Positions 1-39,616 of a DNA stretch of 39,616 nt are shown in pieces (within the stretch, counting starts at the first letter, position 1; every line of letters begins with the position of its first letter). The stretch spans positions 1-39,616 of the IMG/VR virus record IMGVR_UViG_3300025118_000047. One strand, written 5' to 3'. This DNA is from a virus. Below the pieces are notes generated by a model that was given only the letters and a program-made list of their open reading frames with translations, was not told where the DNA came from and searched no databases. Both the position numbers and the translations under genes were made by a program.

Positions 1-2291
1 GTCGTCTTAACCCCCGTCGTGGCATTTCGAGACTCCGAGGTGGATTCCGCGCGGGGAACAAATCCGCCGGGCAGATCAATAATCGCCAGAGCATCAGCTC
101 GATCTTCACAAACATTAATTAAGTGGTTTGTGAGACCTTCATTGGTAACGCCCGGAACAAGTGCGAGATCAATATCCACCACTTCCGGTTCAGCAATGCT
201 GTCGATCGCTCGCTTCACTGAAGCGAATGCATAATTGGTGCGCGGAGTTCCGTTAAGAAGAAGAGTGTTACGGAAAGGATCCATCTCTTTAATGTCTAGA
301 CCACTAAACCCGCCGTACATCGGCATCGTAAAGCGATCATAGCCTGCATCAAGGACGCCGCTAACGGCGCCGCTGATGACCGTGAGGGATTTACCAGCCG
401 CGTGAGAGCCTGACTCCCACCAAACAGCGTCGTTGGCTCCTTCTCTCAGATCGTCAAGGGTGAATACCGTAGTTTCCTTCATCCAACTACCGGAGGAGAA
501 AGTGTTAAGCATGCCACCACGCGGGCGCAGAAGATCGGCGTTAGACGGATCAAAGCGCGTTGACGTGTTCGAGCGGCCTGTCTGGTATCCAAAATAAGCA
601 TCCGTAGGGTTGCCCAAGTCGCCGTCAGAGGCGCTGACCCGGAGAGAGGGGTTGGGCGTAATTACCTTCGCACGCAGATAGGTGTCAGCGCCGGCAGTGG
701 TGGAACCACTGTCGTACATCCAAAGAAGGGTAAGGTCATCGCCAGCCGATTTGCCTGATCCGCGAGGGTGTGCTGCCGCGCCGCCGCCGATGTAGGTGGG
801 CGCGCCCCAGGCCGAGCCAGTGAGCCACGCGCGGGCCTTCAGCCGGCCGCCGTCGGCGCCGGCTTCGGTGCCGGTGGTAATCAAGTCTGCATAGGTAATC
901 ATTCCGCGCATTCCGAAGGGAAGGAGACCACCGTCCGTAAGGCCGGCATCAACATCCGTGTTCATCTCAATCCGAATGAGGTTGGACCGGCTGGGCCAGT
1001 TGCCATCCTGCACATTATAGCGACGCTTTGCATTGTCCCAAACAATATTCTCATCACCGACCTTGCGAGCGACGTAGTTTAATGAATTCGGATTCAGATC
1101 ACAATTATCATATCGTTCCAAAACCTGTACAACGTTATCACTATCACTCAGTTGGCGTACAATGACGGAAAATGTGCCGTAGGGGGTAGAATCATTTTGA
1201 GGCGCCTTGATATTCGCAATAGAAACTTTCATATTACGGTTGGACCAGTCGCCGGGGGTAAGGGCGTGGAACTTGAAAAGCTTTTGACGATCTTTCGGGT
1301 TCCAATTGGTCGAAACATCGGCAATGCCCTGAACGGGGTCGTTTGCAATTACCCAGGGGGTCTGCCCAGCGACCATCGCATTCTTGTGATTGCCTCCATC
1401 GGCTGCCGTGCCGCCGGCGTCCCTATATAGCCACACCAAGGAGGCAAATGAATCACTAGAGGTAATATGGGTAGCAACAGATCGATCGAAAGTTTCGCCA
1501 AGCCAATAACCCTTCTGAGCGCTGGCATCAGTTATTGTACCATTGGTCAGTTGAGGATTGGTGTTGAGAACCTTCCGAATATATTTTGAGCTGTCGGTTG
1601 TAAAGTTGAATGAACTGGAGATGTTTTTAGATGAGCCGTCTTCAGCCGTGATGGCGACAACATATTCCCTTGAGCCGCCGCTATTTCTAACAATAAGCTG
1701 AGAGCCGATGCCATTCTTGGGGCCATCAGCGGTGCCCGTGACTGCCAAACACGTACCACTCAACCGAAGCATCGTATTGGCATCTTCTACATAAATGACT
1801 GCTGCGAGGGTGCCCGTAAGACGAATTTCGCCGTTGGACTTGTGGAGTGTAGCTGTCGAGCCAGAATTAAAGAGGACCAAGCCCATCGCTCCACCGCCGG
1901 CGGTTCCGGCAGTATCCATTGATTCTTTCCAACCGGCCGCTCCGGCTCCGCCGGAAGTACTCTCATTGGGGTCTTCAACTCCTAAAAGTCGAACATAAGT
2001 TAGCGGAGAACTGTTTTTGAGGTATGCTTGGGCAGCATACGTGCCATACATGGGAGAAGACATATTGCCATTACGCCAAACGTCGCCTCCTTGACCCCCG
2101 GCTACGGGGTTTCCGAAATTTTCTATAAATTCGGAAAAAGAATTGACCACAACAGGCCGCATTGCGGGCCCTCGGCGTGCTCGACCGATGACGACCGGAC
2201 CTGGTTGGCCCGGGCTGCGTGGAAGCGCGGAATTATCAATCTCTTGGACCTGCACTCCGGGTGAAACAAATTTAAAATTTTTAACTGACAT
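1..2291 (-). CDS. Contractile tail sheath protein, N-terminal 763 residues (gene runs off the left edge)
   Basis: The reading frame starts at the ATG at 2291 and stays open to base 1, so the C-terminus is missing. The start is supported by a TGAGGAG Shine-Dalgarno at 2301-2307, nine bases upstream. The protein begins MSVKNFKFVSPGVQVQEID; an SPGVxVxEID opening is typical of T4 gp18-like sheaths. Near residue 658 it reads MPMYGGFSGLDIKE, followed by RADALAIIDLPG near the edge, both characteristic of the conserved sheath core. The sheath polymerises around the tail tube and contracts to drive injection. At more than 763 residues it is longer than T4 gp18 (659), and the middle part probably carries extra surface domains. 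It follows the neck and tail-completion genes, as expected. Identity is confident; the fold of the middle section is not assessed. Confidence 0.9.
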   Translation of the reverse strand, partial: MSVKNFKFVSPGVQVQEIDNSALPRSPGQPGPVVIGRARRGPAMRPVVVNSFSEFIENFGNPVAGGQGGDVWRNGNMSSPMYGTYAAQAYLKNSSPLTYVRLLGVEDPNESTSGGAGAAGWKESMDTAGTAGGGAMGLVLFNSGSTATLHKSNGEIRLTGTLAAVIYVEDANTMLRLSGTCLAVTGTADGPKNGIGSQLIVRNSGGSREYVVAITAEDGSSKNISSSFNFTTDSSKYIRKVLNTNPQLTNGTITDASAQKGYWLGETFDRSVATHITSSDSFASLVWLYRDAGGTAADGGNHKNAMVAGQTPWVIANDPVQGIADVSTNWNPKDRQKLFKFHALTPGDWSNRNMKVSIANIKAPQNDSTPYGTFSVIVRQLSDSDNVVQVLERYDNCDLNPNSLNYVARKVGDENIVWDNAKRRYNVQDGNWPSRSNLIRIEMNTDVDAGLTDGGLLPFGMRGMITYADLITTGTEAGADGGRLKARAWLTGSAWGAPTYIGGGAAAHPRGSGKSAGDDLTLLWMYDSGSTTAGADTYLRAKVITPNPSLRVSASDGDLGNPTDAYFGYQTGRSNTSTRFDPSNADLLRPRGGMLNTFSSGSWMKETTVFTLDDLREGANDAVWWESGSHAAGKSLTVISGAVSGVLDAGYDRFTMPMYGGFSGLDIKEMDPFRNTLLLNGTPRTNYAFASVKRAIDSIAEPEVVDIDLALVPGVTNEGLTNHLINVCEDRADALAIIDLPGGFVPRAESTSESRNATTGVKT

Positions 2292-2352
2292 TCGTTGGTT
2301 CTCCTCAATAACGAGTATTCCTATTAATTAGTGCTTAGCTGGGCCAAGCGAC

Positions 2353-3327
2353 TTATTCTCTATAAAATCCATCCTTAATATTTTCGGGGATATCCCCTAC
2401 AATAATGTGCTCTCTGGGAAACTTCACTTCTACAGCGTTCTCGCGACGCACAAGTTTCGGTTTTTCTTGGTTTTCTCCCTCTCCGATGAGGTAGCCCAAA
2501 ACTTCAATATTGATGATAGTTTCGAACTGACGACGGTCCATTTCCATCTGTTGAGAATTTGAGTTATTAGCGAAGTTTCCGTCTATAAAGATTTCGTAGT
2601 AATGACCGTCGCTATGGATACGTCTGGGCATCCGAGAATTACCAGGAATTGTAAAGAAAGGTTGCATCATTTCGTTGGCCTGTTGCTGGTACTCAGAACG
2701 CAACGCAATTTCATAATTTACCGTCACCCAAGTGGGCAACGGAATGGTAATGGTTTCAAATACAGTCTTACGGGTGCTCATCTGACGCTTATTCACGCTG
2801 TAATACTTCGATTTGACGCGTCCTGGTTCATCGGGGCCACCAGCGTAAGTCCTATTCGCCAAGGCATTTTGAAACTCAGCCGTTTTCTTTTGATTAATTC
2901 GGCGCGCTACAGTGATGGTGCCCCCCTTAGCATCGTTAATGGGGTAGATGTTGGCGTAAGGAATTCCCTTGCGTGTAGGGTCTTTAACAACAGAAGCGCG
3001 TGCAACAGTTACGAGAGGCAACGTCAAAGCACCAGTTTTGTCGCGTAGATCGCGTTGGCCTTGGTGTTTGATCTGAAATGAGCGCTCCGCGGAGGACCAA
3101 ATGACCGGAACCTTTTGAAATCCTTCGTTTGTAGTGACCGACAGGTTGACTGCGTTGTTAACAAAATGGACCATTGCGGCATCAATAGTCTCTAGTTTCG
3201 AGGGCATAAAGGTAACTTCTTGAAGTTGTTCTTCAACTTTTGGGGCTCCGACATAGGCCCAGCGTAATGCAGGTTTGTTTTGGATCTCTGCTTGAGTGCG
3301 ACGATCCTTTCTTTTACTCCTTGACAC
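2353..3327 (-). CDS. Tail completion / sheath stabiliser protein (T4 gp15-like)
   Basis: This 324-aa protein sits between the neck gene and the tail sheath, the place of T4 gene 15. The stretch around residues 200-250 (PTWVTVNYEIALRSEYQQQ, then MMQPFFTIPGNSR and HYYEIFIDGNF) resembles the gp15 family of proximal tail terminators, which cap the tail tube and sheath and join them to the neck. The first 15 residues are highly basic (MSRSKRKDRRTQ), and no membrane segment or signal peptide is seen. The start overlaps the end of the preceding neck gene by 14 bases, implying translational coupling. About 60 bases separate it from the sheath gene. Family assignment rests on motif memory plus gene order. 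Confidence 0.7.
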   Translation of the reverse strand: MSRSKRKDRRTQAEIQNKPALRWAYVGAPKVEEQLQEVTFMPSKLETIDAAMVHFVNNAVNLSVTTNEGFQKVPVIWSSAERSFQIKHQGQRDLRDKTGALTLPLVTVARASVVKDPTRKGIPYANIYPINDAKGGTITVARRINQKKTAEFQNALANRTYAGGPDEPGRVKSKYYSVNKRQMSTRKTVFETITIPLPTWVTVNYEIALRSEYQQQANEMMQPFFTIPGNSRMPRRIHSDGHYYEIFIDGNFANNSNSQQMEMDRRQFETIINIEVLGYLIGEGENQEKPKLVRRENAVEVKFPREHIIVGDIPENIKDGFYRE

Positions 3328-3814
3328 GGAAATTCCCCTCTCTGGCCTTAATACACTCTGCGGTTACTTGGAATTTATGTTCCACTTGGCCAAAATAGTA
3401 CCTTGTATCATTATAGGTTCTCACGATTTCGTAAAATTCCTCACCGTACTGAACAAAGTCTCCTACCCTTACATAGAGGTCTTGATCGGCAGTGAGCCGT
3501 TTTCTGTGAAAATTAACTGTCAGCTTGGTGAGATACTCATAGCCATAACGATCATTTGTTTGTTCATTCTCCACCACCACGTATGCGTAAACACGAATAG
3601 GAGGCAACGATATCTTATTAATTGATTCCCCATACACCCCATGATAATCTGAGTGTTCTACGCTGATAGGGTAATAAGCAATAGTTTGCCCAATTACTCT
3701 TTCGGCTAATTCATCATTAACCTGCTTAACAAGATCTCGTTCCTTCTTCCCAAAGAACATGGGAGGAGGCGGAGCGTCTGGCTGAGACCATTTATTTTTA
3801 GGATCTTCGGCCAT
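3314..3814 (-). CDS. Neck / head-closure protein (T4 gp14-like)
   Basis: This is a 166-aa protein. After a proline-rich lead (QPDAPPPPMFFGKKERDLV) it continues with VNDELAERVIGQTIAYYPIS, a pattern I associate with T4-like neck proteins. The C-terminal half (DLYVRVGDFVQYGEEFYEIV, then YYFGQVEHKFQVTAEC) looks like a small beta-barrel of the head-closure type. Such proteins seal the portal after packaging and provide the tail docking site. The gene starts four bases after the stop of the 422-aa gene and overlaps the gp15-like gene, so the three are co-translated. It is shorter than T4 gp14 (256 aa), so exact orthology is uncertain, but a head-tail connector role is well supported by position and sequence. 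Confidence 0.65.
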   Translation of the reverse strand: MAEDPKNKWSQPDAPPPPMFFGKKERDLVKQVNDELAERVIGQTIAYYPISVEHSDYHGVYGESINKISLPPIRVYAYVVVENEQTNDRYGYEYLTKLTVNFHRKRLTADQDLYVRVGDFVQYGEEFYEIVRTYNDTRYYFGQVEHKFQVTAECIKAREGNFRVKE

Positions 3815-3818
3815 CTAT

Positions 3819-5087
3819 CTACCCTACGTAGATGCCAGCAGGTACCGACGCCAAGACCCCTTCCGCTGCCGTCGAGACGGCGGCTTCCATCTCGGCCACC
3901 TTCGCATACGTGAGTTCATCCAGTGTGGTCTTCAACTCATCTCTTAAAGCATCTTGCTCGGCTTTTGCTTGAGACAGAAGGTCTGCGAAATTGAGAGTTA
4001 CTGATTCGCCGGGGATCGGAACTGTACTAAACTTGCCTCGTATCTGTCCCAGCATCTCCTTGGCGAGCGCCAATGCAAATCGTCTAATCCACTGTTTGCC
4101 AATAGCGTTAATACTATTAAAGGGAATATTGCTGAAGGGGAGGGTGTTCATATTGTTAACACCCTTCTTCCCAGAATTTGGTTGGCCGGCGACGTTGGCC
4201 CACGGTTCTCGGTTCTCGACAGTAAATTGTACCCAGAAGTTCTCGGGGCTTGTGTCGTCGGGAACTGGGAAAATACGGATCTTATTGTCTTGGATCTCGT
4301 ATGAATAGTGTGAAATCCGCGTCCATAGCGCATCTTCGTAGGCCATCGCTTGTAGTTTATTTTGCCAGGTAGGAACAACTTCAAATGTTGAATCATCGGC
4401 GTATTGCCCATAGGTTCTCATATTACCTACCACCGAGAAGCCGCCATAATAGCCATAAAAACGCCACATGGCGCGCGGGGTTTTAAAAAAGACCTTTCGA
4501 ATGATGACACGGTTGTTTCCCACCTTTCCATAGTAGGGTACATTTGTGTCGGTAGCAGCCGATGCAGAAATAATTTGTTGTAGATCGTAATCTTGTTCAT
4601 CAGTGACTCGGGCAATAGAGGCCGAATAAATGGGCTCGATGCCACCCAGGCCCACTTCGGTAATGCGCTGGTTAGCTATGCGCCGGATATATCCATAGTC
4701 ATAAGAGGGAAATCGTAGTTCTACGTTGGAGCCGGAAAGAGAGTCGCCGCTTTTAATGCGACCCTTAGAATCAAAAGAAGCTGTCGTGGCCCCCAACAAA
4801 TCCGAGATCGAATTTTTACTCTGATGGATATTAAGGATATAAGAGTATTCAAGAACAGCCTCTTCATAAGCAGAATAGACGTTTCCTTGGGTTAGCTCGA
4901 TGTCCAGTACATCACCACCTAATTTTTTATACGTATAGGCGACTTGATCAGCAGCCCCAGATAAGAAATCCGTGGAGCCGGCATACACTCCAAATGGGAG
5001 GGTCGCGGCAACATTGCCGGTAGTGCCTGTAACAGGTAAAACATTGGAATTAGTGGTGGAAGCCGGATTTAATTTTGGTATGGCCAT
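3819..5087 (-). CDS. Virion structural protein next to the capsid gene, probable neck component (gp13-like position)
   Basis: This 422-aa protein is the first gene after the capsid terminator. The N-terminal part contains YTYKKLGGDVLDIELTQG followed by VYSAYEEAVLEYSYILNIHQ (about residues 50-90), a pattern conserved in structural proteins of marine T4-like phages. The C-terminal 60 residues are helical and rich in Ala, Glu and Leu. No signal peptide or membrane segment is seen. T4 gene order places the neck gene 13 near genes 14 and 15, so a neck or head-completion role is the best inference. I cannot show homology to gp13 from the sequence alone. Confidence 0.6.
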   Translation of the reverse strand: MAIPKLNPASTTNSNVLPVTGTTGNVAATLPFGVYAGSTDFLSGAADQVAYTYKKLGGDVLDIELTQGNVYSAYEEAVLEYSYILNIHQSKNSISDLLGATTASFDSKGRIKSGDSLSGSNVELRFPSYDYGYIRRIANQRITEVGLGGIEPIYSASIARVTDEQDYDLQQIISASAATDTNVPYYGKVGNNRVIIRKVFFKTPRAMWRFYGYYGGFSVVGNMRTYGQYADDSTFEVVPTWQNKLQAMAYEDALWTRISHYSYEIQDNKIRIFPVPDDTSPENFWVQFTVENREPWANVAGQPNSGKKGVNNMNTLPFSNIPFNSINAIGKQWIRRFALALAKEMLGQIRGKFSTVPIPGESVTLNFADLLSQAKAEQDALRDELKTTLDELTYAKVAEMEAAVSTAAEGVLASVPAGIYVG

Positions 5088-5117
5088 TCATTGTCCCTCA
5101 TAGGCTATTACTAAATA

Positions 5118-5149
5118 GAAAGCCCCGCCTCAAAAGAGACGGGGCTTTC
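5118..5149 (-). terminator. Hairpin terminator after the major capsid gene
   Basis: A perfect 10-bp inverted repeat (GAAAGCCCCG at 5118-5127 with its complement at 5140-5149) encloses a 12-base loop, whose inner bases can add two more pairs. It lies 26 bases downstream of the capsid stop codon and ahead of the next gene at 5087. On the minus strand the stem is followed by CTATTTAG, only a modest U-run. Placement right after the capsid gene matches the usual need for high, separately controlled capsid transcript. Confidence 0.8.
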
Positions 5150-5174
5150 AAAAAGTTGACTCTAAAGTCTACTC

Positions 5175-6920
5175 TTACAGGTCACGTATAATTACTAGAC
5201 CATACATATCGGGGCGCACCATCTGCTTGGCGTATCGCGTCATGACACCTTTACGGGGCACGAAGTCTTCAACACCAAAGATAGTAGGCGTAGTCTGTAG
5301 CGGCACATACGGCGCATAGACATATCCACTCTCCAGGAAGCTACTTCCACGTCGGCCAACTAGGACCAAGTTACGTACGAAATAGGGATCGACAATAACG
5401 TCGAACTTCTTAGACAGTGAACCAACCTTAACGGCACCAATCTCACCCTTGTCACTATCAGCGGTTACGTTTGCACGGAAACCAGCGGTGAACTCAAGGA
5501 TGTTGGCAACTTCGGGTCCGCAGACGACAAAGTTGGCAGCACCACGGAGAGTCTTCCGGTGGATCTGAGCTGACACATCGTTGATTGCTTCAACGAGAGT
5601 CTCGTACCACTCGCTCACGTTACCAGTGAAATCCGGGGGACCACTAGAGTTAGAACGTGCGACACCAGTCGCGGCAACCACGAACTGACCAGGACTACGC
5701 GACCAATACCGAGTATCAGCCGTTGCACCCTTGATGAGATCTGTGAGGATCTCTTGGTCAATTTCGAGAGCGATCTGCTCAGACAGAATCTGAGTTAACT
5801 CGACCTCGGCATCAAGGTTGTGGTAGGCATTGAGATCTTGTCCCAATTCCGGAGTCCACTTAGCCTTGAGCTTCTTGGTGATAGCAGTGACAGCCACGGA
5901 ATCGATTTTGATGTCGATTTCGGGGATGTAGTCGCTACCTTCAAGAGACCAGGGAGTGGCACCAACAACGGAGCCGAGGGCGCCGCCAGTGGCGAACACA
6001 TCTCGCCTCGGCCAAGTAACTGTAAGCGCTCCACCGGTGATATCGCTCATAATCCCAGAGAGATTACGACCGGTATCGTTAGTAAACACGACGTTCAGCG
6101 TAGCACCAGTTCCACGAGCACTGCCCGAGAAAGACGTCAAGCGACGCTGATGGAACGTACCGTTAGCAAGAGCGCCAGCATTCGCATCGAGCGAATTGCT
6201 GCCTGTGCCGATAGTAAGCGCCACTAGATCATCATAGTTAAAGTTAGCCAAGCCGGATGAGGTGATACTCATCACACAAACTACAGTAGAACCGGAAACA
6301 AGATCCGGATCATACTGACAAAGTTGATCAAGTAGATTACTCGTCGAACCGAACGTACCACTAACCTGGTCGCCGCCGGCAACATTCGCAAGATAAATAA
6401 GTTGCGAACCAGTTGGCGAGGAGTAACCGTTGTTCAGGGCATAAGGACCCTGCTGCGGGGTACTACCCGAGTTAAGGAGCGCACCACTAATGATTTGCGC
6501 GCCAACACGTCCCTGACCATAAATGGAAGTATCGAGGGGGTTACCCAATCGAGGCTCACCAGCATTCCCCCCACCAATATTGGCGGAGAAAACAAAGTCA
6601 AGGAAGAAGATGAGGCCCGAGGGCAAACTCATCGGCTGAACACTAACGAGTTCGTTAGCAATCAAAGCGCCGAATACACGGCGAACGAGGGGGAACGCAA
6701 CAGCTGCGAATCCCTCAACATCTCCAACCTGCATGGATGAAGTTTCACGGAGTAGCTCTTTCGCTTGGTTCTCAAGCAAACGTGCCATTCCGTTCCGAAC
6801 GTGATCGTTGTGAAGACCCTCAAGAAGTCCGGTCTGCTCCCATTTTCCAATGAGTGCAGCCCCTTCCTGAGCGAGGTCACGATTAACGATACCTTCAGTT
6901 AGTTTTTTAACAATAGACAT
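5175..6920 (-). CDS. Major capsid protein (T4 gp23-like)
   Basis: This 581-aa protein forms the capsid shell. It follows the scaffold gene directly and has a strong AGGAGG ribosome site at 6930-6936. The N-terminal 65 or so residues are helical (VRNGMARLLENQAKELLRE) and end in a Leu-x-Glu site at about residue 59, matching the T4 gp21 cleavage rule. The delta-domain is therefore probably removed during maturation. The mature part then reads AFPLVRRVFGALIANELVSVQPM, the counterpart of the T4 gp23 segment VMGMVRRAIPNLIAFDICGVQPM. The C-terminus has LVGRRGSSFLESGYVYAPYVPL and ends VRPDMYGLVIIRDL, also typical of gp23. T4 gp23 is 521 aa, so this one carries about 60 extra residues. A hairpin terminator follows. 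Confidence 0.92.
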   Translation of the reverse strand: MSIVKKLTEGIVNRDLAQEGAALIGKWEQTGLLEGLHNDHVRNGMARLLENQAKELLRETSSMQVGDVEGFAAVAFPLVRRVFGALIANELVSVQPMSLPSGLIFFLDFVFSANIGGGNAGEPRLGNPLDTSIYGQGRVGAQIISGALLNSGSTPQQGPYALNNGYSSPTGSQLIYLANVAGGDQVSGTFGSTSNLLDQLCQYDPDLVSGSTVVCVMSITSSGLANFNYDDLVALTIGTGSNSLDANAGALANGTFHQRRLTSFSGSARGTGATLNVVFTNDTGRNLSGIMSDITGGALTVTWPRRDVFATGGALGSVVGATPWSLEGSDYIPEIDIKIDSVAVTAITKKLKAKWTPELGQDLNAYHNLDAEVELTQILSEQIALEIDQEILTDLIKGATADTRYWSRSPGQFVVAATGVARSNSSGPPDFTGNVSEWYETLVEAINDVSAQIHRKTLRGAANFVVCGPEVANILEFTAGFRANVTADSDKGEIGAVKVGSLSKKFDVIVDPYFVRNLVLVGRRGSSFLESGYVYAPYVPLQTTPTIFGVEDFVPRKGVMTRYAKQMVRPDMYGLVIIRDL

Positions 6921-6942
6921 TTTTAATATACCTCCTAATAGT

Positions 6943-8139
6943 TTATTGTTTCTTTAAGCCTGCTAAGCGCAACATACGATCCACATTGGGATCATAGGTA
7001 GCTTCGCTTTTACGGGAGCTTAGAAGCACAGAAGTTGGTCTTGTAACAGCTTCGCGCAGTGATTGTGGGCGAGTACGATGATCAATCGCGGCCCCCACTG
7101 TGCTTTCCACAGTTTCAAATATAACTTTTGCTTCTTCTACCGATTTAGCGTTCCGAACAGCTTCGACAATTCTATTAGTTTGTCGCTCATTCAAGGAGGA
7201 GCTGCTGAGTGCCTTGTTTTGATAAACAAGCTTCGCATTCGCTAAGTTCATCTTAGTAAGTTGATACTTAGCTTCTTTTAATAGTAACCTCAAGTCGTTA
7301 TTAGTCTTCTTGAGATCCCTATTTTTTGATTCAAAAAATGCGTCGTCGGAGACGACGTCTGGGGCGGTGGACAAATCCTCTTCTTCCTCTTCGAGGGGTT
7401 CACCGTGGGCAGCCATTGCCGCTGCCATCGCATCGTTGTTGGCCTGCTCGATGCTATTATCAGCCGAGCCGAGAGATGACCACCCTTGGGGGCGCGGGAC
7501 CATATCGACAACGAGTTCTTCAACGATCGCGTTGAGGAGATCTTCGTCCAGTTCAACATCTTCCGAGGTCACCGCAGGATCTTTGATTCCCATTGATGCC
7601 TCAGCCTCATCGTCCGCAACCTGCTCGCCTTTGGGACCGCCCTCTTCACCTTCTTCGGCGGCTTTTTCCTCTGTGTCACCAATTGGTTCGGTGTAAAAGG
7701 AGGAATCGCCTCCTTGCGCTTCGTCGAGTTCTTCAGCCACTGCTTCTGCTTCCAGCAGTTCAGCCGGCTCGGGCTCGACTCCTGCTTCTTCTTCTTCAGC
7801 AATACGGGCCTTGAGGGCGTCAAAGTCAATTTCAATAAGTTCGTTCTCGGGGGGGCCGTCAAGTTCCTCAGTTTGGAACGCCAGGGGAAGATCTTTCATG
7901 AAAGACGAATCGAGCTTACCTGCGGATCCGGCCGGTACCGGGGCGCCCAGATCGGCTCCCATATCCATTCCCATCTCGCCGCCAAGCTCGCCTCCTAATT
8001 CATCTTGCTCTAAGAGTGTGGTTATTGCACTACGCACTTCCGTAGAATACTTTTCTAGGACAGAGGCCTCTGCATTTTTGAGGGCTGCTTCTTTCAATGC
8101 TGCCGCATCAACAATTGCTTCTTCTAATAAGGATGACAT
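6943..8139 (-). CDS. Prohead core scaffolding protein (T4 gp22-like)
   Basis: This 398-aa, very acidic protein lies immediately before the capsid gene. It opens with a helix (MSSLLEEAIVDAAALKEA), then a Gly/Met stretch (DELGGELGGEMGMDMGADLG) and long Glu/Asp/Ala-rich regions. It ends with a conserved helical block, roughly residues 270-345 (KNRDLKKTNNDLRLLLKEAK, NLANAKLVYQNKAL, then LNERQTNRIVEAVRNAKSVE). That last block is the hallmark of the gp22 family in T4-like phages. The scaffold forms the prohead core and is degraded by the prohead protease before packaging. The start is supported by a TTGGAG site about six bases upstream. It is longer than T4 gp22 (269 aa) because of the acidic inserts. 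Confidence 0.85.
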   Translation of the reverse strand: MSSLLEEAIVDAAALKEAALKNAEASVLEKYSTEVRSAITTLLEQDELGGELGGEMGMDMGADLGAPVPAGSAGKLDSSFMKDLPLAFQTEELDGPPENELIEIDFDALKARIAEEEEAGVEPEPAELLEAEAVAEELDEAQGGDSSFYTEPIGDTEEKAAEEGEEGGPKGEQVADDEAEASMGIKDPAVTSEDVELDEDLLNAIVEELVVDMVPRPQGWSSLGSADNSIEQANNDAMAAAMAAHGEPLEEEEEDLSTAPDVVSDDAFFESKNRDLKKTNNDLRLLLKEAKYQLTKMNLANAKLVYQNKALSSSSLNERQTNRIVEAVRNAKSVEEAKVIFETVESTVGAAIDHRTRPQSLREAVTRPTSVLLSSRKSEATYDPNVDRMLRLAGLKKQ

Positions 8140-8265
8140 AGACTACTCCAAAGATAAATTTCCACTAATAACTAGTAAATAAAGTGGTGAAATGACTAAG
8201 AAATGACTAATAGTTATCATTTTGTAATTTCAATTATTTTATTGACCATTGAGTTACCAAATATG
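8140..8265 (-). promoter_or_regulatory. AT-rich leader region ahead of scaffold and capsid genes
   Basis: This 126-base gap is the longest non-coding stretch in the window and precedes the two most highly expressed head genes. It is strongly AT-rich and holds a tandem 11-bp repeat (8189-8210). It also has a weak stem (CCACT at 8162-8166 with AGTGG at 8183-8187) close to the scaffold ribosome site. On the minus strand TTGAAA is followed after 15 bases by TATTAG, a poor sigma70-like arrangement. No exact T4 late box (TATAAATA) is present on the coding strand. A promoter or transcript-processing site is an inference from position. Confidence 0.4.
8189..8210 (-). repeat. Tandem 11-bp direct repeat (two perfect copies)
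   Basis: Two adjacent perfect copies of TTAGTCATTTC, read on the minus strand, occupy 8200-8210 and 8189-8199. They sit about 50-70 bases upstream of the scaffold start, in otherwise AT-rich non-coding DNA. They could be a binding site for a phage regulator or chance slippage. Confidence 0.6.
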
Positions 8266-9015
8266 TTATGTATTAACTAGATTTCCGTAGAGTTTAAGGT
8301 TCTCGGGGGTTCCCCCATATCCGTGAGGTGCATTTACCGCAACGCAAGCAACTAAATTACTATTTCCTGCTATATCAACAGTCCTGGGAGAGGTATACAT
8401 TGTTGTCCAGCTCACCTCTGCATCATCACTATACTTCCAACTCACGTTGCCGGCGTTAATCTCAAGCCTACATGTTCGATAGTTGGTGTTGTTCGCGGTG
8501 ACTCCATTGGTCCAATTTTGATAAACATCAGCGTACTCGACACCGGGGCACGTTCCGCAGTACATTTGAGTCCCACCAGCAGTAAGGTGCCATGTCCACG
8601 TTAACCAATCGCGCGGGTCCGCGCCGCCACAATTATCATTATCTACATAGCCTAGGCCAACCAGTAGATCCCAAGAGGTGTTGTAGCCTTTATCATTTTT
8701 CCACTGGACATAGGCGGTACCGCCGACCTCGCCTGATATTTCAGCAACCGACCTGCAAGCAGAAGCCCACCCGGTAGCGAGGGCCGTCTTGCCGATTCCG
8801 ACCCAAGGCCCCTTCCACCCGCTCGTCCTCGATCCGTAATTCATATTGTTGATACTAGTAAATTTTTCAATATTGTCTAAATCGTACTCGCCCTCAAAGC
8901 CGCTGCTAGGTTGCTTGGCATCTCCAGTAACTGAACGAATATCTGCTACAGCAATATTTGATATGATTTTGATATCGGCGGCGGCTGCGGTACTAATAAC
9001 TTTATAATCTGACAT
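8266..9015 (-). CDS. Putative tail-fibre tip / receptor-binding protein
   Basis: This 249-aa protein is the last gene of the adhesin block. The N-terminal 30 residues (YKVISTAAAADIKIISNIAV) resemble the short Val/Ile/Asp lead of the 343-aa neighbour (FKVSGVDTYDIKTLSGVEV), suggesting a shared docking segment. The rest is rich in Gly, Trp, Tyr and Asn (NYGSRTSGWKGPWVGIG, AYVQWKNDKGY, DPRDWLTWTWHLT), suggesting a beta-sandwich of lectin or SPRY-like type that binds a surface glycan. Four cysteines lie in the core, two of them close together (MYCGTCPG). No family is recognised with certainty; the assignment is from composition and neighbours. Confidence 0.45.
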   Translation of the reverse strand: MSDYKVISTAAAADIKIISNIAVADIRSVTGDAKQPSSGFEGEYDLDNIEKFTSINNMNYGSRTSGWKGPWVGIGKTALATGWASACRSVAEISGEVGGTAYVQWKNDKGYNTSWDLLVGLGYVDNDNCGGADPRDWLTWTWHLTAGGTQMYCGTCPGVEYADVYQNWTNGVTANNTNYRTCRLEINAGNVSWKYSDDAEVSWTTMYTSPRTVDIAGNSNLVACVAVNAPHGYGGTPENLKLYGNLVNT

Positions 9016-9044
9016 TATTAGGCCCCCACATCTAAATACACCTC

Positions 9045-9107
9045 TTAGTCATTAGACAACTCTACATATGTGCTATCCGGATCAGTGTTTTTCTCTTTAT
9101 AAGTCAT
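9045..9107 (-). pseudogene. Remnant of a fibre C-terminus (20-codon fragment)
   Basis: Between the 321-aa and 249-aa genes a 20-codon frame starts at the ATG at 9107 and ends at the TAA at 9045-9047. It encodes MTYKEKNTDPDSTYVELSND. The core DPDSTYVEL matches the last residues of the 1105-aa fibre (NPDSTYIELA). At DNA level 9058-9082 matches 11087-11111 at 21 of 25 positions. It looks like the tail end of a second fibre copy left behind by duplication or recombination. Whether it is translated is unknown. Confidence 0.55.
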
Positions 9108-10062
9108 GACGCGGTCTCCTAAGTACGCGCATTTTAGTAAAAGTTGTTACAATGTTCATGGTTGCGCCTGCTAAGTGATAATACACCCGGGTGCTTAAAC
9201 ATGCTTTTAGGTTAGATGGTCTAAGATCATAGGAAGGAGATGCATCACTCGTTGAGTTCGACGATCGAGCTGGGGGCGGGTCCCCACCGGGCATATTATC
9301 TATCAAATAGGAATATTTCGATTGCCTGTGTGCGCTAGCGCGGAACTCCGTTGTCGACAAAGGGTCGGGAAATTCTGTGATATCGGCGCCAGCAGAACCA
9401 GTTGTGGCGCCGGATCCAATAAAAGTGCATGCCGGCAACACAACCATCTCGTAAAAAGTTGGGAAAAGTGCGCCGGCGGTATCCTCACCATAGAGCGGGC
9501 CCGCGGGGGCAGCTTCGTAATCACCTGTGCGCATATACATTGCCGTATGGTCAGAATCGCCATTATTATACATTCCCATTGAACACCAATTTCCTGTGGT
9601 GTCCTCCGGAGGTTCAGGCGAGACGGCGGGATCTGGGCCATAGCCACCATCTGTCATGACCAAAAAACTACCTCCATATTGTCCGTCACCGGTTGAGTAG
9701 GATCCCCCAAAAGAGCTTGTTAAAAGCACCTGAATGCAAATGGTATCGGAAGCATCATAGTCAGAAACAATATCGCCCACAGATGCTGAAAGGAGAGGGC
9801 AGCTCATCCATCTGTAGTACCAATTTGCGTGCGGGTCGGTATCGGCACCATCAACTTTGATTTTTAAGCCAGTACCATTAATAAGTTGCATACTTGTACC
9901 ATAATATTCTAAATTGCGGCATGTCCAGTCGACGCCCTCCCATTCATAAGTTTCGCCCTCTGTAAAGCTTTTCGTGCCGACATGAGATGTAAAATCAAAT
10001 TCTTTAACGACTTCCCAGGGTTGAGTCAGCGGGGCACCTCCGAATCCCTTAACCTTGGCCAT
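9097..10062 (-). CDS. Putative receptor-binding / fibre-associated protein, paralogue of its upstream neighbour
   Basis: This 321-aa protein shares its plan with the preceding 343-aa protein. Near the N-terminus is WEVVKEFDFT, then an aromatic block (EWEGVDWTCRNLEYYGTSMQ against FGGVNWVCQNLSTYGG), a GTGLKI segment, and CPLLSASVGDIVS followed by CIQVLL. Both end in TFTKMRVLRR or TFTKLRILRR. This is consistent with a beta-sandwich adhesin duplicated in tandem, after which the copies diverged, mainly in the middle third. It begins inside the end of the 343-aa gene (14-base overlap). No enzyme motif is seen. A role in host recognition is inferred from its position directly after the fibre. Confidence 0.5.
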   Translation of the reverse strand: MAKVKGFGGAPLTQPWEVVKEFDFTSHVGTKSFTEGETYEWEGVDWTCRNLEYYGTSMQLINGTGLKIKVDGADTDPHANWYYRWMSCPLLSASVGDIVSDYDASDTICIQVLLTSSFGGSYSTGDGQYGGSFLVMTDGGYGPDPAVSPEPPEDTTGNWCSMGMYNNGDSDHTAMYMRTGDYEAAPAGPLYGEDTAGALFPTFYEMVVLPACTFIGSGATTGSAGADITEFPDPLSTTEFRASAHRQSKYSYLIDNMPGGDPPPARSSNSTSDASPSYDLRPSNLKACLSTRVYYHLAGATMNIVTTFTKMRVLRRPRHDL

Positions 10063-11080
10063 TTGGCAACCTCCTTAAGATACGCAATTTAGTAAACGTA
10101 GCCGTTATACCTGCGGATATATAGAAGGGGGTGCCGGGACCGTACGAGCCCGGGATGCCGTTCCACAATACAATATTCGCAGACATAGCTACATATGAAT
10201 TAGAATGCCGCAGCGCGTATGAAGGACTTACGCCTGGATTGTCAGCAATACTCTGCTGTACCTGCCACGACATAGTTCCGGAAGAACGGTAAGTCATCGT
10301 AAGAGGCCTCGGGAAATTTGTAATAGTTTTGCCGGTTGAACTCGTATGCGCCATTGAAGTTAGATAGCCGGCTCCTGGAGCGGCGAGTATTTCCATACAC
10401 CGTGGCCATTTTGTAGAAGAGCCACCGATTTGAACGTCGTCGACGGGGTCGCCGGCTGTGGCGTGGACGGTGCTCCCGCCGAGGCGGGTCGACCAACTAG
10501 CAGTATGTGGAGTTATCGACGAACTCAGCCACGGGGCGGCTGTACAGAAAAGCGCACTGGTGGCGGTACCGTAACTTCCATCAGAAATTATAAGGCGCTG
10601 CTGTAGATTATTAGCATCCTGGGTAGTTCCATCATACGGGTTCCCGGGGTTGCTTACGGTTCGTCCAACATTATGAAAAGTTGTGGGTGCGAGTAGCACT
10701 TGATAACAAAGAGTGTCTTCGGCAGAGAACGATACGCCGGCGGCTGTGGCAATATCTGATACTTGAGCCTGTAAAAGAGGGGTGGTCATAGTTCTCCAGT
10801 AAAAATTACTATCGGCGGCGGAAGAGCCAGTAATAAAAATTTGGAGTCCCGTTCCCTCAATAAATTTTATATATGAATCGACGCCCCCATAAGTTGATAG
10901 GTTTTGGCATACCCAGTTGACGCCCCCAAATGCTTCAGCAACTCCATCAGCAAATGTATGGTCTGACGCTTTTGTAAAATCAAATTCTTTAACAACTTCC
11001 CAGTCGCTAATAACCTCAACTCCTGAAAGAGTTTTTATATCATAAGTATCAACTCCTGATACTTTAAAACTGGTGGCCAT
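10049..11080 (-). CDS. Putative receptor-binding / fibre-associated protein
   Basis: This 343-aa protein starts in a TAATG overlap with the stop of the 1105-aa fibre, so the two are co-translated. The N-terminal lead (FKVSGVDTYDIKTLSGVEV) is shared in style with the 249-aa protein, and the body (from WEVVKEFDFTKASDHTF onward) is shared with the 321-aa protein. It is rich in Ser, Thr, Gly and aromatic residues, lacks signal or membrane segments, and ends TFTKLRILRRLPNGQG. The closest plausible role is an adhesin or fibre-tip protein that assembles on the preceding fibre. The exact family is not recognised. Confidence 0.5.
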   Translation of the reverse strand: MATSFKVSGVDTYDIKTLSGVEVISDWEVVKEFDFTKASDHTFADGVAEAFGGVNWVCQNLSTYGGVDSYIKFIEGTGLQIFITGSSAADSNFYWRTMTTPLLQAQVSDIATAAGVSFSAEDTLCYQVLLAPTTFHNVGRTVSNPGNPYDGTTQDANNLQQRLIISDGSYGTATSALFCTAAPWLSSSITPHTASWSTRLGGSTVHATAGDPVDDVQIGGSSTKWPRCMEILAAPGAGYLTSMAHTSSTGKTITNFPRPLTMTYRSSGTMSWQVQQSIADNPGVSPSYALRHSNSYVAMSANIVLWNGIPGSYGPGTPFYISAGITATFTKLRILRRLPNGQG

Positions 11081-14000
11081 TACGCTAACTCGATATATGT
11101 ACTGTCCGGATTAAAATAAATCACATTGGCGGTGTCTGTCCCATACCCCACAACTCTAACATATGAATCGGCGGCAGACGGGGCGGCGCCACTTAGATAG
11201 CCGCCACCCGTAGTGGTTCGTCCCGCGCTACTCGATTGGATATATACGGCGCCCCCCTTAATAAAGGATCCTGAATAGTGAGTATGCACATCGAAGTATC
11301 CTCTAACCAGAACGCCATGGTCAGCTGCTTTGGTACCCAAAGCTATGCCCAACAGCTGATTGTGGCCACTACCGGTTGTGGCACTATCAACCGATTGCCA
11401 ACCCCCCTGCTTATTTAGAAAATAAACGGCGCCAGTACTCAGACCAGCCGAGGAAGTACCAAAATAAACCACCTCGCCGCCACCGGTATCGTTTGAAAGG
11501 TTTACTGGGGATCCGCTACCGGTATAGTGGACATCCAAAGTAATCATAGGAGCGGAGCCGGTACCAATCACCACGCCTTTGTGGATTACGGCCGTATCAG
11601 CTAGATATAAATTTCCAAACCGGTATGTTGAATCACCTATGTCAGCGCCGTTATCACTACCGGGATAGAATGTCGTGGGGAAAACAACGCCTTTTCGAGA
11701 GCCGCTGGTACTGAACTTGAGAAGGTCTCCACCGGAACCAGTAAATATCAACAGTGGGCCGTTGCCCCCGAAGCCGTCGGAATTATCAGCAAGCTTCCAA
11801 ACCTGGTCGTTCGACTCGAAGCCCCACGATGAGGCATTGACCGTGACTGAATCACCCCCGGCATCACCAAGGGTAACATTGCCGCCGACCTCAAGTCCGC
11901 CAGAAAGGAAGAGCGAGTTAGCACGGAGATCTTGATCGGCGGTGGCGCCAAACATGATGGTGCCGTCATCCGAAGTCAAGACTTTGTTGCCTTCGAAGTT
12001 GAGACCACCGAACTTTGCCGTGGCGCCCAGGATCCCCTCGGATCCGGAGATCTCACCGTCTGATGTGAATCCATTATTCGCGAGGACGGAGCCCTCGAAT
12101 TCAATGGCGTCGCCCTCGATGTATATTGTATTGGAGGCACTAATCTGAATTACCCCGTTGTTGTTGGGGGCGTGAATCGTCAGAATGTCCCAATCCCCGC
12201 CGCCGAAATCGACATAGCCTCCGGCGATGAGAGTCGATGTGTCGGTCGAGCCGGGGGCTCCCGGGAAACCAATTGAGCCGAGCCGGCGGCCGCCAGGGAT
12301 GGACTTGCCTGTAGAAGAACTAATGACTAAAGATGCTGCGTTATTGCCGGTTTCCGAAATCTTAACTAAGCTTGACGACGGATTTATTGATAAGACGTCG
12401 TGAATATAGACGGTTTCGCCGCTTTGACCTGTTGATTGATTAACAAAAGGTACATAGAACGTAGCACTAGATGTATCTGTTGTGGTATCGACCGTGGAGC
12501 CACCACCACCACCAGCAGGAGTCGCAAGAATTATCTTTTTATCAACATCTAGAGCCAAGAAACTACCAGGGCCGGCGGCTGTGCCAGACAGAGCACCAGC
12601 TCTGCTCAAATAAGTCTCCTGCGGGAATACGATACCCTTAGCGCTCCCGCTGGTATGGAACTTCATAAAGTCGCCGCCCGAACCGGTCCAGAACATCAGC
12701 GCGCCGTTGCCGCTGAGACCATCGACGCCATCCTTAAGTGTCGTGACAACAGAGTTTGCGCCCATATTCCATGAGCCAGCGTTCCATGTGACACCATCGC
12801 TTCCGGAATCTCCGAGAGTTACGTCGCCATTAGCCACCAAGCTACCATTAAAAGTAGCTCCTGCATTAAAAGTCGCTAAAGCTTGGAAATTGTGATCGGT
12901 GTGGGATATGACACGAGTCGAGCCGCTTAATATAACTTCGCCGTCAGTTGCTTTAACGGTAGTATCGCCTGCATCAGACTGAAGTGTGAGGTTGCCGGCT
13001 TTGGACCGGATCGTGAGCAGCGTTTCACCACCATTGTAAAAGTTACTCAGACCAATGGCTGCGCCCGAGAAGCCGCCCCCGCCCATGGAGCCGGAGCCCA
13101 ACCAGATCCCAGCGTAGCTCTCGTTGCCGCCGCCGAGGGCCGGGTTTGAGGAAGAGACCCAGAGTCCTGGTCCTGCGCTGGGCGCTGTAGTAGAGACGAT
13201 AACATCAGAAGAAGTTACTGCAGCCTTCAGGTTAACCGTACCATCAAATGTAGAGTCGACTGCGAATTCGGCGCCGTCAGCGCTGATAAAGCAGATGTCG
13301 TCGTCGTTCTCGTCGGTCATCATAAAGAGCCCGTCACCGAGTGCGGCACTACCACTGGCAGAAGAAGAAACGACCAGACTTAGATAGCCGTCGTTGTCTC
13401 CGCGGTCGGTGGTCCACTGGAGGCTGTCAACGTCGGTGCTTAGCTCACCGGATGCGCCGGCGAACAGAATGCCGCCTTCATCTAGATCAGAAACCGCAAG
13501 AGATCCAGTAACGGTGGTGGCAGATGAAGAAATTGACAGCGGTGAACCGCCAACAATAGCGCTAGCGCTAATGGTGGTAAAGACACCAGTTGAGCCAGAA
13601 AACACTCCACTTCCGACAGGAAGAACAAAGTTAGAAGCAGTAATGGAGTACGATGATGTTATCGGCGCGTGCAACTGAATTGGTGAGCAGCCGCTAAGGT
13701 GGGCGATTGAGGCGGTTCCGTCGCAAACAAACAGATTGCCCGAAACATAAGTGTTGTCTGTACTCGTTGTTCCTAAAATAATGTAGTCATTAGAGGAGGT
13801 GGCATTATTATCAATAGTTATAAATGCTTTGCCGCCGGCAACAAGAGCCATAGAATCAGAGCCTAGGCCCGCGGCTGAAAATCTCAGATGTGTGTCGGGG
13901 TCACCGCGCGACATAAGATATCCGAGGCCGCTGCCATTTCCAAATTCTACACAACCATTAACTGAAAGAGCACACTCCGGCGAATCGTGGCCAATTGCAA

Positions 14001-14397
14001 CTTGACCGGATCCGGTAGCAAATATAACAGGTGATGTGGCTCCCCCGTCGACTCGGAAAAGCGTTGAATTCGCAGCGCCACTGGTTTGGACGGATCCGGT
14101 AAATTGATGAAGATCGTCGGTGGAATTGCCAAACTTGGAGGCGCCGGAGGATGAAAGATAGCTGATAGTGTGGTTTACAACATCAAAGTTGGTTGCTACA
14201 ATATCGCCATTAACCAGAAGTGCACCGGTAAGAAAAAGCCGATTGGGACTCGACCCTGTATTAAAAATTAAATTAGCGCTGCCACTGATTGTTCCAGAGG
14301 AAGAGTGAAATTGAAGGGACCCTGTCGGTCCTTGGGCTGATCCGCCACCACCACTAGAGCAACTTACAAACGCCCAGCCTTTAGATTGTAAGGGCAT
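11080..14397 (-). CDS. Large phage fibre protein
   Basis: This 1105-aa protein is dominated by Gly, Ser, Thr and Asn in beta-strand repeats (SGSANLIFNTGSSPNRLFLT, LLVNGDIVATNF, LFVCDGTASIAHLSG), as in trimeric tail or head fibres. Two homologous segments lie about 310-320 residues apart, near residues 515-575 and 825-890. Each has an xVxLGDxGxDxVTxNAxSW motif followed by FTGSGGDLLKFSTSGSRKG or its variant and VVFP. The C-terminal 200 residues (VVIGTGSAPMITLDVHYTGS, VYFLNKQGGW) look like a terminal fibre domain. Its AAGGAGG ribosome site overlaps the stop of the 136-aa gene. Whether it belongs on the head or tail is open, since it lies in the head cluster. Confidence 0.75.
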   Translation of the reverse strand: MPLQSKGWAFVSCSSGGGGSAQGPTGSLQFHSSSGTISGSANLIFNTGSSPNRLFLTGALLVNGDIVATNFDVVNHTISYLSSSGASKFGNSTDDLHQFTGSVQTSGAANSTLFRVDGGATSPVIFATGSGQVAIGHDSPECALSVNGCVEFGNGSGLGYLMSRGDPDTHLRFSAAGLGSDSMALVAGGKAFITIDNNATSSNDYIILGTTSTDNTYVSGNLFVCDGTASIAHLSGCSPIQLHAPITSSYSITASNFVLPVGSGVFSGSTGVFTTISASAIVGGSPLSISSSATTVTGSLAVSDLDEGGILFAGASGELSTDVDSLQWTTDRGDNDGYLSLVVSSSASGSAALGDGLFMMTDENDDDICFISADGAEFAVDSTFDGTVNLKAAVTSSDVIVSTTAPSAGPGLWVSSSNPALGGGNESYAGIWLGSGSMGGGGFSGAAIGLSNFYNGGETLLTIRSKAGNLTLQSDAGDTTVKATDGEVILSGSTRVISHTDHNFQALATFNAGATFNGSLVANGDVTLGDSGSDGVTWNAGSWNMGANSVVTTLKDGVDGLSGNGALMFWTGSGGDFMKFHTSGSAKGIVFPQETYLSRAGALSGTAAGPGSFLALDVDKKIILATPAGGGGGSTVDTTTDTSSATFYVPFVNQSTGQSGETVYIHDVLSINPSSSLVKISETGNNAASLVISSSTGKSIPGGRRLGSIGFPGAPGSTDTSTLIAGGYVDFGGGDWDILTIHAPNNNGVIQISASNTIYIEGDAIEFEGSVLANNGFTSDGEISGSEGILGATAKFGGLNFEGNKVLTSDDGTIMFGATADQDLRANSLFLSGGLEVGGNVTLGDAGGDSVTVNASSWGFESNDQVWKLADNSDGFGGNGPLLIFTGSGGDLLKFSTSGSRKGVVFPTTFYPGSDNGADIGDSTYRFGNLYLADTAVIHKGVVIGTGSAPMITLDVHYTGSGSPVNLSNDTGGGEVVYFGTSSAGLSTGAVYFLNKQGGWQSVDSATTGSGHNQLLGIALGTKAADHGVLVRGYFDVHTHYSGSFIKGGAVYIQSSSAGRTTTGGGYLSGAAPSAADSYVRVVGYGTDTANVIYFNPDSTYIELA

Positions 14398-14409
14398 AAA
14401 AAGACCTCC

Positions 14410-14820
14410 TTAAATGCCAGGTGACCAGTTGTTACTCACGTAAGAACCAGACCAATTTGTCCCCGCCGGAGAATTGCTCGGATTGTTAATAGTGCCCCGA
14501 GGAATATTAGTAAGGCCGGCGAGAACGTCAACACTGTCGGAGCCCTTGAAGTGCATCTCGGTAACTTTAACTTCCAGAGGGCCGAGCCACTCCTCGGGCC
14601 CGACAGTCATATAATTTTTAGCGTCGATCCCGAGGGCTGAAAAACCTACCTTCAAGGCATCTTGATCGTGGTTATTTTTTACTACCACCCAGCCAGTAAC
14701 AAAGGGAAACTGTACCTTTGCGCTGGTGCTGGCGTCAATGTTACCACTCAGCCAGGGCTGGCCTGACACTTGATATGATCCCACATTTGAGAGTCCTACT
14801 TTTATATAATCTCTAGCCAT
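14410..14820 (-). CDS. Small virion protein ahead of the fibre, possible decoration or fibre-attachment protein
   Basis: This 136-aa protein begins MARDYIKVGLSNVGSYQVSG, has a beta-rich middle (FPFVTGWVVVKNNHDQDALK, GPEEWLGPLEVKVTEMHF) and a Ser/Asn/Gly-rich end. It has no cysteine, membrane segment or signal peptide. Its size and composition suit a capsid decoration protein or a short adaptor for the fibre immediately downstream, but I do not recognise a named family. It shares the transcript with the fibre, whose ribosome site overlaps its stop codon. Confidence 0.5.
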   Translation of the reverse strand: MARDYIKVGLSNVGSYQVSGQPWLSGNIDASTSAKVQFPFVTGWVVVKNNHDQDALKVGFSALGIDAKNYMTVGPEEWLGPLEVKVTEMHFKGSDSVDVLAGLTNIPRGTINNPSNSPAGTNWSGSYVSNNWSPGI

Positions 14821-14862
14821 TGCATCTTTCTCCGTTCATTAAATAGTTATAACTAATCACTT

Positions 14863-15072
14863 TTACCGCATCTTTTTTCTTTCAAACTTCTCGCGTGCTC
14901 GTTGAGCTTTTTTACGTTTCAGTTTGCGCTTTACTGACGGCTTGATATGATAAGCGGTTCGAGTGCGGTACGCTTCGAGTACCTTCTCTTTTTTCACTTT
15001 TTTGATAAAGCGCCGAATAAGCCGTTCGCCCGATTCACCCCGTCTTAATTCAACTTTAACATTGATGGCCAC
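14863..15072 (-). CDS. rpsU: Ribosomal protein bS21 (phage-encoded)
   Basis: This 69-aa, extremely basic protein opens INVKVELRRGESGERLIRRF and continues KVKKEKVLEAYRTRTAYHI, KPSVKRKLKRKKAQRA, then REKFERKKMR. Length, the V-x-GES-RLIRRF-KK-KE-VL core and the Arg/Lys-rich C-terminal helix match bS21, the small-subunit protein near the 16S anti-Shine-Dalgarno region. The start is GTG at 15072; an AGGGG element lies about six bases upstream, beside the previous stop. Phage bS21 genes are known from aquatic phages and are thought to replace the host protein on ribosomes and bias initiation toward phage messages. Unusually, it sits here between the prohead protease and fibre genes, in a late virion operon. 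Functional effect is inference. Confidence 0.88.
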   Translation of the reverse strand: MAINVKVELRRGESGERLIRRFIKKVKKEKVLEAYRTRTAYHIKPSVKRKLKRKKAQRAREKFERKKMR

Positions 15073-15081
15073 TCAGCACCC

Positions 15082-15537
15082 CTACTTTCCACCCTTCATG
15101 TGGGCGCCCCAACTATTCCCCACGGCTCCAAAAAGGCCGCTGATGTCCACTCCCGGGTCGCCCGGTGCGATGCCCGATAGGGCCCCCCGCGGGGCCGCTG
15201 AAGCGCCGGGAGCAGGACCAGAGGGGGCTGGGGTGGTGCCTTCAAACAAGTCCACACCATTGAATGTCTGGGCGCCAATTGCGCTCATCAACTTCTTCTT
15301 GTGTTCTTGGAGTTTGCTGCTTTGTTCTGCGCTAAAGGCGTTTCGTTGCATTCGTGCAATCGCGGGGCCTTGTCTTTCTTGGATGGCTGCAGGCCCAGTT
15401 TCAACAGTTTGAATTCCACCGACTCCACGAGCGACCTCTGATATAATCCCTGAAAGAACACCATCTTCGAACATCACCTCCTTTATGCACTCTTTTATCA
15501 AGGGCTTTAATATACTTTTAAGTTGTTCTTTTTTCAT
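15082..15537 (-). CDS. Unknown protein with an LKsILKPLIKE N-terminus, next to the prohead protease
   Basis: This 151-aa protein starts MKKEQLKSILKPLIKECIKE, an amphipathic helix, followed by VLSGIISEVARGVGG. The middle is charged (NAFSAEQSSKLQEHKKKLMS) and the C-terminal 50 residues are Pro, Gly and Ala rich (APSGPAPGASAAPRG), ending GAVGNSWGAHMKGGK. Its ATG follows the protease stop without a gap. The N-terminus resembles those of the 120-aa protein at 25747-26109 and the C-terminus of the 281-aa protein. An internal or core head protein cleaved by the protease is possible, but no function is established. Confidence 0.6.
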   Translation of the reverse strand: MKKEQLKSILKPLIKECIKEVMFEDGVLSGIISEVARGVGGIQTVETGPAAIQERQGPAIARMQRNAFSAEQSSKLQEHKKKLMSAIGAQTFNGVDLFEGTTPAPSGPAPGASAAPRGALSGIAPGDPGVDISGLFGAVGNSWGAHMKGGK

Positions 15538-16140
15538 CTATTCCTCTAAAATACCCTTCAATAGGGTAAGGATCTTGTTGCTCTTTTGAATGCCCTCGTT
15601 AATCGATTTATTTTCTGTCATCCCCACAAACGCTCCGGGCGTGGAAGGCTCTGAAACGATATCAAAACAAATGAGTTGGAAGTCATCTTCAACAATTGTC
15701 TTCCCCATCCGTTCGGTGACGGACCCCATCCCTCTAGAGGAGATCCCAATCTTTACTCCGGATTCCACGAGTGTTCGCAGAATTTGACCGGATGGGGTCT
15801 GCAGTACTTTGCATTTCCCCATAACATCGTTGCCTTCCATCCACACTTGAGTCACCATATGTGACACATTGGCGAGATTAATAATAGAGGAATCGGGGTG
15901 ATCCAGCTCGCCCAGAGCGCGATTATCTTCCACCACGCCGGCGTACTTTTTTACTTCACGTTCCAAAATATTAAAGGGGTATTGTCTCCCGTTGCCATTC
16001 TGGCAATCTGCTTCTTGTAGTTTCCCACTAAGCATCATCCCGCCCCCCTTAACAAAGCGCTTTTCAGCCTCGGTTAAAAGATCTTGACAGATGCCGCCTT
16101 CACAAAGCTCATAGTATTCTCGGAGAAGTTGTTTGGACAT
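15538..16140 (-). CDS. Prohead core protease (T4 gp21-like, serine peptidase)
   Basis: This 200-aa protein matures the prohead by degrading the scaffold and trimming capsid proteins. Family motifs are clear: GKLQEADCQNGNGRQYP near residues 39-55, GELDHPD with catalytic His81, and IGISSRGMGSV with the nucleophile serine at 134 or 135. These are followed by FDIVSEPSTPGAFV near 159-172. Length is close to T4 gp21 (212 aa). It lies in the portal-protease order, but the scaffold and capsid genes that normally follow are about 7.4 kb further on, after an inserted fibre module. It ends two residues after a self-cleavage-like LLKGILEE sequence. Confidence 0.9.
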   Translation of the reverse strand: MSKQLLREYYELCEGGICQDLLTEAEKRFVKGGGMMLSGKLQEADCQNGNGRQYPFNILEREVKKYAGVVEDNRALGELDHPDSSIINLANVSHMVTQVWMEGNDVMGKCKVLQTPSGQILRTLVESGVKIGISSRGMGSVTERMGKTIVEDDFQLICFDIVSEPSTPGAFVGMTENKSINEGIQKSNKILTLLKGILEE

Positions 16141-16142
16141 CG

Positions 16143-16988
16143 TTATTTCCTATTATTAATTCTCGTGATCATCTCAGAAACAATCCTCTTCAAGTCGGAC
16201 TTGGAGACTTCTCCGAGGCCTCGGACGCGGGGAAGCTTGGGGCGGGCTCGTCGTGGCGTTGGGCCTTCGGGAGAAAGTTGGCTGATGTCATCTACCTGAA
16301 CTTCCATTCCAGGCTCACTAATACTAATGGCCTCGCCGGCTTCAGCGGGCTCTTCGAAGGGGCAACCTTCTTCAAGCCCCTCTTCGACGCGGTTCCTGCG
16401 GCGGGAGCGGTCGCTTCGGGCCTCTTGCACAGCGCTTTTCTGGAAGGTGTTTCTTAATTTGTCGTTAAGAGCACTGTATATCTTCTGATTTACCTGCGCG
16501 AGTCCATTCTCTTCCAACCATCGGCCACCGTCGCCCTGCTCTAAACAAGCCAGATATCCCACTGCGTTTCTCATCAGCGCACACACCTCTTCACCATCGG
16601 GGCAAGGAGGAATGCCTCGAAGTGCCTCTCCGCACAACGATGCTGCGGCTTCACCACCTCGTACTGACGAGCCTCCGCGGCCGAACTGTAAGGCTGCAGC
16701 CTCGTCCAACTTGTCCACATACTGGGTTATCATTCCTTCCAGATTGCCTCCTGCCACATTTCGAGGAGCTTCAGCATCTGGGCGCAGCGCTACGGCTGCC
16801 CGGGCTTCGGGATCTCTAGATGCAGAGAGAAGGCCCGATTCTAATATGCCCCTTAGCGCTTTCGTGGCGCTCAGCACTATTTGATCAAGCTGCTTAGCTA
16901 TATTTGCCGACATCCCCTGCTCAAACAATACTGTCTCGTTCAAGAAGTATCTTGGATCTATTCTTTTTACATTTTTTCTGCGTGCCAT
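16143..16988 (-). CDS. Unknown head-cluster protein
   Basis: This 281-aa protein begins MARRKNVKRIDPRYFLNETV. A helical Ala/Leu-rich central region (about residues 25-180) includes several cysteines (SLCGEAL, IPPCPDGEEVCALM, YLACLEQ). An acidic linker follows (EEGLEEGCPFEEPAEAGE). The C-terminal basic helix SKSDLKRIVSEMITRINN resembles the short N-terminal helix of the 151-aa and 120-aa proteins. It sits between a hairpin terminator and the prohead protease, with two bases separating its stop from the protease start. The position suggests a prohead core component, comparable to T4 gp67/gp68 in place only. I recognise no family. Confidence 0.55.
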   Translation of the reverse strand: MARRKNVKRIDPRYFLNETVLFEQGMSANIAKQLDQIVLSATKALRGILESGLLSASRDPEARAAVALRPDAEAPRNVAGGNLEGMITQYVDKLDEAAALQFGRGGSSVRGGEAAASLCGEALRGIPPCPDGEEVCALMRNAVGYLACLEQGDGGRWLEENGLAQVNQKIYSALNDKLRNTFQKSAVQEARSDRSRRRNRVEEGLEEGCPFEEPAEAGEAISISEPGMEVQVDDISQLSPEGPTPRRARPKLPRVRGLGEVSKSDLKRIVSEMITRINNRK

Positions 16989-17010
16989 AATTAATTCCTA
17001 TTTGTTTAAT

Positions 17011-17030
17011 GTGGGGTCTCTCGACCCCAC
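17011..17030 (-). terminator. Hairpin, probable terminator
   Basis: A perfect 8-bp stem (GTGGGGTC / GACCCCAC) closes a four-base loop, which is GAGA on the minus strand, a stable GNRA tetraloop. It lies 10 bases downstream of the membrane-protein stop codon and 22 bases before the next gene. The following bases (ATTAAACAAAT) have no strong U-run, so it may attenuate or stabilise a 3' end and need not fully terminate. Confidence 0.6.
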
Positions 17031-17040
17031 AGATATTCAG

Positions 17041-17376
17041 CTACCCTTGCAGCATCGTCTTACTGGTTGAAGCATCCACTTCGTCATGACGTTCTCCTTT
17101 TCCTATCTGTATACCATCGTCACAGATTATCATATTTAAGGCATATGAAGTGCCTGAACTTAGACAGCCCAACAGAAACGCGTCCATTGGGTTGTGTCCA
17201 AAAGTAAATAGTTCCGTTAAAGGGTTAACCCCCCAAAGAAACACACCAACCCAAAAGCCAATACACATAGGACACGAGAAGAAATAGTGTTTGGGGCGAA
17301 TGCGGTCGAGAATCTTCGAAAAACACAGAAGCTGAGTGAGACCATAGGCCACCAATATGAAGTACAATAACTGCAT
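17041..17376 (-). CDS. Small membrane protein with CPMC-GFWVG motif (DUF1360-like)
   Basis: This 111-aa protein starts at the ATG at 17376, one base after the stop of the preceding gene. Longer starts upstream would lie inside that gene in another frame and give a non-membrane lead. It has a first hydrophobic helix (LLYFILVAYGLTQLLCF), then SCPMCIGFWVGVFLWG at about residues 34-49, then a hydrophobic stretch (PMDAFLLGCLSSGTSYALNM) and a charged tail. The CPxCxGFW motif is what I associate with small bacterial inner-membrane proteins of unknown function (DUF1360). Its position in the head-assembly cluster, near the portal and protease, is unexpected. T4 gp40, a membrane-associated head-assembly helper, is a functional analogy only. 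Confidence 0.65.
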   Translation of the reverse strand: MQLLYFILVAYGLTQLLCFSKILDRIRPKHYFFSCPMCIGFWVGVFLWGVNPLTELFTFGHNPMDAFLLGCLSSGTSYALNMIICDDGIQIGKGERHDEVDASTSKTMLQG

Positions 17377-17377
17377 T

Positions 17378-17884
17378 TTAGTACCGATAGCGTAGTGGAT
17401 AGTAGTAGTAGCCAGGGCGCATTCCACCCTTCTCGGCCTGCTGGGGGACCTCTCCAAGCTCTGTGGAGTTTCGGTCATCGGGCTGAGTATAGAAGCTCTC
17501 AAGATCACGTTCATACTGATCAGCAACCTGTTCCATCTCAGATTCATGCTTGATGAACTCTGCGATCACATATACAGCGGCCTGGAGAGAGTTAGGGTTC
17601 TCACTCTCATAGAGGGTAGCCTCCAAGGATCTAAAGATATTTCCGCCTTGGATTGACTCACGACCAATAATACCACGGTTGGCTAATAGTTCCAACAAGC
17701 GATCTTGGTAGTAATAAACATCCTCTCGCTCAGAGGACTTGGGATAAGTCACAACCTTCAGTTCATTTGGTATCACCGCGATATCAATCTTGCGATGATC
17801 CATAATAAGCAGGGAACCGTCCAGGGCGCGGCGCGCCTTAAGTTCTACTGTAGCCTGGGGCCCTCCCAGTGTGATCTTAATCAT
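17378..17884 (-). CDS. Unknown protein between portal and protease
   Basis: This 168-aa protein begins MIKITLGGPQATVELKARRA with a beta-rich first third (LLIMDHRKIDIAVIPNELKV). A charged helical part follows (REDVYYYQDRLLELLANRGI, then ESEMEQVADQYERDLESFY), and the end is rich in Tyr and Arg (GYYYYPLRYRY). Its start overlaps the preceding 270-aa gene by eight bases. No signal or membrane segment is seen. The location suggests a capsid-assembly or core protein, but I do not recognise a family. Confidence 0.55.
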   Translation of the reverse strand: MIKITLGGPQATVELKARRALDGSLLIMDHRKIDIAVIPNELKVVTYPKSSEREDVYYYQDRLLELLANRGIIGRESIQGGNIFRSLEATLYESENPNSLQAAVYVIAEFIKHESEMEQVADQYERDLESFYTQPDDRNSTELGEVPQQAEKGGMRPGYYYYPLRYRY

Positions 17885-18689
17885 TGGTATTAAGTTCCCG
17901 TATAAGTTCTTGAACCTGCAGAATTTTTTGGAAATCCGCCTGTTCTAGTTGGCGCGTCCGAAACTCTTCTAGATAGTTAAGGACAGCTTCCGTCTTATCG
18001 CGAATAAGTCCCCCATCCTCATTAGTGGTGACCGACTCATAAAGCGCTTTCTTTAGGCGCCCCAGCTCCTGATTGAGATAAAGATTAAATTCGGCGCCGT
18101 CATCAGCAAAGGAAACGATATATTTATTGAGGAACTCTTTTTGTTCTTCTAAAAGGGTATTATATTTGTCGTTAAACTTTGCAATAAATGAACGATATAC
18201 CAGATTATCTACAGGCTTCATTTTTTGCTGGTTGGTGTTCTTGGGTGAGACCATCGAATCAATAATGGCCTGCTCGAATAAAACTTTCTTTTTAACAGGA
18301 GTCTTCCCATTAAAAATAGCATTGATCGAGGCTAAGGATTTATAGTTAGACACGAAATTATTCCAAAGCGTGGCGCCCAAATGCTTGTTAATGTCCCCTA
18401 TGACTTTCGATTGAGCGCCGAAAAGGCCATCGGCGTCTATCTGTCGATGCGCCACCTTGGTTTCGTGAAGAAGCTTTTCCGCAATCACCGGTTGGGTGTT
18501 TTTTGTCTCTACCAAAATACGATAAAGCCCAAGCTCCTCCATCAAAAGACCACCCGCAACAAAATTCTCCTTGAGAATATCTAAGATATCATTTCGTCGC
18601 GTGACATTCTGCGCCACGATGGACTTGGTGAGTTCTCTAACAAGGCTCTCATAAATGAATGCCGTATTACGTTTCTTGTTGTGTTTCAT
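17877..18689 (-). CDS. Unknown head-cluster protein after the portal
   Basis: This 270-aa, mostly helical protein opens MKHNKKRNTAFIYESLVREL and continues with alternating charged helices (NDILDILKENFVAGG, KKVLFEQAIIDSM, LLEEQKEFLNKYIVSF, YLEEFRTRQLEQADFQ). Its start lies inside the portal gene (23-base overlap) and its end overlaps the next gene, so translation is coupled to portal synthesis. Proteins of this size and helicity follow the portal in many T4-like marine phages without a known function. The place corresponds to prohead core genes 67/68 in T4, but no sequence similarity to them is apparent. Confidence 0.55.
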   Translation of the reverse strand: MKHNKKRNTAFIYESLVRELTKSIVAQNVTRRNDILDILKENFVAGGLLMEELGLYRILVETKNTQPVIAEKLLHETKVAHRQIDADGLFGAQSKVIGDINKHLGATLWNNFVSNYKSLASINAIFNGKTPVKKKVLFEQAIIDSMVSPKNTNQQKMKPVDNLVYRSFIAKFNDKYNTLLEEQKEFLNKYIVSFADDGAEFNLYLNQELGRLKKALYESVTTNEDGGLIRDKTEAVLNYLEEFRTRQLEQADFQKILQVQELIRELNTND

Positions 18690-20619
18690 CCTTCTCTGCC
18701 TCTTTGTTTTCTAGCTGACTAATTAGCTGTCGCACCGCCACGGTGTTTTCCAATAATATTTTTTCTTCTTCTCCATTATAAATAGACTGCTCGCTTTCTT
18801 CCAGACCAACAAGTTCCCTAAAGTCTGGCATACTTATGCCGCCGGCGCCATGGCCCTTGTTCTTTCGGTGAGTATTAACTTCCACCCCTTGGGCTGTTCG
18901 ACGCAGATGACGGCTGCGGGGGCCCGAATGACCCTTACGTCTTCGATCATAGGGAAAGCGCTTCCCTCGGTCTTCGCGGCGCCCCGGTGTGGCCAGAAGG
19001 GCAGAGTCATCGCCACCTAGATCATCGCCACCTAGATCATCGCCGCCGAGATCATCGCCACCTAGATCATCGCCACCGAGATCATCGCCACCGAGATCAT
19101 CGCCACCTAGACCACCCATTTCGCCGCCTAGGCCTGCGCCTTCTGCGGCCGCCTGTTCACCCACAGCTTCAATGGCTGCTTGATATTTTCGATCATAGAA
19201 CGTTTCTCGCTGGTTGCGCAGGAACTCGTCGTCGGTCATACTGAGGATATTCTTAGATATCCAGCGTTTGCTATAAACTCCTTCGGGCACGCCGCCGGCC
19301 AATTCGAACTTAGTCCGGAGGTACTCCAGGTGTTGTAATTCAGCCAGGCGCGAAGGATTATTTAGATTAATGTTAAAGGAAACAAGGTCCTCACCACGGA
19401 AGCCTAGAGTATACAAGTGAACCACAGCAATCTTTTCTAGCTCGGAGAGGAAAGAACGTTGCAATCGCAAGATAGTCCGTGAGAACCGAATATCCTTCTG
19501 AGCTAGAGTAGTCTTGTCTTCCGAGTCTCCCTCGCCCATAGTTAGATAGGACTGGGGGATCTTGATAGCCGAGAACAGCTTGTCTCGCATATATTTTACG
19601 TCTTCAATATCATTAAGATTCTTTGCACCTTGCAAGGAAACAATATCCGAACCCACTCCACCACGAATAGGAATGAAGTAATCTTCCTCTAAAGAGAGAG
19701 GGTTGTAGCGAAGATCCACGCGGCCGGTGCTTGCATCAACAAGCTGATTACGCTTAAGCTCAGTCTTCACCTTCTCCATATACTGGGCCACGTCCTGGGG
19801 TGGGATGTTGCCGACGTCAATCTTAAAGACCCGGCGCTCGGGAGCGCGCACAACGCGATACGCAAGCATCGCATCTTCAATAAGTACAAGCTGGCGCCAG
19901 ATCCGGCGGGCGGGCTCCAGGACCGAAGTGCCGTACGGGTTATTTTTGTCATTGCCCAAAATACGGAAATGAGCTACCTGCCAGTTTTCAAAGGTCATAC
20001 CCGCACCATTCCATTGGAATTGCACATAGTTGGGGTTGGTGTTATCTTGCCCCTCTAACCTCTCAATTTCACTATTCGGAAGACCGATCACTGACGTAAC
20101 ACCCATCTTGTCATCAATGTCTAGATACAAAAAGAAATCACCATACTTGCACATCGATCGTGCCCATCCAAAAGCATTAAATTCAATGTTCAGTGCATCA
20201 TAAAAAAGTTGTTCGAGGATGGTTTTGATTTCGTGATTAAGGCAGTCAACATTCAGCAATTTGTCAAATTCATTAGAAGTGGTCATCTCATCTGCATAGA
20301 TATCCATAGCGGACGCAATCTCAGGCATATACTCCATTTGATCAAAATCAACGTAGCGCTCATTTCGGTTCTGGTTACGCATCGCATGCGAGGAAAGAAC
20401 GTTATAATTCTGCGAGAGGTTGTCTGTGGCTCGCTTAAACTCTTGGCCACTGAGAGATGTGAATCTTGTTTTATATTTATCTAGGTCGTTTCTACGCTCT
20501 TGGCGCGCAATCTGCGCGCGGTAATTTACAATTGGCCCAGAGAACAGTCGCGTCAGCCTCTGGAAGAGGGGCGATGCTGGATTGTAGGGATTCTTTGATT
20601 TTTTATTGTTGGGTGCCAT
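18667..20619 (-). CDS. Portal protein (T4 gp20-like) with an acidic-repeat C-terminal extension
   Basis: This 650-aa protein forms the dodecameric vertex for DNA entry. The hallmark ERYVDFDQMEYMPEIASAMD, then IYADEMTTSNEF, lies near residues 87-118, as in gp20. The stem/clip region includes TLAQKDIRFSRTILRLQRSF near residues 370-390. T4 gp20 is 524 aa; here the core is followed by GGEMGGLGG, seven copies of LGGDD (about residues 503-538) and a basic segment (GRREDRGKRFPYDRRRKGH). The final part is helical (VAVRQLISQLENKEAEKDET). The extension is unlike the core and probably lies inside the head. Four bases separate its start from the TerL stop. Confidence 0.9.
   Translation of the reverse strand: MAPNNKKSKNPYNPASPLFQRLTRLFSGPIVNYRAQIARQERRNDLDKYKTRFTSLSGQEFKRATDNLSQNYNVLSSHAMRNQNRNERYVDFDQMEYMPEIASAMDIYADEMTTSNEFDKLLNVDCLNHEIKTILEQLFYDALNIEFNAFGWARSMCKYGDFFLYLDIDDKMGVTSVIGLPNSEIERLEGQDNTNPNYVQFQWNGAGMTFENWQVAHFRILGNDKNNPYGTSVLEPARRIWRQLVLIEDAMLAYRVVRAPERRVFKIDVGNIPPQDVAQYMEKVKTELKRNQLVDASTGRVDLRYNPLSLEEDYFIPIRGGVGSDIVSLQGAKNLNDIEDVKYMRDKLFSAIKIPQSYLTMGEGDSEDKTTLAQKDIRFSRTILRLQRSFLSELEKIAVVHLYTLGFRGEDLVSFNINLNNPSRLAELQHLEYLRTKFELAGGVPEGVYSKRWISKNILSMTDDEFLRNQRETFYDRKYQAAIEAVGEQAAAEGAGLGGEMGGLGGDDLGGDDLGGDDLGGDDLGGDDLGGDDLGGDDSALLATPGRREDRGKRFPYDRRRKGHSGPRSRHLRRTAQGVEVNTHRKNKGHGAGGISMPDFRELVGLEESEQSIYNGEEEKILLENTVAVRQLISQLENKEAEKDETQQET
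19007..19111 (-). repeat. Seven tandem 15-bp units encoding LGGDD in the portal gene
   Basis: Seven contiguous 15-base units differ only at one or two positions (T or G in the CTAG/CGAG part, and A or G in the CCACC/CCGCC part). In frame each encodes Leu-Gly-Gly-Asp-Asp. The near-identity indicates recent slippage expansion, and the copy number is probably variable between relatives. Confidence 0.95.
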
Positions 20620-20622
20620 TTA

Positions 20623-22209
20623 TTATCCTTTAATTAAAGCAATATACTGTTCATTATACTGCTGTGCTGCCTGTTTTTGAAGTGATTCTTTAGTACTCCG
20701 ATGGCCAATCATCCCCGGAACGGAGGTCGAGAGATCTTTTTTCGACGTCGAGATCGCACCAATAAATTCTTTACTATATTCAACACTTCGTTGGCTCTCG
20801 ACAATCACTGTATCCCTCACCCAACAACCAATTGCAAACGACATAATTAAATCGTCATTATAACTACGCATCGCCTGTGGTCTGCCGTGATGCCACACAA
20901 ATGTTTTCATTTCAGATAACAGGCGGTTGGAGTTTATCTTAATTAGTTTGTTTCTCATAAACTCTTCCATCTTCGCTATAATGAGAGGGCGAGTTTTAGA
21001 AGAAGTGGTAAAGCCAGGAATTACATTCGACTGCCACTGGGCTGTGACCGGATCAACAAACTCGTGAGTAGTCTTGGTGGTGTAATAAATATTAGGGTAG
21101 CCCTTGTCCTGAAGTTTTTTGAGTACCGCGTAGCCAATATTGTTGTTCTCGATAACGACCATAGGGTTGCCGAATTCTTGCGCCACATTAAACAGAATGT
21201 CTGCAAAATCGTCGGGAGTGGGCTTGCCGACATATTCCGCCACCACCTCTAAGTCTTCCAATTTAAACACATGAAAAGCCGAATTATCCTGTCCATCGCC
21301 GCGGGCCACGTCAGCAGAGATCATATAGGTTGCGCCGGGCTGAGCGCTTTCCCAAATCCAATAGTTGCGGTCGAAGCCTGTACGATACTTAGGAGAAGAT
21401 ACCTTTTCTAAATAACCTGCCAAGTCGTCAGGGTGAATAACTGACTCTCCCGACACATTGAAATTGCACTCTAGTTCTTGCGCAATTTGACGACGAGACA
21501 TGTTTTTTGTCTCTTTTTCATACCACGTGGCGTCGCGGTCAGGATGCACATCCCAATAAAGAGTGGTCATATAAAAATCATTCAGACCCGCTTCAGAATC
21601 AACACAATTTTTATGGAACCAATTTCCCACTCCATTGGGAGTGGATAGGGCGATACAACGACCGCCCGTAGAGAGAGTGGGGTATAGCGCTGTCCACAAC
21701 TCATCAAGGCGTTCCACGTGAGCGGCCTCGTCGATAACTAGTAACGAGAGTGCCTCAGAACGACCGGCGTCTCCAGCCGTAGAGGACCCCTTGATCTGTG
21801 AGCCGTTGGATAATTCAAATGAAGTTCTGTTGTCAATAGAGATATCAGCAATCTGCATCCAGTCGGGGAGGTTTTTAATAATTGCTTTTACTTTTTTTAC
21901 CAGGTTGGTAGCGGTTTGTAACTTAGTGGCAACAACAAGAATATTTTTGTCGCGATGAAACATCATCAGCCAACCAATATAGGCCGCTGTAATGGTAGAA
22001 ATCCCAAGTTGTCGGGCTTTTAAAATGATATTAAAACGATAATCGTTAAAATCACCCAACAAATCTCGCTGATAATCGTAGGCCTTAAAGGGGATGAGCC
22101 CACGCTGGGGGTGGGAGATACGGCAATAATTCGTTGTAAAATATGCCGGGTCCTTCCCAGCCCTTACTATCTCTTTAAGAATTTCCTCTTTGGTAAGCTC
22201 ATTTGCCAT
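20623..22209 (-). CDS. Terminase large subunit (T4 gp17-like)
   Basis: This 528-aa protein is the ATP-driven DNA packaging motor and headful nuclease. The ATPase domain has the adenine-binding YDYQRDLL (residues 44-51), a Walker A-like KARQLGIST (64-72), Walker B LLVIDEAAH (156-164, with D160 and E161) and the coupling motif ALSTPNG (187-193). The RNase H-like nuclease domain shows MISADVARGDGQDNSAF with D300, VVIENNNIG with E354, and SYNDDLIMSFAIG with D452/D453. The length is slightly below T4 gp17 (610 aa). The portal gene follows at once. All catalytic residues appear intact. Confidence 0.95.
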   Translation of the reverse strand: MANELTKEEILKEIVRAGKDPAYFTTNYCRISHPQRGLIPFKAYDYQRDLLGDFNDYRFNIILKARQLGISTITAAYIGWLMMFHRDKNILVVATKLQTATNLVKKVKAIIKNLPDWMQIADISIDNRTSFELSNGSQIKGSSTAGDAGRSEALSLLVIDEAAHVERLDELWTALYPTLSTGGRCIALSTPNGVGNWFHKNCVDSEAGLNDFYMTTLYWDVHPDRDATWYEKETKNMSRRQIAQELECNFNVSGESVIHPDDLAGYLEKVSSPKYRTGFDRNYWIWESAQPGATYMISADVARGDGQDNSAFHVFKLEDLEVVAEYVGKPTPDDFADILFNVAQEFGNPMVVIENNNIGYAVLKKLQDKGYPNIYYTTKTTHEFVDPVTAQWQSNVIPGFTTSSKTRPLIIAKMEEFMRNKLIKINSNRLLSEMKTFVWHHGRPQAMRSYNDDLIMSFAIGCWVRDTVIVESQRSVEYSKEFIGAISTSKKDLSTSVPGMIGHRSTKESLQKQAAQQYNEQYIALIKG

Positions 22210-22217
22210 AACATCCG

Positions 22218-22766
22218 CTATTTGCCCTTGCGAGTATCATTCTCCGGGCGCTTATTCTTCGGGCCCTGGGCTAACCAATCCTTATAAGCTTTATCCAAAC
22301 GATCTTCGTCTGAGCCGGCTTCGACCTCTCCGACATCTTTGAGGCCGCCAATGAGATAATCACAATGGGCCTGACAATCAGTACGATAGTTAGACAATCG
22401 TTGCACCAGAATATGATGATCGCCTTGCTTGGTCAACGTAAGCCCATTACCGGTAATAGCTTTATATTCTTTCTTTAAAAACTTAATAATCCCCTGAAGC
22501 TTACGGCCAATTTCATTCTCGAACCCCTTGTCCTTAACGTCTGTGATGCGCACCTCTGCTTGATATTTTAATCTCAAAAGCGGGCCATGGAATTGAACCT
22601 TAAAGCCGTCCATCACGCGTCGGTCCTTAATATAGTGACCGTCTTCCCTGGATAACCCAGCTATGCGGGCTTTCCCATCTGCTTGCAAAGTTTCATCGTG
22701 AGCACCATCATATGAATTGGCAGCTGCCTGATTAATTCCTTGAATGATTTCGTATACTGTAGCCAT
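22218..22766 (-). CDS. Unknown protein directly before the large terminase
   Basis: This 182-aa protein begins MATVYEIIQGINQAAANSYD. The middle is mixed alpha/beta (GFKVQFHGPLLRLKYQAEVR, KLQGIIKFLKKEYKAITGNG), followed by HHILVQRLSNYRTDCQAHCD and a charged tail. Small terminase genes often precede TerL, but no helix-turn-helix or long coiled coil is evident. The beta-rich centre recalls proteins with a virion or DNA-ends role, so I leave the function open. The start follows the 126-aa gene by five bases. Confidence 0.5.
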   Translation of the reverse strand: MATVYEIIQGINQAAANSYDGAHDETLQADGKARIAGLSREDGHYIKDRRVMDGFKVQFHGPLLRLKYQAEVRITDVKDKGFENEIGRKLQGIIKFLKKEYKAITGNGLTLTKQGDHHILVQRLSNYRTDCQAHCDYLIGGLKDVGEVEAGSDEDRLDKAYKDWLAQGPKNKRPENDTRKGK

Positions 22767-22771
22767 AGTGT

Positions 22772-23152
22772 TTATCCCTTATTTGGTCTCCAACCATTTT
22801 TCCATCTCTCTTCTCGATTCTCGACCCATTGTATATAGCATTTGAAGCAAGCTTCGAACTTATTCATATACAGATCATCGCGTGAATGAAAAGAATATTT
22901 CTCACAAACAGGACAAGCCCGGTTGTGGTCTCTAGTAAGTAGTTTTTTGTTTATTAAAAATCCGTCTTGTTCCACTTTGTCTTGAGTTTCAGATAGTTTG
23001 GAGAATTTCTTACGCTCTGCGTGAGATTGGGCGATATAGTCTTTCTCTTTATCCTCGTCCCAAAACCGCCGCGGGTTGTTGATAGCTTCGGTGCCATATT
23101 TCTGTGAGATGGCTTTTTCTAACTTGGCAACCCGGTCTTGTTTATCACTCAT
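22772..23152 (-). CDS. Small zinc-binding protein (two CxxC pairs)
   Basis: This 126-aa protein has a charged helical N-terminal 70 residues (including RRFWDEDKEKDYIAQSHAER). A probable four-cysteine zinc site follows: C80-P-V-C83 and C102-F-K-C105, separated by 18 residues with a His and acidic residues. The C-terminus is Trp and Arg rich (WVENREERWKNGWRPNKG). The ATG overlaps the stop of the preceding spanin-like gene (ATGA). It precedes the packaging genes, so a DNA or terminase accessory role is possible but unproven. Confidence 0.6.
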   Translation of the reverse strand: MSDKQDRVAKLEKAISQKYGTEAINNPRRFWDEDKEKDYIAQSHAERKKFSKLSETQDKVEQDGFLINKKLLTRDHNRACPVCEKYSFHSRDDLYMNKFEACFKCYIQWVENREERWKNGWRPNKG

Positions 23153-23625
23153 TGATTAGCGATCTCAGTAGAGATAGCAAAAATACCAAGAGAGGTTAAT
23201 GTACCGATACCGAAACCAAGAGCCACGGCGAGAGGGCCGTTGGCTGGCTTGGGCTTGAGGACCAGCTCCCTCAAGTCGTCAATCTGAGACGTCTTGAGGA
23301 TCATCATTGCCTCATACTTATCTTTCCAGGTGTGGATTTCCACATCCTTAAAAGATAGCAGAAGCTCATAGTCTCGCTTCTGCAATTGCAGTTCATACTC
23401 TATCCGGAGTCCGCACTCAGCATCTTCAAATTTCTTATCGACCGCAATTTGTGCAGCTGCGGCCGGGGTCAGCAAGATCCCGTCAAAGGGTGCTGGGTCA
23501 CCCTTCTTGATATTCACTATATCATAGGATACTTCTTCTGTCTCTTCTGCAAAAACAAGCGGAGGAAATACAAAAAATGAAATCAAGTAAAGGGTTAATA
23601 TCTTTCTAACCATGTTCCAATCCAA
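23149..23625 (-). CDS. Exported membrane protein, spanin-like (lysis region)
   Basis: This 158-aa protein has a signal-like N-terminus (about residues 6-26, hydrophobic, ending FPPLVFA before EE). A periplasmic part follows, beginning IKKGDPAPFDGILLTP, AAAAQIAVDKKFED, a pattern I have seen in many phage lysis-region proteins. Next come charged helices (LRIEYELQLQKRDYELLLSF) and a C-terminal hydrophobic segment (ALGFGIGTLTSLGIFAIS). There is no lipobox cysteine, so it is not a classical Rz1 or u-spanin. Overlap of 20 bases with the 138-aa coiled-coil gene mirrors Rz/Rz1 nesting. A role in outer-membrane disruption is inferred. Confidence 0.5.
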   Translation of the reverse strand: MDWNMVRKILTLYLISFFVFPPLVFAEETEEVSYDIVNIKKGDPAPFDGILLTPAAAAQIAVDKKFEDAECGLRIEYELQLQKRDYELLLSFKDVEIHTWKDKYEAMMILKTSQIDDLRELVLKPKPANGPLAVALGFGIGTLTSLGIFAISTEIANQ

Positions 23626-24022
23626 ACATTCGAGCTATCTCTCGGGATAACTTCTCAGGATCATCATATCCCTCTTCGACCATCTTTTTAAGCTCTTTCT
23701 TTTTCTCAGTGTCTAGCTCCTCATTCTTCTTTGCATACTCTTCTTCGATCTTCGAGAGATTTTCCTGGTACTCTTTGAGGATAAGGTTCTTCTCCACAAT
23801 TTCTCTATTATGTAAGTTGTTTAAAGTATCCACCTCTTCTTTATGAGATTTACTAGACTTATCTAATACATCAAGCAGCGCCGCCACGTAGGCTCCATTC
23901 TTGGTAATTACAAATATAAGGAGGGCAATGATAAGCAAACAAAAAATCAACGGGATATACCAATGATTCTTTAGCCACACCCACGCTTTTTTCAGTTTAT
24001 GTTTTAGTGATAACCACTTCAT
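23606..24022 (-). CDS. Membrane-anchored coiled-coil protein, i-spanin (Rz)-like
   Basis: This 138-aa protein has a basic N-terminus, one transmembrane helix (residues about 22-42: IPLIFCLLIIALLIFVI), then a long Glu/Lys-rich coiled coil (VDTLNNLHNREIVEKN through EEEYAKKNEELDTEKKKELK). Topology and size match Rz-type inner-membrane spanins, which span the periplasm and fuse the membranes at the end of lysis. Its ATG overlaps the TAA of the holin-like gene (TAATG). The C-terminus (DDPEKLSREIARMFGLEHG) has no recognised motif. The pair with the next gene supports lysis, but similar proteins could serve elsewhere. Confidence 0.55.
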   Translation of the reverse strand: MKWLSLKHKLKKAWVWLKNHWYIPLIFCLLIIALLIFVITKNGAYVAALLDVLDKSSKSHKEEVDTLNNLHNREIVEKNLILKEYQENLSKIEEEYAKKNEELDTEKKKELKKMVEEGYDDPEKLSREIARMFGLEHG

Positions 24023-24207
24023 TATGGAACGCCTTTAAGTCTGGCTACAGCATCCACGACGGTTTGTCCACCAATATAAACACACGTAATCATTACCCAG
24101 TCAGCAGAGGTCAGATCCGCAAAGATCATCAAACCAGTTGCTGTAGCCCACGCTAGTAACTTGCGTGATACCAGCTTATCTAGTCCCTTATCTATTATAT
24201 GTCGCAT
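24022..24207 (-). CDS. Small holin-like membrane protein
   Basis: I start this 61-aa protein at the ATG at 24207 because an AAAGGAG element sits five bases upstream (24213-24219). An ATG six codons earlier (24225) lacks a good site. The protein reads MRHIIDKGLDKLVSRKLLAW, then ATATGLMIFADLTSADWVMI and TCVYIGGQTVVDAV, giving two hydrophobic segments separated by a short polar turn. The SADWVxITxxYIGGQTxxD pattern is common in small phage holins. It would permeabilise the inner membrane. Both spanin-like genes follow immediately. No endolysin is recognised in the window. Confidence 0.65.
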   Translation of the reverse strand: MRHIIDKGLDKLVSRKLLAWATATGLMIFADLTSADWVMITCVYIGGQTVVDAVARLKGVP

Positions 24208-24250
24208 AGTCACTCCTTTCAACATAATTAGTCAGAGTGTAAAGATATCT

Positions 24251-25723
24251 TTAAAGCGTGTGTTTGGAAAGGTCGATGTGGTCCTTCTCAGGGTCATAGA
24301 CCTTATCAGCATCTTCGCCTATCTTCTGAGCCTGATCCTGTGCAAAATTAACCTCTTGGTTCTGCGACGTAAAGCCGCGGGCCTGGGCGACGTACGCAAA
24401 CTTTTCTCTTTCTTGCACACTGGGCTTTCTGCCCCACTTCTCAATGAAAGCTCGATGAAATACGGGTAGCATATCGCTCACTTCGCGTTGACGAACTTTA
24501 TATGGACTCAGTTCGTTTTGAAACACTTCCACCAGTTCTAAATCTCCGCGCGAAAAGAATACAGCCTGTGTGGGCTCCGCGGCGTGAATTACGGAGCCCT
24601 TATTGGTATCAACCACTCCAGCAATTCCAAGTTTTCGAAGCATACTAGACCAAACGATAGGATCTTCGTGAGAAGCCTCGCGTGTAAGATTCCACAAGAT
24701 TCCTAGATAATGCGGCTGATTGGCAGCTGCAGCTGCGCTCTTAAAAGCATCAGAAACCGCTATGTCCATAAACCAATCGGGAGCATTGTTCCAAGGTTGC
24801 TCAGGATCCTGATTAAAGGTGGGGCCGGCACTACTGTATCTATGTTCTAGGGTTTCGGGTCTAATGATATATTTGTCGATCAGTTCTTCTTTGAGTTGTG
24901 CAAAAGCTTCTTTAAGGGCGCCCTCGGCTTTCCCACCAAAACTTGGCCGCTTTGAATCAGTGGAGGCGTACATTTTTGACGCCCAGTCCCCGGGGGATGC
25001 GGTGGCGGCCTGGCGGCTTGCTTTACCAAAGGGCGGCCTAAGCATCTCTAGAATGTAATGATTAACTACATATTTATACCATTTCGACACATCTATTTTT
25101 GCCTGCAGCGGGGGGTAGTTTTTGGCCGCTACTTTTACTATTATATCTTGCAGCATTTTCTTGTTGCTAGGTGTAATGCGTCCTTCTTTCGCCACATTAA
25201 CATCTCGCTGCGCTCCTCGCAGCCAACTCATTGGCGATCGAAAGGTTTTGCCCATATGTTTCTTGCTATAATTGTTAACAAAATCATCGGAGTAAATCTC
25301 CTTCACAAAGTCAAAGTATTCGTCACGAGTTATGCCGCCGGTGAAGCCCTCGACGGGGATGGCGCCGGCATAGCCCATACCCGGATCTGGGTTGTAAATA
25401 ATCCCTTCGTCGCTGCGGGGCTTGAATACTATAATATAAGTTCTATCGGAAGCAAACGGAATTTGGCCGGTCATCAGACTCCGAAGTGAATACTCGGTGA
25501 TCGGATAAGAATAAATGCCCACGGGTGTGTTGTACTTGCTCGACGGATTAATCCCCAGTTTGTTAACGTACGAGAACTGCATATAGTACTCGGGCTTGTC
25601 TGGGTTGGAGATATACTTTGTGAGTTCTTCGGCAACAGTAGGTAACTCGACGCCTTCTTTGTCAGCGCGAGTGATTTCATCAATTTTAGAAATTAATTCC
25701 TGGCTTTCTCGCAGCAGGTTCAT
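24251..25723 (-). CDS. Unknown 490-aa protein, possibly capsid-internal
   Basis: I do not recognise a firm family. The N-terminal region has YYMQFSYVNKLGINPSSKYN, TPVGIYSYP and FASDRTYIIVFK (residues 47-101). A helical middle follows, and near residues 365-400 lies LGIAGVVDTNKGSVIHAAEP, TQAVFFSRGDLELVEVF. The form 'G-x-x-G-V-V-D ... E-P-x-Q-A-V-F-F' resembles the ends of ADP-ribosyltransferase-like or related polyvalent phage proteins that are injected with DNA, but I can assign no catalytic triad. The C-terminal 50 residues are hydrophilic. It sits between a short internal-type protein and the lysis genes. Cytosolic: no signal or membrane segment. Confidence 0.5.
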   Translation of the reverse strand: MNLLRESQELISKIDEITRADKEGVELPTVAEELTKYISNPDKPEYYMQFSYVNKLGINPSSKYNTPVGIYSYPITEYSLRSLMTGQIPFASDRTYIIVFKPRSDEGIIYNPDPGMGYAGAIPVEGFTGGITRDEYFDFVKEIYSDDFVNNYSKKHMGKTFRSPMSWLRGAQRDVNVAKEGRITPSNKKMLQDIIVKVAAKNYPPLQAKIDVSKWYKYVVNHYILEMLRPPFGKASRQAATASPGDWASKMYASTDSKRPSFGGKAEGALKEAFAQLKEELIDKYIIRPETLEHRYSSAGPTFNQDPEQPWNNAPDWFMDIAVSDAFKSAAAAANQPHYLGILWNLTREASHEDPIVWSSMLRKLGIAGVVDTNKGSVIHAAEPTQAVFFSRGDLELVEVFQNELSPYKVRQREVSDMLPVFHRAFIEKWGRKPSVQEREKFAYVAQARGFTSQNQEVNFAQDQAQKIGEDADKVYDPEKDHIDLSKHTL

Positions 25724-25746
25724 GATGCCTCTCCAAAGACCCGGCT

Positions 25747-26109
25747 CTATTCTAAGCCTTTTTGTTTCGTTTGGGCAGCACTCGTAGCAACCTGCTGAGC
25801 GGTGCCCTTGCTAGCTCCCACCTTCTTCAAGAAGTCAGCAATCCCAGCTTTTAGCGCTGCCGCCGGAATTCCTTTGCCCTTAAGGGTGGTTATGAGCGCA
25901 GCACTCACATCTTCCGCGGACTGTTGGCCTCCAACTTGGCCGGCTTTCGCCATGCGTTGTGTGCGAGCGCTCTGCTTTGGGGCTGCAGCGGGGGGTGGAG
26001 CTTCTGCTCCGAGGGCTTCGCCAAACATCTCGGCTGCTTCGTCATCGGTCAAAATGACTTCTAGCTCCTCTTTAATTATTTCTCGTAATCTAGCTCTTGA
26101 TAACTTCAT
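25747..26109 (-). CDS. Small protein with an SRxxLRxIIKEEL N-terminus, possible capsid cargo
   Basis: This 120-aa protein begins MKLSRARLREIIKEELEVIL, an amphipathic basic-acidic helix common at the start of marine phage proteins. It contains Ile-Lys-Glu, which fits the (L/I)xE cleavage rule of the T4-type prohead protease. An Ala/Pro/Gln-rich linker follows (EALGAEAPPPAAAPKQSA), then a helical second half (VSAALITTLKGKGIPAAALK). The ATG overlaps the stop of the Mre11-Rad50 gene (ATGA). A capsid targeting peptide is an inference; no function is known. Confidence 0.5.
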   Translation of the reverse strand: MKLSRARLREIIKEELEVILTDDEAAEMFGEALGAEAPPPAAAPKQSARTQRMAKAGQVGGQQSAEDVSAALITTLKGKGIPAAALKAGIADFLKKVGASKGTAQQVATSAAQTKQKGLE

Positions 26110-29100
26110 TGATTCACCCTCGCATATCCGCTCTTTTTGTCAATCACGATTTGTGTATCCACACAATCTTTTAAGGACTCCAGGTGTGAAATTAAAATCA
26201 CAGTCTTAAAGTACATCTTAATTAGTTGGAGAATGCGAATAAAGCCTTCCATATTTTCTGAGTCTAGTGCAGTCCCCGGCTCGTCGAGAATAAAAATGTC
26301 GCCCTTGGGTAGAGACGAAACCGATAGAAGTGCCAATCGAATAGCCATTGAAGCTATCGTCTTCTCGGCACCCGAGCCCATTTCCAAAGGTCGTGGCTCA
26401 TGACGCGGGTGTTTAATAAAGAGGTTGAGTCGCTTTCCATCGTCATCAAAGAAGATTTCAAACTCAACAATATTTGCAAGAACCTTGGCCACCTCTTCAT
26501 TAATAACAGGTAGTTGTTTCTTGATGATATCGTAAGCAATGCCATTAGAGTGCATACACTGAAGGTACAAATCATAGGCTGCATATTCTTGCTGAATATC
26601 CTGTTGCTCTTTTTTCTGCTTTTTAATATTCTCCAGCTTTTGTTCCAAGGAGCCATTCTCTTTGTAAAGTTCAAGTATCTGTTCGTTACACTCTTCACAG
26701 TGTGTGGAAATCGTTTTGATCTCTTTCTGAGCAGCAGTACGTTGCTTTACCAAATAAGCAAAATTCTCGATGGCCTCTTTGTTTTCTTCGTAGGTAAATA
26801 TATCAGTCTCTAGAGAATTCAACTCGTTCTGTAAAGTGAGGATTTTAGAGTTGGCTCTCTCAAATTCTAGTTGTGTGTCTTTTAGTAAAGCAACCACATT
26901 CCCGTATTCGACCAGAGCCTCATTATATTTATTTATATGAAGACTAATCTGATCAGGACTTAACGAATCAATATATTCTTTTATCTCCTTAGCATTCTCT
27001 AACTTAGAAAGAATCTCTCCCTGCAGTACTGGTACGTGGTTTTTTACCGAATATGCATCTTTAATAAATTTACAGGTAGGAAAATTGTCCCCACAAGGAA
27101 TATTATCGAGAAGGTGCAACTTCTTGTTTTTATTATTATATTCTTTTTGCAGCGATTTAGCCAAAGCAACCAGAGTCTCCAAATCTTTAGACTGTTCATC
27201 AATTTCGTTCTGCGTAGCATTAAGGTCGTTGATATCCGTCTCGTCGAGGCCTTTCAAAAGGCTATCTCTAGTTGTCTTAAGTGCGCCGATAGCTTCGTAG
27301 TGGGTATCCTTCTTTTCCTTTTGGCCTTCTATATCCGCAAGAAGCTGCTCTTTCTTTTCGCGTACATCTAGAATATCAATAATATCGTTGGGAATAGATT
27401 CAATCGTCTCATTAATCTGAAGGAGTTCTATTTCCTTGGCCTTTAAGGATTGCTTAGTGGTTTCACAAATTTCTTTTTGTGTCTCCAACTCTTCTGTGTT
27501 GTCACCCATATCGCGTTTCACAATATCCAATTCCTCATCAAACTGACGATTGGCTGAACGCCGAATTAAAGCCTTCAGGTCGGCGGAGTCTTCTTTAGCA
27601 TATCGAAACTTTTTCTCGAATACTTCAAGATCCAAAAACTTTGCAAGAATTTCCTTACGACGAGTAGAGCCCTCCTTAATGAATTGCAATGAATCCAGCT
27701 GTGACGACATGGACGTCAATAGAAAATCTTCGGACGTTCCTAAGTTCTTACGAATGTTGGCATCCGTCTGAATCCGACTGACGCCATTAAGACTCGTTGT
27801 CTCGTCTAGTACGGGATCGTAGACATTAAATTCTAGATCGGTCTTGGCTTCTAAAGTCTCCTCACCTTTCAGTCTCTTTATATATTTCTCTGAACTTCTG
27901 TCGATAGAATAAACCTTTGAGCCGATAGTAATTTCAACCGAGCCTTTACAACTCTCTCTGTTCTGGTTTATAATATTCAGGTTCTTGCGCTCATTCTTTG
28001 AGGTAGTATTAAACATTGTGTAGAGCAAACCATCAATGATACTAGATTTACCCGAGAAATTCTTACCGAAGATGCCAACGATTCCATTTAGATTTTCAAA
28101 ATCTACCTTGTTGTTCTTCCCATAGTTAAAGAGGTTGTCCCACTCAAACGACTTCAACTTCCAATTAACATTGCGAGCTACATCCTCATTCTCCTCGGCA
28201 ATCGTATTGTACTTTTGGTTAAGTGCGAACACGCGCTCTATAAGATCGTCACCAACCTCATAGCCTTCAAGATATTCTCGCATAAGCTTTTCTTGAACTG
28301 TGACATCTCGCAAATTTTCCTTGAGGAATCCAGTGCCGTTAAGATCCACACTCCCACGCGAGCCTGCCGCTCGATTTAGAAAGGTTACTGACTCCGGCTT
28401 AAAGCGATGTTTGGCGATATCAACTGCGCGCTTCATGACATTTAGAGGCAAGTTGTTGTTGGACACCAAGCGGAGCCGTGCAGTCGGGGGTACTATAAGC
28501 CCCTTGGGCATTCGTCCCTTCGGCGTGAGTTCAATTGTGATAAAGGGTTTCGGATTTCGGAACTGGAGAGGACGAACCTTGAAGGTCTCTTTGTCTTCGA
28601 TTTCCCAAATTAGAATTCCCTTGTCATTTGTCTCGCCAAAATTCTGCTGAATCGTGGATCCACAGTACCACACGCGACCTTCGGGGTCAAGATATTGACG
28701 CTTGTGAATGTCTCCAAGCATCGCAAAATCGTGCTCAGAGAAAATCCGAAGCTCATCTTCACCATGTTCCATCTTCCACCCCACATCGGTAGTGCAATTA
28801 GAGATAGAACCGTGATAAAGGGCGATATTGATGCGCTCTGGGTCAGATGGGCTCTCCCAATTGTCTCGATCGAACACTGAAAGTACGTTAATCGCCGTAG
28901 AGGGCCCCAGAAGCGTCTCTCCTGAATTCTTGAGCAAATGTAATGTCGGCATATCTAAAGCCTGGACGATGGGCGTTATCGCGTCCTGACGGGACGAGTT
29001 TTTTAAATTTCCATCGTGATTACCCAGAATAATGTAGGTGGGGGCAATATTCGCCAAGTTGGCGAAGAATTCAGAACACAGTTCAACAAACTCTGGTGAG

Positions 29101-29255
29101 ATCTGTGTTTTGGTGTGTGCGATGTCGCCGCAGTGAATAATATAGTCTACTTTTTCCTCACGTAAAGTTTCGTATAATTGTTCAAAGATTATCCTGTACT
29201 CGTAATGGTACTTTAGATTCTTAATGTGCGTATCCGCAATGTGTGCAAATTTCAA
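26106..29255 (-). CDS. Single-chain Mre11-Rad50 (SbcD-SbcC; T4 gp47-gp46) fusion
   Basis: One uninterrupted 1049-aa frame carries both halves of the recombination nuclease. The N-terminal phosphoesterase shows all metal motifs: ADTH (D8, H10), HCGD (D44), GNHD (78-81), YHGS (H148) and GDIH (181-184). From about residue 363 comes an SMC-type ATPase: Walker A GKNFSGKSS (397-405), Q519 in the Q-loop region, a long coiled coil (about 550-900), the signature EMGSGAEKTIASM (958-970), Walker B IFILDEPGTALD (987-998) and the H-switch histidine at 1024. The coiled-coil apex at residues 720-730 has CGDNFPTC in place of the usual CxxC hook. It should process DNA ends for recombination-dependent replication. 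It follows the primase and RuvC genes. Confidence 0.93.
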   Translation of the reverse strand: MKFAHIADTHIKNLKYHYEYRIIFEQLYETLREEKVDYIIHCGDIAHTKTQISPEFVELCSEFFANLANIAPTYIILGNHDGNLKNSSRQDAITPIVQALDMPTLHLLKNSGETLLGPSTAINVLSVFDRDNWESPSDPERINIALYHGSISNCTTDVGWKMEHGEDELRIFSEHDFAMLGDIHKRQYLDPEGRVWYCGSTIQQNFGETNDKGILIWEIEDKETFKVRPLQFRNPKPFITIELTPKGRMPKGLIVPPTARLRLVSNNNLPLNVMKRAVDIAKHRFKPESVTFLNRAAGSRGSVDLNGTGFLKENLRDVTVQEKLMREYLEGYEVGDDLIERVFALNQKYNTIAEENEDVARNVNWKLKSFEWDNLFNYGKNNKVDFENLNGIVGIFGKNFSGKSSIIDGLLYTMFNTTSKNERKNLNIINQNRESCKGSVEITIGSKVYSIDRSSEKYIKRLKGEETLEAKTDLEFNVYDPVLDETTSLNGVSRIQTDANIRKNLGTSEDFLLTSMSSQLDSLQFIKEGSTRRKEILAKFLDLEVFEKKFRYAKEDSADLKALIRRSANRQFDEELDIVKRDMGDNTEELETQKEICETTKQSLKAKEIELLQINETIESIPNDIIDILDVREKKEQLLADIEGQKEKKDTHYEAIGALKTTRDSLLKGLDETDINDLNATQNEIDEQSKDLETLVALAKSLQKEYNNKNKKLHLLDNIPCGDNFPTCKFIKDAYSVKNHVPVLQGEILSKLENAKEIKEYIDSLSPDQISLHINKYNEALVEYGNVVALLKDTQLEFERANSKILTLQNELNSLETDIFTYEENKEAIENFAYLVKQRTAAQKEIKTISTHCEECNEQILELYKENGSLEQKLENIKKQKKEQQDIQQEYAAYDLYLQCMHSNGIAYDIIKKQLPVINEEVAKVLANIVEFEIFFDDDGKRLNLFIKHPRHEPRPLEMGSGAEKTIASMAIRLALLSVSSLPKGDIFILDEPGTALDSENMEGFIRILQLIKMYFKTVILISHLESLKDCVDTQIVIDKKSGYARVNQ

Positions 29256-29263
29256 AATTTCTC

Positions 29264-30196
29264 CTATAAGTTTTTGAGGCTAGCAACCAAGAAATTATCA
29301 AAATCGATTTTCTTGGCGTTTTGCTTTGCTCTCTGGAAGGTCTCTGTTGGCATTGCACCAACATCTTCATAGTCACCAACGTCTACCTTCCAGACCTCGA
29401 TATCGAATTTTAATAGAGTTTCGATAATTCTCATTTCTTTCTTCCAGGCATCTGGGTCCAACGCAACATACACAGCCGAATCCTCTTTGACGATTCTACT
29501 CAACAATTTTGACTCATCGTTGAGAGTGGATCCTAAAAGAGGGATTGAATTACGGCCGGCCTTTATTGCGTCGAAGACACCTTCTACCAATACTATATCA
29601 GAAGACCAATCAATAAACAAGTCATTAAATACAATATTTTTGCTCACCGGTGGGTTTTTGTATTTGGGATAATACTGTCGGTCATATGAGCGAGAAACAA
29701 AATAGTTCACGTTTCCATCGTCATCAAACGAAGGAATGATTATGCGCCCTTCGTATTCTCCCTCATGACAATAGCCCAATTTCCACCACACTAGATCGCG
29801 TTTGGTAACCCCGCGCTTCTTCAAATAATTGCGCGCAGCAAAACCAGTGGGGGGAATATCTCTGTTGGCAAGAGAGACAAATTCTTTAGGAAGATCAATT
29901 ACCTGCTTGACTTCAACACTCTCCCCAAATATATCTTCTAGCTGGGTATAATCTACCTGGGCAGTAAGAGCACTCCACTCTTTCTTCTGGTGATGATCAC
30001 CAAACTTACGAATGATTCGATAGACGTTTTTTCCGCGTGTATCACATACCCAACATTTGAAGTAACCTTTGTCAAGGTTCACCGACATCTTCTTCTTGTG
30101 GTGCCCACAATAGGGACAACTAAAAAGGTACTCCTCGCGTGAACGATAGTAACTTCCCAGAACAGATGATAAGATTTTAAGCTTCTTTTGTTTCAC
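29264..30196 (-). CDS. DnaG-type DNA primase
   Basis: This 310-aa protein makes RNA primers for replication. An N-terminal zinc ribbon has C27-P-Y-C30 and C48-W-V-C51. The middle (TGFAARNYLKKRGVTKRDL, then GRIIIPSFDDDGNVNYFVSR) matches the region leading into the primase core. The Toprim motifs follow: IVLVEGVFDAI (E205) and YVALDPDA (D247, D249). The zinc-finger sequence GYFKCWVCDTRGKNVYRIIR is typical. Its ATG lies 20 bases inside the end of the RuvC-like gene. No helicase domain is attached and none is seen nearby, so the partner helicase must lie outside the window. Confidence 0.88.
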   Translation of the reverse strand: MKQKKLKILSSVLGSYYRSREEYLFSCPYCGHHKKKMSVNLDKGYFKCWVCDTRGKNVYRIIRKFGDHHQKKEWSALTAQVDYTQLEDIFGESVEVKQVIDLPKEFVSLANRDIPPTGFAARNYLKKRGVTKRDLVWWKLGYCHEGEYEGRIIIPSFDDDGNVNYFVSRSYDRQYYPKYKNPPVSKNIVFNDLFIDWSSDIVLVEGVFDAIKAGRNSIPLLGSTLNDESKLLSRIVKEDSAVYVALDPDAWKKEMRIIETLLKFDIEVWKVDVGDYEDVGAMPTETFQRAKQNAKKIDFDNFLVASLKNL

Positions 30197-30698
30197 TCAA
30201 CCAACCGGCCCGGGCAACCACATAGCTGTCCGCGCGGTCTGCATAGCCTGCTTTTGGATTACCATATCTTGTATATTCTACACCAAAGTCACCCACGTTG
30301 TCAAGAACAAAATTCATAACAACGGCTTTTGCCTTCTGGCCTCGGGGTACTTTAATCCCAACTGCTTTGCGCGCAGAGCTGGCGCCAATATAGTTAGGTT
30401 CCCCACTAAACATATTATAGCACAACCACGAAACAATGCCATTGATTTTTGAAAGTAATGAAAGAGTCTGAGCAGATGAGAATCCGGACCGGAAAGACTG
30501 CAAGGATTGTTCTATATAGACGCGTTCTATTTGGTGCTCTTTGGCTATTGCTAAAAGCTGTGAGTTGATAATGCACACTTTCTTAAAAAAGTTTTTCTCT
30601 TTGCGTAAATCAATATGGTTACACACTATAATTTCCCCTTCGTCATCCAGTATAGTGTAACCGGTAATACTGGTGCTAATATCTAAACCTAATATCAT
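30177..30698 (-). CDS. RuvC-like Holliday junction resolvase
   Basis: This 173-aa protein has the RNase H-like fold motifs of the RuvC family: MILGLDISTSITGYTI with D6, RVYIEQSLQSF with E63, and YADRADSYVVARAG with D154 and D157. All acidic metal ligands appear present. It should cut four-way or branched DNA; in a phage this clears branches before packaging, a job done by the unrelated gp49 in T4. It starts the replication/recombination set, is joined to primase by overlap, and follows the structural genes after a 39-base gap. The usual family length is about 160-190 aa. Confidence 0.85.
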   Translation of the reverse strand: MILGLDISTSITGYTILDDEGEIIVCNHIDLRKEKNFFKKVCIINSQLLAIAKEHQIERVYIEQSLQSFRSGFSSAQTLSLLSKINGIVSWLCYNMFSGEPNYIGASSARKAVGIKVPRGQKAKAVVMNFVLDNVGDFGVEYTRYGNPKAGYADRADSYVVARAGWLSETKEA

Positions 30699-30737
30699 GG
30701 ATCCTTTTCTAACTTTTCTCTTTTGATTCTAAAAGAA

Positions 30738-31991
30738 CTATATGTCTAATTTTATCTTAAATGTGAAATCTCTTTCAGCAGTTTTTCTAATCGGTGTGGC
30801 TGGCTTAGCGATTGCAATAAGATTTTGGTTCTCATCGTAGATACCAATTTTAGAAATAAAAGTTGTCTTCTCGAAAGATCCGGTGGGATCTGCATAAGAC
30901 GAACTCACAATATTTTTAATTGGAATTTGGGGGCCCTCCAAGTAGGCGCGGCTTCCAGTGGAAACTTGACTAGAGGTGGTGAAAGTTCTATAGGAGGGAT
31001 TATTAGAATGATTTAGTTGTGCTTTGGGACACGTAGCAAACATCGTCAATGTTTGAATCGTATTCGTTCCGGAGAGTGTCATTAAATAAGACGAGTTAAG
31101 ACTCCCCGTTGTGTAAGGGATCGTCTCGCCACCAAAATGAATCCATCGAGGGTTGTCAGCGGTACCCGTAACATATGTATCGGTGGAGTTGTTTAAAGCT
31201 GCAGCGCCAGTTAAGATCAAAATCCCTTCGTTATATAACGCAACTCCCACTACGCTTCCGCTCTGGGGGCCGACTGTTTCTATAAGCTCTCCGTTTTGAT
31301 ATTTGTCTTGCGCGCGGCCTGCTAGGGCACCGGTGAAATAAAACTTTAAATCGATCGTGCCCTTTTTAATTTCATCCCCATAAAAAATACTAGGAATACT
31401 AACGAGGCCAAGTTTAATATTGTCAAAGTCTCTTTGAAACAACGATGAAGAATATTGGTAGTTCGGGCTCAAAATAGTATAATAATTCAACGTGTTTTTA
31501 AGGGCGCGCAAGTGAGTAACCGATCCGGACGTGACCGTGGGAGGGCCCGAGTCGTTGAACACTACTGAAGATGCGGTATATCTTTTAGTTGCGGCTGCGT
31601 AATATTCTTTGGAGATGGTCGCAACCAGAGGGTATACGCTTTTGATGGGCGCGCCCAAAGCGGAAGCGGCGAACTGCGCGTTGCTGGTGGTTCGCATCGC
31701 CATCCTGGTGCCGTTTTTAATTACAAAGGGATAGATTAGCCCGTTGTCTGCGATATTCATATCAGACGGCCCGATCGAGCGACCGGTACTGGCCGACACC
31801 CGGTCGACGTTTAGTTCATATAAAGAAACATTGCCAGGTGAAGTCAGACGAATCGGCGCTGCGAAAGCACCAGAGATCGTGGGAGTATCGTTATAAAAAG
31901 AACTCCCGCTATAGATTAAAAATTTTACCGCTGGATATGTGGTTAGCGGATTGACGTATACGTCGTTATCCTTGAACTTATACCAAGACAT
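30738..31991 (-). CDS. Virion structural protein, paralogue of the preceding 370-aa protein
   Basis: This 417-aa protein begins MSWYKFKDNDVYVNPLTTYP. It shares three landmarks with the 370-aa gene just upstream. These are YGDEIKKGTIDLKFYF (residues about 200-215) against SKDEIKKGSFTLELG, AQLNHSNNPSYRTF against GEFNYSSNPTYLSA, and the C-terminal block LIAIAKPATPIRKTAERDFT ending KIKLDI against LLAVAKLSEPLKKDPSNEFT ending RVRLDY. The NYSSNPTY element is recurrent in structural proteins of marine T4-like phages. The protein is rich in Ser, Thr and Tyr with no membrane part. A baseplate or tail role is likely, but the exact place in the particle is unknown. Confidence 0.6.
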   Translation of the reverse strand: MSWYKFKDNDVYVNPLTTYPAVKFLIYSGSSFYNDTPTISGAFAAPIRLTSPGNVSLYELNVDRVSASTGRSIGPSDMNIADNGLIYPFVIKNGTRMAMRTTSNAQFAASALGAPIKSVYPLVATISKEYYAAATKRYTASSVVFNDSGPPTVTSGSVTHLRALKNTLNYYTILSPNYQYSSSLFQRDFDNIKLGLVSIPSIFYGDEIKKGTIDLKFYFTGALAGRAQDKYQNGELIETVGPQSGSVVGVALYNEGILILTGAAALNNSTDTYVTGTADNPRWIHFGGETIPYTTGSLNSSYLMTLSGTNTIQTLTMFATCPKAQLNHSNNPSYRTFTTSSQVSTGSRAYLEGPQIPIKNIVSSSYADPTGSFEKTTFISKIGIYDENQNLIAIAKPATPIRKTAERDFTFKIKLDI

Positions 31992-31999
31992 TCCATGTC

Positions 32000-33112
32000 C
32001 TAGTAATCCAAACGTACCCGAACTGTAAATTCATTAGACGGATCCTTCTTCAATGGTTCCGATAGTTTTGCAACGGCCAGCAATTCGTTGGCATCGGAAT
32101 AAAGTCCAACGGTTGTGGCGTAAGTCACGGGCACATCGTAAGCGTTGTTCTTGACCACCAACTTGCTCGCGCTTAGATAGGTGGGGTTGGAAGAATAATT
32201 AAATTCCCCGTGATTGGCTCTACAGAAATAGATTGTTGAGTTCAGTTCCGTAGTGTTGTTAAACGAAATATTTGAAATTCGACTTCGTAGGCGATCACAG
32301 GCACCCGTAATTGAAGAGCCCGTAAGCAGAGCATCGATAGTATCACCGGATGAATTCATTACACACGAAGCCGACAACACGCCACCAGTTCGGGTCGCTG
32401 AATCACTACCAGAAGCAAAGACAGAGGCAGATAAAACTGCAATTCCCGCTTGGTAATAAAGAAGACCGACGGGCATTTGTGTCGAACCCGTAATTCCATT
32501 TAATGGACGGCCGTCAGCTGACAAGTGCGGAATTCCTGAACTATTGGATACATAGAGTAGTCCATATTCGCCGGCCGGTGAATTAATTTTATAGTTGTTT
32601 GAACCATTGGTGTCCTTAACAGTAACTCTTTTTCTAAAAGGCGTGGCGGAAGCCGTATTAACTCCCAATTCCAATGTAAAGCTTCCCTTTTTAATTTCGT
32701 CCTTGGAGATGAGGCGCGCGAAGTTTATAAAGAAGGCGGCTTCATTTTTGGTTCCCCCTGTAAGGTCTCCGTCCTTATCAAACAAACGGACTTTGTTGGT
32801 CTCATCAAAGCCGACTAGGACTTGGGCCATTTCGTTGTACATATTAATCTTTTTGGCATTCTGCGTACTTGCGGCGCCGGAAAGGCTCGACGTGGCCGCA
32901 TAGCCAACAGCCAGATCAAAAATATGGTTAGCTGAGGAGCTTAAATATGGATAGTCATAAACTGACTGGAAAATTCCGTGGGCATAGTTCTTAATATTAT
33001 TATCGCTATAGGTGCCCGAAATAATGGTACCCGTAATAGGAATAGCCTCGTGTAACAGACTTCGCGTTGAAACGCTGTCATTGGGGTCTAAAATTTTAAA
33101 TGTGGTGCTCAT
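32000..33112 (-). CDS. Virion structural protein with NYSSNPTY motif
   Basis: This 370-aa protein starts MSTTFKILDPNDSVSTRSLL and includes HGIFQSVYDYPYLSSSANHI, then MYNEMAQVLVGFDETNKVRL, and FARLISKDEIKKGSFTLELG. Its last third has CRANHGEFNYSSNPTYLSAS and the C-terminal LLAVAKLSEPLKKDPSNEFT. It is the partner of the 417-aa paralogue downstream and very probably arose with it by tandem duplication. The genes are eight bases apart. A structural (baseplate or tail) role is inferred from the family and from the flanking virion genes. Confidence 0.6.
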   Translation of the reverse strand: MSTTFKILDPNDSVSTRSLLHEAIPITGTIISGTYSDNNIKNYAHGIFQSVYDYPYLSSSANHIFDLAVGYAATSSLSGAASTQNAKKINMYNEMAQVLVGFDETNKVRLFDKDGDLTGGTKNEAAFFINFARLISKDEIKKGSFTLELGVNTASATPFRKRVTVKDTNGSNNYKINSPAGEYGLLYVSNSSGIPHLSADGRPLNGITGSTQMPVGLLYYQAGIAVLSASVFASGSDSATRTGGVLSASCVMNSSGDTIDALLTGSSITGACDRLRSRISNISFNNTTELNSTIYFCRANHGEFNYSSNPTYLSASKLVVKNNAYDVPVTYATTVGLYSDANELLAVAKLSEPLKKDPSNEFTVRVRLDY

Positions 33113-33126
33113 CCTAAAGTTTTCTC

Positions 33127-34056
33127 CTAACCGGTGTACTTCACAAATCTAACAGGAAGATCGATCCGATAGCCAGTGCTAATACCTGTTAGCCGAACTG
33201 TTGAATCGATAAATTTCCAATTGTTGGCTGCCAGCGCTGTGCCGTTGTCGTTACTTAAAGCCGCTGTTCCAGTGGATCCAAGCTTGTTAAATAAATAGGT
33301 GCTCGTTCGCAATTCGAGACTGGCAGCAATCTTAAAACTAAATTTAGTTCCGCGCGGGCCAGCAATAGATGATGCATCCTCTGCCGAGATAGTATTAATA
33401 TAAGGACTGTTGGTGCCGGCCATCACATACAGGGCTATATTATCATCATCAACGAAACTTGGGGTAGATGGAGCGGCGCCCTGAGCGAACGAGACGAGCG
33501 AACCTAGACGATTATCAATCTCCACGCTATATTGAGTCTCTATCAAATCGGCTGGGATTATCTCTGCTGACGATAATTCAGTGCTATCTAGTCCTTGATC
33601 TACTTGAATATGGTGAGTGGAGTTGACGGGTTGATAGCCATTAAGCATTCCTGTCGCAATTGATTGGGCCCCGTTGTTGGTCAACTGATCAACAGTGGAC
33701 TTATCCACTGGTACCACGTACGTGCCGTCTGCATGCTTCGCGGTATCTCCTTGAGCCCAGGCCTCCAGAACGGGCAAGTAAAGTATATCTTTTCTTTCAA
33801 TGGAAACTAAACGAGATTTAAGTACTGAAGTGTTGTTGGTGAAGGCCTCCAAAACGGGAGTTTGGAGGATGGTTAAATCGTAGTACGCGGACCCATTCGG
33901 GTTGTTCTTGTCGTACAGCCCGTAATCGATTTCGTCATCGCCCAAAGCGAACTTGGCAATGCTAAAACTGCCGTCTCCCTTGGCTAAGCGCATTCGACCC
34001 GTATCGGTCAATACTGCATCTAAAATGATGTCTCCTGAATTGTCTAAGAATCCCAT
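33127..34056 (-). CDS. Virion structural protein (MGFLDNSGDI family)
   Basis: This 309-aa protein opens MGFLDNSGDIILDAVLTDTG, then RMRLAKGDGSFSIAKFALGD and DEIDYGLYDKNNPNG. That highly conserved start is found in structural proteins of marine T4-like phages; the family is known as a virion component with no assigned mechanism. The rest is beta-rich (LYVMAGTNSPYINTISAEDA, KFSFKIAASLELRTSTYLF). The ribosome site AGGTTTT is weak but correctly spaced. It precedes the 370/417-aa pair. Confidence 0.65.
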   Translation of the reverse strand: MGFLDNSGDIILDAVLTDTGRMRLAKGDGSFSIAKFALGDDEIDYGLYDKNNPNGSAYYDLTILQTPVLEAFTNNTSVLKSRLVSIERKDILYLPVLEAWAQGDTAKHADGTYVVPVDKSTVDQLTNNGAQSIATGMLNGYQPVNSTHHIQVDQGLDSTELSSAEIIPADLIETQYSVEIDNRLGSLVSFAQGAAPSTPSFVDDDNIALYVMAGTNSPYINTISAEDASSIAGPRGTKFSFKIAASLELRTSTYLFNKLGSTGTAALSNDNGTALAANNWKFIDSTVRLTGISTGYRIDLPVRFVKYTG

Positions 34057-34100
34057 AATAAAACCTCTCTCTATAAATAGTAACTAACTAATTAACTTTC

Positions 34101-35480
34101 CTATGGATTTACCACGCCGCTATTTTTAAACGTAATATTGACGTCAAACTTCTTTCCTGTTTTTCTACTAATCACACGAACTTTGAATATTTTTTCCCAA
34201 ACCGAATCGTTTAGCTCTGGGCTTTGCAGAATACTTGGCGGGGGTGGTGCGGTCGGATCAAGGGCGGGGTGGTCCGGGTCAACACCGGCCATCGACATAA
34301 ATCTTTCCTGATCGTATACAATCTGTGGAAGGGCCGGTTCAATATAAACATACCGCCTGGCGCCTTTTTTAAAGCTTCTCTTCTCGGGCCGGTCAAAATT
34401 AACGAGGTTGTGTGTAAAATAAATCTGGCCAGCGTTGTTCACTAGCTCGATCTCATGAACCCCACCAGGATTTGAAAAATTATCGTGGATGTCTATGCCG
34501 CGAACACAATAGTAATACTTCGTATTGGGCAACACATCATCTGTATAGGAGGCGGCAACGGCCGTTAGATTAGAAGAAATGACTTCTTCCACCGTAGCGT
34601 GCGGATTATTTTCGCTAATGAAATCAGCATAAGAGTTGGGGCGTGTGGTGGAACGGAAAATCTCATATTTCTGTACTGGGTCGTCACTTTTATACCTTAA
34701 TTTAACAGAAGTGTTCGCCTCTAAATATTCTCCTACAGGAGCCGAGGGGAGAATAATTTGTTGTTGTGCTACAAGTTGGTTTCTGATCGCGGCCGCATCT
34801 GCATTGGTTAAATGAACGGGCTGCTGGAGAAGGTCTCCTACGCTCGCGTCTAACAAAAGAAGCAACTTAGTGCTATTCCCCCTAAAAGGAAAAAATAATA
34901 CATCGGGGGGCACTGGTGGCTTATCCATAATCATCGCCACTTGTGTAGAGTAATCGGTTAAAGTTGCTGGAGATGAGGGGACATTCACAGTGTCCACAGT
35001 GGCAATGGGAAGGTCGGCTCCTGATGCATCAAAGCCCCCGTCAATTAGGTTGAGCACCGGCGGATCAATATATCCCGTACCGTGTTCACCAGATCGGAAG
35101 GCTATCTGAAAGCGCCGATTGGTGTTTAGCTGGGCCCCAGAGAAATGATATACGATGGCCATCTCGTGGTTTAGCCATACGGGATCGGATAGAAGAGGCC
35201 CAGTTTCTATAGCACTCGAATGCAAGTGGGCCGAAACTGAGTATATCGTATCCGTCTCCCCGTTGTTATAAGCTGCCAAGAAAGCCTGATTGATATCCCA
35301 CATAAAACGATCAACGGTTAAGCGTTGGCCATCTTGATAATATAAGGCGCGCTTAAGTTGAGAATTGGTGGGACCATCAGCAATCTGCTGTCCACCAATT
35401 GAAAACTGATTTATCAAAACAGTATTGCTGGTGGGTCCGTCATATTCGTTGATGTCTAAATACCATTGTAGCCCTAGCAT
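34101..35480 (-). CDS. Virion structural protein with a fibronectin III-like segment
   Basis: This 459-aa protein begins MLGLQWYLDINEYDGPTSNT and contains QLKRALYYQDGQRLTVDRFM. A segment near residues 250-345 (VKLRYKSDDPVQKYEIFRST, then AASYTDDVLPNTKYYYCVRG) has the strand pattern and tyrosine corner of a fibronectin type III-like domain. The C-terminus is basic and beta-rich (WEKIFKVRVISRKTGKKFDV). No signal peptide or membrane helix is seen. Such domains occur in baseplate and tail-surface proteins. The gene follows the 1045-aa protein by one base. Confidence 0.55.
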   Translation of the reverse strand: MLGLQWYLDINEYDGPTSNTVLINQFSIGGQQIADGPTNSQLKRALYYQDGQRLTVDRFMWDINQAFLAAYNNGETDTIYSVSAHLHSSAIETGPLLSDPVWLNHEMAIVYHFSGAQLNTNRRFQIAFRSGEHGTGYIDPPVLNLIDGGFDASGADLPIATVDTVNVPSSPATLTDYSTQVAMIMDKPPVPPDVLFFPFRGNSTKLLLLLDASVGDLLQQPVHLTNADAAAIRNQLVAQQQIILPSAPVGEYLEANTSVKLRYKSDDPVQKYEIFRSTTRPNSYADFISENNPHATVEEVISSNLTAVAASYTDDVLPNTKYYYCVRGIDIHDNFSNPGGVHEIELVNNAGQIYFTHNLVNFDRPEKRSFKKGARRYVYIEPALPQIVYDQERFMSMAGVDPDHPALDPTAPPPPSILQSPELNDSVWEKIFKVRVISRKTGKKFDVNITFKNSGVVNP

Positions 35481-35481
35481 T

Positions 35482-38400
35482 TTAATTTCCTACGGGGGGA
35501 GTGAAGTTAATGAACCCGCCGGCGAGCCCGAGGGCCAGTCCGCCTTCGGCGGCGGCCGCGAGGCCCGCCACATTACCCTCAGCGGCTTGCTCTTCGCCCG
35601 CGACGCCGCCGGCCAGTTGTCCGAGCAGGGCCCCTTCGCCCATCACAGCTTGCTCTTCGCCCGCGACGGCCGTCTCATTCAGGTTCCCAACGATCTTCGC
35701 TGCAAGATCTCCTTGGCCAAAAGCTAGACCTCCGTCCAGGTCGTCGACGAGGGCAACTACGTCTGGGATGAGGAGGTCAAGACCGATGCCGAGTGAAGGG
35801 TCATCAACTGTTGTGCCATAAGCCTCGGCAACAACAACCGCGTCGTCCAGGTCGACGCCGAGCACGGGGCCTTCGTAGCCGGCACCGAACTCGTTGACTG
35901 TATCCTCGGCAAAAATAGTTGCCTCGTAGTCTCCGATCTCGTCGAACTGGTCCTCAGTTTCCTGGTACTGCTGCATCTCGTCAATCACCTCCGTAACATA
36001 CTGAGAATTACCTCCCGCGGCGGTCCACTGGGCCCCCTCTTGTACTAACTCCGTAGCCTCTTCAGACTCCTCGTATACCTCGGGCGGCGGAGGTAGAACC
36101 AGTGTATCATACATTGGTCGATAATCTCCACTTAGAGCGCCCCCGTCGTTATTTCCATCAAAGCCCATTCCTGTTTTAACTTCAAGGGAGAAATTTTGAA
36201 AGACGTTCTGATCAGCTCCTTCGGGAGAATTGTGGGCGAGAGGGCCCGCAGCAACGTAATCACTCTCGTAATTCGCAACCCACCCGGGCGCGGTCGCGAC
36301 GTCTACCCCAACAGCCCAGTTTGCTGGTTGATAAATAAATTTCCCCGTATGGGAATGAGCAATGTCACTGTCGGTGGCTCCCCCTAGGGTCGGGCCGGCC
36401 TCATCATCGGTTCCGGCCATCGCAGGGTCTTCGGCCAAATAGCCGCCGCGGGGCGGGAATTGATTTACAAAATAATCGTCCATATGAAGGCCTGGGTTTT
36501 CCGGACGGAAGAACCCCAATGCGTTTCCAATAGCGCGGCCGAGGCCTCGATGCTTGCTATAGAAGATCTGAGGGTCGCGGTAGCCATACAGGTTGCCAAA
36601 TATTATTCTCACTTGTTTAATATTATACTGATAAGCTACGCCATATTTAATCTGATTATCAATATATTTAAGATCTTTTTGAGGATCCGAAAATATTCGA
36701 GAAAGGAAGATTGTTTGGAGAGGGGGTGATGTAACATCCGCAGAGGCGAGTCTCTTCTCCACCACGTACATCAAAACATCTGTTGGGGCATAGCCACTTT
36801 GGTATCCTCCGAGCCCTGATTGCTCGGTTCGTTCGGTACCCAATACAGAACGCATATTACGCAAATGAGCGTCTATCACAGTATCGGCAATGCTGCGCAA
36901 TTCATAAAGGTCCAGACCTGGGGTTCTAGAAGGAGCCAGCCGTGTTATAGGATTAACTTCTTGCATCCCCGCGGGGTTCGCCGGGTCAACGATGCCGCGT
37001 GGCCGGCCAGTATAATTTTTAATAAAGGTATAATTTTTCTCATAGGAACCGGCCTGGATAGCATATTCATCCAGTGGGTTATCGGACTGAGCGATGGGGG
37101 CGCTAAAGCCTTGGCCGCCGTCGCCGTCGAAGGCTTCGCTTGGAAAATCCTCTAAGCTAAAAAGGATATCAATTGTTTCGCTATTTACAGTGTAGTTCAG
37201 CGTAGGCATCGAGGACTCGGGGAAATTCATACCAGGAATTGCCTCATAGGTGAGATCCTGGGTCCACTCTTCAAATGGTAGCGGCCCGGAGCCGGTGCGA
37301 GCTGTTAAGCTACGATTGAGGGGTTCATAAGCATTGCTAAGAATATTGACGGCAAAAATTTGCAACAAGTTGATATAATCTTTACCAGTCCCAGGGCTAT
37401 CCCCCCATTGAGAATCATCAGCAACTTCGGAGGAGTTGTATATTTCTTGCAGGAGAGAGCCTCCCGCGTCTGAGCCGGGGAAAGGGTCAGCTCCTATAAT
37501 AATTTCGTTATAGAAGGGATAAAAATCTACCGTAGGGGCGTCAGATGTTCGGACAGTCGTGCTGTCAGGCGAGCCGCCGGGCGAGCCGGGCATCAGCCCG
37601 ATTTGACGCGTTTGGAATTTATCGAGGACGCCAAGGTCCCCTTCTAAAACTACATAATTCTTAAACGATGCCTCATACTGGGCAATCTGTTGCTCAAGAG
37701 TCGTAGGGTTGCTAGCTATCTGACCTAGAGCTTTTGCCACATGATCAAAGTAGCCTCTTCCATCACCACCCGGAAGCTGGATAGCTTCGATGGCCGTAGC
37801 GCCGCCGACGAACCACTCATTGGCAGTACCATTCAGACTGATAATGCTGATATATTTATTGTCAAGAGGGGTGGGATTGGGATTGCGTAATTCTGCCTCA
37901 AAAACATACGCGTTGGGAATCATCATCTCCGGAACACCCTGAATCACGGTTTCATAACGCGGTGAGGTGTGCAAATAATGATTATACACCGGATTTACCT
38001 TTATAACGTAGCTTGAGTCTTGGAGGGCGAGCTGATCCGAGGGCGGCTTTTTGTATGAGGTATTATAATCAAAATAATAATCTCGGCTTCCAATTTCATT
38101 AAAGATTGGGAGGACTTGGGTAGTTCCATTGCGAAGTAACGGATCGTGAGCAAAGAATCCTTTAGTTAGGTACTTATCAAAATAGGGATTTCCTTCGTAA
38201 TCTTCATCGTCTACTTTAAATTGATCCAAAAGATCTCCCGTGTCTTGCCCGGCAAGGGAAGCATCGCCGGCTTCGTTCCAGCCTGCATTGTCAAATTTTA
38301 TCACAAGTCTCTCGTCGTCCTGGTCGTTAAAGCCTCCCTCAACTGACATAATTAGCGGTTTTAACTGTGATACCTCGTTGTGGAGATGTCGCATTTGCGG

Positions 38401-38619
38401 AATATCCCCATATTGTGACTGCTGCTCCGTATAGTAGTAACCAGTCGCACCCCGGAGACGATCCCGGATGCCCCAATTATTGCGAACAAAAGGATGTGAC
38501 GTCCACCCCCCTTCCGTATTCTCTGGTTGTGGGCCCACACGCTCCTGTGCGGTTAGGCCCATGGTACGCCGGTCAATTAAGATTTTAAAATCATAAATTG
38601 GGACTGGTGCAGATGGCAT
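35482..38619 (-). CDS. Very large virion structural protein with acidic, repetitive C-terminus
   Basis: This 1045-aa protein starts in a TAATG overlap with the stop of the 331-aa gene. The N-terminal lead is MPSAPVPIYDFKILIDRRTM. The long middle is aromatic- and Asp/Asn-rich, with conserved-looking KYGVAYQYNIKQVRIIFGN near residue 660. From about residue 855 the composition changes to an acidic low-complexity tail (EVYEESEEATELVQEGAQ, YQETEDQFDEIGDYEATIF), then Ala/Gly-rich repeats including two VAGEEQA copies, and ends GLAGGFINFTPPVGN. I do not recognise a named family; size and neighbours indicate a baseplate or tail component. No peptidase, lysozyme or signal motif was noticed. Confidence 0.55.
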   Translation of the reverse strand: MPSAPVPIYDFKILIDRRTMGLTAQERVGPQPENTEGGWTSHPFVRNNWGIRDRLRGATGYYYTEQQSQYGDIPQMRHLHNEVSQLKPLIMSVEGGFNDQDDERLVIKFDNAGWNEAGDASLAGQDTGDLLDQFKVDDEDYEGNPYFDKYLTKGFFAHDPLLRNGTTQVLPIFNEIGSRDYYFDYNTSYKKPPSDQLALQDSSYVIKVNPVYNHYLHTSPRYETVIQGVPEMMIPNAYVFEAELRNPNPTPLDNKYISIISLNGTANEWFVGGATAIEAIQLPGGDGRGYFDHVAKALGQIASNPTTLEQQIAQYEASFKNYVVLEGDLGVLDKFQTRQIGLMPGSPGGSPDSTTVRTSDAPTVDFYPFYNEIIIGADPFPGSDAGGSLLQEIYNSSEVADDSQWGDSPGTGKDYINLLQIFAVNILSNAYEPLNRSLTARTGSGPLPFEEWTQDLTYEAIPGMNFPESSMPTLNYTVNSETIDILFSLEDFPSEAFDGDGGQGFSAPIAQSDNPLDEYAIQAGSYEKNYTFIKNYTGRPRGIVDPANPAGMQEVNPITRLAPSRTPGLDLYELRSIADTVIDAHLRNMRSVLGTERTEQSGLGGYQSGYAPTDVLMYVVEKRLASADVTSPPLQTIFLSRIFSDPQKDLKYIDNQIKYGVAYQYNIKQVRIIFGNLYGYRDPQIFYSKHRGLGRAIGNALGFFRPENPGLHMDDYFVNQFPPRGGYLAEDPAMAGTDDEAGPTLGGATDSDIAHSHTGKFIYQPANWAVGVDVATAPGWVANYESDYVAAGPLAHNSPEGADQNVFQNFSLEVKTGMGFDGNNDGGALSGDYRPMYDTLVLPPPPEVYEESEEATELVQEGAQWTAAGGNSQYVTEVIDEMQQYQETEDQFDEIGDYEATIFAEDTVNEFGAGYEGPVLGVDLDDAVVVAEAYGTTVDDPSLGIGLDLLIPDVVALVDDLDGGLAFGQGDLAAKIVGNLNETAVAGEEQAVMGEGALLGQLAGGVAGEEQAAEGNVAGLAAAAEGGLALGLAGGFINFTPPVGN
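35585..35668 (-). repeat. Direct repeat in the 1045-aa gene
   Basis: Two perfect copies of a 21-bp sequence (35585-35605 and 35648-35668) start 63 bases apart, in frame. They encode two VAGEEQA segments in the low-complexity C-terminus. Confidence 0.9.
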
Positions 38620-39614
38620 TAGTAAGTGCCCCCCATACCGGAGCCGTTAGTTGCTGGGGGGCCGTTAGCTCCGGGTGCAGCAACGTTGCTACTATATATC
38701 ATTTCCGGAGACGTTATATATTCGGCAGATATGTCCATGACTTCTCTATTAATATTTAGTAAGAGACTCTTTCTTTGTTGTACTATTCGATCATATACGC
38801 CCTTAATTGCAGCTTTATAACCCACCTTATTCATTGAGGCGGCCGATAGTCCCCCACCAATAACGAATATACCGTCATAAGCTTCAAGCTTAAATTGATT
38901 ATTCAATGTGTTGGTCTCAACAATGCGACACAGTAACGAGATTTTAGCGGCCCTGGCGGCGGCATAGGCATCTTTAGTTAACAGGCGCCAGTCCATTTGT
39001 TTGATACCGGCTATACCGGTGGTTTGGTGGGAAAACAAATATTCTACCCTACGAACCGACTTATAATTAACTGCAATAGAGAAGGAATTTCCGCCGGCGA
39101 GGGGATCGGCAAGATTTACCAATTGATTGTATACCAAAGAAGTTTGCATTCTCTCCAGATCTAGCGTCTCGTTTGTTACAAAGTTGGCCCCCGCAGCATT
39201 AATCAAAGTGTCAACAAGTTGAGTATTTAATGCATTATTCTCTAAACCTCTGTCTCGATCAGTAAACATTACGGCACTTCCGCTGGCCGTTGTATCGGTG
39301 GAAATGTCCTCCGAAATAAAATTACTTCCAGATCCTAAAAGATCTGTGGAGTCAGTGTAGGTCTCCACAGTTGCCCCTTGAGATCCGTTAGTTGTCCCCG
39401 CGCTAATGCTTATTCCAGAAAGGCCCAAGATTTTCAATTTTTCCTGGTTGGTGTCATTCAACATGTGAACCCCGTCGCTGTAGGGGTCCCTCTTAGCCTG
39501 TAATAAATTAGCGGAGTCTGCCGTAGAAAGATTGGTTAAGGCCGGTCGAGAAGATTGCGCGCCCGGATTGTTTAAATTTTGAAGTGTAGAGATAATATGA
39601 GTAGGGGTCACCAC
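38619..39614 (-). CDS. Virion structural protein, possibly incomplete at its N-terminus
   Basis: This 331-aa frame reaches the right edge. The first available start is GTG at 39614, two bases from the edge, and no upstream bases are visible to judge it, so the true start may lie outside. It contains LTNLSTADSANLLQAKRDPY, then SVRRVEYLFSHQTTGIAGIK near the centre, and a C-terminal helical part (KAAIKGVYDRIVQQRKSLLL, then NINREVMDISAEY) before a Gly/Pro/Asn-rich end. No family is recognised. It is translationally coupled to the 1045-aa gene and is most likely a tail or baseplate component. Confidence 0.5.
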   Translation of the reverse strand: MVTPTHIISTLQNLNNPGAQSSRPALTNLSTADSANLLQAKRDPYSDGVHMLNDTNQEKLKILGLSGISISAGTTNGSQGATVETYTDSTDLLGSGSNFISEDISTDTTASGSAVMFTDRDRGLENNALNTQLVDTLINAAGANFVTNETLDLERMQTSLVYNQLVNLADPLAGGNSFSIAVNYKSVRRVEYLFSHQTTGIAGIKQMDWRLLTKDAYAAARAAKISLLCRIVETNTLNNQFKLEAYDGIFVIGGGLSAASMNKVGYKAAIKGVYDRIVQQRKSLLLNINREVMDISAEYITSPEMIYSSNVAAPGANGPPATNGSGMGGTY

Positions 39615-39616
39615 TT

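Follow-up and report, generated by a model that had tools for sequence, protein, structure and literature searches.

A conserved Mre11-Rad50 fusion gene next to a primase gene in an uncultivated T4-like phage

Introduction

Mre11-Rad50 (MR) is a universal machine for the repair of DNA breaks. Whether one phage gene can carry both halves of this machine, and whether such a gene would serve the phage as the usual pair of genes does, are the questions raised by a locus in the window, by which we mean the whole 39,616-nt stretch of DNA analysed here (IMG/VR record IMGVR_UViG_3300025118_000047), a virus record whose genes for terminase, portal, capsid and tail are T4-like. In T4, cyanophages, RaK2 and others, gp47 and gp46 generally come from separate genes. 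An earlier note on this DNA, which pointed out the fused frame, could not say whether such fusions had been described in phages. They were described in 2011, when Yoshida, Claverie and Ogata reported a Mre11/Rad50 fusion in Mimivirus R555 and in twelve other proteins, one of them from Bacillus phage 0305phi8-36 (PMC3175470). The same authors predicted that R555-like ocean sequences are phage-borne, partly from primases on the same scaffolds (PMC3175470). Beyond that paper, a search of the literature on phage fusions found nothing relevant: the Far-T4 paper (PMC4360716) mentions neither gp46/gp47 nor a fusion, and a jumbo-phage review describes SbcC and SbcD as partners that are nearly universal, with no reference to a fusion in the passages found (PMC7824862). 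The architecture is therefore already known, and fusions of this kind occur in many other phages and in giant viruses; our analysis confirms that the present one is real and conserved.

Results

The fused gene occupies 26106..29255 on the minus strand and encodes 1049 aa, as indicated by the open frame, Pfam and PHROG matches and conservation. The coordinates in the earlier note, which gave no strand, are exact. Translation starts at a TTG codon at 29255, with AGGAG 5 bases upstream, and the stop overlaps the following ORF (120 aa; 25747..26109, minus strand) by 4 bases; this ORF could be assigned to no family, and no counterpart was detected in the related loci searched. IMG/VR, when scanned, yielded 125 relatives of the fusion, and the best 80 of these were kept. 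These viral relatives share 48-71% identity with the window protein, 53 of them are essentially full length, and all the catalytic residues tested are invariant among them.

The nuclease half, with its capping domain, comprises residues 1-295 (28371..29255, minus strand), as delimited by VIA-align and conservation. Residues 2-243 match Pfam Metallophos (2e-13) and the PHROG SbcD-like family (1.5e-30). The model of residues 1-295 aligns by VIA-align with Staphylococcus aureus SbcD (7dog; Z 24.7, 275 aligned, 3.2 A) and Escherichia coli SbcD (4lty; Z 23.6), and the nuclease and capping-domain fold is accordingly present in the predicted structure. The metal ligands are D8, H10, D44, N79, H148, D182 and H184. 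All five phosphoesterase motifs (D8, H10; D44; N79-H80-D81; H148; H184) are present and invariant, with the ligands conserved in every row covering each site (54-75 of 54-75 sequences), and H47 of the GDxxH motif is found in 62/62 relatives. Asp182, present in 75/75 relatives, matches His206 of Pyrococcus furiosus Mre11 and turns the usual GHxH into GDIH; the set of metal ligands is thus not entirely canonical. With this one correction, the earlier placing of the motifs at residues 8-184 and 397-1024 is right. The replacement of a metal-ligand histidine by Asp182 could change or weaken the nuclease.

The Rad50/SbcC half extends over residues 365-1049 (26109..28163, minus strand), on the evidence of alignment, AlphaFold2, VIA-align and conservation. 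Residues 346-1048 match the PHROG SbcC-like family (3e-50), and the model of residues 365-1049 aligns with the E. coli SbcC head (7yzo_D; Z 30.8), residue 1 of SbcC falling on window residue 365. Walker A (397-404), the Q-loop (Q519), the signature (958-964), Walker B (986-992) and the His switch (H1024) are invariant in 80 sequences. The ATPase head is split by coiled-coil arms at about 530-718 and 729-927, with a tip near 720-728. The hook at this tip is unusual: the canonical C-x2-C zinc hook, which occurs in other fused groups and in most split Rad50 proteins, is absent from the window protein, and C721-x6-C728 (27072..27095, minus strand) stands in its place. Conservation in the viral relatives supports this assignment (C721 in 80/80, C728 in 79/80; the spacing is x6, and x7 in a few). 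Since the separate-chain SbcC of a Moorella phage is likewise wide-spaced (C-x7-C), the wide hook is a variant that does not exclude the protein from the Rad50/SbcC family. To judge from the sequences, the CX6C hook would be a minor new point of the marine clade.

The surroundings of the gene are those of replication. A DNA primase gene (29264..30196, minus strand; phrog_47, 5.7e-45) lies directly upstream of the fusion in the same operon, and a gene for a RuvC-like Holliday junction resolvase (30177..30698, minus strand; phrog_159, 6e-9) lies upstream of the primase. The gene order RuvC-primase-MR-terminase-portal is retained in most related loci, and the primase adjoins the fusion across the window clade and in the Microcystis phage Mel-JY01 group. 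The portal protein is nearest to those of Mel-JY01, the Flavobacterium immuto phages, LR756508 and RM378, which points to the Far-T4 region described in PMC4360716. The best reading of the lineage is thus an uncultivated Far-T4-like phage with its MR gene in a RuvC-primase-MR cassette. A nearest-DNA search with the cassette among cultured phages gave no match, and no polymerase or UvsX was identified in the 39,616-nt window. Among ten related contigs (112-194 kb), all had one strong SbcC-like match and nine a single SbcD-like one, each at the fusion; in the remaining contig, G010, nothing SbcD-like passed the cut-off, yet the alignment of its fused protein extends over the Mre11 part. The only extra SbcD- or SbcC-like matches in these contigs are two weak coiled-coil ones.

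Elsewhere in the window, two neighbouring ORFs (9097-10062 and 10049-11080) both carry the motif WEVVKEFDFT at the start and also resemble each other at the C terminus; they are tandem tail-protein paralogues. Upstream of the RuvC gene, the ORFs at 30738-31991 and 32000-33112 cross-match in related loci; no family was found for them, and they are paralogue-like and perhaps tail proteins.

The analysis shows what the two domains are, that their active sites are intact, that the gene is single-copy and that it lies among replication genes. With a probability of about 0.87, it encodes the sole Mre11-Rad50 (SbcCD) complex with which the phage processes DNA ends, in one chain and likely with a gp46/47-like part in recombination-dependent replication. 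We infer its assembly, activity and role as follows. Two chains would dimerise into the usual M2R2 assembly, in which the nuclease would be held on the coiled-coil base by a helix-loop-helix, as with separate-chain complexes, and ATP binding and hydrolysis would gate the nuclease. The nuclease would trim double-strand ends, and the resulting 3' single strands would invade and prime recombination-dependent replication; this role is the most likely one by analogy with T4 gp46/47. The fusion itself would tidy up a known operon at the genetic level and bring no new activity.

An alternative to which we give a small share of the probability is that the protein has diverged in function: rather than resecting ends as T4 gp46/47 does, it would mainly act as an endonuclease, tether DNA or be directed at the DNA of the host. 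The conservation of D182 and of C721 and C728 given above shows that Asp182 and the C-x6-C hook are both fixed features of the clade, and R555 carries the same Asp substitution (PMC3175470). Against this, all other catalytic and ATPase residues are invariant, the gene is the sole MR copy and adjoins those for primase and RuvC, and the separate-chain VspSw_1 protein also has Asp at the His206 position.

In the AlphaFold2 model of the fusion (mean pLDDT 81.7; pTM only 0.50, so that the packing of the domains is tentative), the nuclease and its capping domain (1-295) are followed by residues 296-311, modelled with low confidence, by helices at 318-332 and 336-355, and by Rad50 from residue 364, whose long helices run out to the tip ahead of the second half of the ATPase head; mean pLDDT is about 73-91 across residues 310-360. 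In the model and in the alignment with split Mre11 C termini, the two predicted helices (28191..28304, minus strand) occupy the place of the Rad50-binding helix-loop-helix of Mre11, and the two-helix region is conserved across the fused family. Alignment, AlphaFold2 and VIA-align leave a short junction at residues 356-364 (28164..28190, minus strand), so that about 9 residues separate the last helix from the Rad50 start at residue 365. In the joint alignment each separate-chain Rad50 begins at window residue 362-365, which, together with the position of SbcC residue 1, indicates that two genes were joined almost flush. The Rad50-binding helix-loop-helix is thus predicted to be kept at the junction. 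A profile comparison of the helix region with T4 and cyanophage gp47 and E. coli SbcD was suggestive but not significant, and we therefore only infer the homology and the docking of helices 318-355. The earlier note correctly took the gene for a true Mre11-Rad50 fusion in a phage, which fixes 1:1 stoichiometry, and went on to propose that a covalent linker (about residues 320-365) replaces the C-terminal helices of Mre11. That residues 305-372 resemble T4-type helices only weakly in sequence speaks for that proposal, but two confident helices are predicted right there and are conserved in the fused family, and the linker shrinks to the few junction residues. The AlphaFold2 model gives no support to a loss of the helices, and we consider the replacement very improbable.

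The frame is open across residues 300-400 in 80/80 of the viral loci kept (the best 80 of 125), all on independent contigs, and this open junction, together with the invariant catalytic residues, indicates an old, selected architecture and no artefact of a single contig. That assembly or sequencing error fused two neighbouring genes, as the origin of the window from a single metagenomic contig and the interruption of the gene in some relatives (an inserted endonuclease-like ORF in LR756508, a frame change in locus L106) might suggest, is ruled out for all practical purposes by these independent loci and by the fusions in complete genomes of cultivated phages.

Discussion

Single uninterrupted fused frames are present in at least 11 cultivated phages: Microcystis phage Mel-JY01, Tenacibaculum phages pT24 and PTm1, Chryseobacterium phage MA9V-1, Sphingomonas phage PAU, Rhizobium phage RHph_Y65, Xanthomonas phage XacN1, Acinetobacter phage Ab1-TPeters, Vibrio phage 1.031.O, Cobetia phage Carin-5 and Thermus phage phiLo; the huge-phage genome LR756501 has one as well. 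Most of the fusions in cultivated phages are annotated as something else, and database names for one half ('SbcC-like', 'SbcD-like', 'metallo-phosphoesterase') in many fused phage genes have hidden the architecture. The search for other one-chain proteins proposed in the earlier note thus returned many, and the common architecture that would speak against novelty is largely what we found.

In a tree of 33 rows, made up of fused and split proteins, the window sits in a fused clade of 19 rows (100/99), and 24 fused rows are joined with moderate support (87/92). The XacN1 fusion stands beside the split RaK2 gp47/gp46 (100/99), a placement that is the same in Mre11-only and Rad50-only trees. An AU test rejects one clade, and with it a single origin, for all phage fusions (p 6e-40), because XacN1 groups with split RaK2. 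XacN1 ORF305 resembles the window protein in being a single Mre11-Rad50 chain (1099 aa), and its sister position to the split RaK2 proteins indicates a fusion independent of that in the window. The tree thus requires at least two fusion events, and the XacN1/RaK2 pair shows that the gp47-gp46 operon turned into a fusion more than once.

The window protein shares its two domains with T4 gp47/gp46 and their cyanophage homologues, in which gp47 lies upstream of gp46, and the window carries T4-like virion genes, as does the T4 group. In contrast to the window, the T4 and cyanophage proteins are encoded by two genes, which small ORFs often separate, have GDxxD and GHxH motifs and stand apart in the tree. 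The proteins of pT24/PTm1, MA9V-1, PAU (gp288) and LR756501 are single chains with the same domain order and belong to the same fused clade as the window (100/99), but are 1200-1330 aa in length, with longer arms and, in those checked, a C-x2-C hook. No primase match was found beside the scanned copies in this group. Mel-JY01 WWT39521.1 is, like the window protein, a full-length fusion (30% identity over residues 5-1048). The Mel-JY01 and LR756508 genes have a primase just upstream and accompany a related portal protein; unlike the window, they encode a C-x2-C hook. In three loci of the Mel-JY01 group (L087, L090, L094), long ORFs (908-1326 aa) lie directly downstream of the fusion.

The likeness to R555, which we know from its published description, is considerable. 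R555 has GDxxH and an Asp replacing His206, and most of the published fusions retain the helix-loop-helix region, with a predicted linker of 9-12 residues (PMC3175470). The window protein agrees with R555 in the Mre11-first single chain, GDxxH and Asp-for-His206, and with R555-type proteins in the short junction after a helix-loop-helix that is predicted to be retained and in coming from aquatic viruses, on scaffolds with phage primases. It differs from R555 in belonging to a tailed T4-like phage, in length (1049 against 1351 aa) and in its C-x6-C hook. When the model was compared with a library of viral structures, giant-virus proteins of the R555 type ranked highest, namely those of Tupanvirus (E 1.4e-59), Harvfovirus, Yasminevirus, Terrestrivirus and Catovirus. 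The window and its relatives closely fit the 2011 prediction of phage-borne R555-like genes. That prediction tied metagenome sequences to phages via short scaffolds only; what is new here is the genome context, since R555-type fusions are sited directly on contigs that also encode a portal, a terminase and a capsid of T4-like type. Tentatively, and at rather less than even odds, the R555-type fusions that ocean metagenomes have yielded since 2011 may have their chief natural reservoir in the Far-T4-like marine lineage, the gene may have passed from such phages to giant viruses or in the opposite direction, and the distinct C-x6-C hook of the marine clade may still dimerise the arms. When giant-virus DNA relatives were sought via the LR756501-group alignment, none was recognised among 20 loci, most of which were already found members of that fused group. 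For structural work, the fused chain also offers the convenience of an MR enzyme encoded by a single gene.

A scan of cellular genomes for fusions gave 15 loci, nearly all on MAG contigs and many with window-type phage neighbours; the one named cellular match, in an Ewingella genome, aligned over only 73 residues. A WOR-3 MAG chromosome (CP070664.1) contains a 685-aa frame that is 64% identical to the window protein over residues 2-626 and that adjoins window-type primase, RuvC and tail genes within the 2.8-Mb 'chromosome' and represents a prophage or a chimeric assembly.

In LR756508.1 (2944-7169), a 305-aa ORF breaks the fused gene just past the active-site motif GDIHKRQ and is flanked by exon-like parts on both sides; its cysteines are zinc-finger-like, and it probably encodes a homing endonuclease. 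Two intact fusions, in loci L035 (about 6180-6290) and L036, have an extra 25-30 residues or so after GDIHK (..EKDLDKYLEDGWEIVEENKI..), at the same site; this stretch resembles the end of the first part in LR756508 (..EDELEKYLNSGWKLDEN..) and is possibly a scar of the same element. In L106 (3304-6545), the fusion is split into frames of 224 and 860 aa at about the site of the LR756508 interruption, by a frame change with only some 100 additional bases. In Yersinia phage YerA41 (1405-4442 of its locus), a fused-type gene is broken near the C-terminal ATPase half, into frames of 827 and 185 aa.
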